Source: Geobacillus stearothermophilus ATCC 12980
Lineage (GTDB): Bacteria; Bacillota; Bacilli; Bacillales; Anoxybacillaceae
Assembly: GCF_030369615.1 (NCBI RefSeq)
Contig: NZ_CP128494.1
Location: 344,001-408,000 of the forward strand
Length of the DNA stretch: 64,000 nucleotides
Direction of reading: 5' to 3'
Part shown: positions 1 to 64,000 of the stretch, piece after piece
How positions within the stretch are numbered: position 1 is the first letter of the stretch
Layout: every line of letters begins with the position of its first letter
Notes under the pieces: generated by a model
The model's input: only the letters and a program-made list of their open reading frames with translations
Database searches by the model: none
What the model was told of the DNA's origin: nothing
Made by a program: the position numbers and the translations under genes

Positions 1-727
1 TAAAGCCGTGGTAATAATGAACGGGGATGCGCCGTCCGTTGCCTTCATGAATCACCGTGGCGCCGACGCGCGGCCGTGTGCCGTCTGTTTCCTGAAGCGC
101 GAATCCGTGGGCGGAAACCGCTTCGCCAAACCAATCGCGGCCGACTTCAAAAAAGTGGACGCCGTGCTCAATGAGAATGCCGCCGCTTCGCCGCTCGTCC
201 CAAAACCAATGGCCTTTGGCGACGCGGTGAGCCGCGTTGTGAAGGCTTGCGTAGTCCACTGGTCCAAGAAGCGCGCGGTGGATGAGTTGCTTGACAGCTT
301 CTGTGAGCGGATGGTAGCGCAAGACGAGATTGACCGCCAACGCCCGGTTCTGGCGGGCGGCGAGCTGGATGTTCGCCCGCAGCGCCTCGGCGGTGAGGCC
401 GCCTGGCTTTTCAAGGAGCACATGTTTTCCTTCCTCAAGCGCCCGCTTGGCAAGCGGGGCGTGCAAATGCGGAGGGGTGGTGAGAATGACGATGTCAACA
501 TGCGGGTCAACGATCAATTGTTCAGCTTCGCGGTATTCGCGCACGTCGCCCGCCTGCGGCTGACGGCGGCGATAGGCGTCGATGACGCGCTGGCGCTTTG
601 CGTCCGTTCGGCCAGCGACGGCAGCAAGCTGAAAGGAAGGAAGCGGTGCGAGCGCGCCGGATAAAAATTCAGCGAATGCACCGGCGCCGGCGATGCCGAC
701 ACGGTAACGGAAAAATGAAGAAATCAT
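1..727 (-). CDS. Gfo/Idh/MocA-family oxidoreductase (3' end outside window)
   Basis: The minus frame opens with ATG at 725-727 behind a GGGAGGAGGAG ribosome site and stays open to the window edge, giving about 242 residues. The N-terminus has a Rossmann dinucleotide motif (GIAGAGAFAE, about residues 11-20). An EKPGG motif near residue 106 matches the conserved EKP of Gfo/Idh/MocA NAD(P)-dependent sugar or inositol dehydrogenases, and a GGILIEHGVH segment fits the family's C-terminal domain. Substrate cannot be read from sequence. It diverges from the sugar-nucleotide operon at 1020, so a role in the same carbohydrate pathway is possible but is inference. The family is clear; the specific function is unknown. 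Confidence 0.85.
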   Translation of the reverse strand, partial: MISSFFRYRVGIAGAGAFAEFLSGALAPLPSFQLAAVAGRTDAKRQRVIDAYRRRQPQAGDVREYREAEQLIVDPHVDIVILTTPPHLHAPLAKRALEEGKHVLLEKPGGLTAEALRANIQLAARQNRALAVNLVLRYHPLTEAVKQLIHRALLGPVDYASLHNAAHRVAKGHWFWDERRSGGILIEHGVHFFEVGRDWFGEAVSAHGFALQETDGTRPRVGATVIHEGNGRRIPVHYYHGF

Positions 728-1019
728 GGCGTATTCTCCTCCTCCCTCACATATATATAGCATTAACGATGTTCATTATACCGCAAAGAAAAAGAAGAAC
801 GAGAAAATGAAAGTTTTGAAATTGGCAAGCATCAATCATTCCTCATCGACACCATCCGACAATCATTTCGCTTGCGCAACAGAAGGAATATTATGTATAT
901 TATTATTAGCAACCATCACAGCCGAGTGCTAGCAATCTATGAATCACTTTCATTTTCTCGTTCATCCATCAAGAATCGTGTCTAGTTTTGTGAAAAAAAT
1001 CGTATGGAGGGATGACGAA

Positions 1020-2063
1020 ATGAAAGCATTGTTGCTGGCAGGAGGATTAGGTACGCGTCTTCGTCCATTGACCGAAAACATCCCCAAACCGATGGCCCCG
1101 ATTGCGAATCGGCCATGGCTTGAGCACCTCATCATTCATCTTCGCGACCAAGGAGTCAACGAATTTGTCATCGCTGCCCATCACTGCTCTCACGTGATCC
1201 GCCGTTATTTCGGCGACGGAAAACGTTTCAATGTGAACATTACATACGCGCTTGAGCCGTCTCCGCTCGGAACGGCCGGGGCGATTAAAAATGCCGAACG
1301 TTTTCTGAATGAACGTTTTCTTGTGTTTAACGCCGACATTGTGCATTTGCCGCAATTGATCCCGCTGCTTGATTTCCATCGTCAACATGGCGGTTTGGCG
1401 ACCATTGTTTTAACGGAAGTAGACGATCCTTCTTCCTATGGAGTCGTAGAACAAGACGACAGCGGGCGAATTTTGCGCTTTATCGAAAAGCCGCGCCGCG
1501 AAGAAGCGCCATCGAACCGGATCAACGCCGGCATGTATATTTTGGAGCCAGAGGTGATGCGCTATATCCCGGCGGAGCGGGAAGTGTCGATTGAACGCGA
1601 AACATTCCCGCTGCTGATCGAAAGGAATGTCGGTGTCTATGGCATCGTCAGTGACGGATACTGGCGTGATATGGGGACGCCGGCCCGCTACCGCCAAGTT
1701 CACTGGGATGCGTTGCGTCGGGAGTTTCCGATTCCGCTGAAAGGCCGTGAAATCCAGCCAGGGGTATTTGTCGGCGAACATGTCGAGATTGGGTCGGGCG
1801 TCTTGTTTGTACCGCCTGTGCTCATCGGCGACCATGTGAAAATCGGACCGCAGGCTGTGATCGGCCCGAATGCGGTCATCGGCGACCGCTGCCAAATTGG
1901 CGCCCGCGTCCATTGCGCGCAGACCATCGTTTGGGACCGCTCTGTCATTCGTGACCGCAGCCGTTTGCAAAACAGCATTTTCGGCTATCGGACGGTGACG
2001 CCGGCGGGAAAAGTGTTCGAAGATTCGATTATTAATCAGTTCAAGGAGGCGGTGCAAGCATGA
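1020..2063 (+). CDS. NDP-sugar pyrophosphorylase (mannose-1-phosphate guanylyltransferase-like)
   Basis: This 347-residue protein should condense an NTP with a sugar 1-phosphate. The signature LAGGLGTRLRPLT lies at about residues 6-18 and the GxG-EKP-type catalytic elements follow (FIEKPRREEAP, about 155-165). Residues 250-330 form imperfect hexapeptide repeats (VFVGEHVEIGSG, VIGDRCQIGA) of a left-handed beta helix, as in GDP-mannose pyrophosphorylases. The start is ATG 1020, preceded by GGAGGGATGACGAA; an upstream in-frame ATG at 939 lacks a good ribosome site. It overlaps the next gene by 4 nt (ATGA). The downstream phosphohexomutase would make its substrate. GTP versus another NTP cannot be told. 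Confidence 0.85.
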   Translation: MKALLLAGGLGTRLRPLTENIPKPMAPIANRPWLEHLIIHLRDQGVNEFVIAAHHCSHVIRRYFGDGKRFNVNITYALEPSPLGTAGAIKNAERFLNERFLVFNADIVHLPQLIPLLDFHRQHGGLATIVLTEVDDPSSYGVVEQDDSGRILRFIEKPRREEAPSNRINAGMYILEPEVMRYIPAEREVSIERETFPLLIERNVGVYGIVSDGYWRDMGTPARYRQVHWDALRREFPIPLKGREIQPGVFVGEHVEIGSGVLFVPPVLIGDHVKIGPQAVIGPNAVIGDRCQIGARVHCAQTIVWDRSVIRDRSRLQNSIFGYRTVTPAGKVFEDSIINQFKEAVQA

Positions 2064-3247
2064 TTCGAATTGCTTACGTCAGCACGTATCCGCCGCGGCG
2101 GTGCGGGCTGGCGACGTTTACGGAACATTTGCGGCAAAGTATTGACGGCGTCCGCGGACCGTCCGATGGCGACCGCATCATCGTGTTGTACAACGAAAGC
2201 GACGGCGATGACGCCTATCGCCACAACCCGGCGTATTGGCCGCTCCCGGCGCAAAACCGCGCGGCGTATGCCGAAATGGCGAAACGGGTGAATGAGAGCG
2301 ACATCGATGTTGTCGTCCTGCAGCATGAATTTGGCATTTTCGGCGGCGAGGCAGGCGAATACATTCTCGATTTCATCGCGGCGCTCGAAAAGCCGCTCGT
2401 GACGACGTTCCATACGGTGTTTGCCGAACCGCCGCTGCCGTACCGCCCGATTCAAGAAAAAATCGCGGCGGCAAGCGACGCCATCATCGTCATGAACCGG
2501 CAGGCGATCCCGTATTTGGTCAAAGCGTTTGGCTTGCCGGAAGAAAAAATTGTCTACATTCCGCACGGTGCTCCAGGCCCAAGCAGCGAAAATCGCGATT
2601 CGCTTCGCCGACGCCTCGGATTCAGCGGCCGCAAAGTGATGTTGACGTTCGGGCTTCTAAGCCGCGGCAAAGGAATCGAGTCGGTGCTCGCCGCATTGCC
2701 GGGCGTCGTGCGCAAGGTGCCGGAAGCGCTGTATGTCATCGCCGGACAGACACATCCGGAAGTGAAAAAACGGGAGGGCGAGGCGTACCGCGATGAACTG
2801 AAAGCGTTGATTCATCGGCTTGGACTCGACGGCCATGTCCGCATGGAGGACCGGTATTTCAGCGAAGAAGAGCTGATTGATTATTTGACGGCGTGCGATT
2901 TGTATGTCACCCCGTACCCGGGCATTCAGCAAATTACAAGCGGCACGCTTGCCTATGCGGTCGGCGTCGGCCGTCCGGTCGTTTCGACGCCGTATGAGCA
3001 TGCGCGCGATTTGTTGCGGGGCTGCGAGGAGCTACTGTTGCCGTATGGCGATACCGCCCGATGGGAAGAGCGGCTTGGGCAGCTGTTGGCCGATGAGGCG
3101 GCGTTAAAACGCTGGGAAGAAACCGTGCGCCAAATTGGGGCGAACACGCATTGGCCGCGCGTCGGCGAACAGCATGTCGCCTTATTTGAGCGCGTGTGCG
3201 CCGCAAAACGCGGGGAGGTGAAGGCGGTTGGCTTCGTCAGTCATTAA
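2060..3247 (+). CDS. GT-B fold glycosyltransferase, family 4-like
   Basis: The 395-residue protein has a two-domain GT-B layout. The N-terminal acceptor half carries STYPPRRCGLATFTEHL (about 8-24). The C-terminal donor half carries TFGLLSRGKGIESV (about 194-207) and GTLAYAVGVGRPVVS (about 295-309). These are typical of retaining GT4 enzymes that use nucleotide sugars. ATG 2060 overlaps the preceding stop codon, so the pyrophosphorylase and transferase are translationally coupled. Its last codons overlap the next gene by 20 nt. No signal peptide or membrane segment is evident, so it likely works at the cytoplasmic face. The donor may be the sugar nucleotide made by its neighbour; the acceptor is unknown. 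Confidence 0.85.
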   Translation: MIRIAYVSTYPPRRCGLATFTEHLRQSIDGVRGPSDGDRIIVLYNESDGDDAYRHNPAYWPLPAQNRAAYAEMAKRVNESDIDVVVLQHEFGIFGGEAGEYILDFIAALEKPLVTTFHTVFAEPPLPYRPIQEKIAAASDAIIVMNRQAIPYLVKAFGLPEEKIVYIPHGAPGPSSENRDSLRRRLGFSGRKVMLTFGLLSRGKGIESVLAALPGVVRKVPEALYVIAGQTHPEVKKREGEAYRDELKALIHRLGLDGHVRMEDRYFSEEELIDYLTACDLYVTPYPGIQQITSGTLAYAVGVGRPVVSTPYEHARDLLRGCEELLLPYGDTARWEERLGQLLADEAALKRWEETVRQIGANTHWPRVGEQHVALFERVCAAKRGEVKAVGFVSH

Positions 3248-4343
3248 GTTCGACCATCTCGAGCGCATGACTGACGACACCGGGTTGCTCGAGCATAGCC
3301 TCGGCCGCATTCCGCGGCGGCGCGAAGGGTATTCGACCGATGACAACGCCCGCGCCATATGGGCGTGCCTCGAGTGGCTGGCGTTGCTCGACGATCAAGA
3401 AACAAAGGAGAGGCTGTATCGTCTGCTTGACCGATATTTGGCCTTTTTGCTTTGGGCGCAAAACGATGACGGGACGTTCCATAACAACTTTTTCTTCGAT
3501 CGGACGAAAGAGGAAGAGACGCCCTCAGACGACTGCTTCGGGCGGTCGTTTTGGGCGGCGGCGATCGCGTATAGGCAATTGGATGATGCGGCGCGGCGCG
3601 AGGCGGCTGCGGACATGTTGAGGCGGGCGCTACCGGCGGCATGGGAGCTTCGCTCGCTGCGCGGCGTCGCCTGGGGGGTGGCCACTTGCGGCGTCTTATT
3701 GACAGAAGGACGCCCGCTTGGCATCGATCAAGAGGAAGTGGCAGCTTTGGCTGCACGGCTTGAGCAGCGGCTGCTTGCGGCGTATTGGGAGCATGCTGGC
3801 GACGATTGGCATTGGTATGAGCCGGAGTTGACGTACGCCAACGGGGTGCTGCCGTGGGCGCTTTGGACGGCATATCGGCGCGCGCCGCGGGATGAGGTGA
3901 AGGAAGTGGCGGAAAAAAGCCTTGCTTTCCTTATTGAAAAAATGAGCGGACCGGGAGGTGTCATCCGTCCGGTCGGCAACCGCGGCTGGTGCAGCCGCCG
4001 CTACCGCGCCGATTGGGATCAACAGCCGCTTGATGTGATGAAGCTCGCTTTGGCGGCGCGCGAAGCGTATTGGGCAACGGACGACGAGCGTTATCGCGGC
4101 GTCGTCCGCCGCTGCCTCGCTTGGTTTTACGGACAAAACGACGGCAACGCGCCGCTTGCGGACCCAAGCGACGGCAGTTGCTGCGACGGGCTTAGCCCGA
4201 ACGGTCCGAACCCGAATCGAGGGGCGGAGTCAACATTGTCGTACTTGTTAACAGCAGCAATCGCTCAATCGATTTCGGTGGAGGTGGTTGTCGATGAATA
4301 CGTCAACAACAAAACCGTTCGCATGGCCGGCACACGTGTTTAA
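3228..4343 (+). CDS. Six-hairpin-glycosidase-like protein in glycosyltransferase operon
   Basis: This 371-residue protein starts with TTG 3228 behind GGGGAGGTGAAGGCGG and overlaps the GT4 gene by 20 nt. I recognise no single named family. Alternating amphipathic helices rich in W and Y and phrases such as YSTDDNARAIW (about 35-45), WHWYEPELTYANGVLPWALW and DDCFGRSFWAAAIAYR resemble alpha/alpha-toroid (six-hairpin) glycoside hydrolases and epimerases. There is no signal peptide, so it is cytoplasmic. Its place between a glycosyltransferase and a phosphohexomutase suggests trimming or phosphorolysis of the same glycan, which is inference. Its end overlaps the next gene by 50 nt. Confidence 0.7.
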   Translation: MASSVIKFDHLERMTDDTGLLEHSLGRIPRRREGYSTDDNARAIWACLEWLALLDDQETKERLYRLLDRYLAFLLWAQNDDGTFHNNFFFDRTKEEETPSDDCFGRSFWAAAIAYRQLDDAARREAAADMLRRALPAAWELRSLRGVAWGVATCGVLLTEGRPLGIDQEEVAALAARLEQRLLAAYWEHAGDDWHWYEPELTYANGVLPWALWTAYRRAPRDEVKEVAEKSLAFLIEKMSGPGGVIRPVGNRGWCSRRYRADWDQQPLDVMKLALAAREAYWATDDERYRGVVRRCLAWFYGQNDGNAPLADPSDGSCCDGLSPNGPNPNRGAESTLSYLLTAAIAQSISVEVVVDEYVNNKTVRMAGTRV

Positions 4344-5703
4344 AGAATACGACATCCGCGGACGAGCCGGAGAGGAGCTCGATGAGTCGTTCGCGTATTG
4401 GCTCGGACGGGCCTTTGCCGACATGATGCAAAAGGAAGGCGAGAAGAGGGCGGTTGTCGGTCATGACAATCGTCTGTCATCGCCTGGCTTGCATCGGGCG
4501 CTCAAAGATGGGCTGCTCGATGGCGGCTGCGATGTCGTCGATATTGGGCTTTCGACGACGCCGATGTTTTACTACAGCTTATACTACACGAACATTCCAT
4601 GCGGCATGATCATCACCGCCAGCCATAACCCAGGGGATGAGAACGGATTTAAAATCGCCATGGGGAAAACGACAATTTATGGCGAGCGCATCCAAGCGCT
4701 GCGGCGGGCGATGGAGCGGCTCAGCCAGGAACAGCCGCGTCCTGAAACAGCGCGGGGGCGCGAGGAAACGCTTGACCTTGCTCCGGCCTATATCAAGATG
4801 TTGAAGGAGAAAATTAAGCTCGGTCCGCGCAAGCTGAAGGTCGTCGTCGACTGCGGCAACGGCACCCCATCGATCATTGCGCCACAAGTGCTCAAAGAGT
4901 GGGGATGTGATGTCATCCCGCTTTACTGTGAATCCGATCCGACGTTTCCGAATCATCATCCGGACCCGGTCGTGCCGGAGAACTTAACGGACTTGATTGA
5001 GATGGTGCGCAAGGAGCAGGCGGATCTTGGCATCGCGTTTGACGGCGACGGCGACCGGATCGGAGTCGTGGATGAAACAGGTGCGATCCGCTGGGGCGAC
5101 CAACTGATGGTGCTGTTCTGGCGCGAAATTTTGAAGCGCCATCCGGGAGCCGACGCGCCCGTCGAAGTGAAATGTTCGCAAGCGCTCGTTGAGGAAATTG
5201 AGCGGCTCGGCGGGAAACCGTTCTTCCATCGCACCGGCCATTCGCACGTCAAAGCGACGTTGCGCCGTCGTCCGGAGATCCCGTTTGCCGGTGAAATGTC
5301 TGGTCATTTGTTCTTCAATGATGAGTTTTACGGCTATGACGATGCGCTGTACGCCGCTGGGCGCCTGCTTCGATTACTGTCGCACGATGAGCGCCCGCTG
5401 TCCGAGTGGTTTGCCGATGTGCCGCGGTACGCGGCGACGCCGGAGACGCGCGTTGCTTGCCCGGAAGAGAAAAAACCAGCTGCCATTGCCGCGGTGAAAA
5501 ACCGGTTCGCTGGCCGCTATCCGGTTGTTGACGTCGATGGCGCCCGCATCCAGTTCCCGGAAGGCTGGGGATTGGTGCGGCCGTCGAACACGCAGCCGAT
5601 TCTTGTGTTACGTGCAGAAGCCAAGACGGAGGCTGCATTGGCGGAGATTAAGCGGCAGCTGGCTGATTGCCTCGCCACCCTTGAATTGCGCATTGACTGG
5701 TGA
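4294..5703 (+). CDS. Phosphomannomutase/phosphoglucomutase
   Basis: This 469-residue alpha-D-phosphohexomutase interconverts hexose 6- and 1-phosphates through a phosphoserine. All four signatures are present: the catalytic loop TASHNPGDENGFK (about 108-120), the metal loop DGDGDR (about 250-255), the sugar-binding GEMSGH (about 333-338) and the phosphate-binding RPSNTQPIL near the C-terminus. ATG 4294 has GGTGGAGGTGG six bases upstream; an in-frame TTG at 4288 lies too close to it. It is the last gene of the operon, supplies the substrate for the pyrophosphorylase, and is followed by a strong terminator. Specificity for mannose versus glucose is not resolvable. Confidence 0.9.
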   Translation: MNTSTTKPFAWPAHVFKEYDIRGRAGEELDESFAYWLGRAFADMMQKEGEKRAVVGHDNRLSSPGLHRALKDGLLDGGCDVVDIGLSTTPMFYYSLYYTNIPCGMIITASHNPGDENGFKIAMGKTTIYGERIQALRRAMERLSQEQPRPETARGREETLDLAPAYIKMLKEKIKLGPRKLKVVVDCGNGTPSIIAPQVLKEWGCDVIPLYCESDPTFPNHHPDPVVPENLTDLIEMVRKEQADLGIAFDGDGDRIGVVDETGAIRWGDQLMVLFWREILKRHPGADAPVEVKCSQALVEEIERLGGKPFFHRTGHSHVKATLRRRPEIPFAGEMSGHLFFNDEFYGYDDALYAAGRLLRLLSHDERPLSEWFADVPRYAATPETRVACPEEKKPAAIAAVKNRFAGRYPVVDVDGARIQFPEGWGLVRPSNTQPILVLRAEAKTEAALAEIKRQLADCLATLELRIDW

Positions 5704-5761
5704 CGCCTTTTCTCCGAATGGTCTGCGCTTGTCGCCCTTTGTCCGTTTCAAAAGATTCGTT

Positions 5762-5804
5762 CCGGCGTGGGTCGTCCGTAGGGATCCCACGCCGGTTTAT
5801 TTTT
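5762..5804 (+). terminator. Rho-independent terminator after phosphohexomutase
   Basis: A 10-bp perfect stem CCGGCGTGGG / CCCACGCCGG (5762-5771 with 5786-5795) is followed by TTTATTTTT. It closes the sugar operon that begins at 1020. Confidence 0.85.
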
Positions 5805-6090
5805 GTTGTGAGGGGGCTCATGCTTGATTTCTTGCAAATGGTTTGTCCATAATAGATTAAGGATAAAACCCAACGAAGCGGTGGCGTTGTAAGGTCTTTT
5901 AAGAAACTTATTGAAGAGCGGTGTTTCCCCTCAAATCGCCGTCCTTCTTGAGCCCTCCAACGCTCACACCCCAAACAGGCGGGGAAAATTCAAGGGAGGG
6001 CCGCCTTGGACGGATGTAGATTTCTTTTTGAAATTTGGCTAAAATAAAGGCAATTCGCTGTCAGGAGCGAATACAATGATAGAAAAGGCA
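5805..6090. other. Intergenic stretch without recognisable gene
   Basis: No frame here looks coding on either strand, and I see no clear promoter. The composition is mixed, with short inverted pieces around 5985-6012. It could hold a degraded insertion sequence, but I find no transposase motif or terminal repeats to support that. Confidence 0.4.
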
Positions 6091-6107
6091 GGAGGAGGGA
6101 AAACCAT

Positions 6108-6521
6108 ATGGCGGTGACGAACCCGGTGGGGTTTTGGAAGCGGTTGTTGGCTAATATATTGGATGCGATTGTCGTTGGCATTCCGATTTCGATCATCGGC
6201 TATTTCATCACGGGCAGTTGGGAAACGAACTGGTTTACGTCATTGGCGAACATCCTTTACGCGTTAATCGTTCCTGCTGTTTGGTACGGATATACGGTCG
6301 GCAAGCGGATGCTTGGCATCCGGATTGCGAAAGTGAACGGCGGCAAAGTCGGCATCGGCACAATGTTTTTGCGCTCGTTCGTTGGCGGACTCGTATACTT
6401 TATCACGTTCGGCATTGGTCTCATCATTAGTGCGATTATGGTCGCGGCGAGAGAAGACAAACGGTCGATTCACGATTTTATTGCCGGGACGTATGTGACA
6501 ACGGAAAAACCGGCGGTGTAA
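6108..6521 (+). CDS. RDD family membrane protein
   Basis: This 137-residue protein starts at ATG 6108, preceded by GGAGGAGGGA. It has the RDD pattern: a first membrane helix beginning RLLANILDAIVVG, with the family Arg replaced in part and the Asp retained. Three further hydrophobic segments lie at about 27-45, 50-68 and 95-115, with the conserved GKRMLGIRIAKVNG between them. RDD proteins are small polytopic membrane proteins; some have been linked to ion transport, but their role is largely unknown. It stands alone, with its own terminator at 6539. Confidence 0.85.
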   Translation: MAVTNPVGFWKRLLANILDAIVVGIPISIIGYFITGSWETNWFTSLANILYALIVPAVWYGYTVGKRMLGIRIAKVNGGKVGIGTMFLRSFVGGLVYFITFGIGLIISAIMVAAREDKRSIHDFIAGTYVTTEKPAV

Positions 6522-6538
6522 AGCGGAAAACAACAGGT

Positions 6539-6574
6539 GGTGCCCCAATCGAACGGGGCGCCTTTTCTTATTTT
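6539..6574 (+). terminator. Rho-independent terminator after RDD gene
   Basis: The stem GGTGCCCC / GGGGCGCC (one G-T pair) is followed by TTTTCTTATTTT. It lies 18 nt after the RDD stop codon. Confidence 0.8.
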
Positions 6575-6680
6575 CGTCACCGATTATAGGCGATCAAAAG
6601 CATGATGTTTTTGAGCGGGTCCTTGTTAGATCAGAAAACTTTGCAACCACCCCTATTCATGATTAGGACTAGGAAGGAAA

Positions 6681-8015
6681 ATGGACGTTCATTCACGAAT
6701 CTATTTATGTGGTAAAGAAATAAGAAAGGTGTTTGCATCATGGCAAAAGGAGGAGAGCGTTTTGTCATTAGCAAGTTATATCATCCGCACCATGTTCATC
6801 GTCATCCCTGGCACAGCGGCGATCGGCCTTGTGATATGCCTGGCCAATGGCATTCGCGGGGCGGCGTTTTGGTGGACGCTTGCTGCCATCATGCTATTCG
6901 GGGCGGTGGTCGGCTTGGTTTCATCGACGCTCAACTACCGGCGGTTTGTCGCGCCGATCGCTGTCATCAATGAACATGTAAGCAAAATGACAGAGGGGGA
7001 CTTGAAGACGCGCATGCCGCTTGATCGCGTGCAGCAGCTGCGGCCGATCGCGGCTGCGTTCAACCGTATGGCCGATGCATGGCAGGAAGTGATGGGCCGC
7101 GTGCAGCATCATGCCGAAGAGGTGGCGCAAGTGTCCGGCCAGTTGGCCGCTGTCGCTGAGCAGACGACGAAAGCGACAGAGCAAATTGCGACAACGATGG
7201 AAACGCTTGCGGCAAGTGCGGAGGAGCAGGCTGATGCTGTCCGCACCACCGCCGCGTCCGTGCATGATATTTCCCAAACATTGAGCGACGTCGCTTTCCA
7301 TACGAAAGAAGTGGCGCACCGGGCTGAGAAAACATCGGCGAAAGCAGAGGACGGCAAGCAGTCAATCGGACAAATGTCCGAGCAAATGCAGTTCATTTAC
7401 GACCACGTTCAAGCGCTTGGCCAGGTCGTTCAAAGGCTCGGGGAGCGCTCGAATGAGATTGGACAAATTACGGAAGCGATCACCGGCATTGCGTCGCAGA
7501 CGAATTTGTTGGCGCTCAATGCCGCGATCGAAGCGGCGCGCGCCGGCGAGCAAGGGAAAGGGTTTGCGGTTGTCGCGGATGAAGTGCGCAAGCTCGCAGA
7601 ACAATCCGCGCGCTCCGCGCAACAAATTTCCGAGCTGATCGGCTACATTCAAGAAGAAACGAAGCGGGCGGTTTCGTCTGCCGAACAGGTGATCTCCGAA
7701 GTGGCGAAAGGATTGAACGTGGCGGCGGCATGCGGCCAATCATTTGCCCATATTCGCGAGGAGGTCGGCCAAGTGAGCAAACAAATTGGACAAGTATCGT
7801 CCGCCATCGAGCAAATGAAGGAGCATGCCCGCCAAGTGAACGACGCACTCCAACAGATGACCAATATTGTCGAACAGTCAGCGTCCGGTGCGGCCAACGT
7901 ATCGGCAGCGACGCAGGAACAAATGGCTTCCGTCGAGGAAATCGCCTCTTCGTCGACATCGCTCGGTCAGATGGCGGACGAGATGCGGGCAATGCTGAAG
8001 AAATTTTCTGTGTGA
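6681..8015 (+). CDS. Methyl-accepting chemotaxis protein without periplasmic sensor domain
   Basis: This 444-residue receptor has two adjacent membrane helices (about 30-55 and 62-85) separated by only a few residues. A HAMP domain follows ([13 protein letters not shown] to about 140), then a long methylation/signalling coiled coil. The hairpin tip [20 protein letters not shown] (about 273-292) is the CheA/CheW-binding signature. The usual 100-250-residue extracytoplasmic sensor is missing, so it must sense through the membrane, HAMP or cytoplasmic part, or report membrane or energy state. ATG 6681 follows AGGAAGGAAA. It is monocistronic, with no chemotaxis genes nearby. Confidence 0.92.
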
Positions 8016-8093
8016 GTGAGGAAAAGGACGCTTTCTTCGAGAAAGAGGGGCTTTCAAACGACGTGTGGGAGTCAATGTTTGGAATAAAATGGT

Positions 8094-8122
8094 TTGCATC
8101 TTTGCCAATTGCCTGATAAAAT
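8094..8122 (+). promoter_or_regulatory. Sigma-A-type promoter for thiC
   Basis: TTGCAT at 8094-8099 and TAAAAT at 8117-8122 are separated by 17 nt. They sit about 35 nt upstream of the TPP riboswitch and drive the thiC leader. Confidence 0.65.
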
Positions 8123-8154
8123 AAAAAAAGTCAGTCATCATGGTTATACGCTCA

Positions 8155-8253
8155 TCTGCTAGGGGAGTCCGGGAGCCGGGCTGAGAAAAGAACGCGATGA
8201 AGTTCTTTGACCCTTTGAACCTGATCTGGGTCATGCCAGCGTAGGGAAGCAGG
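8155..8253 (+). promoter_or_regulatory. TPP riboswitch (THI box)
   Basis: The conserved THI-box elements appear in order: GGGCTGAGA (8178-8186), ACCCTTTGAACCTGATCTGG (8210-8229) and the ATGCCAGCGTAGGGAAGCA segment (8233-8251), closed by CTGCT/AGCAG. Thiamine pyrophosphate binding should favour the terminator at 8306 and turn off thiC. Confidence 0.97.
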
Positions 8254-8305
8254 CAGCGGGAACAGATGGACGCACAGGCTGTTCATTTGGCCTTTTTGCC
8301 TTGAT

Positions 8306-8338
8306 CGGGTTCCGTTCGTTTTGCGGAACCCGTTTTTG
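8306..8338 (+). terminator. Expression-platform terminator of the TPP riboswitch
   Basis: The 9-bp stem CGGGTTCCG / CGGAACCCG (8306-8314 with 8324-8332) is followed by TTTTT. It lies between the aptamer and the thiC ribosome site. Confidence 0.85.
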
Positions 8339-8343
8339 CGTAA

Positions 8344-10119
<1,776 letters not shown>

Positions 10120-10127
10120 ATTTAATA

Positions 10128-10246
10128 TATATAAGTTGCAATAAAGATTTTCCGATTGTTCGATTCTGTTTTCCTTCATAACAAGTCATTTTGATAGAAT
10201 GCAGCGGGCGCTCTACTGGATGTAAAACAAAGTTCCAACTTATATA
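10128..10246. mobile_element. MITE-like element, copy 1
   Basis: A 119-bp non-coding element with 14-bp terminal inverted repeats, TATATAAGTTGCAA at the left and TTCCAACTTATATA at the right (one mismatch). An almost identical copy lies at 27583-27707; the internal sequences differ by a C/T change near the middle plus an indel in the left A/T run. It carries no open frame, so it must have been moved by a transposase in trans. Confidence 0.75.
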
Positions 10247-10285
10247 GAACATTAAAAATTTATAATAAAAAATATTAAAATATAA

Positions 10286-11503
10286 ATGAAGGAGGTGATA
10301 AATATTTTAGTAACAAGAGTCGAACAACATCAAATTAATTCCTATCATTACTTATATCATTATTGTAATGATTTATGTTTCAAATCTAAAAATCTTTACA
10401 ATTATGCTAATTACATTGTTAGGCAAGAGTTTATAAATAACAATGAATGGATTCGTTATAATTCATTAGATAAGATGTTGAAACACGAACAAGTTTATAA
10501 AGAATTACCTGCTCAAACATCGCAACAAATATTAAGATTGCTAGATAAGAACTGGAAGTCATTTTTCAAGGCTATAAAGGATTGGATCAAAAACAAAGAA
10601 AAATATTTAGGTAAACCAAAATTGCCTAAATATAAAAAGAAAAATGGGCGTAATGTTGTGATTTTCACGAATCAACAATGTAAGATTAAAGATGGATACA
10701 TTAAATTTCCAAAAACTGATTTAAAACTAAAAACAAAGGTTATTGAAGGATTGCAACAAGTGCGAATTGTACCAAAGGGTAGTATTTACGTAATTGAAGT
10801 TGTTTATAAAAAAGAAATTCCAAATATGATTCGTGAAAGTAATCGTGTTGTAGGTATTGATTTAGGATTAAACAACTTTGTAACTATGGTAAATAACATC
10901 GGTGAAACACCGATTGTTATTAATGGCAAAGGAGTCAAATCCATAAATCAATACTACAACAAACAAAAAGCGTATTTTCAAAGTATTTTAAAGAAACAAA
11001 ATGGATTGGATTGGAGTAAAAGACTAGAAAAATTAACATTAAAACGGAACAATAAAATTAAAGACTTCATGCATAAAGCAAGCAGACATGTTGTAGATTG
11101 GTGTGTTAAACATAACATTGATACGATTGTTATTGGTAAAAATGATAATTGGAAACAAGAGGTTGATTTAGGGAAACGACTAAATCAAGCGTTCGTTCAA
11201 ATTCCTTATGATATGTTTATCCATCAATTACAGTACAAAGCGGAAGAGCAAGGGGTTCGTGTCATTGTAACAGAAGAAAGCTACACATCGAAATGTAGTT
11301 TTTTAGACATGGAAGAAATCAAAAAGCAAAAACAATACAAGGGGAAGCGCATCAAACGAGGATTATTCCAATCTGAGAAAGGAATACTGATTAACGCAGA
11401 TGTCAACGGAGCGTACAACATTATTAGGAAAGTATTCCCAAAGGCGTTTGCCGATGGGATAGAGGGTGTGGGGTTACACCCAGTTAAGCTAAACGTGGCT
11501 TAA
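10286..11503 (+). CDS. tnpB: TnpB-family RNA-guided endonuclease (IS605/IS607-type), copy 1
   Basis: This 405-residue TnpB has the three RuvC acidic positions: Asp in GIDLGLNNF (about 191), Glu in VTEESYTS (about 329) and Asp in NADVNGAYN (about 371). The zinc-finger cysteines of many TnpBs are mostly absent; only SKCSF remains. Base composition is far more AT-rich than its neighbours, a sign of transfer. No transposase gene accompanies it. The ATG at 10286 lies on its own AAGGAGGTG, so translation may really begin at the ATT at 10304, where copy 2 uses TTG. Residues 27-272 are nearly identical to copy 2 (24679-25884), but both ends differ. Confidence 0.92.
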   Translation: MKEVINILVTRVEQHQINSYHYLYHYCNDLCFKSKNLYNYANYIVRQEFINNNEWIRYNSLDKMLKHEQVYKELPAQTSQQILRLLDKNWKSFFKAIKDWIKNKEKYLGKPKLPKYKKKNGRNVVIFTNQQCKIKDGYIKFPKTDLKLKTKVIEGLQQVRIVPKGSIYVIEVVYKKEIPNMIRESNRVVGIDLGLNNFVTMVNNIGETPIVINGKGVKSINQYYNKQKAYFQSILKKQNGLDWSKRLEKLTLKRNNKIKDFMHKASRHVVDWCVKHNIDTIVIGKNDNWKQEVDLGKRLNQAFVQIPYDMFIHQLQYKAEEQGVRVIVTEESYTSKCSFLDMEEIKKQKQYKGKRIKRGLFQSEKGILINADVNGAYNIIRKVFPKAFADGIEGVGLHPVKLNVA

Positions 11504-11507
11504 CGAA

Positions 11508-11565
11508 GAATAATGTTTAATGAAGGATTTTAATATTTTTGAATAAATTAAACATTATTCATAAC
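11508..11565 (+). ncRNA. TnpB right-end hairpin (candidate omega/reRNA 3' part), copy 1
   Basis: A perfect 14-bp stem (11508-11521 with 11547-11560) begins 4 nt after the tnpB stop and is followed by CATAAC. Copy 2 has the equivalent hairpin and CATAAC at 24614-24674 with a compensating base-pair change. In TnpB systems the guide RNA comes from the 3' end of tnpB and runs into flanking DNA, so bases after 11565 may act as guide. That role is inferred. Confidence 0.55.
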
Positions 11566-11628
11566 CTGGAAGTTCGATCAACGGAAAAAGCATGAGCTGG
11601 AAAGCGCTCAGTGCTGATCGAAGCAGCG

Positions 11629-11662
11629 GAGGGGGGCGAACGTTCATCGCCCCTCTTGTTTG
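11629..11662 (+). terminator. Rho-independent terminator, probably the former thiC terminator
   Basis: The stem GAGGGGGGCGA / TCGCCCCTC (11629-11639 with 11647-11655) is followed by TTGTTTGTTG. Nothing on the plus strand just upstream except tnpB and thiC would need it. Confidence 0.6.
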
Positions 11663-11721
11663 TTGTGCAAATGGGTGTGGTTTTTTATTATTTTTAAAAT
11701 ATATAATTTTCAAAAAATATA

Positions 11722-11898
11722 TTTACAAATCGTTTCAGATGGATTATGATAATGGCATAAGGTGCAAATTTTGAATCATAGAATGATCATGAGGGGAAAA
11801 CTGCGCAGTCTATCGCGACGCCTTCGCCGGCGCTTCGCTTCCATAGACAGCGGCCAGTTGCGTCATCGAACCGTGGATGATGCCGGCCGCTTCTTTTT
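11722..11898 (+). ncRNA. Candidate structured RNA with its own promoter and terminator
   Basis: TTTACA (11722-11727) and TATGAT (11745-11750), 17 nt apart, form a good sigma-A promoter. The predicted transcript folds into one stem at 11808-11848 (GTCTAT/ATAGAC, GCGA/TCGC, CGCC/GGCG). A terminator-like stem at 11850-11890 (GCGGCC/GGCCGC enclosing GCGTCATC/GATGATGC) is followed by TTCTTTTT. No plausible gene follows on this strand; the next operon is convergent. I do not recognise the family. It may be a small RNA or a leader that lost its gene. Confidence 0.5.
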
Positions 11899-11932
11899 AT
11901 GGCGAAAGGGCCGGGTTTCAGATGGTTGGATC

Positions 11933-11963
11933 GCGTTTTTTCAGAAGGCCGGTGAAAAAACGC
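11933..11963. repeat. 11-bp inverted repeat
   Basis: GCGTTTTTTCA at 11933-11943 is the exact reverse complement of TGAAAAAACGC at 11953-11963. The stem is AT-rich with a 9-nt loop and could be a weak terminator for the RNA upstream. From 11964 to 12097 I see nothing else recognisable. Confidence 0.5.
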
Positions 11964-12097
11964 TGTTTTCCTTGATCGATGGGTGAACGTGTGAAAATAG
12001 GGGCTGATGCGACAAGGATTTTCTAATTGAGAAGCGATTCCGGGAAGCTGTTGCCCTAGTAAATCACCGGCCTTTTCGATGAGATGTATACCGCATC

Positions 12098-12130
12098 AAA
12101 AAAGAATATCCCGATTGGGTGCGGGATATC
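12098..12130 (-). terminator. Terminator of the puc (xanthine dehydrogenase) operon
   Basis: Read on the minus strand, the stem ATATCCCG / CGGGATAT (12122-12129 with 12106-12113) is followed by TCTTTTTT. It lies 10 nt past the pucE stop codon. Confidence 0.85.
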
Positions 12131-12139
12131 CATTGCTCG

Positions 12140-12625
12140 TCAAGGATCTGTTGGTTTTGCTTTTTTGGCTTCGAGCACTTCTTTGACCGCCGCTTCAATT
12201 TCTTGATAGCTTGTGCAGCGGCAAATATTCGACTCCAGCCATTCTTGAATCGTCGCCTCATCGGCGTTTGGGTGCCGCTCGATGAGCGCGTGGGCGTTCA
12301 TAATGAACCCAGGAGTGCAATAGCCGCACTGAAAGCCGAAGTGGCGGACGAAGGCGTGCTGAATGGGGGCATCATCAAGCCCTTCGATCGAGGTGATCTC
12401 TTTGCCGACCGTTTCGATAGCCAGCATCATGCATGATTTGATCGGCGTGCCGTCGACTAAGACGGTGCAGGCGCCGCAGTCGCCGTTCAAACAGCCTGGC
12501 TTGGCCCCGGTCAGCCCCAGCCCATCGCGCAAAACAAACAGCAGCGTTTCGGCTTGGCGAGTGACGATCGATCTTCGTTCTCCATTAACGTGCAGCACAA
12601 GCTCCCGCTTTGTCGTTTCCTCCAT
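12140..12625 (-). CDS. pucE: Xanthine dehydrogenase-type 2Fe-2S subunit
   Basis: This 161-residue small subunit passes electrons in a molybdenum hydroxylase. It carries two 2Fe-2S clusters: the plant-ferredoxin type CLNGDCGAC plus a further Cys at SCMM (about 45-66), and the C-terminal all-helical type GYCTPGF...ICRC (about 100-137). It resembles PucE of Bacillus purine catabolism and CoxS of related enzymes. It is the last gene of the operon, 21 nt after pucC. The purine role is inferred from the pucA and pucB neighbours; other hydroxylases of this family act on aldehydes, nicotinate or CO. Confidence 0.88.
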   Translation of the reverse strand: MEETTKRELVLHVNGERRSIVTRQAETLLFVLRDGLGLTGAKPGCLNGDCGACTVLVDGTPIKSCMMLAIETVGKEITSIEGLDDAPIQHAFVRHFGFQCGYCTPGFIMNAHALIERHPNADEATIQEWLESNICRCTSYQEIEAAVKEVLEAKKAKPTDP

Positions 12626-12646
12626 GTCCGCATGCTCACCTCCTGT

Positions 12647-13486
12647 TTAGACGGTTTCTCCGTCTCCGAGCTCACGAAGCATATCTTCAAGCAGCTGGGC
12701 GACGACAAACAGCCGGTAGTCTGCCGAGCCTTCAATATCGTGCAAAATCGGGCGCGGGAAGGCGTCAACCGCTGCTTGGATTCGTTCACCAACTGGGCGG
12801 TTCCGGTCGTTGAGGTGCGCCTCAACGTCAGCCGAGCGAAACGGAAACGGGCAGATGTCGCTTAGGGCAACGCGAACCGTCCCGTCTTTTTTCAGCGCTG
12901 CAATCGTCACAAGCGGGTAGCCGACTTCCCCTTGCTTGCGGCGCTTGCGGTGGAAATGGGGCAGGGTGGCGGTGGCACGGTCAACCTTGAACTGGACGAC
13001 AAATTCACCGCGGCCAAGCTGTAGCTGTTGATGAAACAAGTCAAGGAAGCGGCATTGCCTGATGCCGTATGGTCCGGCGATGATGACATCCGCTTCGGCG
13101 ACGAATAGCGGTAGTGCGGTCTCACGGTAAAAAATTTGTCCGCAGATGTTGCCGCCGAGCGTAATTTGGTTGCGCGCTGTCCGGTCGGCGACTTCTCGCG
13201 CCGCTTTTGTCAATAACGGGAACGGATTTGCTTCTTCGAGCTCGCCGAGGGAGAGCGCCGCTCCGAGCACGAGAGAACCATTGTCGACATCAAGCGACCG
13301 ACATTCAGGAATCGATTTTATGTCAATGACGGCAGCGGTGCGGACAAGGTTCAACCGAGACAACGTGATGATTTCCGTGCCGCCGTAGTAGAGCGTTCGT
13401 TTTCCATCCCGCTCGAGCGCCGCAAACAGCGCTGTCGCTTCGGCGATCGACTGCGGCCGGTAGTAGGCAAAGTCAAACGGAACCAT
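12647..13486 (-). CDS. pucC: Xanthine dehydrogenase-type FAD-binding subunit
   Basis: This 279-residue subunit carries the FAD that hands electrons to the acceptor. The N-terminus has the FAD-binding pattern YYGGTEIITL (about 34-43), and TLGGNICGQI (about 106-115) is the second flavin signature of CoxM/PucC proteins. ATG 13486 is chosen because GGGGACTCCT precedes it and the preceding frame overlaps pucD. Its start lies inside the last 14 nt of pucD, so the two are coupled. It has 22 nt to pucE. Family assignment is firm; the purine substrate is inferred from context. Confidence 0.88.
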   Translation of the reverse strand: MVPFDFAYYRPQSIAEATALFAALERDGKRTLYYGGTEIITLSRLNLVRTAAVIDIKSIPECRSLDVDNGSLVLGAALSLGELEEANPFPLLTKAAREVADRTARNQITLGGNICGQIFYRETALPLFVAEADVIIAGPYGIRQCRFLDLFHQQLQLGRGEFVVQFKVDRATATLPHFHRKRRKQGEVGYPLVTIAALKKDGTVRVALSDICPFPFRSADVEAHLNDRNRPVGERIQAAVDAFPRPILHDIEGSADYRLFVVAQLLEDMLRELGDGETV

Positions 13487-15800
13487 AGGAGTCCCCTTTC
13501 TGTGTCCGCCAAATGAGTTCAGGCACAAGCGGCAGTTCATTGAGCGGCACGCCGGCAGCGAGAGACAAGGCGTTTGCCAAGGCGGCGGGCATGCCGATCA
13601 AGCCATGTTCGCCGATGCCGCGAGCGCCGTACGGGGCATCGATTTGCGGCGTTTCAACAAACTCAACGATGTACTCTGGATGTTCGCCGAAGCGAATCGG
13701 CCGGTATGTGCGCAACTGTGGGTTTAACACGCGCTGTTCGTTGTCAAACAGAAACCCTTCGCGGCTGGAAAAGCTTAGCCCCATGCTCATCGCCCCCATC
13801 GCTTGGCCAAGCGCTGCCTTTGGGTTGAGCACTTTGCCGGCATCAATGACCGCATACGCTTTGACAATGCGATACGTGTAGTCGCGGCGGTTGAACTCAA
13901 TTTCCACTCCCTCGGCGCATACGCCCCATTCCGGTCCCGGTTTGCCGGCGCCGGTCTTTGGATCAAGCGGGGTCAAGTGGCGCAAAATGTAGCGGCCGCG
14001 CCCGATCACTTGCCCGCCGATGGCGTTGCCGTTCGGAAACTTGTAGCCATAGGCGATGTCTTTGATCGGAAGAAAGATGGCCGGGTCATCGCGCAAAAAG
14101 ACGCGCCCGAACCCGACTTCCAAATCGTCCGGCGAGGCCCGCAAGACGCAGGCGGCGATGTCTTTTAACTGACGGATGGCGTCGTCGGCAGCGGCAAGCG
14201 CCGCACGTCCGGCCATAAACGTCCCGCGGCTGGCGACTGTTTTCCAATGTTCCGGCGTCGTTTGCGTATCAATATCCATTTTGACATGGACACAATCGAC
14301 GTCCATCTTCAGCCGTTCAGAAACGATTTGCGCGAGCACCGTTTTCGTTCCGGTTCCGATTTCGACGACGCCGGAGATGACGTTGACACTGCCGTCGGAG
14401 TTGAACGTTAAGATGACGCCCGAGCTAGCATCTGTGTCGATCGTCGATGTTTTCCAGCCGCTGCTGATTCCCTTTGCTCTTACCGTATAAGCGTCCACTT
14501 CGACGCGCTGCCACTCGTCCCAGCGCATCAGCTCGCGCAACCGGTCGAGGCAGGCTGGCATGTTGCCGACGTTGCTTTTCGTGAGCCGCACTTGCGTCGG
14601 GGTCGTATGCCCCGGGCGGATGGCATTTTTGCGCCGCACCTCCCATGGGTCAAGTTGAAGCGTTCGTGCCAATTCATCGATGGCCCGCTCAACGGCAAAT
14701 GCCTGTTCGCAATGGCCAAAACTGCGAAACGGCGTCGCGTACGGGCGATTCGTATAGACGCACAATGAATCACAAAAGACGTTTTCGACATGGTACGGGC
14801 CGGTGCAATCGACGGCTGCGGCGCGGCTGACATCGATCGCCTTGTCGGAATAAGCCCCGCCGTCAAATAGAAATAAGATTTCCATGGCCTTGAACAAGCC
14901 CTCTTTTGTCGCGCCGATTTTGACGGTTGCCTCCAAACCGATATGGACGGGTGAAGTGACCATGTCATGCTCGCGGCTGTTCCAGACGCTCACTTTTCGG
15001 CCGCCGACCGCTTTGGAGGCAAGGTAGGCAAGCAGCTCAAGCTGGACGGGTGCTTTTCCTCCGTAGGCGCCGCCGACAAGCGGCGTATGGACGATGACTT
15101 TGCCGGTTTCTTCGCCAAAATACGTATGAAGCAACTTCTTGATCATAAACGGTGACTGTGAGGAGGCGGAAATATGGATCGTGCCGTCCGGCCAAATTTC
15201 TGCCGTGGCGCAGCGTGTTTCCATCGCGATATGATCGGAAGGGGCGAACGATACGCTTGTTTCGACGATGACGTCGCTTTCCGCAAACCCTTGTTCAATG
15301 TTGCCTTTTCGGATTTTCGTCCGCTGGGCGACGTTTGTCCCTGGCTCAGGATAAGTGGTTTTGTTTTTTTCATAGCGGTCGAGATGTTCATGCAATAATG
15401 GAGCGCCTTCTTTCAACGCCTCACGCGGCGAGCCGACCGCCGGAAGCGGCTCGTAGGCGACGCGGACAAGGCGGGCCGCCTGTTCGGCTTGAACGAGCGT
15501 ATCGGCGACGACGACGGCGACGACTTCGCCATAGTAGCGCACTTTGTCGAAAGCGATCGGAGGGCGGTCGCGCATGTCTTCACCGGTAAGCGGCAGCCCC
15601 TCGCCGGTCACAACAGCATGGACGCCAGGGGCGGCGAGCGCGCGGCGTGCCTCCAGCGAGAGGATGCGCGCGTGGGCGTATGGGCTTGTCACCAAAGAGG
15701 CATGAAGCATCCCCTGTTCTTTGAAATCGTTCGTATATTTCGCCCGGCCGGTCACTTTATCCCACGCTTCTTTGCGGATAATGCTTTTACCGACGGCCAT
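13473..15800 (-). CDS. pucD: Xanthine dehydrogenase-type molybdenum-binding subunit
   Basis: This 775-residue catalytic subunit binds the molybdenum cytosine dinucleotide cofactor and hydroxylates the substrate. Domains run as in CoxL/XdhA: an N-terminal hammerhead (KVTGRAKYTNDF, about 14-25), cofactor-binding segments GGAYGGKAPVQ and FRSFGHCEQAFAVE, a VEIGTGTKT stretch, and the C-terminal GARGIGEHGLIG that holds the catalytic-Glu region. ATG 15800 has GAAAAGGAGGGACG upstream; longer in-frame starts lie inside the previous gene. It overlaps pucB by 14 nt and pucC by 14 nt. Gene order A-B-D-C-E differs from B. subtilis pucABCDE. Confidence 0.92.
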   Translation of the reverse strand: MAVGKSIIRKEAWDKVTGRAKYTNDFKEQGMLHASLVTSPYAHARILSLEARRALAAPGVHAVVTGEGLPLTGEDMRDRPPIAFDKVRYYGEVVAVVVADTLVQAEQAARLVRVAYEPLPAVGSPREALKEGAPLLHEHLDRYEKNKTTYPEPGTNVAQRTKIRKGNIEQGFAESDVIVETSVSFAPSDHIAMETRCATAEIWPDGTIHISASSQSPFMIKKLLHTYFGEETGKVIVHTPLVGGAYGGKAPVQLELLAYLASKAVGGRKVSVWNSREHDMVTSPVHIGLEATVKIGATKEGLFKAMEILFLFDGGAYSDKAIDVSRAAAVDCTGPYHVENVFCDSLCVYTNRPYATPFRSFGHCEQAFAVERAIDELARTLQLDPWEVRRKNAIRPGHTTPTQVRLTKSNVGNMPACLDRLRELMRWDEWQRVEVDAYTVRAKGISSGWKTSTIDTDASSGVILTFNSDGSVNVISGVVEIGTGTKTVLAQIVSERLKMDVDCVHVKMDIDTQTTPEHWKTVASRGTFMAGRAALAAADDAIRQLKDIAACVLRASPDDLEVGFGRVFLRDDPAIFLPIKDIAYGYKFPNGNAIGGQVIGRGRYILRHLTPLDPKTGAGKPGPEWGVCAEGVEIEFNRRDYTYRIVKAYAVIDAGKVLNPKAALGQAMGAMSMGLSFSSREGFLFDNEQRVLNPQLRTYRPIRFGEHPEYIVEFVETPQIDAPYGARGIGEHGLIGMPAALANALSLAAGVPLNELPLVPELIWRTQKGDSYGSV

Positions 15801-16425
15801 GGGGGCGTCCCTCCTTTTCTTCTCGATAGATGGTGGCGCGTTCATAATCGTCTTTTGTGTCGATGTCAATACCGGTTGACGCATCACCTTCGTACAAAAG
15901 ACCATGCCAGTGGGGATCGCGAAAGAGCGTGCGCCCACCGGCATCGCCGTTCAGCGCCAAGAGAGCGGGAAACATTGGGCTTCCAAAAATAACTGGGGGC
16001 ATCGGCACACCGGAGCAGGAGAAGGCGGCGTAATCGGGACGATGGCGTCGATAAAGGCCGGCTAGCGCATTGATCGTGTCGGATGTGACGAACGGTTGGT
16101 CGGCCAATAAGACAGCAGCGGCGTCCGCTCTTTCCTCCATCGCTCGGCGCAACCCGCAGGCCAGCGAATGAGCCAGGCCGCGGTGACAAGCGGCGCAACG
16201 GACAAGGCGGCATTTGTCATGGCCTAGCAGCGCGTCAGGAAGCCAGGCGAGCGCATCGTCTTGAGGGACGACAACGATGACGGGCGCAAGGCAAGAATGA
16301 AACGCCGCTTTCAGGCCGGCGGCGCCAAGCGTCCCATCCCCCCATGGCAGGGCGCGTTTATCGGCCCCCATCCGCCTGCTTTGTCCGGCCGCTAAATAAA
16401 TGGCGGCGATCGTGATGTCCTTCAT
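15787..16425 (-). CDS. pucB: Molybdenum cofactor cytidylyltransferase-like protein
   Basis: This 212-residue MobA/MocA-type nucleotidyltransferase has the signature LAAGQSRRMGADKRALPWG (about 11-29) and the metal-binding LLADQPF (about 105-111), then the conserved PPVIFG. MocA enzymes attach CMP to molybdopterin for xanthine dehydrogenase-family proteins, which fits its place between xdhC-like pucA and the molybdenum subunit. It overlaps pucA by 4 nt (ATGA) and pucD by 14 nt. CMP rather than GMP transfer is inferred from the operon. Confidence 0.88.
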   Translation of the reverse strand: MKDITIAAIYLAAGQSRRMGADKRALPWGDGTLGAAGLKAAFHSCLAPVIVVVPQDDALAWLPDALLGHDKCRLVRCAACHRGLAHSLACGLRRAMEERADAAAVLLADQPFVTSDTINALAGLYRRHRPDYAAFSCSGVPMPPVIFGSPMFPALLALNGDAGGRTLFRDPHWHGLLYEGDASTGIDIDTKDDYERATIYREEKEGRPHGRR

Positions 16426-17450
16426 TGGGCGGCCTCCGCTCCATGCCTGCGCAACACGCTGATCAGCTCGGCGGTGATGCTGATGGCGATTTCATGTGGG
16501 CTGCGCGCGCCGATGGACAGCCCAACCGGCGAACGGACAAACGGCGGGGCGGAGCCGGAAGGAAAGAGGCGGTCGGTGCGCCGCCGCGGGCCGAGCACGC
16601 CAAGGTAGGCGAGCGGTTTGTCAGCCAGCAGCGAGACGAGTTCGCGGTCGCGTTCAAATTGGTGGGTCATCACGATGACAAAATCGCGTTCATTCAAATG
16701 GAGCATTGGCACCGTTTCATGCGGAAAGCCAACCACCCATTCATCAGCGTCGGACACATGGGATGGATGGCAAAACGCTGGGCGCCAATCACTCACGGTA
16801 ACGGAAAATCCCGCCGCTTTGGCCGCCGCGACGAGCGGCGGGGCGTCCGGACCGGCGCCGAAAATGACGAGGCGCGGCTTTGGCCAAAAGTGCTGAACGT
16901 AAAATGTTTCCCCGTCCACTTCGTACAAACCGCTTCGCCCTTGATAAAACGGCGTTTTGTGAAGCCATTCGCGCCATTCCCGATGCGGCGTCCGACGGCA
17001 ACCGCCGAATTGTTCGCCTGTTTCACTTTGGAAAAACGGCCGCTCGTCTGGATACATGATGCTTCGGACCATCAGTACATGTTCGCCGCGGTCAAGGCAA
17101 TGCTTGAGCGCCAGCCAATCGAGTTTTGCGTCGCTTGTGACCGGCTCGAGCCAAATGTGGACGAGGCCGTTGCAACCAGCACCCTGCCCCCACGACAAAT
17201 CGTCCTCGGTCCGCAAATCAAACGAGACAGCAGCTACCTGGCGGTTGGCCAATACGTCACGCGCGTAGGCCGCCACCGCTTCTTCGAGGCATCCGCCGCT
17301 CAGCAGCCCGACTGTTTCTCCGTTGGCGCCAATCCACATGCACGTCCCTTCTTTTTGGTAGGCTGAGCCTTCCACACTGATGATGATGGCTAACACACCG
17401 TCGCCCGGCGCGGCGGCGATCGCCTCGAGCACAGCATGGGAACTCTCCAT
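16422..17450 (-). CDS. pucA: XdhC/CoxI-family molybdenum enzyme maturation factor
   Basis: This 342-residue protein matches the XdhC family, which carries and sulfurates the molybdenum cofactor before insertion. It has the N-terminal XdhC_CoxI domain with EGSAYQKEGTCMW (about 27-39) and GLLSGGCLEEAV (about 48-59). A C-terminal Rossmann domain begins at LVIFGAGPDAPPLV (about 197-210) and ends with GLSIGARSPHEIAISI. ATG 17450 is preceded by GAAAGGAGGATGAGCC. It is the first long gene of the puc operon, which may begin with the 36-residue frame just upstream. Confidence 0.9.
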   Translation of the reverse strand: MESSHAVLEAIAAAPGDGVLAIIISVEGSAYQKEGTCMWIGANGETVGLLSGGCLEEAVAAYARDVLANRQVAAVSFDLRTEDDLSWGQGAGCNGLVHIWLEPVTSDAKLDWLALKHCLDRGEHVLMVRSIMYPDERPFFQSETGEQFGGCRRTPHREWREWLHKTPFYQGRSGLYEVDGETFYVQHFWPKPRLVIFGAGPDAPPLVAAAKAAGFSVTVSDWRPAFCHPSHVSDADEWVVGFPHETVPMLHLNERDFVIVMTHQFERDRELVSLLADKPLAYLGVLGPRRRTDRLFPSGSAPPFVRSPVGLSIGARSPHEIAISITAELISVLRRHGAEAAQ

Positions 17451-17453
17451 GGC

Positions 17454-17564
17454 TCATCCTCCTTTCGCATTGCGCCAAAGGCGGCTGAGCTGTTGAAAGC
17501 GCGGTGGGACGGACGATTCATAAGATTTCGTAATGGTTGTAAGCGGCGGCAGCGGGTGGGCCAT
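17454..17564 (-). CDS. Possible 36-residue leader peptide of the puc operon
   Basis: ATG at 17562-17564 is preceded by AAAGGGGGACGACCTG, a good ribosome site. The frame ends at 17454, within the pucA ribosome-site region, so translation could couple to pucA. The product begins MAHPLPPLTTITKSYESS and ends LWRNAKGG. I recognise no family. Support is the ribosome site and position only. Confidence 0.4.
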   Translation of the reverse strand: MAHPLPPLTTITKSYESSVPPRFQQLSRLWRNAKGG

Positions 17565-17629
17565 CAGGTCGTCCCCCTTTCGAAAAAGGGCTCTGCTATC
17601 ATTATATTTCGGAAACAAATGCCCATGAC

Positions 17630-17667
17630 TGAAAAAGGAAAGAAGCCAGCCGTCATCGGCTAGCTTC
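17630..17667 (-). terminator. Terminator of the SPFH-RHH operon
   Basis: On the minus strand the 11-bp stem GAAGCTAGCCG / CGGCTGGCTTC (17657-17667 with 17642-17652; one G-T pair) is followed by TTTCCTTTTT. Its first arm overlaps the stop codon of the ribbon-helix-helix gene. Confidence 0.85.
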
Positions 17668-17839
17668 CTTGTTTTGGATCGTTTTTTCCTTTTCCGAGCC
17701 GTCCAGCGCGCTTTGCCGCCTCCCGCAGCAAATACTCGATTTGGGCGTTGACGCTGCGAAACTCGTCCTGCGCCCATTGCTCTAGTATGGCGTACAGGTC
17801 ATAATCAATGCGCAAAGGGAATTGTTTTTTCGCTGCCAT
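17660..17839 (-). CDS. Arc/CopG-type ribbon-helix-helix protein
   Basis: This 59-residue protein reads like an Arc-family DNA-binding protein. A beta strand [16 protein letters not shown] (about 3-18) is followed by two helices, [20 protein letters not shown] (about 20-39), and a basic tail. ATG 17839 gives the compact Arc length; another ATG four codons upstream is possible. It lies 15 nt after the SPFH gene on the same strand. Small Arc proteins often accompany SPFH genes in Bacillaceae. An obvious target is the palindrome at 18732 upstream of this operon, which is inference. Confidence 0.8.
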
Positions 17840-17854
17840 CGCACTCCACAACCA

Positions 17855-18700
17855 TCAGTATAGACTGCCGGTATTGATCACCGGCTGGGCGGCGCGCTCG
17901 GAGACGATCGCCACCATCAAGTTGTTCACCATTGCGGCTTTTCGTTCATCATCTAACTCTAAAACGTTTTCTTTGTCAAGCTGTTCGATCGCCATGCGCG
18001 CCATCGAGACGGCGCCTTCGACGATCTTTTTCCGGGCGGCCAAAATGGCGGCGGCTTGCTGGCGTTGGAGCATGGCGCCCGCGATTTCCGGCGAGTAGGC
18101 CAAGTGGGTGAGGCGCGCTTCCATCACGTCAACTCCGGCAATGCGCAGCCGGTCTTGCAATTCTTGGGCAAGCACATCAGAAATGACATCCGCATTGCCG
18201 CGCAGCGTGATCTCGTTGTCGTCTTTAAACGTGTCGTATGGATATTTCGTTGCGACATGGCGGATGGCCGCTTCGCTTTGAATCTCAACAAATTGTTCAT
18301 AATCATCAACGTCAAACACCGCCTTGGCTGAATCGATGACGCGAAAGACGACGACGGCGGCGATTTCAATTGGATTGCCTTGAACATCGTTCACTTTCAG
18401 CTTCTTGCTCGTGAAGTTGCGCACGCGCAGCGATACTTTCTTTCGAACGGTGAGCGGCACGGTGAAAAACAGCCCGCTGTCGCGAATCGTGCCAAAGTAG
18501 CGGCCGAAAAAAATGATCACTTTTGCTTGATTCGGCTGAACGATCGTGATGCCAGTCGCCAAGAAGGCGGCAAGGGCGAAGCAGAAAACGGCCAATAAGA
18601 GCTGCGCTTGAATGAGGCTGACAAAACCAGCCAGAACGAAAAGGGCGACGCATCCGATGCCGATAAATCCATCTATGCGCCATGCTTCTTGTTCTCTCAT
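17855..18700 (-). CDS. SPFH/Band 7 domain membrane protein
   Basis: This 281-residue protein has two N-terminal hydrophobic segments (about 12-33 and 36-56). The SPFH domain follows, with VQPNQAKVIIFFGRYFGTIRD (first about 60-80) and LRVRNFTSKKLKVNDVQGNP. A C-terminal Ala/Glu-rich coiled coil (about 200-250) includes RQQAAAILAARKKIVEGAV. ATG 18700 has GGGGGATAGGG upstream; in-frame starts further upstream lack a ribosome site and contain the operator region. SPFH proteins form membrane-bound oligomers that scaffold other proteins. It shares an operon with the small ribbon-helix-helix gene. Confidence 0.9.
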   Translation of the reverse strand: MREQEAWRIDGFIGIGCVALFVLAGFVSLIQAQLLLAVFCFALAAFLATGITIVQPNQAKVIIFFGRYFGTIRDSGLFFTVPLTVRKKVSLRVRNFTSKKLKVNDVQGNPIEIAAVVVFRVIDSAKAVFDVDDYEQFVEIQSEAAIRHVATKYPYDTFKDDNEITLRGNADVISDVLAQELQDRLRIAGVDVMEARLTHLAYSPEIAGAMLQRQQAAAILAARKKIVEGAVSMARMAIEQLDKENVLELDDERKAAMVNNLMVAIVSERAAQPVINTGSLY

Positions 18701-18731
18701 CCCTATCCCCCTTATAATGTCGATTTGATAT

Positions 18732-18749
18732 TTATATGATATCATATAA
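18732..18749. promoter_or_regulatory. Perfect 18-bp palindrome, probable operator
   Basis: TTATATGAT at 18732-18740 is followed directly by its reverse complement ATCATATAA at 18741-18749. It lies 32 nt upstream of the SPFH start, where a promoter is expected. The co-encoded ribbon-helix-helix protein or another dimeric repressor could bind it. Confidence 0.55.
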
Positions 18750-18899
18750 TCAAAAAAATGGAAAGCTGAAGATGAGAAGGTGGAGTGGTTGATGGCTCGC
18801 CGCGAAGCACATGTTTCCCCTAATTTTTCATCCAGAGGCATCAACGGCGATCATTCATCCTGTTACTGTTTTAATGAACTAAAAAATGGAAATCCATCA

Positions 18900-18929
18900 T
18901 TGACATCGCTTTCATTGTCATCATACAAT
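18900..18929 (+). promoter_or_regulatory. Sigma-A-type promoter for hutP
   Basis: TTGACA at 18900-18905 and TACAAT at 18924-18929 are separated by 18 nt. They lie 32 nt upstream of the hutP start codon. Confidence 0.75.
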
Positions 18930-18960
18930 AGAAAAAAAGACCAATAGGTGTGTAGAAGCC

Positions 18961-19408
18961 ATGGAACCAAGACAAGCGCGCATCGGCCGGCAGGCGTTGC
19001 TGCTGGCGATGCTGGATGAGGGGGAGGAAGGCCCGGTCTTGAGCCAGCTTGAGGCGCTTTCGTGGCGCTATTGCCAAGGGCGGGTCGGGGCGATGGAGCC
19101 GCACAAAATCGTCGCGGCGATTGAGACGGCGGCAAAGCGGCATGGAGTGGTGGACGGCGGCTTGTACCGCGAGATGCACGCCTTATACCATGCGATTTTA
19201 GAGGCGGTGCATGGCGTGACGAGGGGGGCAGGTAGAGCTGGGAGATTTGTTGAGAACCGCTGGCCTTCGTTTCGCCGTCGTGCGCGGCATGCCGTATAAA
19301 CAGCCGAACGAAGGGGAATGGATCGCCGTTGAGTTGTACGGGACGATCGGCGCCCCGGTGCGCGGGCTCGAGCACGAGGCGGCGGGGCTTGGAATCAATC
19401 ATATATAA
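18961..19408 (+). pseudogene. hutP: hutP, hut operon antiterminator, frameshifted
   Basis: HutP binds L-histidine and Mg2+ and disrupts the terminator in front of the hut operon. The first frame encodes the family's N-terminal two thirds ([35 protein letters not shown]). The frame then leaves the family and stops at 19299. The missing C-terminus ([18 protein letters not shown] to [19 protein letters not shown]) is intact one frame over and ends at 19408. One extra G in the six-G run at 19223-19228 explains the break. The promoter and terminator are intact, and no hut genes follow. A sequencing error or slippage in the G run remains possible. Confidence 0.85.
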
Positions 19409-19439
19409 GCACGCTCCATGCCTAGAGCGATGAGTCATG

Positions 19440-19482
19440 AGGAGGCGAACACTGCCATATGGCAGGCCGCCTCCTTTTTAAT
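19440..19482 (+). terminator. Terminator after hutP
   Basis: The stem GGAGGCG / CGCCTCC (19441-19447 with 19468-19474), with inner stem CTGCCATATGGCAG, is followed by TTTTTAATT. Confidence 0.8.
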
Positions 19483-19511
19483 TGGGAAAGGAGCTTGATT
19501 GGGAAAACCAG

Positions 19512-19850
19512 TCAACTACCCCCACTTCGCTCACGCTTGAAGTGGAGGCTTGCAACTCCCCAGAAGTGCAAACGGACTTCATCCTTTTTTTAGAGACGAC
19601 TTCATGGGCCTTGGACCGTCCATTCACGTCTCTTTAGAAAACGGGAGACGAATGTTGGCTAAGCGCAGCCAAAAAGGTTGGTGAAAGATGACCGATTTCT
19701 CCAAACCCACTGCTTTCGGCTGAAAGAGAAGTCCGTTCGAGAAGAGAGTCCGTTTTCTGCGACTTTTCACGAGATGGACTTGTGAAGCTTCTGCTTTCAG
19801 TGTCAGTGTAGGCAGCGGGATCATCGCCTATTGTGTATCATCTCATCCGA
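19512..19850 (-). mobile_element. Probable relic of an IS605/IS1341-type (tnpB) element right end
   Basis: The stem CCCCCACTTC / GAAGTGGAGG (19519-19528 with 19539-19548), flanked by TCAACTA and GCTTGCAACT, resembles right-end hairpins of Geobacillus tnpB elements as I remember them. On the minus strand a degraded coding-like stretch with PLPTLTLKAEAS precedes it, but no RuvC motif survives. I treat this as a decayed 3' piece; it needs a database comparison. Confidence 0.4.
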
Positions 19851-19954
19851 GATTTTCGGTTGATTTCCAGTGAGGCAGTGGATGGGTTGATAGTTGTCCC
19901 CCACTGAAATTTGCAGTATGATGAAGAAGAAAAGCAAAGGGGAGAGGGGGGCTT

Positions 19955-20644
19955 TTGTTGACTATTTCTGCCGCGGCGCTGTTGGCGTTATGGAAGATTA
20001 TTGCAATTGATATCATTTTGTCGGGGGATAATGCGGTCGTCATTGCGATGGCGACGCGGCGGCTGCCGAACGACCAGCGGAACAAAGCGATCGTATGGGG
20101 AACGGCGGGGGCGGTGCTGCTCCGCATTTTGTTTGCGGCGGTCATCGTCTTTTTGCTCAACATCCCGTTCGTTCACTTTGTGGGCGGTTTGCTGCTTGTC
20201 TGGATCGCCTATAAAGTGCTTGTTGAGCGGGAGGAGGAGGTCAAAGTGCAAGCGGCAGACCGGTTGCTGAAAGCCATCATGACGATCATCATCGCCGATG
20301 CGGTCATGAGCTTGGACAATGTCGTCGCCGTCGCCGGGGCGGCGGAAGGGCATCTAGGCATGCTAGCGCTTGGGGTCGCCATCAGCATCCCGATCATGAT
20401 TTTCGGCTCCAAAGCGATCGTCCATGTGATGGAAAAACATCGTTGGATCGCATACGTCGGCTCGGGCATTTTGGCGTGGACGGCCGGAAAGATGATGGCA
20501 GGGGATGAAGGGGTATTGCATTGGTTTCACCTTTCTTACGGACCGTTCGTCTACGCGGTGGCCGCTGGCGTGACGATTTTGGTCGTGTCTGCCGGCTACA
20601 TCACGAATAAAAGAGCCGAGCGTGAAGAAGGGACGTTGATTTGA
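19955..20644 (+). CDS. TerC family membrane protein (YjbE-like)
   Basis: This 229-residue polytopic protein has about seven membrane helices. It has the TerC signatures DIILSGDNAVVIAMA (about 19-33) and DAVMSLDNVVAVAG (about 115-128), each with an acidic pair inside the membrane. TerC proteins export or handle Mn2+ and other metals; Bacillus paralogues have been tied to manganese supply of secreted enzymes. The start is TTG 19955 (or TTG 19958) behind GGGGAGAGGGG. I find no yybP-ykoY manganese riboswitch in the leader. The next gene overlaps or follows closely. Confidence 0.9.
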   Translation: MLTISAAALLALWKIIAIDIILSGDNAVVIAMATRRLPNDQRNKAIVWGTAGAVLLRILFAAVIVFLLNIPFVHFVGGLLLVWIAYKVLVEREEEVKVQAADRLLKAIMTIIIADAVMSLDNVVAVAGAAEGHLGMLALGVAISIPIMIFGSKAIVHVMEKHRWIAYVGSGILAWTAGKMMAGDEGVLHWFHLSYGPFVYAVAAGVTILVVSAGYITNKRAEREEGTLI

Positions 20645-20667
20645 GCGGTTGGGGGTGGTGTGATGCC

Positions 20668-21600
20668 ATGAACATCCGACGCATTCTCGTGACGGGAAGG
20701 CTTTATGCCGAGCTTGCCGCCCTTCTTCCGGACAAGCGGCCCGATAAAGCGTTTCGCTTTGTGGCGGAGGAAGAACTGACGGACGATGATTTCGTCTGGG
20801 CGGATGCGTACGTCGGCTTTCGGCCGGCCGGGCCGTTTTCGCTTGCCAACTTGCGCTGGGTGCATTCGCTTGGCGCGGGCGTTGACGCGTTTTTATGGAA
20901 GCGGGAATGGAAGAAGGATGTGCTGCTGACGCGGACGGTCGGCTCGCTCGGCGAGCAGATCGCCGAATATTGTCTCAGCTACTTGCTGCGCGACGCCCAA
21001 TGCCATGACGTTTATGCATGGCATCAAGAGCAGCGGCAGTGGAAGCCGTTCGCTCCGAAGCGGCTTGGCGAACAGCGGGTTGTCATTTATGGCACGGGCG
21101 AAATCGGCCGGCGCATCGCGGAAACGCTTCGTTTATTTGGGGTTTCCCCGATCGGCGTCTCGCGAAGCGGCCGAGACACGCCGACGTTTTCGGCTGTTTA
21201 CCGCCATGAAGAGGCGGGGGAAGCGCTTGCCTGCGCTGATTGGGTGATCGCGGCCCTTCCGCTCACCGAGGAAACGCATCATCTCTTTGACGAGACGTTT
21301 TTTGCCTGCCTGCACAATGCAGGCTTTATCAATGTCGGCCGCGGCGCGACGGTCGAGGAGACGGCGCTTGTCGGCGCGCTCGAAAATCGAAACGTCCGCC
21401 TCGCGGTGCTTGATGTGTTTGAAGAAGAGCCGCTTCCGCCGCACTCGCCGCTTTGGGTTCATCCGAATGTCATCATCACTCCGCATATCGCGGCGCTCAC
21501 GTCAGCCGAAGACGCCGCCCAAAGCATTTTAGACACGCTCCGTTGCATCGAAACCGGCGAACCGCTTGCCAATGCGGTCGATGTCAGCCGGCAATATTGA
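20668..21600 (+). CDS. D-2-hydroxyacid dehydrogenase (NAD-binding)
   Basis: This 310-residue protein belongs to the phosphoglycerate/glyoxylate dehydrogenase superfamily. The Rossmann motif IYGTGEIGRRIAETL lies at about 132-146. The catalytic Arg region FINVGRGATVEE (about 222-233), the Glu in DVFEEEPLP (about 253-261) and the His in ITPHIAAL (about 275-282) are all present. ATG 20668 follows GGGGGTGGTGTG. It is about 20 nt behind terC. The substrate is probably glyoxylate, hydroxypyruvate or another short 2-keto acid; sequence alone does not decide. Confidence 0.88.
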   Translation: MNIRRILVTGRLYAELAALLPDKRPDKAFRFVAEEELTDDDFVWADAYVGFRPAGPFSLANLRWVHSLGAGVDAFLWKREWKKDVLLTRTVGSLGEQIAEYCLSYLLRDAQCHDVYAWHQEQRQWKPFAPKRLGEQRVVIYGTGEIGRRIAETLRLFGVSPIGVSRSGRDTPTFSAVYRHEEAGEALACADWVIAALPLTEETHHLFDETFFACLHNAGFINVGRGATVEETALVGALENRNVRLAVLDVFEEEPLPPHSPLWVHPNVIITPHIAALTSAEDAAQSILDTLRCIETGEPLANAVDVSRQY

Positions 21601-21609
21601 AGGAAAAAA

Positions 21610-21648
21610 GGTGCCCCATGATATCAAGAAGGGGCACCGTTTCGTTTT
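21610..21648. terminator. Bidirectional terminator between convergent genes
   Basis: The stem GGTGCCCC / GGGGCACC (21610-21617 with 21631-21638) has T-rich ends on both strands: TTTCGTTTT to the right and TTTTTTCC on the minus strand. It serves the dehydrogenase gene and lutC. Confidence 0.85.
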
Positions 21649-21650
21649 GG

Positions 21651-22373
21651 TCAACGGTCGGTGACGACGATATACGCCGCTTTCATCGGCCCGTGGACGC
21701 CGACGACCAAGTTCATTTCAATGTCGGCCGAGTTGCTTGGGCCGGTGATGAAGTTGATGCACGACGGGACGAGCCCGCCTTTTTCGATTTGCTCGTGAAT
21801 GACCGCCGCCGCTTGCGTCATGCGCGGCACGACCGTGCTTTTCGGGACGATGGCGATATATGTTTTCGGCAAAAAGTGAATGGCCCGCCCTTGTTCATTG
21901 CGCGAAAACAACACGACTGTCCCTGATTCCGCGAGCGTAATGTCGCTGAAGACGATGCCGACGTTCGCCTGCTCGGCGGCGTCAATGTTTTGGCGTCCAA
22001 GCGCCGGATTCCAAATATGGACGGTCGTTTGTTCCGCGGGCCATTCGTCGCGAAGCAAGGCGGACAGCCCGTACTCGGCAAAGCGCGGGTCATCCGGCAC
22101 GATGACCGGACCGCCGCCATAGGCGGCCACTTGCCGCCTCAGCGCGCCGGCAAGTTCGGCGCTTGTCGTCTCGATGTAATCGGTATGGATCAATCCGCAT
22201 TGTTTTTGCAGCACGTTCAGCAAGTCGTCTTGGCTATAGCCGGCAAACACCGTCCATTGCGGTGCATAATCCCATTGCGGCCGAGAGACGCCGGACAGGC
22301 GCGGGCTTCTCCCAAGGTGCTCGGCGATGGTTTGCAAAAACGCCTCGCGGTTTTGAATGGTGCCACGCGTCAT
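21651..22373 (-). CDS. lutC: Lactate utilization protein C
   Basis: LutC is one of three proteins that oxidise L-lactate to pyruvate with iron-sulfur proteins LutA and LutB. The 240-residue product has the LUD-domain hallmarks [19 protein letters not shown] (about 138-156), LPKTYIAIV and the terminal [20 protein letters not shown] (about 207-226). ATG 22373 has AAAGGAGGGAATCCATC upstream. It overlaps lutB by 4 nt. No lutA is present in this window, and lutB has lost its 5' end. Confidence 0.92.
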
Positions 22374-23809
22374 GATGGATTCCCTCCTTTTTGGCGATTG
22401 CGAAACCAATCGCGGAACCGCTCTTTGCTTGGCGCCGGAAATTCGCGGCTTTCCGTCCACGCTTTGAGCGGGCCGGGGCCTTTTGTGATGCGCCCGTCTT
22501 CGACAAACGGGGCGAAGGCGCTTGGTGCCAACTTCGTGCCGAACCGGTACAATGACGGTGAGGCGGTCCCGAGACGAAACGCCTTCATCGCCAATTTTTC
22601 TGCGGCCGGCGCTTTTCCTTCGCGCTCCACGATGATTTGGCGATGTTTGATAAGCAGCTCATGAAGCGGAATTTTCACCGGGCACGCTTCCGTACAGGCG
22701 GCGCAAAGGGAGGACGCGTACGGAAGCTCCTTGTAGTCGTCGTAACCGCCCAACAGCGGCGACAATACCGCGCCGATCGGGCCGGAGTAAATGGAACCGT
22801 ACGAATGGCCGCCGATATGGCGGTAGACCGGGCAGACGTTGACGCAAGCCGCGCAGCGGATGCACTGCAGCACCGGTTGAAACTCCGTGCCTAAAATTGA
22901 TGAACGCCCGTTGTCGACGATGACGAGATGGAATTCTTCCGGACCGTCGACGTCGCCTGCATCGCGCGGACCGGTGAGAACGGTGATGTAGCTCGTCAGT
23001 TTTTGCCCGACAGAGCTTCGTGTGAGCATGCTCACCAGCACTTCCATCTCCTCAAACGTCGGCACGATCCGCTCCATCCCCATGACGGTAATTTGCGTTT
23101 TCGGCAATGCGGTCACCAAATCGGCGTTGCCTTCGTTCGTCACAAGCGTGATCGATCCCGATTCAGCGATGGCGAAATTGCAGCCGGTGATGCCGATGTC
23201 AGCCGTCAAATAGTCGCGCCGCAGCATTTCACGGGCGTGGCGCGCAAGCTCAACGGGGTCGGACGATTTCGTATAGCCCAGCTTCCGTTGAAAGACATCG
23301 CGGATTTGCTCTTTGTTTTTATGGAGCGCCGGACCGACGATATGCGACGGCGAGTCATGGTCGTCAATCTGCAAAATGTACTCACCGAGGTCGGTTTCGA
23401 CCACTTGACAGCCGATGGCCTCAAGCACCGGATTTAAGTTGATTTCTTCTGTCACCATTGATTTCGATTTGACGATTTTTTTCGCTTGCTTTTCCAAAGC
23501 GACGCGGCGGATGTAGTCGTTCGCCTCTTCGGCTGTTTGGGCGAAAAAGACGTGGCCGCCCCGTTTGGCAACGTTTTCGCTGAGTTGCATTAAATAAAAG
23601 TCCAAGTTTTCGAGCGTATGCTTGCGGATTTGTTCAGCAAGCGACCGCCACTCTTCCCAATGGCCGAGCTCTTCGATGACGCCAAGCCGCCGCACATAGC
23701 CGCGGTCTTGCATGCCGGCGACCGCCCCGCGCCGTTTGTTGCGGGCGATTGACGACGTCGAGTTCCGCGAGATGAACGATGCTGACCGCTGCTGCGGATC
23801 GGCAGGCAT
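22370..23809 (-). CDS. lutB: Lactate utilization iron-sulfur protein B, N-terminus replaced
   Basis: LutB has an N-terminal LUD domain ([36 protein letters not shown]) and two 4Fe-4S motifs, [16 protein letters not shown] and [13 protein letters not shown]. The frame is conserved with B. subtilis LutB from [11 protein letters not shown] onward. The first 22 or so residues do not match the family: they are antisense to a glcF fragment on the plus strand. The junction is near 23745-23752. The ATG at 23809 has no good ribosome site, so expression is doubtful; an internal ATG at 23713 exists. The gene was cut by a rearrangement that also separated it from lutA. Confidence 0.85.
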
Positions 23810-24056
23810 TTACAACCTTGTGGAACCGGAGATGTCAATGCAAATTTTAGACCACAAAATGGAAATGGCGAAACAAACGAAAGCGACGACGATCGTCATC
23901 GCCAACCCGGGGTGTTTGCTACAAATGAAGCTTGGCATTGAACGGGCCGGGCTGTCAGGAAGCGTCCGCGCCGTCCATATTGTGGATTTGCTGCTTGAGG
24001 CCGCCGAGGGAGCACAAGCAACGCAAGGGGAGGAGCGCATTCGGCAGACGTCCTAA
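23745..24056 (+). pseudogene. glcF: 3' fragment of glycolate oxidase iron-sulfur subunit
   Basis: The plus frame from about 23745 encodes the C-terminal CCG domain of a GlcF/YsfD-type protein: [17 protein letters not shown] followed by IVIANPGCLLQMKLG and VRAVHIVDLLLEA. About three quarters of the gene, including the ferredoxin-like part, is missing. Immediately to the left the sequence becomes lutB on the opposite strand. The remaining frame is open back to an ATG at 23712, but those codons are antisense lutB. It ends normally at a TAA and a terminator follows. Confidence 0.85.
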
Positions 24057-24112
24057 CACCACAGTGGGCGGCCTCTCCGTGCCAGGAATGCCCATAGCTG
24101 GTCTAACAAGAA

Positions 24113-24138
24113 CCCCCGCGATGGCGCGGGGGTTTTGA
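24113..24138. terminator. Terminator between glcF fragment and mreB-like remnant
   Basis: A perfect 8-bp stem CCCCCGCG / CGCGGGGG (24113-24120 with 24125-24132) is followed by TTTT on the plus strand. Confidence 0.8.
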
Positions 24139-24169
24139 GTTGATTCAATGATCGGGAGTTGGAAATGAG

Positions 24170-24613
24170 CTACAGCGCTGCATCGAGGCGCTTTGGCATC
24201 GCCTGGAGCGCCTTCCCCGTGCCGATGGCGACCGCTTCAGCTGGATTGGGCGCGACATGCACCGGCACGTGCAGTTCCGTGCTCAGCCATTGCTCGATGC
24301 CATGCAGCAAGGCGCCTCCGCCGGTGAGCACGATGCCGCGGTCGATGATGTCGCCGCTCAGTTCGGCCGGGCATTCTTCAAGAACAGCGCGAACGGCTTC
24401 GGCAATTTGCCAAAGCGATTCTTTGAGGGCGGTTTGCACTTCGGTTGGGTCCAAGGAAACCGCTTTGAGGAAGCCGGTGACAAAATCGCGGCCATGGATC
24501 GTTACCGACTGATCCACGATCGTTCCTGGGGCGCTGCCGATTTCGAGTTTGACGTGCTCGGCTGTCTGTTCCCCGATTAACATGTTGTAGCGCTGGCGGA
24601 CGTATTGCCTAAT
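24170..24613 (-). pseudogene. MreB-like actin paralogue, 3' fragment
   Basis: The minus strand encodes the end of an MreB-type protein: IRQYVRQRYNMLIGEQTAE, then GIVLTGGGALLHGIE (the phosphate-2 loop of actin-fold proteins) and a normal stop at 24170. It joins the IS right end (CATAAC) at 24614. About 30 residues normally lying between AGKTE (end of the 5' fragment) and this piece are missing, so the gene lost about 90 bp as well as being interrupted. Confidence 0.85.
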
Positions 24614-24678
24614 GTTATGAGTAATGTTAAAAATGGTAAAAAATATTAAAGAAATATAATAAAAAACATTACTCTTTA

Positions 24679-25884
24679 CTAAGATACGGATATCTTAGAT
24701 GGCTGTAACACCACAGCCTCTACTCCATAGCTTTTGTTAAAAGCATTTGGAGATACTTTTTTAATTATTTGATAAGCTCCATTCACGTCTGCATTTATTA
24801 AAATCCCTTTATTGGATTTAAATAAACCTCTTTTAATTCTTCTGTTTTTATTATAATTTTCTTTGGTTGGAGCTTCTCCGTCTAAAAATGATGTTCCGCT
24901 TGTATAAGACTCTTCAGTTACTATTAACTTAATCCCAACTTCTTCACATTTGTATTTTAATTGATTTATAAACATATCATAAGGTACTTGCACAAAATTT
25001 TGATTATTTATTGTTCCTAAATTAATATTTTGTTTCCAATTTTTATTATTACCTATTACAATAGTTGAAATATTGTTATTAATACAGTAATTTACAACAT
25101 ATCTACTTGCTTTATGCATGAAGTCTTTAATTTTATTGTTCCGTTTTAATGTTATTTTTTCTAGTCTTTTACTCCAATCCAATCCATTTTGTTTCTTTAA
25201 AATACTTTGAAAATACGCTTTTTGTTTGTTATAGTATTGATTTATTGATTTGATACCCTTGCCATTAATAACAATCGGCGTTTCACCGATGTTATTTACA
25301 ATAGTTGCAAAGTTATTTAATCCTAAATCAATACCTACAACACGATTACCTTCATGAATCATATCTGGAATTTCTTTTTTATAAACAACTTCAATTATGT
25401 AAATACTACCCTTTGGTACAATTCGCACTTGTTGCAAACCCTTTATAACTTTTGTCTTTAACTTTAAACTGGTCTTAGGAAATTTAATGTATCCATCTTT
25501 AATCTTACATTGTTGATTAGTAAAAATCACAACATTACGCCCATTTTTCTTTTTATATTTAGGCAACTTTGGTTTACCTAAATATTTTTCTTTGTTTTTA
25601 CTCCAATCCTTTATAGCTTCAAAAAATGACTTCCAATTCTTATCTAGTAATCTTAATATTTGTTGCGATGTTTGAGCAGGTAATTCTTTATAAACTTGTT
25701 CGTGTTTCAACATCTTATCTAATGAATTATAACGAATCCATTCATTGTTATTTATAAACTCTTGTCTAACAATGTAATTAGCATAATTGTATAAATTCTT
25801 TGATTTGAAACATAAGTCATCACACATCTTCCATAGTGAATGAGTTTGTTTGATTTGATGTTGCTCTACTCTTATGGCAAACAA
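24679..25884 (-). CDS. tnpB: TnpB-family RNA-guided endonuclease, copy 2
   Basis: This 401-residue TnpB keeps the RuvC residues in GIDLGLNNF (about 187-195), VTEESYTSG (about 325-333) and NADVNGAYQ (about 367-375). The zinc-finger cysteines are absent (SGTSFLD). The start is TTG 25884 behind AAAGGAGGTGGAATGA, overlapping the tnpA stop codon. Residues 22-272 are nearly identical to copy 1 (10286-11503). The first about 20 and the last about 130 residues are clearly divergent, so the two are mosaics. The frame is intact although the element is immobile. Confidence 0.93.
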   Translation of the reverse strand: MFAIRVEQHQIKQTHSLWKMCDDLCFKSKNLYNYANYIVRQEFINNNEWIRYNSLDKMLKHEQVYKELPAQTSQQILRLLDKNWKSFFEAIKDWSKNKEKYLGKPKLPKYKKKNGRNVVIFTNQQCKIKDGYIKFPKTSLKLKTKVIKGLQQVRIVPKGSIYIIEVVYKKEIPDMIHEGNRVVGIDLGLNNFATIVNNIGETPIVINGKGIKSINQYYNKQKAYFQSILKKQNGLDWSKRLEKITLKRNNKIKDFMHKASRYVVNYCINNNISTIVIGNNKNWKQNINLGTINNQNFVQVPYDMFINQLKYKCEEVGIKLIVTEESYTSGTSFLDGEAPTKENYNKNRRIKRGLFKSNKGILINADVNGAYQIIKKVSPNAFNKSYGVEAVVLQPSKISVS

Positions 25885-26210
25885 TCATTCCACCTCCTTT
25901 TCTATAAGCTCTTGAATTTTCTTTTTCTTTCGAGATGAATACAGTTTCATCGAATAACAATGCAATAAACTTACTATTTCTTCAAATATTTCTTGAGAAT
26001 CTAATTTTTCACTACCAATTTCAGAAATCACAACGATTTCAGTATTAAATTTTTTAAACAAATATTCAAACAAACCAAACCCAACACGACTTAATCTGTC
26101 TTTATAGGTAATAACCACTCTTTCAACTTTTCCATCAATAATATCATCTAACATCTTAAAAAAATCTTTTCGTTTCTCAAAGGAAATTCCACTTGCTACA
26201 TCAGCTTCCG
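25885..26210 (-). pseudogene. tnpA: IS607-type serine recombinase TnpA, 5'-truncated
   Basis: The fragment holds the C-terminal half of an IS607 recombinase: [20 protein letters not shown], then [19 protein letters not shown] (the conserved YKDRLxR part of the resolvase domain) and [19 protein letters not shown]. The N-terminal HTH and the catalytic-serine region, about 90 residues, are missing. It is fused in frame to the mreB-like codons HLGAGKTE at about 26211. Four nucleotides of overlap couple it to tnpB. Confidence 0.85.
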
Positions 26211-26691
26211 TTTTGCCGGCCCCTAAATGGACGACGACATTCGCGACCGGCTCGCCGACCGGCAAATCCGCGCCAATGGCGGCTGCGACGGGTTCCTAAA
26301 TAAAATGAATATGCTTTGCTCCGCAATGTTTGGCGATTTCGTAAAAAGAGCGGCGCTCGACGGAGGTGGCGTGGAATGGGACGCTCATGACGATGTCTGG
26401 TTTTTTGAAAGCGAGGCCGAACTGTTTGAAGACTTGCTGCAACAGCGCCTTGGCGCGGTCAAAATCAGCGATCACGCCGTTTCGCAATGGATACGTCACT
26501 TCAACATGGGGAGAAGTCTTGCCGATCATTTGTTTTGCCTTTTGGCCGATTGCCATGAGTTTGTCCGCCTGGCGGTTATAGGCGACCGTTGCTGGTTCGT
26601 CAAACAGAAGCCCTTTCGTCTGGCTGAACAGCCTGACATTCATCGTCCCTAAATCAACGCCCAGCTGTGAGGAAGCGAACAACGGAAACAC
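26211..26691 (-). pseudogene. MreB-like actin paralogue, 5' fragment with nonsense codon
   Basis: The frame opens at GTG 26691 and encodes the N-terminal actin fold (LGVDLGTMNVRLF, about 10-22; DIVMSVPFHATSVERR). It stops with TAG at 26296-26298 exactly where the family has Glu in [11 protein letters not shown], and in-frame family sequence continues ([14 protein letters not shown] to HLGAGKTE) up to the IS. A single G-to-T change explains the stop. It is a divergent MreB paralogue (MreBH-like), so loss may be tolerated if a main mreB exists elsewhere. Confidence 0.85.
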
Positions 26692-27011
26692 CTGCCTTTG
26701 TCAAAAATCGATGAACGGACAACTAGTCATCATCTATACCATTCGACAAGAGCCGCGGCTTTATGTCCATATTGTCGAAACGGGAGGGGGCAGCCGTTGC
26801 GGCTGGGGATCATAAAAAATTTTTTTGTTTTCATGTATAAAAGACGAAAAGGGAGGAAATAAATAATAGCGTAACGTTTCCAGGTATTCCCCCGATCCCC
26901 TATGAATATATATTAGGCCCTCCGGTTTCGGAGGGCCGCTTTTTTGGCATAATAAAAACCCCCTGCCTATTAAGCGCGCTTAATACGACAGAGAGCTTTT
27001 GCAATGAACCG
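26692..27011. other. Intergenic region with terminator and palindrome
   Basis: This region separates the mreB remnant from the NlpC/P60 gene. It holds a plus-oriented terminator at 26916-26945 and an 18-bp palindrome TATTAAGCG/CGCTTAATA at 26968-26985. A 34-codon plus frame at 26711-26815 has no ribosome site or family, and I do not call it. Confidence 0.5.
26916..26945 (+). terminator. Rho-independent terminator
   Basis: The 9-bp perfect stem GGCCCTCCG / CGGAGGGCC (26916-26924 with 26929-26937) is followed by GCTTTTTT. No complete plus-strand gene precedes it, so it probably outlived a lost gene. Confidence 0.75.
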
Positions 27012-27464
27012 CTACAGACGCTTGGCTCCGACATATCTTGTTTTCCAATAGCTGCTGTTTAAGCTGTCGATTTTGACACCGCGGGAAACGGCATGAATAA
27101 CTTGATTGTTCCCAATATAGATGGCAACGTGGGAGACGCCTTTTGTCTGTTTCGAAGTGTCAAAAAACACCAAATCCCCTGGCTGCAATTTCGATTTATG
27201 TACGTATTTTCCTTTTTTATACATTTCTTTGGACGCGCGCGGCAACGTGACGCCGACTTTTTTATGGGTATAGTAAACAAATCCGGAGCAGTCAAATCCT
27301 TTTGGCGTTGTGCCGCCATACCGATACGGAGTGCCGACCAGTTTTTTGGCCTCGGCGATCAGCCTCGTCTTGTTGGCGGCTGCGTCAGAACTGGGAGTGC
27401 TTACAAAGAAGCAGGAAAAAAGAACGATGAATGCTACAGAAACAAGAGTGAGCCATTTTTTCAT
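27012..27464 (-). CDS. Secreted NlpC/P60 peptidoglycan endopeptidase
   Basis: This 150-residue protein has a Sec signal peptide (MKKWLTLVSVAFIVLFSCFF, cleavage probably after SSDAA near 29). One NlpC/P60 domain follows. The catalytic Cys lies in GFDCSGFVYY (about 55-64), His in VSHVAIYIG (about 109-117) and the polar third residue in QVIHAVSRG (about 120-128). Such enzymes cut gamma-D-glutamyl-diaminopimelate bonds in cell wall peptides. No LysM or SH3 wall-binding repeats are present, so it is a minimal secreted form. It is monocistronic. Confidence 0.92.
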   Translation of the reverse strand: MKKWLTLVSVAFIVLFSCFFVSTPSSDAAANKTRLIAEAKKLVGTPYRYGGTTPKGFDCSGFVYYTHKKVGVTLPRASKEMYKKGKYVHKSKLQPGDLVFFDTSKQTKGVSHVAIYIGNNQVIHAVSRGVKIDSLNSSYWKTRYVGAKRL

Positions 27465-27582
27465 TTTCCCGAACCCCCGACAAAATCATTTTCCATTCGA
27501 CGTTGTTTGATTACAGTATAACAGAGGAAAACAGTCTTTTTTTTTACAGTTGAATTAAATAATGTTACAGTGTGATTACAAA

Positions 27583-27707
27583 TATATATTAAGTTGCAAT
27601 AAAGATTTTCCGATTGTTCGATTCCGTTTTCCTTCATAACAAGTCATTTTGATAGAATGCAGCGGGCGCTCTACTGGATGTAAAACAAAGTTCCAACTTA
27701 TATATAT
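27583..27707. mobile_element. MITE-like element, copy 2
   Basis: This copy matches 10128-10246 over its whole length, with an extra T in the left A/T-rich end and one internal base change. The right terminal repeat TTCCAACTTATATA is conserved. It lies 3 nt before the open remnant of a sensor-EAL gene, so its insertion may have removed that gene's start. Confidence 0.75.
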
Positions 27708-27710
27708 TTC

Positions 27711-28112
27711 GTGGCAGTGCCAGCGACTGACTACAATCGGAACGGCCGCATCGACGGCGAAAAGGAACAAGCGGTTCCACCTGGGACAGTTTACCGCCGC
27801 CATTTTCCAGAGATCGAAGAGGCGTTCCACGGCCGGTTTGCGATGGAACAGCATCCGACAACGGATGAATGGGGAAGGAGCATTCAAGGAAAAAAAGATG
27901 TCATCTTGCCGGCGATCATCCGCCTCGGGCATAATATAGGTGTCAAAGTGTTGGCCGAAGGGGTCGAAACGGAGACCGAAGCGGCCTATTTGCAAGGAAA
28001 ACGGTGCGATGAGGCGCAAGGCTACTACTTTTCCCCACCGCTTCCGTATGATGAGTTTGTTCGCTTTTTGAAAGAGCAGCATGCGAGGCGGCGGGCGCAG
28101 GAGTTGACGTGA
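27711..28112 (+). pseudogene. Remnant of a sensor-EAL (cyclic-di-GMP) protein, internally deleted
   Basis: The open frame of 133 codons joins two unrelated ends of one protein type. The first half (TDYNRNGRIDGEKEQAVPP, HPTTDEWGR) looks like an extracytoplasmic Cache-type sensor found in cyclic-di-GMP proteins. The second half (VKVLAEGVETETEAAYLQ, CDEAQGYYFSPPLPYDEF) is the C-terminus of an EAL phosphodiesterase domain. Everything between, including the EAL catalytic motif, is absent. There is no start with a ribosome site, and a MITE-like element abuts the 5' end. Confidence 0.75.
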
Positions 28113-28113
28113 A

Positions 28114-28485
28114 ATGGACGGATTTTGGCGCATCGCCGAGGAGAAAATTCGCGAGGCGATGAAAAACGGCGAGTTTGACAACTTGCCCGGCTTCGGCAAA
28201 CCGCTTGAGATTGAAGACCTTTCCCGCATTCCAGAGGAGCTGCGGCTCGGGTATTTGTTGCTGAAAAACGCCGGCTATGTGAGGGAAGAAGCGGAGTTGC
28301 GCAAAGAGCTTTTGACGCTCGAGGACTTGCTTCGTTGCTGCGAGGATGACGAGAAAAAGCAGGAACTTACGAAAAAATGGACGGAAAAACAGCTTCGTTT
28401 TTCCGAACTGATGAAAAAACGGCAACCGGCAAACTCGAAGGCGTTGCGCGACTATGGGCGGCGTATTGAAGAGAAATTTCGCTAA
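28114..28485 (+). CDS. DUF1992 (DnaJ-related) protein
   Basis: This 123-residue protein has the DUF1992 pattern: AEEKIREAMKNGEFDNLPGF (first about 8-27) then GKPLEIEDLSRIPEELRLGY, followed by a charged helical tail. The family is related to the DNAJC28 middle domain, but its biochemical role is unknown. ATG 28114 directly follows the stop of the EAL remnant, with GGAG at 28098 as a distant ribosome site. It is helix-rich and soluble. A terminator follows. Confidence 0.85.
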   Translation: MDGFWRIAEEKIREAMKNGEFDNLPGFGKPLEIEDLSRIPEELRLGYLLLKNAGYVREEAELRKELLTLEDLLRCCEDDEKKQELTKKWTEKQLRFSELMKKRQPANSKALRDYGRRIEEKFR

Positions 28486-28506
28486 ACGTTTTTTTTCAAC
28501 ATGAAG

Positions 28507-28542
28507 GGGAGGACCTCGTTTTTGTAGGTCTTCCCATTTTTT
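28507..28542 (+). terminator. Terminator after DUF1992 gene
   Basis: The stem GGGAGGACCT / AGGTCTTCCC (28507-28516 with 28526-28535; one G-T pair) is followed by ATTTTTTAT. Confidence 0.8.
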
Positions 28543-28688
28543 ATGCAAGGATATCCAAAAAACGGGGAAAATAGGGGAGGAGTAAATGGTTGGAAAGGAG
28601 GCGGCGCGAAGAAGAGCAAAAGCGGATGATGAATCCCAGCTGTCTAGTCGTGGGTGAATGGTAAGTGAAAGGAAAAGGAGTGAACATC

Positions 28689-29258
28689 GTGAGAAACGTA
28701 TGGATTGCCTTTTTTGCTTCACTCATGCTGGCGATGCCGTCATGGGTGGCTGCCGGCAGCTATAAAGGAGAGGCAGCCGATGTGCATCTGCCGGTCGGCC
28801 ATATGTGGGAGCACGACAGATTGGATGAGCAAAAGTGGATGGAGATGGTTCAAACGTATACGCCTGAACAGGCAGATGAATGGAAAAAAGTGCTCGACGA
28901 GCGGAACGCGTTGCGTCAGCAGTTGAACGATGAGAACGTGAAACAGGCCATTAAAGAAAAGTGCAAAAAGATGAAAAAAGAGCGTGAAGCGGCGTTTGAC
29001 CGGCTCATCGATCAGCTGGCCAATAAAAAAATCACCAAAGAACAGTTTAAACAAGAGCTGAAACAGTTGCATAAAATGAAACGGTGGATGACGAAAGAAG
29101 AAAAACAACAGCTTCATCAGCTTCATGAACAAACGAGGCAAGCGATGGAGAACAATGATCAGGAGGCCATGAAAAAACTGCTCCCGCAATGGCTTGAGCA
29201 TATGAAAAAGAAAAATGAACGGTTGGCGAAATGGCTTCAAGAAGTGAAACAAGGATGA
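28689..29258 (+). CDS. Secreted helical protein of unknown function
   Basis: The 189-residue product starts at GTG 28689 behind AAAAGGAG. It has a Sec signal peptide (VWIAFFASLMLAMPSWVAAG, cleavage near residue 23). The mature part is almost wholly charged helices rich in K, E, Q, M and H (KKMKKEREAAFDRLIDQLA; LHKMKRWMTKEEKQQLHQLH), which suggests a coiled-coil or helical bundle. I recognise no family; the spacing is loosely like CpxP/Spy-type helical chaperones, without their LTxxQ motif. It is monocistronic with its own terminator. Confidence 0.75.
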   Translation: MRNVWIAFFASLMLAMPSWVAAGSYKGEAADVHLPVGHMWEHDRLDEQKWMEMVQTYTPEQADEWKKVLDERNALRQQLNDENVKQAIKEKCKKMKKEREAAFDRLIDQLANKKITKEQFKQELKQLHKMKRWMTKEEKQQLHQLHEQTRQAMENNDQEAMKKLLPQWLEHMKKKNERLAKWLQEVKQG

Positions 29259-29265
29259 TATAATG

Positions 29266-29304
29266 AAGAAAAAGGCCGTGTTCGATGCACGGCTTCTTTT
29301 TTTT
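29266..29304 (+). terminator. Terminator after secreted helical protein gene
   Basis: The stem AAGGCCGTG / CACGGCTT with a 7-nt loop is followed by CTTTTTTTT. It starts within 10 nt of the stop codon. Confidence 0.85.
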
Positions 29305-29409
29305 ACTTTTTGTTGTCAGCCAAGGCAGGCGGTCGGGGAAGATTGCGCCTGTTTGTGCGCAGAAACCGACTCAGTCTGCCTGATGGATGCCGGAATGGGG
29401 GGTTGCGCC

Positions 29410-30051
29410 GTGGGGTATCCGATTGTTCTTCATGTGCGCGGCCGCCGCGCGGTCGTCGTTGGCGGCGGGAAGGTGGCGGCGCGGAAAGTTTACGGTTTGC
29501 TTGAAGCAGAAGCGGACGTTGTGGTAATCGCCCCGGAGGCGGTGCCGGACATTGAAGCGCTCGCGGCCAAAGGAGAGATCGTTTGGCGTAAGAAAACGTT
29601 CGCTGAAGACGACTTGGCAGGAGCGTTTCTTGTCATTGCGGCGACAAACGACCGGAATGTGAACGAAGCGGTGGCGCAAGCAGCAGCGCCCGGCCAACTC
29701 GTAAATGTCGTGGATGACCCGAAACGGTGTGATTTTCATGTTCCCGCTGTCATCCGCCGCGGTCCACTCACCATTGCCGTGTCGACCGGGGGGGCAAGTC
29801 CGGCGCTTGCCCGCCGCATCCGCCGCGAGCTTGAGGAGAAGTATGGTGAAGAGTATGAGCCGTATCTTCAATTTTTGCAGAAGGCCCGCGATATCATTTT
29901 GCGTGAGGTGGCGGACGATGCCGCACGAAAGCGGCTGTTTCGGGCGCTCGCTGCTGAGTCTTTCCGGCAGCGGGGCCGATGGGATGAAGAGTTGGCCCAG
30001 CTATTGGTGAACGAAAAAGAACGAAACGGGGAAAGAGGGAAAGAGCCATGA
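29410..30051 (+). CDS. sirC: Precorrin-2 dehydrogenase (siroheme synthesis)
   Basis: This 213-residue protein matches the Met8/CysG N-terminal family, which oxidises precorrin-2 to sirohydrochlorin with NAD+. The Rossmann motif VVVGGGKVAARKVYGLLEA lies at about 14-32, NVVDDPKRCDFHVPAVIRRG at about 99-118 and STGGASPALARRIR at about 125-138, the family's conserved block. GTG 29410 follows GGGGGG at 29397-29402; upstream in-frame ATGs at 29383 and 29395 are alternatives. In B. subtilis the homologue ylnF is the last gene of the cysH operon. Here it is 2.6 kb away from that operon and on the other strand. Confidence 0.88.
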   Translation: MGYPIVLHVRGRRAVVVGGGKVAARKVYGLLEAEADVVVIAPEAVPDIEALAAKGEIVWRKKTFAEDDLAGAFLVIAATNDRNVNEAVAQAAAPGQLVNVVDDPKRCDFHVPAVIRRGPLTIAVSTGGASPALARRIRRELEEKYGEEYEPYLQFLQKARDIILREVADDAARKRLFRALAAESFRQRGRWDEELAQLLVNEKERNGERGKEP

Positions 30052-30152
30052 ACATTCCGATGTATATTGTCGATGCGTTCACTGACCGGCCGCTTTTTAG
30101 TTGTACAACGGAAGTTGATAGCTGGTTCAGCGGCTCGGCGGGGTTTCGGTGA
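30048..30152 (+). pseudogene. 5' remnant of a PhzF-family isomerase
   Basis: An ATG overlapping the sirC stop (ATGA) begins MNIPMYIVDAFTDRP, the start of PhzF-like proteins. Family similarity ends after 15 residues, and the frame stops at 30152. The rest of a roughly 290-residue gene has been deleted. It marks a recombination or deletion point next to sirC. Confidence 0.6.
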
Positions 30153-30159
30153 ACGCGGA

Positions 30160-30193
30160 AACAAGGTGTCCTCATCGGGATGGACACCTTGTT
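30160..30193. terminator. Strong hairpin between phzF remnant and bshB2
   Basis: A perfect 12-bp stem AACAAGGTGTCC / GGACACCTTGTT (30160-30171 with 30182-30193) with a 10-nt loop. Neither side has a long T run, so termination may be weak; it lies where the minus-strand bshB2 transcript should end. Confidence 0.5.
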
Positions 30194-30211
30194 CAAGGCG
30201 GGTTAGGCAGG

Positions 30212-30865
30212 TCAATCATCCCAACGGTACGTCCAAAACCGCTCTGTTTTGAGCCAGGCAAGCGCATCGCCGCGCTTGGAGGCTGCCTGCATCAGCCCTT
30301 CGGTTTGCGAACGGTGGGCGCGGATGGCGGCCAGCTTCGTCTCGATCACCGTGCTGACATCGCGGATGACGTCTGGCTGGCCAAGATCTTGTTCACAGTT
30401 TTTCGCAAACGCCACACAATGGACGGTCGGTCGTTCTTCTTTCGGCCAGCGCGTCAAGGCGCTGATGACTGCAGCGCCGCATGCATCGTGGTCAGGGTGA
30501 ACGCTGTAGCCGGGGTAAAACGTGATGACGAGCGACGGGTTTGTTTCTGCCACGATGGCGGCAATCCGGTCAGCGAGTTCGTTTTCATCCTCAAATTCGA
30601 CCGTTTTGTCGCGATACCCGAGCAGGCGCAAATCGCGAATGCCGAGAACGCGGCACGCTTCTTCCAGCTCCTGCTTGCGGATGAGCGGAAGCGTTTCACG
30701 GTTGGCAAACGGGGGCACGCCCATGTTTCGCCCCATTTCCCCAAGGGTCAGGCAGGCGTACGTCACCGGTGTGCCGCTTTGCACATGCTGGGCGATGGTG
30801 CCCGAAACGCCAAACGCCTCATCATCCGGGTGGGGAAACACAACAAGTACGTGTCGTTCCTTCAT
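30212..30865 (-). CDS. bshB2: Bacillithiol biosynthesis deacetylase BshB2
   Basis: This 217-residue LmbE/PIG-L-type metal-dependent deacetylase removes acetate from GlcNAc-malate, the second step of bacillithiol synthesis. The zinc motif PHPDDEAFG lies at about 11-19, the third ligand in HPDHDA (about 122-127) and TLGEMGRNMG at about 40-49. It is close to B. subtilis YojG. ATG 30865 follows AAGGAGGGGCTTGCG. It sits 13 nt behind yojF on the same strand, an order conserved in Bacillaceae. BshB2 may also act on bacillithiol conjugates. Confidence 0.92.
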   Translation of the reverse strand: MKERHVLVVFPHPDDEAFGVSGTIAQHVQSGTPVTYACLTLGEMGRNMGVPPFANRETLPLIRKQELEEACRVLGIRDLRLLGYRDKTVEFEDENELADRIAAIVAETNPSLVITFYPGYSVHPDHDACGAAVISALTRWPKEERPTVHCVAFAKNCEQDLGQPDVIRDVSTVIETKLAAIRAHRSQTEGLMQAASKRGDALAWLKTERFWTYRWDD

Positions 30866-30878
30866 CGCAAGCCCCTCC

Positions 30879-31226
30879 TTATGCGAACGGCGTGTCGCTC
30901 AGCTCAAGAGCGACAGCCAGTTTCCCTTCGTAATCGTGTCCGGCCAACAACAATTGTCCTTCGTTCGTCCATTCCCAATGGGTCAGCCCTTCGGCGTACA
31001 CCCAGCCGATTTGAAGCTTCAGCCCGACGCGGTACGGCCCCGGGCCGGTGATTTTGCCGCGGGTGAAGCGGATGCGAGCGTTGCGGATGTAAGCGCCGGC
31101 GGAAAAGAATCGTTCGTTATGATGAGAGGCGTACGCCCCGTTCGTCGTTTCCAAATGGATGTATACGTCGCGATTGGCGAAGCGATCCAACGCCTCTTGA
31201 ACAGCGGCGGCGTCAATCGGCTGCAC
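30879..31226 (-). CDS. yojF: YojF family protein (DUF1806)
   Basis: This 115-residue protein matches YojF, the partner gene of bshB2 in Bacillus. Conserved stretches are RFANRDVYIHLETTNGAYAS (about 14-33), RNARIRFTRGKITGPGPYRV and WVYAEGLTHWE. GTG 31226 has AAAGGAGGGACCCCGC upstream; the longer ATG start at 31271 lies before this ribosome site. Its biochemical role is unknown; the link to bacillithiol is by operon. Its promoter region is next to a 33-bp tandem duplication. Confidence 0.9.
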   Translation of the reverse strand: MQPIDAAAVQEALDRFANRDVYIHLETTNGAYASHHNERFFSAGAYIRNARIRFTRGKITGPGPYRVGLKLQIGWVYAEGLTHWEWTNEGQLLLAGHDYEGKLAVALELSDTPFA

Positions 31227-31274
31227 GCGGGGTCCCTCCTTTAGCTGTTTTCTATTATTGTACATGACCAAGGC

Positions 31275-31340
31275 ATAGGAACGGAAATATTTCGTCTTTC
31301 ATTGTATATAGGAACGGAAATATTTCGTCTTTCATTGTAT
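31275..31340 (+). repeat. Perfect 33-bp tandem duplication
   Basis: Bases 31275-31307 are repeated without change at 31308-31340. Each unit starts ATAGGAACGG and ends TTCATTGTAT. The right copy runs into AAT and so creates TATAAT (31338-31343), while the left copy gives TATATA. The duplication lies between divergent yojF and the arginase-like gene. Confidence 0.9.
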
Positions 31341-31422
31341 AATGAAGAACGGACACAGCTTGGACTCATCCGCACCTGAGAGGCGTTGAACAACGATTCA
31401 GCGAAAGGAAGGGTGAGGAGAA

Positions 31423-32208
31423 ATGGGGTTTCAAGGCAATGGTGTCACGATGCTCAATTTTGACGGCACTTACCGGCCGCAAAAGCGATTGTTCCGCTTT
31501 CCGCACGAATGGATCGATCTGTCGGATGTGCCGGAGACGAATTTGTATTGCAGCGGGGAGGCTCTCGCCGAAATCGAACGGCGGCTGCGCCGTCGGCGGA
31601 TGCGCGGAGCGGTTTTAATCGGGAACGGCAACTTCCATTATGTAAGCTATTTGCTCATAAAGGAGATGAAAGAGCCGTTTACGCTCGTCTTGTTTGACCA
31701 TCATACCGATGCCGAAGGGGGGAGCGACCGCCTCATTTCATGCGGCTCGTGGGTCGCTTACGCACTCGGACATCCGCAGCTGCAAAAAGTCATCATTGTT
31801 GGTCCGTCATGTTCTCCAAGCCATCTTCGTTTATCTCCAAAGATTACAGTTCTTCCTTTCGATGATCACGATGAATGGCCGACGGCGCTTTTGGACGCTA
31901 TTCCGACCGGGAGCGTCTATATCAGCATTGATAAAGATGCGCTGCGCCGCGAAGACTCCGTGACGAACTGGGATCAGGGGATGATGCCGCTTTCCCGGCT
32001 GCTCGCTTGTTTGCGCCTTCTGCTATTCTATAAAAAAGTGCTCGGCGTGGACATATGCGGGGAGTACCCGCAAGCGGCTGTCGATGTATTCCATCCGTTT
32101 TGCCGTGAAGCGCAGCAAAAAAATGAGCGTGCGAATACGGCCATTTTGGAGACGTGTTTTCAATATGCGGCGCCGCATTGCGGCCGGCTTAAGCAGGACG
32201 GATGGTGA
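31423..32208 (+). CDS. Arginase-family protein
   Basis: This 261-residue protein has the metal-binding pattern of ureohydrolases: VLFDHHTDA (about 88-96, with Asp, His and Asp ligands), a GNGNFHYVS segment before it (about 67-75), and YISIDKDALRREDSVTNWDQG (first about 166-186) with the second Asp pair. Such enzymes hydrolyse arginine, agmatine or formimino-glutamate. This one is shorter and more divergent than arginase RocF, so its substrate is unknown. ATG 31423 is preceded by GGAAGGGTGAGGAGAA. The last conserved Glu region is not obvious to me. Confidence 0.75.
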   Translation: MGFQGNGVTMLNFDGTYRPQKRLFRFPHEWIDLSDVPETNLYCSGEALAEIERRLRRRRMRGAVLIGNGNFHYVSYLLIKEMKEPFTLVLFDHHTDAEGGSDRLISCGSWVAYALGHPQLQKVIIVGPSCSPSHLRLSPKITVLPFDDHDEWPTALLDAIPTGSVYISIDKDALRREDSVTNWDQGMMPLSRLLACLRLLLFYKKVLGVDICGEYPQAAVDVFHPFCREAQQKNERANTAILETCFQYAAPHCGRLKQDGW

Positions 32209-32291
32209 TCCCGCTTTTTCATTGGTGGAAAGAGCGCTTGACGGCAGACGGACAACGTCTGCGCTGGGAATAGATCCAAGCGGTGCAACAG

Positions 32292-32579
32292 TCAAATGCC
32301 GCTTCCGTACACAATGCGGAACTTAGTTTCGTCAGGGCGGACGGGGCGCGGCTCAACGTGCATGCGGGAAACTTTGGCAAACATCGTGCCGGCTTCAATC
32401 GTATCCAAAAACAGTTGGAGCGCGCTTTCATGCCCTTGGACTTCCATCTCCACCGTCCCGTCATCGTTGTTTTTCACCCAGCCGGTCAGCTGGCGTTTGA
32501 GCGCTTCGTGTTGGACGAAATAGCGAAACCCGACGCCTTGCACGCGCCCTTCGACCATGACATGAACCCGTTTCATCAT
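32292..32579 (-). CDS. Acylphosphatase
   Basis: This 95-residue acylphosphatase hydrolyses acyl phosphates such as 1,3-bisphosphoglycerate or acetyl phosphate. The signature GRVQGVGFRYFV lies at about 10-21, with the catalytic Arg in GFRYF. The catalytic Asn lies in GWVKNNDDGTVE (about 37-48). ATG 32579 (or 32576) follows GAAGGAGGGCTTCAATC. It is monocistronic and follows the sulfate operon's terminator. Confidence 0.92.
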   Translation of the reverse strand: MMKRVHVMVEGRVQGVGFRYFVQHEALKRQLTGWVKNNDDGTVEMEVQGHESALQLFLDTIEAGTMFAKVSRMHVEPRPVRPDETKFRIVYGSGI

Positions 32580-32627
32580 GATTGAAGCCCTCCTTCGCTG
32601 CGGTCGCTTCGCTTCCATCATACCATG

Positions 32628-32656
32628 AAAAAAGGAGCTTGTCTGCTCAAGCTCCT
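32628..32656 (-). terminator. Terminator of the sulfate/siroheme operon
   Basis: On the minus strand AAAAAAGGAGCTT pairs with AAGCTCCTTTTTT over 13 bp. The first arm overlaps the last codons of sirB, and the T run follows at once. Confidence 0.85.
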
Positions 32657-33393
32657 TTTTTCGCTGCCGACAGCGCCTGCACCTGTTGTTGAATGAGCGT
32701 TACAAGCCGCGGATGATACCCTAAGTATGAGCATAAATGCCACTGTTGATCGGAAACAGGCATCGCTTGCAGCTTCCGTTCGACTGTTTTCATTAAAACG
32801 CCGGTAAACAGCAAATACGGCACGATAAAGACGCGCCGGTATATGGATGCCTGCGCCCGCTTGAACCCTTCGTCAAGCGTCGGGCGGATGGCGGCGAGAA
32901 AACAAACGTCAACGTGCGGCACGCTCGTTTTTTCTTGCAAGCGCCGGGCGATAGCGGCGATGTCGCGCTTCGTATCCGGGTCGCTGCTGCCGCGGCCAAT
33001 CAGCAGAACCATTGATTCATGGTCAAGCGGCGCCGGCTGCTCGCCGATGCGGTCGATGATGATGTCAATCATTGCATCGTGGACGCCAAACGGCGCTCCG
33101 CAGACGATCTCCAAAGACGGATGGCGCTGTTTCGCTGCTTTAAGCGCAGCCGGAATGTCCTGTTTGGCATGTCCGGCGGATAGAAGCAGCAACGGGATGA
33201 CGATCACACGGGTTGCCCCTTGGGCGGCGCAACGGTCAACGCCGGTCGCAATATCCGGCTCAGCCAGCTCAACGAAGCACAGTTCTTGAATCGGGATGTC
33301 GATGGCCGCCTTGCATTGTTCAACGAAGCGGGCTGCTTCTCGGCGCGCAGCCGGAACCCGGCTGCCGTGGCTGACGTACAAAATGGCTTCCAT
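32647..33393 (-). CDS. sirB: Sirohydrochlorin ferrochelatase (CbiX/SirB-type)
   Basis: This 248-residue two-domain CbiX protein inserts Fe2+ into sirohydrochlorin, the last step to siroheme, the cofactor of sulfite reductase. The N-terminal metal-ligand region is YVSHGSR (about 6-12), and VIPLLLLSAGHAKQDIP (about 76-92) carries the second histidine. The C-terminal repeat has VLLIGRGSSDPDT and VFIVPYLLFTGVL. ATG 33393 lies 8 nt after GAGG; ATG 33399 is also possible. It follows sumT by 10 nt. It matches ylnE of the B. subtilis cysH operon. Confidence 0.88.
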   Translation of the reverse strand: MEAILYVSHGSRVPAARREAARFVEQCKAAIDIPIQELCFVELAEPDIATGVDRCAAQGATRVIVIPLLLLSAGHAKQDIPAALKAAKQRHPSLEIVCGAPFGVHDAMIDIIIDRIGEQPAPLDHESMVLLIGRGSSDPDTKRDIAAIARRLQEKTSVPHVDVCFLAAIRPTLDEGFKRAQASIYRRVFIVPYLLFTGVLMKTVERKLQAMPVSDQQWHLCSYLGYHPRLVTLIQQQVQALSAAKKGA

Positions 33394-33403
33394 CGCCATT
33401 GCC

Positions 33404-34180
33404 TCACGAGGTGGCGCCAGCGGCTGCCGATGATGACAACAACCGCTCAAACCATTGAATGTTGGCGCGCAGCCGGACGACATCCCCGATGATGACCATG
33501 CTTGGATTTTCGATGCGTTCTTTGGCGGCAATAGCGGCGATTGTCGCCAGCGTGCCGGTGACCGTGCGCTGGATGGGGGTCGTTCCCCACTGAATGATCG
33601 CCGTCGGCGTATCCGGCGCCTTGCCGTATTTAATCAGCTGACCGCAAATGTATGGCAAATTGTGGACGCCCATGTAAATGGCGATCGTATCAATGCCTTT
33701 GGTGAGGCTTTCCCACTTAATGTCTTCGCGGGTTCCGTCGCGGCGATGCCCCGTGACAAAGGCGACGCTGGAGCTGAACTCGCGATGGGTGACAGGAATA
33801 CCGGCGTAAGCGGCCGCCGCGATGGCCGATGTGACGCCAGGGACGATCTCAAACTCGATCCCGTGCTGAACGAGCGCTTCCGCCTCTTCACCGCCGCGCC
33901 CGAACACAAACGGATCGCCGCCTTTTAAACGGACAACTGTTTTTCCTTTTTTTGCATGCAGAACGAGTGAACGGTTGATCGTTTCCTGCTGCATAGCATG
34001 GTAGCCGGGCAGCTTGCCGCAAAAAATGAGTTCAGCGTCTGGCTTGGCATATGCCAGCAAGTCCTCATTAATGAGGCGGTCGTACAAAATGACGTCGGCT
34101 TGTTGAATGCATTTCAACCCTTTGACGGTAATGAGTTCCGGATCGCCGGGGCCGGCCCCGACCAAATATACTTTCCCCAT
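33404..34180 (-). CDS. sumT: Uroporphyrinogen-III C-methyltransferase
   Basis: This 258-residue enzyme methylates uroporphyrinogen III twice with SAM, giving precorrin-2 for siroheme. The family motifs are VYLVGAGPGDPELITVKG (about 4-21), VVRLKGGDPFVFGRGGEEAE (about 81-100), EIVPGVTSAIAAAAYAGIP (about 110-128) and VTHREFSSSVAFVTGH. ATG 34180 fits the usual length; the ribosome site (AAAGGG) is weak and 13 nt away. A terminator-like hairpin lies between it and cysC, so its supply may be lower than that of the upstream genes. Confidence 0.93.
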   Translation of the reverse strand: MGKVYLVGAGPGDPELITVKGLKCIQQADVILYDRLINEDLLAYAKPDAELIFCGKLPGYHAMQQETINRSLVLHAKKGKTVVRLKGGDPFVFGRGGEEAEALVQHGIEFEIVPGVTSAIAAAAYAGIPVTHREFSSSVAFVTGHRRDGTREDIKWESLTKGIDTIAIYMGVHNLPYICGQLIKYGKAPDTPTAIIQWGTTPIQRTVTGTLATIAAIAAKERIENPSMVIIGDVVRLRANIQWFERLLSSSAAAGATS

Positions 34181-34283
34181 CGTTGTTTCAGCCCTTTCTG
34201 TCGTGATCCCGTCAGCTGCCGGCAGCAGCGCAAACGTTCCGTTGATGTTCATTGTAAACGCCTGGCCGTGGCATGAAAACGAC

Positions 34284-34323
34284 TTTGTAAAATCGTCTCC
34301 CACTCTTTTTTCGAGTGGGAGAC
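34284..34323 (-). terminator. Internal terminator-like hairpin between cysC and sumT
   Basis: On the minus strand the 11-bp perfect stem GTCTCCCACTC / GAGTGGGAGAC (34313-34323 with 34295-34305) is followed by GATTTTAC. The T run is short, so read-through is likely. Confidence 0.65.
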
Positions 34324-34332
34324 ACGGTATCG

Positions 34333-34944
34333 TTAATGGGTTTCCGATGCGGGGATGAATCCGCGCTCCCGCAAATACGCGAGCACTTGCTCGACACATT
34401 CGTCCACCGAATAACGATGCGTTTCGATGGTCAGCTCCGGCGCTTCCGGCGCTTCATACGGCGAATCGATGCCGGTGAATTCGCGGATTTCCCCGCGGCG
34501 CGCTTTTTGATACAGCCCCTTTGGATCGCGCTTCTCGCACTCCTCAATCGGGCAGTTGACATATATCTCAATGAATTCGTCTTCCTCGACTAAGCGGCGA
34601 ACGAGCGCCCGGTCTTCGGCAAACGGCGAAATGAATGCCGTTAACACGAACTGGCCGCTGTCGACAAACAGTTTGGCGACTTCGCCGATGCGGCGGATGT
34701 TTTCTGTCCGATCGGCGGCGGAAAAGCCGAGGTCTTTATTGAGCCCGTGGCGGATATTGTCACCATCGAGAACGTAATTTTGAATGCCAAGCTCAAACAG
34801 CCGTCTGGAGACGGCGTTCGCCACCGTCGATTTGCCGGATCCGGACAGGCCGGTGAACCAAAGGACGGCGCTATGATGGCCGTTGCGTTGGCGGCGATCT
34901 TCTTTTGTCACCGATGTATGATGCCAAACGATATTCGTGCTCAT
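34333..34944 (-). CDS. cysC: Adenylyl-sulfate kinase
   Basis: This 203-residue APS kinase phosphorylates adenosine 5'-phosphosulfate to PAPS. The P-loop GLSGSGKST lies at about 32-40, followed by [16 protein letters not shown] (about 60-75) and the lid [13 protein letters not shown] (about 104-116). It lies 12 nt after sat. The operon thus encodes both APS and PAPS formation; whether CysH prefers APS or PAPS matters for its need. Confidence 0.95.
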
Positions 34945-34956
34945 CTCGCTCCTCCT

Positions 34957-36117
34957 TTAGCGTGTCGACGGGGTGACCGTTTCGCGTTCTTGCAGCCCTT
35001 TGATCAAAACGGCGGCCACTTCCGGACGGCTGAATGTGCTCGGCGGCACTTGGCCGTTACGCAACATTTCACGGACTTTCGTGCCAGAAAGGACAACGTG
35101 ATATTGTGCGTCGTGCGGGCATGTTTTCGTCGATGCCATGCCTTCGCATTTCGTGCAATAAAAGCTGTGTTCGAAAAAGAGCGGTGTAATGCCAAGCTCT
35201 TCGGCTGTAAAGTTCGAGAAGATTTTTTGCGCATCATACGTGCCGTAATAGTTGCCGACGCCCGCATGGTCGCGGCCGACGATGAAGTGCGTGCAGCCGA
35301 AGTTTTTCCGCACCATGGCATGGAAAATCGCTTCGCGCGGACCGGCATAGCGCATCGCAGCTTGGAAGACGCCCAAGAAAACGCGGTCTTTCGGATAATA
35401 GTTTTCCAGCAGCACTTGATAGCTTTCCATCCGGATGTCGGCCGGAATATCGTCCGCTTTCGTTTCGCCGACGAGCGGGTTTAAAAACAAGCCGTCCACG
35501 ATTTCAAGCGCGCATTTTTGAATGTATTCATGGGCGCGGTGAACCGGGTTGCGTGTTTGGAAGCCGACGACGGTATTCCAGCCGAGTTCGGCAAATCGTT
35601 TCCGCGTTTCGGCCGGATCGAAATAAAACGGAGCAAACTGGCCTTTGTCGGTCCGTTTGACGAGCGTAACCGCTCCGCCGACGTACACATCTGGTTTTTC
35701 AAACAGCTTGCGCACGCCCGGGTGAGCGAGTTCATCGGTTTTATAGACGAGCTTGGCTTCTTTCGTTTTATCCGGGCGGTAAATATCGGCGATTTCAATG
35801 ACGCCGTAGACGTCGCCGCCATAAACGAGTTTCGCTTTGTCGCCGACAGTGAGTTCACTCGCTTTTTCTTCCGTCACCGCCAGCGTGATCGGAATGCTCC
35901 AGACAGTGCCATCAGCGAGGCGCATCGTTTCTACGACCGCATCGTAATCGGCTTTCGTTAAAAACCCGGTGAGCGGGCTGTAGGCGCCTGTGCCGATCAG
36001 CTCAAGGTCGCTTAGTTCGGCTTTGGACAGCTCGATCGTTTTCGTTGCTTCATCGATTGGGTAATCCGGATTCCAACGGTTGATCAATGTGCCGCCATGC
36101 GGAATGCTCAAACTCAT
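34957..36117 (-). CDS. sat: Sulfate adenylyltransferase
   Basis: This 386-residue enzyme makes APS from ATP and sulfate. The catalytic motif [12 protein letters not shown] lies at about 189-200 (QxRN and HxxH), [12 protein letters not shown] at about 285-296 and [10 protein letters not shown] near the end. A cysteine motif [16 protein letters not shown] (about 319-334) suggests the zinc site of this subtype. ATG 36117 is 8 nt behind AGGAGG; ATG 36123 is too close to it. It lies 31 nt downstream of cysP in the operon. Confidence 0.95.
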
Positions 36118-36148
36118 GTTCATAACCTCCTAGATTGATAGATGTTCA

Positions 36149-37222
36149 TTAAATGCCGCCGCCATGTTCATGAAGCGAACGCTCTTCTTCGGCGACTGTT
36201 TTTTTTAAGCTGATGACGCCAAGCGTCGCCAGGCAGACGCTGAAGATGGCAATCACCGTGTAAACATCGCTGTCAAGCAACAGTTTCACAAGGCTGTACG
36301 AAATGACAAGGGAAAATATTGGCGAAACAAACCACACTTTCAACAGTTGCACGACAATCCGCTTTTGCCAAATCGACATCCCGCTTTTCGCCGTGCCGAT
36401 GCCGATGATCGCCGATGTCGTAATCTGCGTAAGCGGAACAGGCAAACCAAACAGCGACGAAATGATGACGAGCACGGCTCCCGTGCCGGAAATGGCGATT
36501 CCTTCAAACGGGGAGAAGTTTGTAATTTTCTTTCCGTTTGTTTCTAACACGCGATGCCCAAGCAACAGGGCGCCGGCAGCGACAAACAAGCCGCCGAAGA
36601 TAGTTGCCGGCCCGACCGCCATCAGCCCGGCGCCGACGAGCGGCCCGACGGCATTGGCCACATTGTTCATGCCGGCGGAAAACGCCTCGAGAAAGCCCGT
36701 GACAACGAGCAAGGCCATGAATGTTTTTTGCCAGCGCCCTTGTTCAAGCTGCGGATATTTTCGCTTGAGCGTCAAAAACCATTTGCCGACAGCCAGCGTA
36801 AACGAAAAGGCGACGATCGGGATCACGATCCATACCGACACGATAAACAGCAGCTTATGAAAGTACAACGCCTGATAGGCGATGCCAACGCCGACGACTG
36901 ATCCAACGGTGATCTCGCTCGTCGAGAGCGGAATGCCCATGATGTTCGCCGCAAAAAGTGAAATGGCCGCCGCCGTTAAAATGATGACGACGATTTTGAC
37001 GGTGAGGATCGAAGACGGAATAATGCCCGACCCGATCGTTTTCACTACTTCTCCGCCGCCAAGGCTGCCGAGAAACACGCCGATGCCGCAAAGAAGGAGG
37101 GCCATCGACTTTTTCGGAATGGCGCCCGACCCGTACGCGACGCCCATCGAGGCGGCCGCGCCGCTCGCCCCGATGTTCATGGCGAAGAAAAAGGACACAA
37201 TAAAGGCAATGGCAAGGAGCAT
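36149..37222 (-). CDS. cysP: Sulfate permease of the PiT family (CysP-type)
   Basis: This 357-residue inner membrane protein has about ten to eleven helices and the two inverted PiT signatures: GASGAAASMGVAYGSGAI (about 19-36) and FSAGMNNVANAVGPLVGAG (about 181-199). PiT proteins usually carry phosphate, but the cysH-operon member CysP of B. subtilis carries sulfate. Its place between cysH and sat supports that. ATG 37222 follows AAGGGGAGAACAACGAT. Confidence 0.9.
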   Translation of the reverse strand: MLLAIAFIVSFFFAMNIGASGAAASMGVAYGSGAIPKKSMALLLCGIGVFLGSLGGGEVVKTIGSGIIPSSILTVKIVVIILTAAAISLFAANIMGIPLSTSEITVGSVVGVGIAYQALYFHKLLFIVSVWIVIPIVAFSFTLAVGKWFLTLKRKYPQLEQGRWQKTFMALLVVTGFLEAFSAGMNNVANAVGPLVGAGLMAVGPATIFGGLFVAAGALLLGHRVLETNGKKITNFSPFEGIAISGTGAVLVIISSLFGLPVPLTQITTSAIIGIGTAKSGMSIWQKRIVVQLLKVWFVSPIFSLVISYSLVKLLLDSDVYTVIAIFSVCLATLGVISLKKTVAEEERSLHEHGGGI

Positions 37223-37237
37223 ATCGTTGTTCTCCCC

Positions 37238-37945
37238 TTATGTGAGATGGAGCCCGCACTCCGTTTTCCCCTGGCCGGCCCAGCGCCCGGAGCGCAAATC
37301 GTTCGGATCCGATGCCGGCGCTGTGCAAGGGGCGCAGCCGATGCTCGGGTAGCCCCGGTCATGGAGCACGTTGTACGGAAGACCTTGTTTATATACGTAA
37401 TTCCAAACGTCTTTCCACGTCCAATGAATGAGCGGGCACACTTTAATGGAGCGGAATTTGTCGTCTTTATTGATGTACTCGACATGGCGCCGCGTCGGCG
37501 ACTGTTCGCGGCGCAAGCCGGAAATCCAGGCGGTGACGCCGGTCAAGACTTCCCGCAGCGGAATGACTTTGCGCAACTCACAGCATTTGTTCGGATCGCG
37601 TTTCCATAGTTCATCGCCGAACTGTGCAGCCTGCTCCTCCAGCGTCAAGTGCGGCTGTTTCATCACGATGCGGAGCGACGGGTATTTTTCCTGTACGTTC
37701 GCGATCGTGTCGTACGTCTCTTGGAAATGCATCCCTGTATCCAAAAAGACGATTTCCGCATCCGGCTTGACTTGGAAAATCAAATCAATGAGCACAATCC
37801 CTTCAATGCCAAAACTGCACGCATAGACAATGTCATCGCCGTATTCGCGGTACGCCCAAGCAAGGACAGCCAACGCCCCTTTCGTTTCATCATCGGACGG
37901 AAAAGACGGTTTTTCGGCCGTTTCCCATTGGTCATATGTGAGCAT
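37238..37945 (-). CDS. cysH: Phosphoadenylyl/adenylyl-sulfate reductase
   Basis: This 235-residue reductase turns APS or PAPS into sulfite with thioredoxin. It has the PP-loop-like start [15 protein letters not shown], the cysteine pair KCCELRKV (about 126-133) and the second pair GCAPCT (about 209-214), the four cysteines that bind a 4Fe-4S cluster in APS reductases. ATG 37945 follows AAGGAGGGGGAAACG. It is the first gene of the operon and lies directly behind the SAM riboswitch and terminator. Confidence 0.95.
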
Positions 37946-38021
37946 CGTTTCCCCCTCCTTAAAAAACAAAGAAAATCAACATAATTAGTCGGATATTCAT
38001 CCGGCAACGGGCAGCCTGGCG

Positions 38022-38053
38022 ATAAAAACGCCCCTTCCATTTCGGAAAGAGCG
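38022..38053 (-). terminator. Expression-platform terminator of the SAM riboswitch
   Basis: On the minus strand the stem CGCTCTTTCC / GGAAGGGGCG (38044-38053 with 38029-38038; two G-T pairs) is followed by TTTTTATC. Confidence 0.8.
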
Positions 38054-38069
38054 GAAGAACGAGGGACGC

Positions 38070-38172
38070 CTTATCTTCCAAAATGGATCCCATTTTGCTG
38101 GAATTAGCACCTTGCCAAACGCGGCAGGTTGCCGGAGTTCATCGGGCCAGTCCCTCCCCCGCTCTTGATAAG
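38070..38172 (-). promoter_or_regulatory. SAM riboswitch (S-box) of the cysH operon
   Basis: The minus strand shows the S-box elements in order: CTTATCAAGAG, GGAGGGACTGGCCCGATGA, ACTCCGGCAACC, GGTGCTAATTCCAGCA and the closing GATAAG. High SAM should favour the following terminator and stop sulfate assimilation. Confidence 0.97.
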
Positions 38173-38301
38173 CGTATGTAATTTATATTGATTAAATTTT
38201 AACACAATTGGCGCTAATGTCAATCCTAGTTTTTCGATAGGAATTTTTTTATATACATAGGCAGCTTCGCGATGCTTCCATCCGGTGACGGAAGGAGAGG
38301 A

Positions 38302-38526
38302 TTACCGCTTGCGCAGGCTTCCGAGCTCCTCAACAATGGCCTGTATTTCGCTTGAACTGAACGTTTCACGCTTCATGACCATGTCGTAAATGTCTTTCAG
38401 TTCGTCATACCATGCCTCGGAAAAATGGGCCGGCTTAATCGCATCAAAATTGAGCACTTTTAATTTTTTCTTCAGTTGTTCAACGATATATTCGACGTTT
38501 TCTGCGGACGGTTTCGATAAATCCAT
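38302..38526 (-). CDS. yfkK: UPF0435 (YfkK-like) protein
   Basis: This 74-residue protein matches YfkK of Bacillus: LKVLNFDAIKPAHFSEAWYD followed by ELKDIYDMVMKRETFSSSE and IQAIVEELGSLRKR. ATG 38526 has GAAAGGAGCGAAACC upstream. It is predicted to be helical and soluble; the function is unknown. It is divergent from yfkJ, as in B. subtilis. Confidence 0.9.
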   Translation of the reverse strand: MDLSKPSAENVEYIVEQLKKKLKVLNFDAIKPAHFSEAWYDELKDIYDMVMKRETFSSSEIQAIVEELGSLRKR

Positions 38527-38729
38527 GGTTTCGCTCCTTTCGTGGCAGGTTATCATGTATTGTACCACACCGGCGGTGAAAAAGGGGAGAGGCAATATAG
38601 TCCGCGCCAGCGTTAGGTGGTAAAATATAGGTGCATGTGCACGAGCTGCTAGAAAGCAGCTATCAAGCGCTTGGATGAAAAGGGAAAACTAATGCCAAGA
38701 AAACGGGATGGAAAGGAGTGGCTGCTTCG

Positions 38730-39218
38730 ATGGTCAAAGTGTTGTTTGTTTGCCTCGGCAACATTTGCCGTTCGCCGATGGCGGAAGCGGTATTCCGTCA
38801 TTTGGTGAACGAACGGGGGCTTGACGGACAGATTGTCGTTGATTCAGCGGGAACGGGCAGCTGGCATGTCGGGGAGCCGCCGCATGAGGGGACAAGGCGG
38901 ATTTTGAGTGAAAACGACATTGACTATTCCGGCATCCGCGCCCGGCAAGTCGGGCGCCGCGACTTGGAGGAATTTGATTACATCATCGCCATGGACGCCG
39001 CCAATTTGAGCGATTTGCGCCGGCTCGCCGGGCCGAATTCGCCGGCGGTGATCGCCCGGCTGCTTGATTTTGTCCCGGATCGGGAAAAAGACGATGTGCC
39101 GGATCCGTATTATACCGGGAATTTTGCCGAAGTGTACCGCTTGATTCGCTCCGGCTGCGAGCATTTGCTTGACGCGATCGTCCGCGATCATCGGCTGGCC
39201 CCTAGGGAAAGAAAATGA
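38730..39218 (+). CDS. yfkJ: Low-molecular-weight protein-tyrosine phosphatase
   Basis: This 162-residue phosphatase has the active-site loop CLGNICRSP (about 8-16) and the acid/base DPYYTG (about 126-131), matching B. subtilis YfkJ. It removes phosphate from protein tyrosine and, in some homologues, arginine. ATG 38730 fits the family start; a GTG four codons upstream (38718) sits on the AAAGGAG site and cannot be excluded. It is followed closely by the YihY-family gene, with which it likely forms an operon. Confidence 0.93.
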   Translation: MVKVLFVCLGNICRSPMAEAVFRHLVNERGLDGQIVVDSAGTGSWHVGEPPHEGTRRILSENDIDYSGIRARQVGRRDLEEFDYIIAMDAANLSDLRRLAGPNSPAVIARLLDFVPDREKDDVPDPYYTGNFAEVYRLIRSGCEHLLDAIVRDHRLAPRERK

Positions 39219-39245
39219 TGAAAAAACGGAAAAGGAGGGCGACCC

Positions 39246-40079
39246 GTGTTGGTGGATATGACGTTCATCCGCGAGTTGGCCCGGCGCTTTACGGAGGATG
39301 AAGTTCCGCGGCTGTCGGCGGAATTGGCGTATTACTTTCTGTTGTCGTTGTTCCCGTTTTTATTGTTTTTAATGACGCTGCTGGCTTACTTGCCGATCCC
39401 GCACGAAGATGTGCTTATGCTTGTGCGGCAGTATGCGCCGAAAGAAGCGCTTCATCTGATCGAGACGAATGTCCACCGTCTGATGGATGAGCAAAACGGA
39501 AAGCTGCTGTCGTTAAGCATTATCGGCGCCATTTGGTCGGCATCGAACGGCATGAGCGCCATTATGCGGGCGTTAAACCGCGCATATGACGTACAAGAGG
39601 ACCGTCCGTTTTGGGTTGTGCGGGGCCTGTCGATTGTGCTGACGATCGGGATGATCGCGGTCATTATCGTTATGCTTGTATTGCCGGTATTCGGGCGGAT
39701 GATCGGTTTGTTTTTGTTTTCCACCCTCGGGTTGTCGCAGCCGTTTTTGACGATATGGAACACATTTCGCTGGGTGACGAGCGTGATCATCTTGTTTGTT
39801 GTTTTTACCGCCCTTTATTATTTTGCCCCGAACAAACAGCTGCGTTGTGTCAATGTCGTGCGCGGCGCTTTGTTCGCCACCGCCGGCTGGATTGCGATAT
39901 CATGGGCGTTTGCCTATTATGTCAACCATTTTGCTGACTATACAGCCATGTACGGAAGTCTCGGCGGGATGATTGTGCTGATGATTTGGTTTTATTTATC
40001 GGGCATGATTCTCGTGTTAGGAGGGGAAATGAACGCCATTTTCGATTGTGAACGTGAAGGAAGAAAGCGGCTCCGTTGA
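39246..40079 (+). CDS. YihY/BrkB-family membrane protein
   Basis: This 277-residue protein has about six membrane helices. It shows the family motifs LSAELAYYFLLSLFPFLLFL (about 24-43), WSASNGMSAIMRALNRAYDV (about 99-118) and the C-terminal YGSLGGMIVLMIWFYLSGMI (about 238-257). It corresponds to YfkH of B. subtilis. YihY proteins were once annotated as ribonuclease BN, which is not supported; their role is unknown. GTG 39246 is 6 nt behind GGAGGG. It lies 27 nt after yfkJ. Confidence 0.9.
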   Translation: MLVDMTFIRELARRFTEDEVPRLSAELAYYFLLSLFPFLLFLMTLLAYLPIPHEDVLMLVRQYAPKEALHLIETNVHRLMDEQNGKLLSLSIIGAIWSASNGMSAIMRALNRAYDVQEDRPFWVVRGLSIVLTIGMIAVIIVMLVLPVFGRMIGLFLFSTLGLSQPFLTIWNTFRWVTSVIILFVVFTALYYFAPNKQLRCVNVVRGALFATAGWIAISWAFAYYVNHFADYTAMYGSLGGMIVLMIWFYLSGMILVLGGEMNAIFDCEREGRKRLR

Positions 40080-40147
40080 TGTGCATAAATGCTCCGCAAA
40101 CCGGATAACGTAACGATGCGGGGGATTTTGATACAGGGGGGATTGCG

Positions 40148-40252
40148 ATGACGAAGCACACGAAAAAAGACGGGGGTACGAAGCAAAAAGGGAAAAACAG
40201 GCCGAAACATAAAACGAGCGGCAGCGCCAACGGCCAAAACGGCTATCATTAG
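40148..40252 (+). CDS. Small basic protein of 34 residues
   Basis: ATG 40148 has GGGGGGATTGCG upstream, and the short frame is followed within 3 nt by a clean terminator, which supports a real gene. The product is highly basic and polar (MTKHTKKDGGTKQKGKNRPK to NGYH), with no hydrophobic stretch, reminiscent of minor small spore proteins. I cannot assign a family. Confidence 0.6.
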   Translation: MTKHTKKDGGTKQKGKNRPKHKTSGSANGQNGYH

Positions 40253-40283
40253 AAAAGGTGTCCCAATGCGGGACACCTTTTTC
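40253..40283 (+). terminator. Terminator after small basic gene
   Basis: The 8-bp perfect stem GGTGTCCC / GGGACACC (40257-40264 with 40270-40277) is followed by TTTTT. Confidence 0.85.
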
Positions 40284-40308
40284 GCTGGGGCGGTCAGCGA
40301 ACGGCGCT

Positions 40309-40458
40309 TTACTCCACAATTTCTTCATGATGGTAGTAATACCGCTCGTAAATGTACTCGATCTCGGCGTCAGTTATGCAGGCGAGCTCTTCCCGCGACA
40401 ACCCCCGCACTTTTTCGATAAACTCGATCATGTTTTTCCGTTCTGCTCTGCTCATCAT
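40309..40458 (-). CDS. BH0509-family small protein
   Basis: This 49-residue protein (MMSRAERKNMIEFIEKVRGL followed by SREELACITDAEIEYIYERY) matches short Bacillaceae proteins annotated as the BH0509 family. ATG 40458 (or 40455) follows AAAAAGGAGTGGCG. It is helical and acidic; the function is unknown. Confidence 0.8.
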   Translation of the reverse strand: MMSRAERKNMIEFIEKVRGLSREELACITDAEIEYIYERYYYHHEEIVE

Positions 40459-40548
40459 CGCCACTCCTTTTTCTGTTTTAAAACAGTAACTTGTTATCTT
40501 GTTTTTATTATATAACAGCAAAAATAAAATGGTCAATTAAAAAAGCGG

Positions 40549-41682
40549 TCAAGCCGCTTTTTCCTGTTCCTTCCGTCCGGCAAGGCAGACGGCGGGGATG
40601 AGAAGAACAGCGGTGACCGTCAGAAAAAAGGCGTTCGTTGCCGCATCGACGGCGCTTCCGGCAAGGGGCGGGCCCACCATGCTGCCGAGGCTGTACAGCA
40701 TTCCGCACAACAAGTTGCCGGTCGGGAGGAGCGCTTTCGGCAACAAGTCGGTCATATAGGCAATGCCAAGGGAAAAAAGGGAGCCAGTAAACATGCCGGC
40801 GGCAAACAGACAGGCAGCGAGCCCGACAGTGGACGCACCGACCGTGAGCACGGCCAAAAAACAGCTGGCGCCGGCCAGCAAGGCAAAACGAATTACCGCC
40901 CGCCGCCCGAACCGGTCGCTGAGCGCCCCGAGCGGGAGCTGAAAGACGATGCCGCCTAACGAGAAAAACGGCAAAATGAAGGCGATCTGTTCGGCGCTCA
41001 TCTGCTTGCGCAAGGCATACAGCGGGAACACGGAATGAAGGGACGCTTCCAAAAAGCCGTAGGCAAGCGGCAGCAAGAGCGCTGGCCATGCATGTTTCCA
41101 TGCACCGACCCACCGGCCGGCGGCTGAGGAAGAGCGTTCAAACGGCTTCGGTTTTTCTTTTGGCAGCCAAAAGACGGCCACCCATCCGCTGAAACTGAGG
41201 AGAGCGGCCAAATAAAACGGCCACGCCTCATTGATCGAGGCGAGCGAAGCGAGAAGCGGGCCGGCTGTAAAACCAAGGCCGAATGCCAAACCATACAGTG
41301 ACAGACGCCGCCCGCGCTTAGCCGGCAGCGAAAAGTCGGTGATCCATGTCTGCGTCGCGAAATGAAGCATATGGTCGCCGACGCCGATCAAAAAACGGAG
41401 AGCCAGCCAAATAAAAAATGAAGAAAAAAGTGGAAAAAGAGTAAGCGAACATATTACAATAGAACCACCAAGGAGAATGATGGGTCGATACCCATACTTC
41501 ACCAACGGACGCTCCAGAAACGGTGAAATGGCCAGCACGCCGATATATAGAGCAGCAGCATGCACCCCGTTGACGGACGAAGGGACGCCTTGTTCATCAA
41601 GCAACATGGCTAACAGCGGAAGCAACATTCCTTGGGATAAGCCAGAGATGGCCACGACCGCAGTTAAAATGGCAAAACGCAT
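40549..41682 (-). CDS. yfkF: Major facilitator superfamily transporter
   Basis: This 377-residue protein has about twelve membrane helices. The MFS loop 2-3 motif is degenerate (ERPLVKYGYRPIILLGGSI, about 58-76), and the loop 8-9 repeat GALSDRFGRRAVIRFALLAG is clear. ATG 41682 is 8 nt behind GTGAGGAT; ATG 41688 is too close. It holds the place of yfkF in the B. subtilis yfk block, between the YihY and CaCA genes. The substrate is unknown; drug or metabolite export is typical. Confidence 0.85.
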   Translation of the reverse strand: MRFAILTAVVAISGLSQGMLLPLLAMLLDEQGVPSSVNGVHAAALYIGVLAISPFLERPLVKYGYRPIILLGGSIVICSLTLFPLFSSFFIWLALRFLIGVGDHMLHFATQTWITDFSLPAKRGRRLSLYGLAFGLGFTAGPLLASLASINEAWPFYLAALLSFSGWVAVFWLPKEKPKPFERSSSAAGRWVGAWKHAWPALLLPLAYGFLEASLHSVFPLYALRKQMSAEQIAFILPFFSLGGIVFQLPLGALSDRFGRRAVIRFALLAGASCFLAVLTVGASTVGLAACLFAAGMFTGSLFSLGIAYMTDLLPKALLPTGNLLCGMLYSLGSMVGPPLAGSAVDAATNAFFLTVTAVLLIPAVCLAGRKEQEKAA

Positions 41683-41833
41683 CGTCATATCCTCACTTCT
41701 TTAAATTGGCCAGTCCGCGAACAAACAGAATCCGTCTTTTCACGGCGGAACGGCTGGCCCGTATTCCATCGTACATACAAGCAACGATCAATGCAACGAA
41801 AAAATGTTGATGGGAAAGGTGGAAGAAACACAA

Positions 41834-42886
41834 ATGAACAGGTTGTTTGCCTGGATGGCATGGATCGGCGTGCCGGTGTCAGTAATCGGCGGCTTTCTTC
41901 ACTGGCCGACCGTCTTGATGTTTGGGCTGTATTGTTTGACGATCATTGCGCTCGCCAGCTATATGGGGCGGGCGACAGAGAGTTTGGCCATCGTCGCCGG
42001 ACCGCGCATCGGCGGGCTGTTAAACGCCACCTTTGGCAATGCGGTCGAGTTGATCATCTCGATTTTTGCCTTGCAAGCCGGACTCGTGGATGTCGTGCTC
42101 GCCTCCTTGACCGGCTCGGTGCTGGGAAATTTGCTGTTGGTTGCCGGGTTATCGTTTTTTGTCGGCGGTTTGAAATATAAACGGCAAGAATTCAATATTT
42201 ATGACGCCCGCCATAACGCCGGGCTGCTGACGTTTGCCATTTTCGTCGCGTTTGTCATTCCGGAAGTGTTTACAATGCAAATGGACGGCGGCGAACGGCT
42301 TGCGTTGAGCGTCGGCATTTCGATTATTATGATTTTGCTTTACATCGCTGCCCTTTACTTCCGGCTTGTCACCCACCGCGGCGTATACCAGCATAAATCG
42401 GACGAAGCGGAAGAACATGAGGAGCCGGAATGGGGAAAAGGAAAAGCGACCGCCATTTTGGCACTGGCTACGCTCGCGGTTGCCTACTTGTCAGAGCGGC
42501 TCGTCCATACGTTCGAAACCGTGGCGGAGTCGTTTGGCTGGAGCGAGCTGTTTATCGGGATCATCATCGTCGCCATCGTCGGCAATGCGGCGGAGCATGC
42601 TTCGGCTGTCATGATGGCATACAAAAATAAAATGAACGTCGCCGTCGAGATCGCCGTCGGCTCGACCTTGCAAATCGCCATGTTCGTCGCGCCGGTGCTT
42701 GTGCTCGTTTCGCTTTTGTTTCCGGAAAAAATGCCGCTTGTCTTTTCACTTCCCGAACTCGTCGCGATGGCCGCTTCGGTGCTCTTGATGATCGTATTGT
42801 CCAACGATGGCGATACGAACTGGTTTGAAGGGGCGACGCTGCTGGCGGCCTATATCATTATGGGCATTGGTTTTTATTTGCTTTGA
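41834..42886 (+). CDS. chaA: Calcium/cation:proton antiporter (ChaA/YfkE-type)
   Basis: This 350-residue CaCA-family protein has about eleven membrane helices. The two alpha-repeats carry the ion-binding glutamates: NATFGNAVELIISIFALQAG (first about 64-83) and VAIVGNAAEHASAVMMAYKN (about 240-259). The acidic loop EAEEHEEPEWGKGK lies between halves. The B. subtilis homologue YfkE exchanges Ca2+ for H+. ATG 41834 fits the family start; AGGTGG lies 11 nt upstream, and in-frame starts at 41804 and 41810 are possible. Confidence 0.92.
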   Translation: MNRLFAWMAWIGVPVSVIGGFLHWPTVLMFGLYCLTIIALASYMGRATESLAIVAGPRIGGLLNATFGNAVELIISIFALQAGLVDVVLASLTGSVLGNLLLVAGLSFFVGGLKYKRQEFNIYDARHNAGLLTFAIFVAFVIPEVFTMQMDGGERLALSVGISIIMILLYIAALYFRLVTHRGVYQHKSDEAEEHEEPEWGKGKATAILALATLAVAYLSERLVHTFETVAESFGWSELFIGIIIVAIVGNAAEHASAVMMAYKNKMNVAVEIAVGSTLQIAMFVAPVLVLVSLLFPEKMPLVFSLPELVAMAASVLLMIVLSNDGDTNWFEGATLLAAYIIMGIGFYLL

Positions 42887-42893
42887 CGGATTC

Positions 42894-42922
42894 ACCCGGG
42901 CGGTTGGCGCTCGGGTTTTTTG
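42894..42922 (+). terminator. Terminator after chaA
   Basis: The stem ACCCG / CGGGT with inner pairing GGC/GCT is followed by TTTTTT, 8 nt past the stop codon. Confidence 0.6.
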
Positions 42923-43027
42923 GACAGAGGAACGGCGCCGGGACGGAAGAAATTTTCACTGTCACGGATAAACGGTGCGTTTTGACGGAAAATAACAGTG
43001 AATATGAGATAGAAAGGAGCGAATGCG

Positions 43028-43816
43028 ATGAAAAAATGGGCGGTTTCGCTGTTTGCGAGCGCACTGCTTCTGTATGCGGCAGCGTTCCCGACATTGGCGG
43101 CTTCCGGAAAGCCGGCGCCCGGTGCGGTGATCGATATCTCGAAAGAGAACACATACCCGAATCCAACGCAAGACTTGCCGCATCTAGAGCCAAGCTCGTT
43201 TACGAAACAGCTGCTGAAATCAGCCAATGTGAACATTGAGAATCCTGAATTGGTTCATCTCTTTAATGAATCTTCGGCAACGAACGCGCCGTGGGCCATC
43301 GGCTACCGGGCGACGATTTATTTAGGCCAATGGCCACTCAACTACCAATCGCTCGAAACATCAACAAATTGGGAGTATCAAAAGGTCAATACGAATTTTC
43401 TCGACAACCGCGGCGGCGACACAGCACAAAAACTGTATTACAAACAGGAAATGCAAAAATACGTCCGTGGCGGCTTGACGGTGAAAGTGCCGAATGAAGA
43501 CGCCGTCAAACGGATGATGTTGAACAAGGCCATGGAAAAAACAAATTTACCGCTCGCTTTCAGCACCGTTGTCGGTCTTGGCACGAAAAAGGATCAGCCG
43601 TACAACGTGCCGGCGAAAAAAATGGGCTATTTGTATGCGTATGCTCCGGCTGTGAATGAAAAAGGGAAAGTGACGTACGGGGAAGTGTATATCGTCTTAA
43701 AAGGAAACAAAAAGAAAATCGTCGTCAAAAACGTGACGACAAGAGGGGTCGGGGCATGGATTCCGGTGCAAGACCGGCTGTATATGTCCTATGTCGTCAG
43801 CGAGCAGCCGCGATAA
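43028..43816 (+). CDS. yfkD: YfkD-like secreted protein
   Basis: This 262-residue protein has a Sec signal peptide (KKWAVSLFASALLLYAAAFP, cleavage near residue 25) and matches YfkD of Bacillus in length and context: DISKENTYPNPTQDLPHLEP, WAIGYRATIYLGQWPLNYQS and KQEMQKYVRGGLTVKVPNED. Its role is unknown; B. subtilis YfkD is reported as expressed late in growth or sporulation. ATG 43028 follows GAAAGGAGCGAATGCG. It lies between chaA and yfkAB, as in B. subtilis. Confidence 0.88.
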   Translation: MKKWAVSLFASALLLYAAAFPTLAASGKPAPGAVIDISKENTYPNPTQDLPHLEPSSFTKQLLKSANVNIENPELVHLFNESSATNAPWAIGYRATIYLGQWPLNYQSLETSTNWEYQKVNTNFLDNRGGDTAQKLYYKQEMQKYVRGGLTVKVPNEDAVKRMMLNKAMEKTNLPLAFSTVVGLGTKKDQPYNVPAKKMGYLYAYAPAVNEKGKVTYGEVYIVLKGNKKKIVVKNVTTRGVGAWIPVQDRLYMSYVVSEQPR

Positions 43817-43865
43817 AAGAGTCGGGCCCAAAAAGCAGGCGCGTTTTGGGCCCGACTCTTTTTTA
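43815..43865 (+). terminator. Terminator between yfkD and yfkAB
   Basis: A long stem AGAGTCGGGCCCAAAA / TTTTGGGCCCGACTCT is followed by TTTTTAT. The perfect arms (43819-43833 paired with 43844-43858 approximately) can work on both strands. Confidence 0.85.
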
Positions 43866-43907
43866 TGCGCATGGCCGATGATGCGCTTGCCTCTGCGGCG
43901 TTGCTGT

Positions 43908-45032
43908 TTATCGGGCGATGCGCGCCGCCCGTTTTGTAAAATCGACGCCGCGGTAATACGTCTGCTTGACGAGCAAATTGGGTCCTAAGCAGCGCGCGGC
44001 CGGGCAGCGGCAAAGAAGTTCATTGGCGAGTTTCGAGCGCCGCCATCGGTTATACACATCCGGCAATGAATCGCGGACGATGTTGCCAAGCGGCGGTTCA
44101 TCGCCGAAATCGGTGACGATGACATCGCCGGTGAAAATGTTGACATTAAGCCGCGAACGGCCGTCAGGGTCGTTGCGGACGGTGACGTTTTTGCTTTCAT
44201 ACAGCCGCTTTAATAGGCGAAGATCGTCTTCATTGTCGCTGCACGGGTAAAATGGCAGCGTGCCAAACAACATCCAGACGTTTTCATCGCGAATGTCAAG
44301 CAAATGGTGGATCGCCGCGCGCAGCTCATCGAGACTTAGCGTCTCTAAGGCGCTGGCAAAATCGCTTGGGTACATCGGGTGAATTTCATGGCGCCGGCAG
44401 CCCATTTCCTCAACGACTTGGCGATGGATCGTTTCCAAATGGCGGACGGTCCGTTTGTTTAACATCGTTTCCGCCGATACCATCACGCCGGCATTGGCCA
44501 GCGCTTTTGCATTGTCAAGCATGCGCTGGAAGTATTTCTCGCGTTGGGCGCGCGTCGGTTTTCGCTCCATCATAGCGAATCCACCGTCGATGAAATCGTC
44601 GATTGTCCCCCAGTTGTGGGAGATATGGAGCACATCCAAATACGGAATCACTTTTTCGTAGCGGGACAAGTCAAGCGTCAAATTCGAATTCAGCTGCGTT
44701 CGCACCCCGCGCTCATGTGCATAGCGGAGAAGCGGAACGACGTATTGTTCAACCGATTTTAATGACAGCATCGGCTCGCCGCCGGTGATGCTTAATGAGC
44801 GTAAATGCGGAATTTCTTCAAGCCGGCGGAGCAACAACTCAAGCGGCAGCGCCTCGGGATCTTTCGCTGTCAACGTATAGCCGACGGCGCAATGTTCACA
44901 GCGCATATTGCAAAGCGTCGTTGTCGTAAACTCGACGTTCGTCAGTTCCAACTTTCCATACTCTTCTAGATCAACGTACGCCTCCCACGGATCGTACGCC
45001 GGCGTAATGGCCGGCATGGCGAATGAACGCAT
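43908..45032 (-). CDS. yfkAB: Radical SAM protein YfkAB
   Basis: This 374-residue radical SAM enzyme has the cluster motif CNMRCEHC (about 41-48) and a SITGGEPMLS segment (about 78-87) that contacts SAM. A C-terminal cysteine set (ELLCRCPAARCLGP, about 343-356) suggests a further cluster, as in SPASM/twitch proteins. It matches YfkA/YfkB, often fused in Bacillaceae. The substrate is unknown. ATG 45032 has AGAGAGGAGAAAGCG upstream. It is convergent with yfkD. Confidence 0.9.
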   Translation of the reverse strand: MRSFAMPAITPAYDPWEAYVDLEEYGKLELTNVEFTTTTLCNMRCEHCAVGYTLTAKDPEALPLELLLRRLEEIPHLRSLSITGGEPMLSLKSVEQYVVPLLRYAHERGVRTQLNSNLTLDLSRYEKVIPYLDVLHISHNWGTIDDFIDGGFAMMERKPTRAQREKYFQRMLDNAKALANAGVMVSAETMLNKRTVRHLETIHRQVVEEMGCRRHEIHPMYPSDFASALETLSLDELRAAIHHLLDIRDENVWMLFGTLPFYPCSDNEDDLRLLKRLYESKNVTVRNDPDGRSRLNVNIFTGDVIVTDFGDEPPLGNIVRDSLPDVYNRWRRSKLANELLCRCPAARCLGPNLLVKQTYYRGVDFTKRAARIAR

Positions 45033-45173
45033 CGCTTTCTCCTCTCTCTATAAAAAAGTTCCATCCTTCATTATTAGCCGCCTTAGCAGCCCTTGTCAAT
45101 CGTTTTAGCTGTTTTGCCTCTACCCATTCGTATGATGAGAAAGGAGCCATCATGAGATGGAAAAGAAAGATTT

Positions 45174-45203
45174 TTTACATAACAGCGAGAAACGGAGTAT
45201 AAT
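45174..45203 (+). promoter_or_regulatory. Sigma-A-type promoter for fumarase
   Basis: TTTACA at 45174-45179 and TATAAT at 45198-45203 are 18 nt apart. They are about 60 nt upstream of the fumarase start codon. Confidence 0.75.
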
Positions 45204-45262
45204 AGAAAAAGATAAGGACAACTGCCTATGCACGATGAGCATGGGAAGGGGCGTTTAGACAA

Positions 45263-46810
45263 ATGGAAAAGTTCCAGCAAAGCATGTACGACTTGATCGT
45301 CGAGACGTCGACGAAGCTGCCGAAGGACGTCCGTCGAGCGATCGCTCGGGCGAAAGCGCGCGAAAACGCCGGCACGCGGGCGGCGATGGCATTGGATACA
45401 ATCGTTGGCAACATTCAAATGGCGGACGAAAACGTATCGCCGATTTGCCAAGATACGGGCTTGCCGACGTTTAAAATCAAAGTGCCGGTCGGCGTCAACC
45501 AAATCGAAATGAAAAAAGCGATCCGGGCTGCCATTGTCGAAGCGACGAAAAATGGCAAACTGCGCCCGAACTCGGTCGATTCGCTCACCGGCAAAAACAG
45601 CGGCGATAACTTAGGGGAAGGCGTGCCGGTCATTAAATTTGAACAGTGGGAAAACGATTACATTGACGTTCGCCTTATTTTAAAAGGCGGCGGCTGTGAA
45701 AACAAAAACATCCAATACAGCCTGCCGTGTGAACTCGAAGGGCTCGGCCGCGCCGGCCGCGATTTGGACGGCATCCGCAAATGCATTTTGCATGCGGTGT
45801 ATCAGGCGCAAGGGCAAGGGTGCAGCGCCGGCTTCATCGGCGTCGGCATCGGCGGCGACCGCTCATCCGGCTATGAGCTCGCCAAAGAACAGCTGTTCCG
45901 TCCGGTTGATGACGTCAACCCGATTGAAGAATTGCGCCAGCTGGAAGAATACATTATGGAAAACGCCAACAAGCTCGGCATCGGCACGATGGGCTTTGGC
46001 GGCGAATCGACGCTGCTTGGCTGTAAAATCGGCGTCATGCATCGCATCCCGGCGAGCTTCTTCGTCTCCGTCGCCTACAACTGCTGGGCGTTTCGGCGCA
46101 TGGGCGTGAAAATCGATCCGGCCACCGGTGAGATCATCGAATGGCTGTACCAAGACGGCGAAGACGTCGATTTTGCAAAAGAGTTGGAAAAAGCGGAATC
46201 GGCCGCGGCGCTTGAACAAGGAGAGGCGCGCGTCATCGATCTCGTTCCGCCGCTGTCGGAAGAACAAGTGCGGAAGCTCCGCGTCGGCGACGTCGTCCGC
46301 ATCAGCGGCGTCATTTACACCGGCCGCGACGCCATTCATAAATATTTGATGGATCACGATGCCCCCGTCGATTTGAACGGGCAAATCATTTACCATTGCG
46401 GCCCGGTCATGCTAAAAGACGAAGACGGCCGCTGGCACGCCAAAGCCGCCGGCCCGACGACCAGCATCCGCGAAGAGCCGTATCAAGGCGACATTATGAA
46501 AAAATTCGGCGTCCGCGCTGTCATCGGCAAAGGCGGCATGGGCGCAAAGACGCTGCAAGCGTTAAAAGAACACGGCGGCGTGTACTTAAACGCCATCGGC
46601 GGCGCGGCCCAATATTATGCGGACTGTATCAAATCAGTCGAAGGCGTGGATCTCATGGAATTTGGCATTCCAGAAGCCATGTGGCATTTGCGTGTTGAAA
46701 ACTTCACCGCCGTCGTTACGATGGACTCGCACGGCAACAGCTTGCATGAAGACGTTGAAAAGTCATCGCTCGAAAAACTGGCCCAATTCAAAGAACCGGT
46801 GTTCAAATAA
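45263..46810 (+). CDS. fumA: Class I fumarate hydratase
   Basis: This 515-residue enzyme hydrates fumarate to malate in the TCA cycle using a 4Fe-4S cluster. It joins the alpha (about 1-280) and beta (about 330-515) domains of class I fumarases in one chain. Cluster cysteines are in PICQDTGLP (about 60-68), QGCSAGFIGVGIGG (about 183-196) and LLGCKIGVMHR (about 253-263). The beta-domain signature is IGKGGMGAKT (about 420-429). ATG 45263 has GGGAAGGGGCGTTTAGACAA upstream. It is monocistronic. Confidence 0.95.
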   Translation: MEKFQQSMYDLIVETSTKLPKDVRRAIARAKARENAGTRAAMALDTIVGNIQMADENVSPICQDTGLPTFKIKVPVGVNQIEMKKAIRAAIVEATKNGKLRPNSVDSLTGKNSGDNLGEGVPVIKFEQWENDYIDVRLILKGGGCENKNIQYSLPCELEGLGRAGRDLDGIRKCILHAVYQAQGQGCSAGFIGVGIGGDRSSGYELAKEQLFRPVDDVNPIEELRQLEEYIMENANKLGIGTMGFGGESTLLGCKIGVMHRIPASFFVSVAYNCWAFRRMGVKIDPATGEIIEWLYQDGEDVDFAKELEKAESAAALEQGEARVIDLVPPLSEEQVRKLRVGDVVRISGVIYTGRDAIHKYLMDHDAPVDLNGQIIYHCGPVMLKDEDGRWHAKAAGPTTSIREEPYQGDIMKKFGVRAVIGKGGMGAKTLQALKEHGGVYLNAIGGAAQYYADCIKSVEGVDLMEFGIPEAMWHLRVENFTAVVTMDSHGNSLHEDVEKSSLEKLAQFKEPVFK

Positions 46811-46834
46811 ACGTGAAGAAACGATTGGCAGCGT

Positions 46835-46871
46835 GACTCCCCAAAAGCATCCGCTTTTGGGGTCTTTTTTT
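46835..46871 (+). terminator. Terminator after fumarase
   Basis: The 12-bp stem GACCCCAAAAGC-type pairing (GACTCCCCAAAAGC / GCTTTTGGGGTC) is followed by TTTTTTT. Confidence 0.85.
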
Positions 46872-46952
46872 GCAAAAAATGGCGTGCGTAAAGCAGCTGA
46901 GGGCGAAAACAATAAAAAAGAGGAAAAGACGGCGGCCAAGGAGGAACCAGGC

Positions 46953-47744
46953 ATGAGATGGCTTATTTCTCTCGTTTTAGCGATTGCGCTTTTTCCCGCT
47001 TCTGCGTTTGCCGCAAGCAATCAAGCGATCCATTGGGGATTCAAGCGGAGCGAAAACCACGAGCCCCCGTCGGCGGGAAAAGAGCTCGATGAGCTGCTTG
47101 CCAAATATGACGCGTTTTATTTAGGCGATACGAGTGAAAAAACGATTTACTTGACGTTTGACAACGGCTATGAAAACGGCTATACGGTGCAAATTTTGGA
47201 CATCTTGAAAGAAAAACATGTGCCGGCCGCCTTTTTTGTCACCGGCCATTATTTGCAAACCGCGCCTGATTTAGTGAAACGAATGGCTGCCGAAGGACAT
47301 ATCATCGGCAACCATTCGTGGCACCATCCCGATTTAACGACCGCCAGCGATGAGCGGGTGCGCGAAGAGTTCGAAAAAGTCAAGGAAAAGACAGAAGAGC
47401 TGACCGGGCAAAAAGGGATGATGTACCTTCGCCCGCCGCGCGGCATTTTCAGCGAACGGACGTTATCTCTCGCCCGCGAGCTCGGCTATTACCACGTCTT
47501 TTGGTCGCTGGCGTTCGTCGACTGGCAAACCGACCGTCAGCGCGGCTGGCAATATGCCTATGACCAAATCATGAAACAAATTCACCCAGGCGCGATTTTG
47601 TTGCTGCACTCCGTATCGAAAGACAACGCCGACGCGCTGCCGAAGGTGATCGACGACTTGCGAAAACAAGGGTATACGTTTGCCAGCTTAGATGAATTGA
47701 TGGCGAAAAAGATGGGACTCCATCCGTGGCTGTTTCGCCCATAA
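46953..47744 (+). CDS. pdaA: Spore-cortex polysaccharide deacetylase (PdaA-type)
   Basis: This 263-residue secreted deacetylase has a signal peptide (WLISLVLAIALFPASAFA, cleavage near 20) and a NodB domain. The usual catalytic TFDDG reads LTFDNGYENGY (about 67-77), an Asn typical of PdaA, which deacetylates muramic acid to form muramic-delta-lactam in spore cortex. The metal His motif is NHSWHHPDL (about 124-132), with RPPRGIFS (about 163-170). ATG 46953 follows AAGGAGGAACCAGGC. Confidence 0.93.
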   Translation: MRWLISLVLAIALFPASAFAASNQAIHWGFKRSENHEPPSAGKELDELLAKYDAFYLGDTSEKTIYLTFDNGYENGYTVQILDILKEKHVPAAFFVTGHYLQTAPDLVKRMAAEGHIIGNHSWHHPDLTTASDERVREEFEKVKEKTEELTGQKGMMYLRPPRGIFSERTLSLARELGYYHVFWSLAFVDWQTDRQRGWQYAYDQIMKQIHPGAILLLHSVSKDNADALPKVIDDLRKQGYTFASLDELMAKKMGLHPWLFRP

Positions 47745-47768
47745 GCGGTTTCGTTTGAAAAATGGCCC

Positions 47769-47802
47769 CACCCGTGAGCCGTTTGGTTCAGCGGGTGTTT
47801 TT
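47769..47802 (+). terminator. Terminator after pdaA
   Basis: The stem CACCCG / CGGGTG with inner pairing GAGCC/GGTTC is followed by TTTTTC. Confidence 0.75.
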
Positions 47803-47843
47803 CGTTATAATGAGGATACGGACGAAAGAAACAGGTGAATGCG

Positions 47844-48710
47844 ATGTGGACAAAAACAGTGACGGTGCCGGCGCCGTACGATTTCGCCCACGCCCTTGAG
47901 CGGCTTTCGCTCGACCCGCTGTTGGCCGTGGATCGGGAACGGCAGCGCATCACCGTGCCGCTCGCCCTCGACGGCTGTTTCGTGCCCGTAACGGTGGAAG
48001 GCGTCGGCACAAAAGATGACCCGAGATTTGTCGTTTCAGCTCCTTTTCCCGAGCGGCAAGACGAGGTGATGGAGCGGATTTCGCATCTGTTTCAATGGCG
48101 GACGCCGCTCGGGCCCGTTCACGAGCATTTCCGCCGCACTGACCTGGCGCCGCTGTTTGCCGAGTATGAAGGAATGCCGCTTGTGCTCGATTTTGATCTA
48201 TATTTTTGCCTCATCAAATGTTTGATCCATCAGCAACTTCATCTCAAAGTCGGCTATCGGCTGACGGAGCGGTTTGTGAAAACGTTCGGAACAGAAGTGG
48301 ATGGCGTTTGGTTTTACCCGCGCCCGGAAGAAGTGGCCGCCCGTTCGTACGAGGATGTGCGCGCCTTGCAGCTGAGCGGGCGGAAAGCGGAATATATCGT
48401 CGATGTGTCGCGTCTCATCGCTGACGGAAAGCTGCGGCTTGATGAACTTAAGCAGATGGAAGACGGCGAGGTGATGGAGCGGCTGACGGCCGTGCGCGGC
48501 ATCGGCCCGTGGACGGTGCAAAACTTCCTCCTCTTCGGCCTTGGCCGTCCAAACGTCTTCCCGCCGGCGGATATCGGCTTGCAGCGGGCGGTTGAAAAAC
48601 AATTCGGGCTTCCGAAGCGGCCGACCGCAAAAGAGATGGCGGCGCTCGGCGAGCGGTGGAAACCGTACGCCAGCTATGCGGCGCTTTATTTGTGGCGAAG
48701 CATTGAATGA
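47844..48710 (+). CDS. DNA-3-methyladenine glycosylase, AlkA/HhH-GPD type
   Basis: This 288-residue base-excision enzyme has a helix-hairpin-helix and GPD loop: [20 protein letters not shown] (first about 214-233), followed by the catalytic Asp in [11 protein letters not shown] (about 239-249). [14 protein letters not shown] (about 132-145) is the matching first helix of the domain. It corresponds to YfjP of B. subtilis. It removes alkylated bases such as 3-methyladenine. ATG 47844 has AGGTGAATGCG upstream. It is followed 11 nt later by the rRNA methyltransferase. Confidence 0.9.
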
Positions 48711-48721
48711 GAGGGACCGAT

Positions 48722-50110
48722 ATGGCAAAGCAACAAACGAACATCAAAATCAAAAAAGGCGACCAATTTCCTGTGACCATTCAACGGATCGGCATTAACG
48801 GCGAAGGGGTCGGCTATTTCCAAAAACAAGTCGTCTTCGTCCCCGGCGCGTTGCCGGGGGAAGAAGTCGTCGTCGAAGCGACGGACATCCATCCAACCTA
48901 CGCCGAGGCGAAAATCAAGCGCATCCGCAAGCGCTCGCCAAACCGTATCAAGCCGCCATGCCCGCTCTATGACCAGTGCGGCGGCTGCCAGCTCCAGCAC
49001 TTATCGTACGAAGCGCAGCTTGAAGCCAAACGCGACATCGTCATCCAAGCATTGCGCCGCCACGCCCGCCGCCTCGATGTCGACAAACTTGACATCCGCC
49101 CGACGATCGGCATGGCCGACCCGTGGCAATACCGAAACAAAAGCCAATTTCAAGTCGGGATGAAAAGAGGGAAGGTGCTCGCCGGGCTGTACGGTCTCAA
49201 CTCCCACCGACTCGTCGACCTATCGGAATGCCGCATCCAGCATCCGCAAACGACGCGCGTGACGAACATCGTGAAAACGATTTTGCAAGACTTGCGCATC
49301 CCGATTTACAACGAGCGGACGAGAACGGGCGTCGTGCGGACGATCGTCGTCCGTGTCGGCTTCCATACGGGCGACATCCAGCTTGTGCTGGTGACAGCGA
49401 CAAAAGACATTCCGCGCAAACAGCTGCTCATTGACGAAATTCGCCGCCGCCTTCCGGAAGTGAAATCAATCGTGCAAAACATCAACGGCGAAAAAACGTC
49501 GCTCATTTTTGGCAACGAAACCGAAGTGCTCGCCGGCGACGAGTACATTCAAGAAACGCTCGGCGACTTGTCATTTGAACTGTCGGCGCGCGCCTTTTTC
49601 CAGCTTAACCCGATCCAAACGGTCAAGCTGTACGACGAAGTGAAAAAAGCGGCCGCTCTCACCGGAACGGAGCGGATCGTTGACGCCTACTGCGGCGTCG
49701 GCACGATCGGGCTGTGGCTCGCCCGCGATGCGAAAGAAGTGCGCGGCATGGACACGATCCCCGAAGCGATTGAAGACGCCAAGAAAAACGCGGACAAACA
49801 GGGCTTTACGAACACGCACTACGTCGTCGGCAAAGCGGAATACTGGCTGCCCAAATGGGTGAACGAAGGCTGGAAGCCGGACGTCATCATCGTCGACCCG
49901 CCCCGCGTCGGCTGCGACCGGGCGCTGCTTGACACGATCCTTGGCGTCCGTCCGAAAACGGTCGTCTACGTCTCGTGCAACCCATCGAGCCTCGCCCGCG
50001 ACCTCGACGCCTTGGCGGCCCAATACCGCGTCGACTACATCCAGCCGGTCGACATGTTTCCGCACACGGCGCATGTAGAAAGTGTAGCTCGATTAGTATT
50101 AAAGTTGTAA
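48722..50110 (+). CDS. rlmCD: 23S rRNA (uracil-C5)-methyltransferase, RlmCD type
   Basis: This 462-residue TrmA/RumA-family enzyme starts with a TRAM RNA-binding domain ([20 protein letters not shown], about 21-40). The 4Fe-4S motif [15 protein letters not shown] (about 84-98) follows, then the SAM domain [15 protein letters not shown] (about 319-333). The catalytic Cys is in [13 protein letters not shown] (about 419-431). Firmicute homologues methylate U747 and U1939 of 23S rRNA. ATG 48722 follows GAGAGGGACCGAT. It corresponds to YfjO in the B. subtilis order. Confidence 0.92.
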
Positions 50111-50172
50111 ACACAAAATAAACTCGTTCCACTGAAAACATAACCGTTCATCACGAGAAAGAAAGTTGAGTA

Positions 50173-50950
50173 TTGGAAGATGTTTGTCATAGCCGAGAAT
50201 TTTTTAAACATATGTGGAAAACCATCGGGACAGGGAAGATATGGAGGAGAGAGATCAAAAATAAAGCGAAAGATGGGAGTTACTACTGGGTTCAGTCTAC
50301 CATTGTCCCCTTTTTGGATGAACGAGGAAAGCCGTATCAATACGTGTCGATTCGAACGGATATTACCCGTTTGAAACAGTATGAAGAGCAAATCAAATAT
50401 ATGGCCAACCATGATGATTTGACGGGCCTTCCCAATCGCCGTTTTTTAACATTTTTCGTCTTTGCCGGTCATTGCATCCGACTGTCGAGTGACCGAACAA
50501 CGCCGATTAAAGACCCATGAACGGGTCTTGTAAAGCGAGTCGTTGTTCGGTCTTCCGTCACGCTAAGGCGTGACGGAGGCAAACCACACGCTTGCCTTCG
50601 ACAGTCGAAAATGGGCAAACCACTTTTCTGTCAAGGATATGTTAAACTTCTTTGTTGCATCTATATAAATTGCTGAAAGAGACGAAAGAGGAGGAACGAC
50701 TGCTGGCCGTTTATTTTATTGATTTAGCGCGGTTTAAAAACATTAATGATTCATTTGGGCATTCGGTGGGAGACGAAGTGTTGAAACATTAGAAAGCCAT
50801 TTGCATCGTGCTATCGAAATCAAATATTAAAGGAAATGGGGTGCAACGGAGGGCAAGGGTATTTTTGGAGGCAACCTGTGTCGGAAACGGAGATTGGATC
50901 GTTGTTGCAATGCAATGAGTGAACAGTTCAAAATGGCAATATAGGTCGTC
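50173..50950 (+). pseudogene. PAS-GGDEF(-EAL) regulator, truncated and interrupted
   Basis: The remains begin with the second half of a PAS/PAC domain (GKIWRREIKNKAKDGSYYWV, then YVSIRTDITRL), then the start of a GGDEF domain (MANHDDLTGLPNRRFL). An insertion at about 50452-50655 breaks the frame. GGDEF sequence resumes with LLKETKEEERLLAVYFIDLA, then RFKNINDSFGHSVGDEVLKH, and stops at 50792. The next codons look like an EAL-domain start (ESHLHRAIE), so the GGDEF core itself is deleted. There is no 5' end. It is a dead cyclic-di-GMP gene. Confidence 0.8.
50452..50655 (+). ncRNA. HEARO/omega-RNA-like element without IscB gene
   Basis: About 200 bp of non-coding sequence interrupts the GGDEF codons and folds into nested perfect stems. 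The outer 10-bp stem is 50479-50488 with 50598-50607, enclosing a 12-bp stem 50491-50502 with 50541-50552 (inner 6-bp stem 50511-50516/50523-50528). Beside it are a 9-bp stem 50555-50563/50568-50576 and a 6-bp stem 50577-50582/50592-50597. The stretch CAACGCCGATTAAAGACCC followed by GGGTCTTGTAAAGCGAGT closely resembles, from memory, the HEARO RNA that guides IscB nucleases. No IscB frame is present. The structure is visible; the family name is recollection and needs a covariance search. Confidence 0.6.
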
Positions 50951-51005
50951 TTGCCATACTCGGGTATGTTGAGGCAACGAATGAAGAGGAAAAGGAGCTG
51001 GTTTC

Positions 51006-52712
51006 ATGGAAACGCTCAGACAACGGCTGCGATCCATTGATCAAAAGGGATATAAAGCGTATAAAACGATCGAAGGGACGTATTCGTTTCCATTGTTTAC
51101 GCTCGCGATTGACCACGTGCAGGGCGATCCGTTTGCTGAGCCGTCCAAGGTCCGCGTGATCATACCGCGGGCGAAAACGGCGTTGGCAGCGGAGTGGATG
51201 AATACGAAACCGCGCCGCATCCGCTGTGAAGATGTGCTGGCGCGCCGCATCTATCATGAATTGCGGCAATGGCCGCTGCGGGCGCGTGGATCGGGAAAAA
51301 GCGGGCTCGTCTTGATCGATGCCCCGGAGCAGAAGGTGCTCGAGCGGACAGCAGTGCAAGTGACAGACGAGACGGTCACTGTCTGTTTGTCGGTCGGGTT
51401 GCCGGCGAACGGGCGTCGCATTTTGGCGAAAGAAGCCGAGGCCATCTTTTTCGAACAAATTCCATCCGTCATCGAGCGGGCGGTGTACGGCCTTCGGGAG
51501 GAGGATATTCGTGCGGCAGTCGAGCTTGCCGATCAGCAGCACGCCATTCGCCGCTATTTGCGTGAACACGGATTGGTGGCGTTTGTCGCGAACGGTGCGG
51601 TTTTGCCGCGGGAGAGCGGAGTGAGCGACAAGCCGCTGCAACGTGGAGCGGTGCCGTTTCAAAGTCCGCCAGAGCTGGAGATTGCGATCCCCGTTCCGCA
51701 TCGCGCTGAACCGATCAAAGGCATGGGCATCCGCAAAGGGATTACGCTGATTGTCGGTGGCGGCTACCACGGCAAATCGACGCTGCTGCAGGCGCTAGAG
51801 CACGGCGTGTATGATCATGTCGCCGGCGACGGGCGGGAGTTTGTCATCACGGACAGCGGGGCGGTGAAAATTCGCGCCGAAGACGGCCGGAGCGTCGCCA
51901 GTGTTGACATTTCCCCGCTCATTGGCACGCTGCCGTATGGAAAAGAGACGAAACAGTTTTCGACGGAAAACGCGAGCGGCAGCACCTCACAGGCCGCGAG
52001 CATGATCGAAATGATTGAAGCTGGGGCATCGGCGTTTTTGATTGATGAAGATACGAGCGCGACGAATTTGCTCATCCGAGATGGACGCATGCAGGCGCTC
52101 GTGGTGAAAGATGCCGAACCTATCACGCCGTATATCGACAAGGCGCGTCAACTATTTCGCGATTACGGCATTTCGACCGTTCTTGTCGTCGGCGGATTGG
52201 GGGATTACTTGGATATCGCGGATTGCGTGATCAAAATGGAGCAGTACGTCCCGTTTGATGTGACGGCAGAGGCAAAACAAATCGCCTTGCAGATGCCGTC
52301 GGGACGGAAAGCGGAAGGCGGCGAGTCGTTCGGCTGCATTCATGAGCGCATTCCGCTGCCTGGGAGTTTAAATAGCCAAAAAGGAAAAAAAGAAAAAGCG
52401 GTCGCGCGCGGACGGCACGTCATTCAGTACGGGCAAACCGATCTATTGCTTTATGCGCTTGAGCAGCTGGTCGATGACAGCCAAACGCGGGCGATTGTCG
52501 CGGCGCTGCTGTATATGGAACGAAAAGGATGGTTCGACGGAAAGAAAACCGTCCGCCAACTGCTCGATGCGATCGAAGAACAATGGGATCGCCAAGGCTT
52601 GGGCTCCGTTTCGTTCCGAAAAGGGCATCCGGGTGAACTTGCCCGCCCGCGCCGATTCGAGCTGGCGGCGGCGCTCAATCGGCTGCGGACGCTCCGTTGC
52701 CGCCAACGCTGA
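51006..52712 (+). CDS. ABC-ATPase-domain protein of unknown function
   Basis: This 568-residue soluble protein belongs to the predicted ABC-class ATPase family. The P-loop GGGYHGKSTLL lies at about 252-262. A signature-like NASGSTSQAASMIEMIEAG follows at about 325-343, then the Walker B ASAFLIDEDTSATN (about 344-357), with an LVVGGLGDYLD segment later. The N-terminal 200 residues form the family-specific domain. There are no membrane segments, so it is not a transporter. Its role is unknown; RNA or DNA handling has been proposed for relatives. ATG 51006 follows AGGAAAAGGAGCTGGTTTC. Confidence 0.9.
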   Translation: METLRQRLRSIDQKGYKAYKTIEGTYSFPLFTLAIDHVQGDPFAEPSKVRVIIPRAKTALAAEWMNTKPRRIRCEDVLARRIYHELRQWPLRARGSGKSGLVLIDAPEQKVLERTAVQVTDETVTVCLSVGLPANGRRILAKEAEAIFFEQIPSVIERAVYGLREEDIRAAVELADQQHAIRRYLREHGLVAFVANGAVLPRESGVSDKPLQRGAVPFQSPPELEIAIPVPHRAEPIKGMGIRKGITLIVGGGYHGKSTLLQALEHGVYDHVAGDGREFVITDSGAVKIRAEDGRSVASVDISPLIGTLPYGKETKQFSTENASGSTSQAASMIEMIEAGASAFLIDEDTSATNLLIRDGRMQALVVKDAEPITPYIDKARQLFRDYGISTVLVVGGLGDYLDIADCVIKMEQYVPFDVTAEAKQIALQMPSGRKAEGGESFGCIHERIPLPGSLNSQKGKKEKAVARGRHVIQYGQTDLLLYALEQLVDDSQTRAIVAALLYMERKGWFDGKKTVRQLLDAIEEQWDRQGLGSVSFRKGHPGELARPRRFELAAALNRLRTLRCRQR

Positions 52713-52870
52713 ACCATTGCGGGCGGAAGCGGATTGAACCTGCTTTCGCTTTTCGTTTCCGTTGATTTTGTCTAGCGTCCCCTTTCGATTATCGTTATAA
52801 TTATGTTTATCAGTTCAATGAAACGGCTGGCAGCGGGGAGGCCGCGGTTTGGCTGAAGGGGGATCGAGGC

Positions 52871-53239
52871 ATGGGCAAATCAAAAGGTTCGATTGAATCG
52901 GAAATCAGCAAAGCATTGACAAAATGGGAAAAAGATTTTCTTGGCCGCGGTTCGGTATCGGTGAAAACCGATATTTTGCGCGATATGATCATCGTTTCGT
53001 TGCACGGCATCCTGACGCCCGCCGAGTACGCGCTTTGCGAATCAAAAGAAGGAATGTTATCGGTGAAGCGGTCGCGGACGAGTTTAGTGGAGTCTGGAGT
53101 CGATGACTTGAAAGAAATGATTTTTGAAATCACCGGCGAGAAGGTGAAGAGCTTCCATACGGATTTAAGCACCCGAACGGGCGAGCGGGTGATCGTCTTT
53201 AAGCTGTTCAACGATTTAGAAAAACAGCTGACGGGCTAA
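52871..53239 (+). CDS. DUF2294 protein upstream of the carbon pump
   Basis: This 122-residue protein matches DUF2294: GSIESEISKALTKWEKDFLG, DMIIVSLHGILTPAEYALC and VKSFHTDLSTRTGERVIVFK. Its function is unknown. ATG 52871 follows GGGGGATCGAGGC. It lies directly before the DabB-DabA leader, in the same direction, and members of this family are often found by inorganic-carbon or Na+-related genes. A regulatory role in carbon uptake is inference only. Confidence 0.85.
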   Translation: MGKSKGSIESEISKALTKWEKDFLGRGSVSVKTDILRDMIIVSLHGILTPAEYALCESKEGMLSVKRSRTSLVESGVDDLKEMIFEITGEKVKSFHTDLSTRTGERVIVFKLFNDLEKQLTG

Positions 53240-53301
53240 ATGTTCGCCCGCATCGCCATAAAACGGCGTTCCGGACGAAGAAGGCATTTTTTTATAAAGT
53301 T

Positions 53302-53483
53302 ATTGTATAATTGAAACAACTTTTGTATAGTAAGTATAGGATAAACATAAAGGACAGCATGTCGGGAGCCCTTCAAAAAACTTACGCCAGTGTAAGTTCG
53401 TTGAAGGGAAACCGACCGGTGTCTGTTGCACAGCGGGAGATCTTCAAACAATCGCCTCACGATTGGTTGAAGGTAAACCGGCT
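53302..53483 (+). promoter_or_regulatory. dabBA leader with tandem internal-loop hairpins (candidate riboswitch)
   Basis: After likely promoter elements (TATAAT at about 53305 and TTGAAA at 53312), two units share one design. Unit 1 (53361-53416): stem GTCGG/CCGAC, internal loop GAG/AAA, stem CCCTTCAA/TTGAAGGG, apical stem ACTTAC/GTAAGT. Unit 2 (53432-53483): stem AGCGG/CCGGCT, the same GAG/AAA loop, stem ATCTTCAA/TTGAAGGT, apical stem CAATCG/CGATTG. Outer and apical stems differ in sequence but keep pairing, while the loop is constant. The 3' side of unit 2 is also the 5' arm of the terminator, so the two folds exclude each other. I know no named family that fits. Confidence 0.7.
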
Positions 53484-53557
53484 ATGGGCAATCTATAGGC
53501 AATGGTGCGGCCTTTTTGGTCGCGTTGCCTGATTGACATAGCCGGTTTTTTCTTTTT
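53476..53557 (+). terminator. Regulated terminator in dabBA leader
   Basis: AACCGGCTATG (53476-53486) pairs with CATAGCCGGTT (53537-53547) and is followed by TTTTTCTTTTTT. Inner pairing GGCAA/TTGCC and GCGGCC/GGTCGC extends the hairpin. It overlaps the last stem of the upstream tandem motif. Confidence 0.85.
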
Positions 53558-53597
53558 TCTCCCGAACGAAGACAAAGGACGAGGGGAGGAGAATGTG

Positions 53598-55100
53598 ATG
53601 GCAGCACAATGGTTCATATGGGGATGGCTCGCCGCAGTGGCCATCGTTTTCATCAGCGCAGCCGCATGGCTGCATCCGCGCATGCCGGAGCGGTATGTGC
53701 ATGTGCACGTCTGGCTGTTGCTTCTTCCGGGAGCGGCGGCTGCCGCCGGATGGATCGGCGCCGGCAACGCAGAGGCCGGGCCGTGGCGGTTTGATGCGGT
53801 CAGTTGGTTGGTGGCCGTCTATATTTCACTTCTCAGTTGGGTGATTCAACGGTTTGCCGTTCGCTATTTGCATGGCGACCGCGCTTACCGGCGCTATTTT
53901 TCCTTGTTGACGTGGACGGTGTCGGCCGCTTCTCTGACATGGGCAAGCGGCGACATGCGCCTCGTTGCCGTCTGCTGGGGGCTTCCATTGATGGGCCTTG
54001 TGGCGTTAACGGCATTGAAAAAAGAATGGAGGCCGGCGCAGTTTGTCGCCCGGCAAATGGCGGTCGTGTTCAGCCTGAGTTGGCTGGCCGTCGTCATCGC
54101 TGCCGTCTGGCTCGGAACGGCGGCCGGCGAATGGCAGCTTGCTTCTGCGCTGTCGGCGGAGCGCCTTGCCCGCCTAGACGCCTGGGAGAGGGCGGTGATG
54201 AACGGACTGCTTATTTTGGCCGCCATTATCCCGGCTGGACAATGGCCGTTCCATCGCTGGCTGATGGAATCGGCGGTGACGCCGACGCCGGTGTCGGCGG
54301 TGATGCATGCGGGGCTCGTCAATGCCGGCGGGCTGTTGCTTTGGCGCTTTTCCCCGCTCTTTAGCGGGACGGGGGCGCATATCGCATTGTTTGTGATCTC
54401 CTTTTGCTCGATTTTGATTGGTATGGGCATTAGTTTGGTGCAGGCGGACTATAAACGCCAGCTGGTCGCGTCCACGATGGCGCAAATGGGAGTTATGCTT
54501 GTGCAATGCGCCCTCGGCGCCTACGGGGCGGCGGTTGTGCATTTGGTGCTGCACGGGCTGTTTAAAGCGACGCTTTTTCTGCAGTCCGGTTCGGTTGTTC
54601 CGAGGATCGGCCGGCCGGGATTCCAACGAGGAAGCGGGTCATGGCAGGGAGGTCTTCTCCTTGGCGTGCTGCTTGGGGTGTCTTTTTGGTTCGCTTCCCC
54701 GAATGAACCGGCCCGCCTGCTGAGCGCACTTTTGCTTGGGGCCTCGGCGGCGGTCGCTTGGGGACGGCTAGCCGATTTCCGCGAAGGCCGCTGGATGGGC
54801 CTGGCGGCGGTGGCTGTGTTGGCGTTTGGTTCGGAAACGGTGCGCCATCAGTTTTTGACGCTGCTCGGCCAGGGGGAAGCGACGGTTTTTGTGCCGCCTG
54901 CCGCGTTTGAATGGACAGTAGGCGTCTTGTTTGCGATGGCGGCATTGACCGCTGCCTGGCTGGCAAACCGGCGCACATCGGCGCTTGCCGTTCGGGTGTA
55001 TATGCATCTCGTTCATCTCGGGGAGCCGCGCCCAGCGGCTATGGAGGCGCATCCCCGTTATTTGGCATCCTATCTGAAGGAGGGAATGGCTCATGAGTAA
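53598..55100 (+). CDS. dabB: DabB, NuoL-like membrane subunit of inorganic-carbon pump
   Basis: This 500-residue polytopic protein belongs to the proton-conducting NuoL/MrpA family and, with DabA, forms the DAB energy-coupled CO2/bicarbonate uptake complex. About thirteen hydrophobic helices can be seen. The family's conserved loop PAGQWPFHRWLMESAVTPTPVS (first about 214-232) and the HLVLHGLFKATLFLQSG segment (about 314-330) with the membrane His/Lys are present. ATG 53598 has GGGGAGGAGAATGTG upstream. It overlaps dabA by 8 nt, and its expression passes through the tandem-motif leader. Confidence 0.9.
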   Translation: MAAQWFIWGWLAAVAIVFISAAAWLHPRMPERYVHVHVWLLLLPGAAAAAGWIGAGNAEAGPWRFDAVSWLVAVYISLLSWVIQRFAVRYLHGDRAYRRYFSLLTWTVSAASLTWASGDMRLVAVCWGLPLMGLVALTALKKEWRPAQFVARQMAVVFSLSWLAVVIAAVWLGTAAGEWQLASALSAERLARLDAWERAVMNGLLILAAIIPAGQWPFHRWLMESAVTPTPVSAVMHAGLVNAGGLLLWRFSPLFSGTGAHIALFVISFCSILIGMGISLVQADYKRQLVASTMAQMGVMLVQCALGAYGAAVVHLVLHGLFKATLFLQSGSVVPRIGRPGFQRGSGSWQGGLLLGVLLGVSFWFASPNEPARLLSALLLGASAAVAWGRLADFREGRWMGLAAVAVLAFGSETVRHQFLTLLGQGEATVFVPPAAFEWTVGVLFAMAALTAAWLANRRTSALAVRVYMHLVHLGEPRPAAMEAHPRYLASYLKEGMAHE

Positions 55101-57717
55101 AAGTGCAATGCCGCTTGAACGGCTAACGGGGGAATCGAAGCCCACCGGCGCAGAAGCCCGCCCGCTTGCTATGCTTGTCAGCGAAGCGGCAAAGGCGGTT
55201 GCGCCGCTTTGGCCGATTTCCGCCTTTATCGCCCGCCATCCGTGGATGGGGCTTGAAGAGCAGACGTTTTCCGACGCAGCCGACCGCCTGCAGCAGGCGC
55301 ATGGAATTGATTTGTATCCGCCGATGGCGGTTTTCCATGCGGCGATGGCAAAAGGGGAGATTGACCTTGTATTCGTCGAGCGGCGGCTGCAGCGTTGGCT
55401 TGACAACAAGCCGCTCCCGGTGCGGCGCCAAGAAGCAGAGCGAACGTGCCGCGCCCTCCTTTGGAATGAGACGGTGCCCAACGAGGCGCTTCGTCTGCCG
55501 GAACTGGCGGAGCTGGCGCATGCGGCGGCATGGCGTCCGGCGGCTGTTCGGACGGCGGGCGCCGCGTTGCACGGCGTAAGCCAACGCCTTGACCAACAAA
55601 CCGTCAAATGGTGCAAACTGTTTTATGGTTCGAACACGGCGCCATGGGCGCTTCCACATCGTGAGCTGGGGTTTTACGGAGCATGGCGCCGGCTCATCGC
55701 CGCCGACCCGGCGCTCTCGAAAGAGGAACGGAAGCGGCTTGCCGATTGGCCGCACGATGGGGAAGAGGCGCTGCGTCAAGCGTTGATGAAGCTTGGCGTA
55801 CAGGAGGAAGAGACCGCCGCTTACTTGGAGGCGCATTTGTTGGCGTTGCCCGGCTGGGCTGGCATGGTTGTATGGCAGTCGCGCCGGACGGGCGACGAAT
55901 TGCGGGGATTGATTGACTATTTGGCGGTCCGTCTGTCGCTTGAATGGACGCTTGTGGCGCCATATTTGCCGCTTGAACGGGAGGATCATGCGGACATCGG
56001 CGCTGCTCTTTCACTGTTGGCCGCTTGGCTGCATTGGGGAGGGATGACGCTGGAAGACTGGCGGAACCTGTCCGGCAAAGAGCAGCGCGCCCGGTTGGCG
56101 TTTATCGATCGGTTTTGGCGAATTGACCGGTGTCATCTTTGGCTTGAAGCGTGGGAAGATACGTATGAAGCGAAATTGAAAGAAGTGGTATTGGCGCATC
56201 AGCCGATGGATGAGACGAAGAAGGCGGCAGCGCAGCTATTGTTTTGCATCGACGTCCGTTCCGAGCCGTTCCGCCGCCATTTGGAAGCGGCCGGACCGTT
56301 TGAAACGTATGGCTGCGCCGGCTTTTTCGGCTTGCCGATTCAAACGCGCGCACTTGACAGCGATGACGCTCACCCGTCATGCCCGGCGATCGTCGCGCCG
56401 CAGCATGAAATCAACGAAACCGCCGCTTTGGAAGCGGCGCGTCCGTACCGTCGCCGGCGCGATGCATTCCGCTTTGTCGGCCAGACGTTTAAAAAGATCA
56501 AACAGCATATGTTGGCCGGCTTATTGCTTCCGGAAATGAGCGGACCATGGCTCGGCCTTCATACCTTCGCCCGCAGCGCCGCGCCGGCTTGGGCTGGCCG
56601 GGTCGTCCGCCAGGCGGAAGCGGCAGCCGAACATAAGCCGAAGACGGACTTGTCGCTCCACCGCCATGGAAAGGATGAATCGTCTGGACTGCCGATCGGC
56701 TTTACAACCGAGGAACAAGTGCAATACGTGAAGCAGCTGCTCGTCAACATTGGCTTGACGTCTTCGTTCGCTCCGCTTGTGGTTGTTTGCGGCCATGAAA
56801 GCGAGACGGCCAACAACCCGTACGCTTCGGCGCTCGATTGCGGGGCGTGCGGTGGTGCGGCCGGGGCGTTCAACGCCCGCGTATTCGCCGCGTTGGCCAA
56901 CTTGCCGGAAGTGCGCGCTGGACTGGCGGCTGAAGGGATCAACATTCCGGATGAAACGGTGTTTGTCGCTGCGGAACATATTACGACCGTCGATGAAGTC
57001 CGCTGGCTTGATATGCCGCCGTTGTCCGCAGCGGCTGAGGCGTCGTTTCGACAGCTGAAGCAGGCGCTTGGCGAAGCGAGCCGCCGTGCGAACGCTGAGC
57101 GGATGGCAAAGCTCCCCCATGTCGGACAGACGCCGCGCGATCCGGTGGCGGAAGCGCAACGGCGCGCCATTGATTGGAGCGAGATCCGTCCAGAATGGGG
57201 ATTGGCCCGGAACGCTGCGTTCTTGATCGGCCGCCGCAAGTTGACAAAAGGAAAGGACTTAGACGGCCGGGTGTTTTTGCATAGCTACGATTGGCGCGAA
57301 GATCCGACCGGTGAGGCGCTCGCCGGCATTATCGCCGGGCCGGCGACCGTCGGACAATGGATTAACTTGCAATATTACGCTTCAACAGTCGCACCGCACT
57401 ACTACGGGAGCGGCGATAAAACGACCCAGACGGTGACCGGCGGCATCGGCGTCATGCAAGGGAACGGGAGCGACTTGTTAGCCGGCTTTCCATGGCAGTC
57501 GGTCGCCGCGTCCGATCGCGAACTGTTTCATGCTCCTCTTCGGTTGCTTGTCATCATCGAAGCGCCGTCCTATTATATCGAGCAGCTGCTCGACAGAAAT
57601 GAAGAGTTTCGTCGCAAAGTGCAAAACGGTTGGCTCCGTCTCGCCTCGATTGACCCAGACAGCGGGGCGTGGGTGAACTGGGAGGCAGACCGTCTTGCAT
57701 CAAGGCAGAAGCGCTAA
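55093..57717 (+). CDS. dabA: DabA, carbonic-anhydrase-like subunit (DUF2309)
   Basis: This 874-residue protein (UPF0753/DUF2309) couples with DabB to hydrate CO2 in one direction. The beta-carbonic-anhydrase-like zinc site is visible: Cys and Asp in LLFCIDVRSEPFRRHLE (about 382-398), and His and Cys in VVCGHESETANNPYASALDC followed by GACGG (about 562-586). ATG 55093 overlaps the dabB end, giving translational coupling. Length matches full DabA proteins. It is peripheral rather than membrane-spanning. Confidence 0.95.
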   Translation: MSKSAMPLERLTGESKPTGAEARPLAMLVSEAAKAVAPLWPISAFIARHPWMGLEEQTFSDAADRLQQAHGIDLYPPMAVFHAAMAKGEIDLVFVERRLQRWLDNKPLPVRRQEAERTCRALLWNETVPNEALRLPELAELAHAAAWRPAAVRTAGAALHGVSQRLDQQTVKWCKLFYGSNTAPWALPHRELGFYGAWRRLIAADPALSKEERKRLADWPHDGEEALRQALMKLGVQEEETAAYLEAHLLALPGWAGMVVWQSRRTGDELRGLIDYLAVRLSLEWTLVAPYLPLEREDHADIGAALSLLAAWLHWGGMTLEDWRNLSGKEQRARLAFIDRFWRIDRCHLWLEAWEDTYEAKLKEVVLAHQPMDETKKAAAQLLFCIDVRSEPFRRHLEAAGPFETYGCAGFFGLPIQTRALDSDDAHPSCPAIVAPQHEINETAALEAARPYRRRRDAFRFVGQTFKKIKQHMLAGLLLPEMSGPWLGLHTFARSAAPAWAGRVVRQAEAAAEHKPKTDLSLHRHGKDESSGLPIGFTTEEQVQYVKQLLVNIGLTSSFAPLVVVCGHESETANNPYASALDCGACGGAAGAFNARVFAALANLPEVRAGLAAEGINIPDETVFVAAEHITTVDEVRWLDMPPLSAAAEASFRQLKQALGEASRRANAERMAKLPHVGQTPRDPVAEAQRRAIDWSEIRPEWGLARNAAFLIGRRKLTKGKDLDGRVFLHSYDWREDPTGEALAGIIAGPATVGQWINLQYYASTVAPHYYGSGDKTTQTVTGGIGVMQGNGSDLLAGFPWQSVAASDRELFHAPLRLLVIIEAPSYYIEQLLDRNEEFRRKVQNGWLRLASIDPDSGAWVNWEADRLASRQKR

Positions 57718-57730
57718 AAAGCAACGATTT

Positions 57731-57768
57731 GCCGCTTGCCGAGTTTGCTTGGCGGGCGGCTTTTTTTT
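57731..57768 (+). terminator. Terminator of dabBA operon
   Basis: The stem GCCGCTTGCC / GGCGGGCGGC (57731-57740 with 57751-57760; G-T pairs tolerated) is followed by TTTTTTTT. Confidence 0.85.
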
Positions 57769-57868
57769 GCTGCCTGCCAAACGAGGCAGGGAAAATAGAT
57801 GTACGCCGCGAAACAAGATAATAGTTGGTATAACAGCAATAAGAAAGACGAGGAAAGAGGGAAAGCGG

Positions 57869-58015
57869 ATGAAAACGCAGTTTATCGCCGGCCATGCGCG
57901 GCTGCCGGCCGGAATGGCGGCCAAAAGCCTTTACGATACGCTGACGATTACGGCGGAAATTGATAAAAAGTACGGGGGGATCGTGGAGGCATCATGCACA
58001 CTGGCTACTGAATGA
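57869..58015 (+). pseudogene. 5' fragment of a DUF3870 gene
   Basis: ATG 57869 behind GGAAAGAGGGAAAGCGG opens a frame with the DUF3870 start: FIAGHARLPAGMAAKSLYDT and IVEASCTLATE. Family members run on to about 100 residues; this one stops at 58015 after 48. From about 58016 the sequence belongs to a gene on the other strand. The promoter side is intact, the 3' half is gone. DUF3870 has no known function. Confidence 0.8.
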
Positions 58016-58017
58016 AC

Positions 58018-58272
58018 AGGGACTGGGGCAACGGATAAGTGAGACACCTGGATGTCGCCGTAAATTTTTTTATAGCGGTCAACAAATTGCTCTTTGCCGA
58101 CTGTTTTTTTCGTTTCTTCTGAGAGCATGTCGTACATTTTCGCAAATTGCTGTTTCGTCCAGTAGGAGGTGTACGTTTTTAATGCATCGTGCGGCGATGG
58201 CGGTTTGCTGCAGGAGAAAAGTGTGATTGCTAAAAACGAAATGAGAGCCAACACCCAACGAACATTCCCCAT
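58018..58272 (-). pseudogene. 5' fragment of a penicillin-binding lipoprotein (PbpC/MecA_N type)
   Basis: ATG 58272 opens a lipoprotein signal (VLALISFLAITLFSC, lipobox LFSC near residue 20). The NTF2-like MecA N-terminal domain follows: ALKTYTSYWTKQQFAKMYDM and VGKEQFVDRYKKIYGDIQVS. After IQVSHLSV the family match ends, around 58030, where it meets the truncated DUF3870 gene head to head. The transpeptidase domain, more than 500 residues, is absent. The frame itself reads on into antisense DUF3870 to 57931. Confidence 0.8.
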
Positions 58273-58451
58273 ATGTTTCCAATCCCCCTTTTTCTGTTCT
58301 CTTTCCACTATATCATGGACAGGAAATATGATCCAACGAAAAGGATGATAGGAAAACATTGCTGTCCAAGGCCAAAAGGGGGCAACATTTGCCTGCGTTC
58401 AGATATAATGTAGAGAAAGGGGAAACGATGACGCAAAGGAAGTGATGATGC

Positions 58452-59282
58452 ATGTTCCGCATTTTAGTGACGGCAGACGCCAATTATCTTCCACCGCTGA
58501 AAGTGCTTATGTATTCGTTATTTTGCAATAACCGGCGCCCGTTTACATTTTATTTGCTTTATTCGCGCATTGCGGAGGAGGAGATCCGGGCGCTTAGTGA
58601 TTTCGTTCGCAAGCAAGGGCATGAACTGGTGCCAATTTATGTCGACCCGCAGCTGTTTCATGATGCTCCGGTGTTTCGCCACTATACGGTGGAGATGTAT
58701 TACCGTCTGGCGGCGCATTTGTTTTTGCCGCCCGATGTCGACCGGGTGCTGTACTTGGATCCGGACATTGTCGCCATCAATCCGATCGATGAGCTGTATG
58801 AGATGGACTTTGAGGGGAACTGGTTTATCGCCGCCGAGCATACGCATTCGACCAAAGTGGCCAATTTGTTCAACAAACTTCGCTTGAAAACGCCGAACGC
58901 GAAAGGTTATTTCAACACGGGCGTCATGATGATGAACATCGCGGCGATGCGCGAACACGTCCGGCTCGCGGACATTTACCAGTTTATCCGCGACAACCGG
59001 TTTAAGCTTGTCCTTCCTGACCAAGATGTGCTCAACGGGCTGTATTGGGACAAAATCAAACCGGTCGATAGCTACCGTTACAACTATGATGCCCGTTATT
59101 ACGATTTTTTGCAGCTGTTGCCCAACCCAAAACATAATTTGGCGTGGATCGAGGAAAACACCGTCTTTATTCATTATTGCGGCAAAGAAAAACCGTGGAA
59201 AGACAATTACAAAGGGGAGCTCGGCCTCTTTTACAGGCGATACAGCCAAGTGCTCGAACCGGCGGGGGAGGCGGCGACATAA
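58452..59282 (+). CDS. Family 8 glycosyltransferase
   Basis: This 276-residue GT-A enzyme has the GT8 layout: ILVTADANYLPPLKVLMYSL (first about 4-23), the metal-binding DxD in RVLYLDPDIVAINPI (about 98-112), YFNTGVMMMN (about 152-161) and the C-terminal IHYCGKEKPW (about 246-255). Such enzymes use UDP-glucose or UDP-galactose to build lipopolysaccharide or wall glycans. ATG 58452 has GGAAGTGATGATGC upstream. It is monocistronic; the acceptor is unknown. Confidence 0.92.
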   Translation: MFRILVTADANYLPPLKVLMYSLFCNNRRPFTFYLLYSRIAEEEIRALSDFVRKQGHELVPIYVDPQLFHDAPVFRHYTVEMYYRLAAHLFLPPDVDRVLYLDPDIVAINPIDELYEMDFEGNWFIAAEHTHSTKVANLFNKLRLKTPNAKGYFNTGVMMMNIAAMREHVRLADIYQFIRDNRFKLVLPDQDVLNGLYWDKIKPVDSYRYNYDARYYDFLQLLPNPKHNLAWIEENTVFIHYCGKEKPWKDNYKGELGLFYRRYSQVLEPAGEAAT

Positions 59283-59298
59283 CGGTGCGGTCTGCACA

Positions 59299-59334
59299 GG
59301 AAAGAGGTGTCCCATTGAAAGGACACCTCTTTCC
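59299..59334. terminator. Hairpin between GT8 gene and yfhD
   Basis: A perfect 14-bp stem GGAAAGAGGTGTCC / GGACACCTCTTTCC (59299-59312 with 59321-59334) lies between convergent genes. It has no long T run on either side, so its strength is uncertain. Confidence 0.6.
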
Positions 59335-59335
59335 G

Positions 59336-59521
59336 TTACCGTTTGCGCTCTTGCCGGCGGATGCCAGCAGCGGCCGCGCGCGCTTGCGCCTCGAGGTCTT
59401 CATGGTCGGCAAATTCCGCCGAATATTCGACGTCAATGCCGTCAGATTTCAATTGTTTGGGAACCTGCGGCAAAGTTGCCTTGTTTTTGTCGCGCGTCCG
59501 TTGTCCGCGAGATCGGCCCAT
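59336..59521 (-). CDS. yfhD: YfhD family protein
   Basis: This 61-residue protein matches YfhD of Bacillus (MGRSRGQRTRDKNKATLPQV, VEYSAEFADHEDLEAQARAA). It is charged and soluble, with unknown function; small proteins of this block are often sporulation-linked. ATG 59521 follows AGGGGGCATGGACG. yfhE lies upstream on the same strand. Confidence 0.88.
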   Translation of the reverse strand: MGRSRGQRTRDKNKATLPQVPKQLKSDGIDVEYSAEFADHEDLEAQARAAAAGIRRQERKR

Positions 59522-59610
59522 CGTCCATGCCCCCTATAAAGAAGTGTGAATCGTACGATTCATTCATTAGCATGGCATGGACGGCGCCGCCATATAAATA
59601 GCAATCATTT

Positions 59611-59739
59611 CTAATGGCGCGCTTTTTTGGCAGTGTAACCGCCCGCTTGGTCCGCCATTTTAAAATCGCGGGCATAACTTACTTCTTGGGCGCTTGTCAA
59701 CGTATGCTTCACTTTTTCGCGTTTTCGTTTTTCCTCCAT
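59611..59739 (-). CDS. yfhE: YfhE family protein
   Basis: This 42-residue frame begins MEEKRKREKVKHTLTSAQEV and continues SYARDFKMADQAGGYTAKKA, matching YfhE. ATG 59739 follows AGCGAGGGAACGAGCG and the stop is at 59611. The next gene on this strand is yfhD, as in B. subtilis. Function unknown. Confidence 0.85.
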   Translation of the reverse strand: MEEKRKREKVKHTLTSAQEVSYARDFKMADQAGGYTAKKARH

Positions 59740-59817
59740 CGCTCGTTCCCTCGCTTTGCATGATATGCCTTTAGTTCCATTTTGGACGAGGCCAGCCGTT
59801 TTTATGCATATATAAAT

Positions 59818-59850
59818 AAAAGAGGATGTCCGAACGGACAGCCTCTTTTT
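59818..59850 (+). terminator. Terminator hairpin between yfhE and GNAT gene
   Basis: The stem AGAGGATGTCC / GGACAGCCTCT (one mismatch) is preceded by AAAA and followed by TTTTT, so it can act in either direction; the minus-strand GNAT transcript ends here. Confidence 0.75.
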
Positions 59851-59874
59851 CGATCGTCATGCGTCCTTCCGCGC

Positions 59875-60429
59875 TTACGCTTCTTTTCGTTGTTCCTTTT
59901 CCAGCGTAAAGGAGGGATGGCGCATCGTATAAAGCGTGTAGTTGTCTTTTGTAATTTCGTACAAATTGTATACATCCGCGCCGATTTGCTCGAGCAGCGC
60001 CCGCCGCGTTTCATTGGCCGGCGTGACGTACGGCAGTTTTTCCGCCGCTTTGATCGAGCGCACATTGACTTTGCGGATGCGCAAAAACACCGTTTCGATG
60101 GAAAGCTCATAAAACAGTTCGTGGAAAAACGATTCCTTGGCGCGCTGATTGTAGCCGCGCCCGTGGTACGGTTTGCCAAGCCACGTTCCTAAAAAGCCGG
60201 CGCCGTCTTGAATGTCAAAGAGGCTGATCGTGCCGATTGGGTTTCCCCATTCGTCTAAAATCGTGCGCGAAATCAATTCGCCGCGTTCTTCCGCCTCCAT
60301 GAGCTGTTTTGTCATGAATAAAAACTCTTCGTACGAGCTGGCTTTTTGGCGCACGAAAGGGAAGACGTCCGGATGCACCATCAGCTCGTACAGCGCATGG
60401 CAGTCTTGCAGCTCGCGTTTTTTCAACAT
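59875..60429 (-). CDS. GNAT family N-acetyltransferase
   Basis: This 184-residue protein has the GNAT fold of RimJ/RimL type: NPIGTISLFDIQDGAGFLGT (first about 63-82), then the acetyl-CoA-binding WLGKPYHGRGYNQRAKESF (about 83-101) and VFLRIRKVNVRSIKAAEKL (about 114-132). Relatives acetylate ribosomal-protein N-termini, antibiotics or small molecules; the substrate here is unknown. ATG 60429 is 7 nt behind AAAGGAGGG. Its leader (60470-60575) has an unusual set of competing hairpins. Confidence 0.88.
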   Translation of the reverse strand: MLKKRELQDCHALYELMVHPDVFPFVRQKASSYEEFLFMTKQLMEAEERGELISRTILDEWGNPIGTISLFDIQDGAGFLGTWLGKPYHGRGYNQRAKESFFHELFYELSIETVFLRIRKVNVRSIKAAEKLPYVTPANETRRALLEQIGADVYNLYEITKDNYTLYTMRHPSFTLEKEQRKEA

Positions 60430-60474
60430 GGCCAATCCCTCCTTTGGATGCCGAGGGCAGCCTCCCAGCGGGAA

Positions 60475-60560
60475 CCCACCCTCGAAATTTTTTTATAACA
60501 ACATCGTTAAAAAAATTTCGGGGTGGGAATCGAACCCACTAGAACCAGCGCGAGCGCTGG
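60475..60560 (-). promoter_or_regulatory. Competing hairpins in the GNAT leader (attenuator-like)
   Basis: On the minus strand GTGGG-TTCGATT-CCCAC (60523-60539), a tRNA T-arm look-alike, is followed by CCCGAAATTTTTTT, which could terminate. The same CCCACCCCGAAATTTTTTT can instead pair with AAAAAAATTTCGAGGGTGGG at 60475-60494 over 19 bp. A separate stem CCAGCG/CGCTGG (60545-60560) precedes. The two folds exclude each other. Confidence 0.5.
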
Positions 60561-60697
60561 TGGCGAACCATTTGCCTTCCCCTTATTCCTGTCCGTATGC
60601 GGTTATGAACCACAACTGCCCTGAAGTCTTCTTTATCATACACGATTAGATGAAAAAAGGGAATTGCTTTTTTGTTAATTTTTTTGGATATTTTTTG

Positions 60698-61591
60698 TCA
60701 GCCTTGCGGCAAAAACAAATCCGTGAGACAATCTTCTAACGTTGGAAACGAAAAGCGGAACCCAGCTTGCAGCAGCTTTTCCGGAATGACGCGTTGCCCT
60801 TCGGCAACAAGCATGCTCATTTCGCCGAGGAGAAGGCGAAGTGCCCAGGCGGGAACCGGAAGCCAGTGCGGGCGGCGAAGCAGGCGGGAGACCGTACGAC
60901 CGAACTCGTCCATTTGCACTGGATGGGGCGCGGTGAAATTGATCGGGCCGGACAATTCCTCGTGTTCGATGATGTACGAGACTGTGCGCACGACGTCTTC
61001 AAGATGAATCCACGATAGCCATTGCCGTCCGCTGCCGATTGGGCCGCCGACAAACAGCCGGTACGGCTTGATCATCATCGGCAAGGCGCCGCCATGTCGG
61101 GCAAACACGACGCCAAAGCGAGCGTAGACGGTGCGGATGCCGAGTTGTTCGATGGGGCTCGCTGCTGCTTCCCACGCCTGAACGGTCTTGGCGAGAAAAT
61201 CGCTGCCGTAATCGGCTGTTTGTTCCGTAAATGTCGCGGAGTCCGAGATGCCGTAAATGCCGACGGCGCTGGCATTGATAAACAACGACGGGGGGCGGGA
61301 CAGTGAATCGATGTAGCGGCCCATCGCTTCGGTGGATCGAAGGCGGCTGTCAAGGATGATCTCTTTTTGCTTCGCCGTCCAATGTTTTCGATTGAGCGGC
61401 TCCCCGGCTAAATTAATGGCGACATCGACAACTTCAGGCTTTCGGTCGTTGTCGAAGGAAAGATAATGAATGCTGCCTTCGGAAGGTTTGGGAGAGCGGG
61501 TGAAAATGTAGATCTCATGTCCTTGCTTGGAAAAATGGCGGGCGAGCGCCTGGCCGATCAGCCCGGTTCCGCCATTGATGGCGATGCGCAT
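60698..61591 (-). CDS. yfhF: TIGR01777-type NAD-dependent epimerase/dehydratase
   Basis: This 297-residue short-chain dehydrogenase-like protein has the Rossmann start [17 protein letters not shown] (about 4-20), [20 protein letters not shown] (about 59-78) and [11 protein letters not shown] (about 103-113, with the family Ser and Tyr), then the C-terminal DUF1731 part [15 protein letters not shown]. It matches YfhF, next to recX, as in B. subtilis. The substrate is unknown. ATG 61591 follows GGAAGGGGAATCAAG. Confidence 0.9.
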
Positions 61592-61684
61592 CTTGATTCC
61601 CCTTCCATTGGTTTATTTTATGACTTCGCTTTTGGTGTCAGAAGTTCCTGCTTATGATACCATAAAAGATAAGGGGGACAAACA

Positions 61685-62512
61685 ATGGGAACGATTGCCG
61701 ACATTGTCGCAACCGAACAAAATGCTGAACGATTTTGGATTGTCGTGCACCGTGACGGCGCACCGTCGTTGAGATTGACAGTTGATCAAGATGTATTGCT
61801 TCAATTCCGCTTGAAAAAAGGGCTGGAGATCAGCGACGACCTGCTTCAACATATTGTGTATGCCGATGAGGTGAAAAAGGCGTATCAACAGGCGCTTTAC
61901 TTTTTGGCGCACCGGATGCGTTCGGAGCATGAGGTCGCTGCACATTTGCGAAAAAAAGGCGCTCCGGATTCGGTGATTGATGAAGTGCTCAAAAAACTTC
62001 GCGCTGAGCGGTATGTTGATGACGGGGCGTTTGCGGCCGCCTACGTGCGCACGCAAAAAAAGACGGCGGCGAAAGGGCCGCTTCTCATCCGCGCTGAACT
62101 GGAACGGCTCGGTGTTTTGGGCTGCTTGATCGAGCAGAGTTTGGCGGAGTATACGTTGGATGAACAGATGGCCATCGCCCGCTCGCTTTACGAAAAGGCG
62201 AAAAAACAGCGCCGGGCTGAATCGGCTCGCGCGTTTTTGGAACGGGTGCGGCAGCAGCTGATGCGCAAAGGGTTTCCGCATGAGGTGATTGCCGCCGTTT
62301 TGGCGGATGGCGGCGCTCATACTGAAAAAGAAGAACGGGAGGCGCTCAGTGTTCAGGCGGAGAAAGCGCACCGCCGTTATGCGCACCACCCGCGGCCGCT
62401 TTATGAGCAAAAGATGCGCCAAGCCCTTTATCGGAAAGGGTTTTCACTCGACTTGATCGATGAATGGCTGCGCGGGCAAGGCAGCGGTGAAAACCAAAAA
62501 GGGGGATCGTGA
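61685..62512 (+). CDS. recX: Regulatory protein RecX
   Basis: This 275-residue RecX binds RecA filaments and limits recombination. It consists of repeated three-helix units: AYQQALYFLAHRMRSEHEVA, HLRKKGAPDSVIDEVLKKLR, RYVDDGAFAAAYVRTQKKTA and the C-terminal ALYRKGFSLDLIDEWL. The length fits Bacillaceae RecX. ATG 61685 follows AGGGGGACAAACA. It overlaps yfhH's upstream GTG and lies divergent from yfhF. Confidence 0.93.
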   Translation: MGTIADIVATEQNAERFWIVVHRDGAPSLRLTVDQDVLLQFRLKKGLEISDDLLQHIVYADEVKKAYQQALYFLAHRMRSEHEVAAHLRKKGAPDSVIDEVLKKLRAERYVDDGAFAAAYVRTQKKTAAKGPLLIRAELERLGVLGCLIEQSLAEYTLDEQMAIARSLYEKAKKQRRAESARAFLERVRQQLMRKGFPHEVIAAVLADGGAHTEKEEREALSVQAEKAHRRYAHHPRPLYEQKMRQALYRKGFSLDLIDEWLRGQGSGENQKGGS

Positions 62513-62514
62513 CC

Positions 62515-62853
62515 ATGAGAGAGGACCAAAAACGGTATAGCGAGATGACGAAAGAGGAGTTGCAGCGGGAAATCGCCGTGTTGGCTGAGAAAGCGCGTAA
62601 GGCGGAGCAGATGGGCATGGTGAATGAATATGCTGTCTATGAGCGAAAAATGGCCATGGCGAAAGCGTATATGCTTAACCCTGCTGATTTTCCCCCGGGA
62701 GAGATTTATGAAATTGAAGGAGCACCTGGGGAATATTTCAAAGTTCGCTATTTAAAAGGAGTGTTTGCCTGGGGCTGGCGGCTGAAAGGAAACGGGGAGG
62801 AAGAAGCGTTGCCGATTTCGCTGCTCCGCAAGCCGAATTTGCCCTCCTCATGA
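62515..62853 (+). CDS. yfhH: YfhH family protein (DUF1811)
   Basis: This 112-residue protein matches YfhH: RYSEMTKEELQREIAVLAEK, EYAVYERKMAMAKAYMLNP and YFKVRYLKGVFAWGWRL. A helical N-terminal half is followed by a small beta-rich domain. Its function is unknown. ATG 62515 is 9 nt behind GGGGG; GTG 62509 overlaps the recX stop. It is transcribed with recX. Confidence 0.9.
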   Translation: MREDQKRYSEMTKEELQREIAVLAEKARKAEQMGMVNEYAVYERKMAMAKAYMLNPADFPPGEIYEIEGAPGEYFKVRYLKGVFAWGWRLKGNGEEEALPISLLRKPNLPSS

Positions 62854-62895
62854 CAGGCGGGATCAGTTTGCAGCCAGACGGAAAGCGAGTCGAAA

Positions 62896-62933
62896 GAAAA
62901 AAACTTAGGGGGAACAACCCCTAAGTTTTTTCG
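62896..62933. terminator. Terminator between yfhH and ypzG
   Basis: The stem AAAAACTTAGGGG / CCCCTAAGTTTTT (perfect, about 13 bp, loop GAACAA) is followed by TC on the plus strand and by A/T on the other side. It serves both convergent genes. Confidence 0.85.
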
Positions 62934-63095
62934 CTACGACTGCTTGCGCGTCTCCCGCTCTAAAATGATGAGGTCGAGCGTTTGCTGCGTTTCACCGTTC
63001 ACCTGCGAATGAGCGTGTTTCGGATTGGCCCACGGCTGCTGGAACGGATTCGAGTAAAAGTTGTCATAAAATTTTTTGCGCTGATGGTGACTCAT
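62934..63095 (-). CDS. YpzG family protein
   Basis: The 53-residue frame begins MSHHQRKKFYDNFYSNPFQQ, continues PWANPKHAHSQVNGETQQ and ends IILERETRKQS, which matches the short YpzG family found by spore genes in Bacillaceae. ATG 63095 follows GCGAGGTGAACGGTC. It has no known function. Confidence 0.82.
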   Translation of the reverse strand: MSHHQRKKFYDNFYSNPFQQPWANPKHAHSQVNGETQQTLDLIILERETRKQS

Positions 63096-63121
63096 GACCG
63101 TTCACCTCGCTGCTGAATGTG

Positions 63122-63160
63122 CCGGGGAGCAGGCGAATGTGTCCATGCTCCCCGGTTTTT
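63122..63160 (+). terminator. Hairpin terminator between ypzG and sspK
   Basis: The 9-bp perfect stem CCGGGGAGC / GCTCCCCGG (63122-63130 with 63147-63155) is followed by TTTTT on the plus strand, although the flanking genes are on the minus strand. Confidence 0.7.
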
Positions 63161-63166
63161 CTCTCT

Positions 63167-63328
63167 TTAGAAGAAGTCGCTGCGCTTGCCTGAAGCGCGC
63201 ATCCGCTCTTGTGGGTGAGTGTTGGTCGTCCCGTCAGCCCGCTTGGACGCGTATTCCGCTTTGGCGCGCGGCTCGCCTTCGAGCTTGTTGTTGTTTTGGT
63301 TCGGGAAGTTGCGTTCCTTATTTCGCAC
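63167..63328 (-). CDS. sspK: Small acid-soluble spore protein K
   Basis: This 53-residue protein matches Ssp[21 protein letters not shown], then [20 protein letters not shown] and [16 protein letters not shown] 63328 follows AGGGGGAATGGGCC. Minor SASPs are made in the forespore, so a sigma-G promoter is expected upstream; CATAATA near 63386 could be its -10. It confirms a spore-former. Confidence 0.92.
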
Positions 63329-63443
63329 GGCCCATTCCCCCTTTTGAGGCGAGCTCGTGTTGGATGGCCAACACGTATTCTTATTATGAAACGAAGGGCG
63401 GCGCTTATGTGTGCAAATTGTTGGATCAAAACAAGCCGCTCTG

Positions 63444-64000
63444 TCAGTTTGGCGTCACCTCGAGCTTTTTCCGCAGCCTTCCTTCGCTGAAAATCCAGCC
63501 CGTGTATGAGCTGACAATGTTGAGGTTGCGGTCTAGCTGAACGACGGCCACGAATGGATAGTATCCTTTGCTCCGGTAGCGCAAATCAGTAAAGCGCACT
63601 TCATAATAGTCGTCGTATTCGTTCATTTCCCAACGGTACACCGGGGAAAACGACAAAAAGGCGGCGACGTTTTCATCGCGCTTGGCGGCGTTGATCACCG
63701 GGTGGTCGGGAAGCGGCCGTTTTTGGAAGCGGTCGAGGATGATGAGCTCGCCGTGTTTGACGCGGGCAACGTAAAATTCGTCGCAGGTTGAAATGGCTAA
63801 ATGCCATTCGCGCGGCCGCCACGTCGGCACAGTAATGATGTCCGTCACTCCTTGTATAGAGGCGTGCACGAGCTGTTTAATGTTGGCTTGTTCGCGGAAG
63901 CGGAACACATAATACGCGGCCACGAGCGCATAAACGACGAGAAACGCATAACCGGGGTGGACGTTGAGAAACAGGGCGCCGACGCCGAGCAAATGAAGCG
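63444..64000 (-). CDS. yfhP: YfhP-like membrane-bound hydrolase (5' end outside window)
   Basis: The frame enters from the right edge and stops at 63444, giving about 185 residues. It matches the C-terminal part of YfhP (YdjM/LexA-binding-type membrane metal-dependent hydrolase). Membrane helices near the right edge ([20 protein letters not shown]) are followed by a soluble domain with [20 protein letters not shown] and [20 protein letters not shown]. It lies beside sspK, as in the B. subtilis yfh block. The catalytic N-terminal histidines are outside the window. Confidence 0.85.

Follow-up and report, generated by a model that had tools for sequence, protein, structure and literature searches.

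How non-photosynthetic bacteria sense scarce CO2 or bicarbonate and switch on uptake is, to our knowledge, a largely open question, and a leader RNA of Geobacillus stearothermophilus ATCC 12980 poses it in a form that can be followed through genomes: what does the structured stretch between mpsC and the inorganic carbon uptake genes dabBA do, which genes carry it elsewhere, and which factor might it answer to? The stretch of DNA analysed, called the window here, is 64,000 nucleotides long (positions 344,001 to 408,000 of contig NZ_CP128494.1), and window coordinates are counted from its first letter.

All features of the locus lie on the forward strand. The gene mpsC (DUF2294, PF10057; 52871 to 53239; Pfam E 9.7e-40) encodes a 122-aa protein that we propose as the trans-acting partner of the hairpins described below; in a profile search its product was the sole PF10057 match of the source genome, and its score of 135.5 bits against a curated cut-off of 23 places it in the MpsC/DUF2294 family. 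Downstream lie dabB (53598 to 55100), encoding a NuoL-like subunit (Proton_antipo_M by Pfam; NCBIfam NF006373; start codon picked by eye), and dabA (55093 to 57717; PF10070, Pfam E 4.2e-263), its partner in inorganic carbon uptake. The leader of about 350 nt from mpsC to dabBA holds two hairpins and then a long terminator that starts within the second; over 53290 to 53600 its folding z-score is -8.76, and none of 100 shuffles folded as well.

Hairpin unit 1 (53361 to 53416; covariance model score 66.3 bits) consists of a five-pair outer stem, a GAG/AAA loop, an eight-pair stem, a 2x2 mismatch and an apical stem, and it stands outside the terminator. Unit 2 (53432 to 53482; 63 bits), the putative antiterminator, has a CGG/CCG clamp, a GAG/AAA loop, a CTTCAA/TTGAAG stem, a mismatch and an apical stem. 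Folding energies are -26.8 kcal/mol for unit 1 (folded as 53362 to 53417) and -20.9 kcal/mol for unit 2, both with the GAG/AAA loop in 3x3 form. A preliminary description, made from the letters alone, had reported two units 71 nt apart with a common architecture; their starts at 53361 and 53432 agree with that spacing, and folding reproduces the loop, the helix around CTTCAA/TTGAAG and the apical stem in both, which also have a GG/CC base and a mismatch. It had also read the 3' strand of unit 2 as the 5' arm of a terminator, and this too is borne out by the competition fold: the strand AAACCGG belongs to both structures. The intrinsic terminator (53475 to 53556) pairs an outer arm AAACCGGCUAUG with CAUAGCCGGUUU, followed by a U-run.

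This overlap sets two folds against each other. Over 53432 to 53552, the minimum free energy is -59.0 kcal/mol with the complete terminator and -52.6 kcal/mol with the unit-2 clamp enforced (a gap of 6.4 kcal/mol), and with the clamp formed the terminator stem ends short of the U-run. In transcripts cut before the terminator 3' arm, at 70 and 90 nt, the clamped hairpin is the best fold; by computation, then, it would prevail until that arm is transcribed, and full-length RNA alone would prefer the terminator, with only the short clamp competing. Because the terminator is the more stable fold, termination is the expected equilibrium outcome for the RNA by itself, and the clamp must be held by something. 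We propose that a factor would bind the conserved purine loops during transcription and keep the clamp shut, and that the shut clamp would keep the terminator stem off the U-run, letting RNA polymerase read into the uptake genes. The ON-switch logic suggested at the outset, with unit 2 opposing termination, agrees with the competing folds and is repeated at almost every site examined: the hairpin 3' strand falls within a terminator arm of at least 8 pairs, located before a T-run, at 97 of 102 sites, compared with 17 of 306 control positions chosen at random in the same loci.

The motif is also present in the leaders of relatives. In our samples, dabA is carried by 18 of 150 genomes of the order and by 23 of 41 genomes of the family, and the hairpin was found in all 37 dabBA leaders of the two samples, namely the window's own and 36 others; for the latter, the stretch upstream of dabA was scored by pattern or, where the hairpin had diverged (L024, L028 to L030 and L041), by covariance model. 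Two covariance models, R1 built from 33 hairpins and R2 from 105, were scanned against genomes. At E <= 0.01, R1 matched exactly 23 of the 41 family genomes, those with dabA, and later scans with R1 and R2 placed the hairpin before sbtA in the dabA-less family genomes G122, G149, G162, G153 and G154. At E <= 0.001, R1 matched 85 of the 397 genomes in the order sample, spread over 50 of its 135 genera, and R2 matched 39 of 348 class genomes and 6 of 199 phylum genomes; given that both models miss diverged members, these tallies are lower bounds, and some of the matches may be due to chance. The six phylum genomes include the window's own, one that was already known (G422), and two with MpsC adjacent (L219 and L221), the GC-rich L221 carrying two tandem units together with MpsC and dabB; the remaining two, L222 and L223, look like chance matches. 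Apart from this distant case, tandem units are found in Geobacillus and several of its kin, and many other loci have a single unit.

Beyond the reach of the models, similar layouts were recognised in more diverged leaders. Staphylococcaceae leaders L226 to L232 have a similar hairpin layout built on another helix, e.g. CAAUUAAA/UUUGGUUG (judged by eye, with three folded), and leader L011 of the same family scored just 22.8 bits with R1, its genome having no R2 match at E <= 1. Among 28 sampled genomes, 8 encode a close DabB, and the hairpin was seen by eye in 7 of those 8; the exception is the Staphylococcus simiae-like L233, where inspection by eye found a terminator before dabB and no recognisable hairpin. 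In another family, a diverged leader that we call type B lies between mpsC and sbtA (L151, L152, L155, L160, L209 and L211), its GG...CC layout kept by eye and its sequences different. Leaders such as L255, L260 and L262 share the GG...CC layout, and there GAG and AGA loops flank a helix that has eight pairs but a different sequence. Taken as a whole, the element looks like a previously undescribed family of RNA antiterminators distributed across many Bacillota. A contig labelled Vibrio hannami (L013) has a leader near-identical to that of the Bacillus licheniformis group and is probably contamination.

Covariation, first noticed between the two units of a single molecule, is strong in both alignments examined. 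In alignment A4, comprising 103 distinct hairpins, 95.1% of cells pair, two-sided changes occur at 14 of 15 pairs, and the covariation score is 0.471, compared with 0.181 after shuffling and no more than 0.101 when the structure is slid, although A4 was fitted to the R1 structure and its counts lean towards that structure. A MAFFT alignment (A1) has a two-sided change at 9 of 19 pairs and a score of 0.296 versus 0.151. Unpaired purines are nearly invariant by A4 column (G8 in 103 of 103, A7 in 99, A92 in 102, A93 in 101, A21 in 98 and G82 in 101), and the apical region varies in length and sequence between loci; the consensus layout is a GG-NAG-8 bp-A ... G-8 bp-AAR-CC hairpin. Loops and spacing are kept and helix sequence is not, a pattern that fits a hairpin recognised by way of its internal loops. 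Several traits that the preliminary description took from the window alone had to be narrowed for the family. The outer stem pairs in the window and is kept at other loci only as the GG/CC clamp, a longer outer stem being typical of the first unit in tandem leaders; the loop described as constant is GAG/AAA in the window units and NAG/AAR across the family; and the eight-pair stem retains its pairing, with CUUCAA/UUGAAG exchanged for other pairing sequences in distant members.

The same data address whether the element acts as RNA at all. CTTCAA...TTGAAG is also a palindrome in DNA, as a DNA operator or a repeat element might be, but arm spacing changes with the apical stem, covarying changes preserve the helix in different sequences, and the feature constantly found beside the element is a terminator overlapping it; we give a DNA-level explanation next to no weight.

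What the element controls was approached through the first downstream gene at 102 sites (60 from the R1 order scan, 33 from the R2 class scan, and 9 others), with gene identities Pfam-checked on examples. This gene is sbtA at 50 sites, dabB at 39, a DUF6671 gene at 4, isocitrate dehydrogenase at 4, and none or another gene at 5, proportions that are biased in that the sites were picked to add contexts beyond dabBA; dabBA leaders L014 to L049 were scanned apart from them. SbtA (Sbt_1, PF05982) and DabA/DabB have no common Pfam family, yet both are bicarbonate importers. The inorganic-carbon link that had been drawn from dabBA is strengthened because an unrelated transporter has the same element, and, judged from gene content, the targets of the element are an inorganic-carbon regulon.

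Sbt_1 was matched at E < 1e-50 in 80 of 397 order genomes, seven genomes with weaker matches being left out of the 80. A model match is present in 61 of these SbtA genomes: 44 from the R1 order scan (anywhere in the genome, and not always at sbtA), 7 from later scans, and 10 of 18 additional sbtA leaders. The 19 others were inspected by eye, and comprise 5 with the type-B leader, 6 with another diverged hairpin of similar layout, 3 with a hairpin lacking terminator overlap, and 5 in which no hairpin was recognised (two of them viewed beside mpsC only). At L263, L264 and L268, the stretch from mpsC to a distant sbtA contains a GG-AAG...AAG-CC hairpin and a separate downstream terminator, such that the overlap seems lost or different there.

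Less frequent gene contexts were also recorded. NADP-isocitrate dehydrogenase, a CO2-releasing enzyme within the regulon, follows the element at L105, L106, L111 and L142, with two matches at L105. DUF6671 genes follow it at L088, L098, L101 and L133, and a broken DUF6671 copy is found at L187 (one of the five sites counted as none or other), which suggests that DUF6671 is linked to inorganic carbon. A second type of SbtA, with the element upstream, is followed in L087 by a 109-aa protein (2900 to 3226) matching P-II (PF00543), and a similar gene is found in L132; the 109-aa protein resembles SbtB, and the gene order is that of SbtA-SbtB pairs. A protein of approximately 163 aa is encoded after many sbtA genes (e.g. 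L118:1803-2291 and L096:1887-2375); two of these proteins were tested and gave no Pfam match. In L185 and L186, mpsC is accompanied by an element and a terminator of its own and then by an unrelated gene, and dabBA lies divergently with a second element.

The factor that would hold the clamp may be MpsC (DUF2294), which would act when CO2 or bicarbonate is scarce; its gene frequently lies immediately ahead of the hairpin or else further along the operon. MpsC directly precedes the hairpin at 58 of the 102 sites, ending within 100 nt and mostly within 30 nt of it; at further dabBA loci it lies 4 to 6 kb downstream, after dabA, and mpsC was found upstream in the same stretch for all 18 of the additional sbtA leaders. 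Of the 85 order genomes that R1 matched, 84 contain PF10057, versus 205 of the 312 others (Fisher p 1.8e-12, kinship ignored), the sole matched genome without it being G233, whose match looks false, and it is present in all 80 SbtA genomes; in both cases the lists were matched by hand, and co-occurrence with the element is confounded by kinship and shared operons. Moreover, PF10057 also takes in paralogs of about 40% identity for which no carbon neighbour was seen, and bare presence is thus a weak test. Stronger evidence comes from MpsC accompanying two unrelated transporters, from its glcT-like position, and from the type-B clade. In the glcT-RAT-ptsG system, the arrangement is comparable, with the glcT gene located before its RAT. 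Among 75 proteins compared, the six MpsC encoded next to the type-B leader group as a single clade (support 0.55), and support rises to 0.91 with L218, which has an intermediate leader, and the lone L210 added; this tracking of RNA subtype by MpsC clade is co-divergence, which plain descent could also produce. MpsC also occurs without a recognised element, abutting sbtA in L150 and standing alone in L154, L210 and L213. Its predicted fold is of high confidence (pLDDT 92.1), and comparison of the model with solved structures gave no convincing RNA-binding match and nothing informative.

The element, its regulon and the antiterminator logic are well supported by sequence, and the identity of the factor is where explanations diverge. 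In one, no protein is involved: bicarbonate, CO2-dependent pH, Na+ or another small molecule would bind the purine loops directly and stabilise the clamp, with MpsC merely a co-operonic part of the uptake system. Such a riboswitch would suit the occurrence of one RNA architecture before two unrelated bicarbonate transporters and isocitrate dehydrogenase, the competing terminator in the leader folds (as in transcriptional riboswitches), and the normal growth of S. aureus without mpsC given in the passages of PMC6689103 consulted. Conversely, the conserved core, a handful of purines within the two internal loops of a single hairpin, is very small for an aptamer, and a direct riboswitch does not call for an MpsC that accompanies all but one of the matched genomes, abuts the hairpin at more than half of the sites, and has a clade tracking RNA subtype; we consider it unlikely, if worth keeping in view, and lean towards a protein-bound antiterminator. 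That protein might still be another trans-acting factor, with MpsC travelling along for other reasons, for example as a transporter modulator. The lack of a recognised RNA-binding fold in MpsC, the location of its MpsC-like paralogs away from carbon genes, and the S. aureus mpsC results (PMC6689103, in part) would all agree with this, but none of the other genes examined tracks the element, and MpsC accompanies two types of transporter that share no Pfam family, which leaves a different protein an improbable candidate.

We therefore return to MpsC, which as RNA-binding partner of the hairpin is, in our view, the best explanation and somewhat better than an even bet. A similar, slightly favourable expectation attaches to the proposal that the hairpin is an RNA antiterminator of the inorganic-carbon regulon held by MpsC. 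More tentatively, and with rather less than even confidence, MpsC/DUF2294 may represent a new class of antiterminator protein, binding RNA and responding to CO2/bicarbonate; across Bacillota it would act on a new hairpin family to control DabAB, SbtA and, in certain genomes, also isocitrate dehydrogenase. Until now MpsC/DUF2294 has gone by the name of a transport subunit, of a system that translocates Na+ or carries bicarbonate; with its high conservation and a function yet to be settled, it becomes a candidate sensor. An element placed before two unrelated bicarbonate importers allows the regulon to be defined by sequence, and a mutable RNA target of 50 nt makes carbon-status sensing directly testable in Bacillus and Geobacillus.

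Among known systems, RAT elements are the targets of the BglG/LicT/SacY/GlcT antiterminators and each form one hairpin that is closed by GG...CC at its base, carries internal loops of purines and shares its 3' strand with a terminator; the regulator gene is often just upstream and a transporter gene downstream. The present element is alike in all of these respects, including gene order. It differs in its loops, where eight pairs separate a symmetric 3x3 loop (NAG/AAR) from an A/G mismatch, in its neighbour, which is MpsC (PF10057) rather than a CAT/PRD protein, and in a regulon of inorganic carbon rather than sugars; a Pfam search of the adjacent protein found no CAT RNA-binding domain, PF10057 being its only match. 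ANTAR antiterminators (EutV/NasR) act on tandem hairpins of which the second overlaps a terminator, with conserved positions in the apical loops of both. Geobacillus-type leaders share the tandem arrangement and the overlap, whereas conservation here is in the internal loops, neither length nor sequence is constant in the apical loops, only one hairpin is seen at many loci, and the protein encoded next to the element is MpsC. The metabolite and ion riboswitches in Rfam 15 are comparable in leader position and in opposing a structured RNA to a terminator. No Rfam 15 family reached its gathering score in the window leader, which accords with the initial impression that no riboswitch of this form is known, and 12 further loci gave only tRNAs. 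Two weak Rfam matches (E up to 10) lie within dabB and are not credible. Of the three outcomes that the preliminary description had named as refuting (a known Rfam class, leaders of relatives lacking the motif, and no covariation), none was observed. Elsewhere in the window, Rfam matched a TPP riboswitch at 8151 to 8264 (+) and a SAM riboswitch at 38068 to 38174 (-).

The portion of the open-licence PMC literature covered yielded no description of the element and no paper joining DabA, DabB and riboswitches; titles and opening lines of abstracts showed no RNA work on MpsC/DUF2294, no title among the papers listed on bicarbonate and riboswitches dealt with the element, a cyanobacterial paper on SbtA and a survey were unrelated, and the parts of PMC11394868 consulted make no mention of a riboswitch. 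The closest physiological data concern S. aureus MpsABC, which in the available sections of PMC6689103 is likewise a DabB/DabA-type bicarbonate uptake system with an associated MpsC. There, an mpsC deletion mutant grew normally and mpsAB without mpsC complemented an E. coli carbonic-anhydrase mutant; were the element present in S. aureus, both results would speak against MpsC being required. No phenotype was seen for mpsC in that system, and here a regulator is proposed. According to the same sections, 5% CO2 lowered mpsA mRNA 1.7- to 2.5-fold, with significance in 1 of 3 strains, which fits the expected direction. The absence of a growth defect and the fall in mpsA would also be explained if polarity were reversed, with MpsC or another factor preventing the hairpin from clamping when carbon is plentiful; set against this, the conserved bases are in the loops of the very hairpin that opposes termination, and the window terminator is already the more stable fold without any factor, and we regard a pro-terminator role as highly improbable. 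Finally, PMC6689103, in the part seen, states that mpsC is not collocated outside staphylococci; this is contradicted by many Bacillota loci in which mpsC adjoins dabBA or sbtA.
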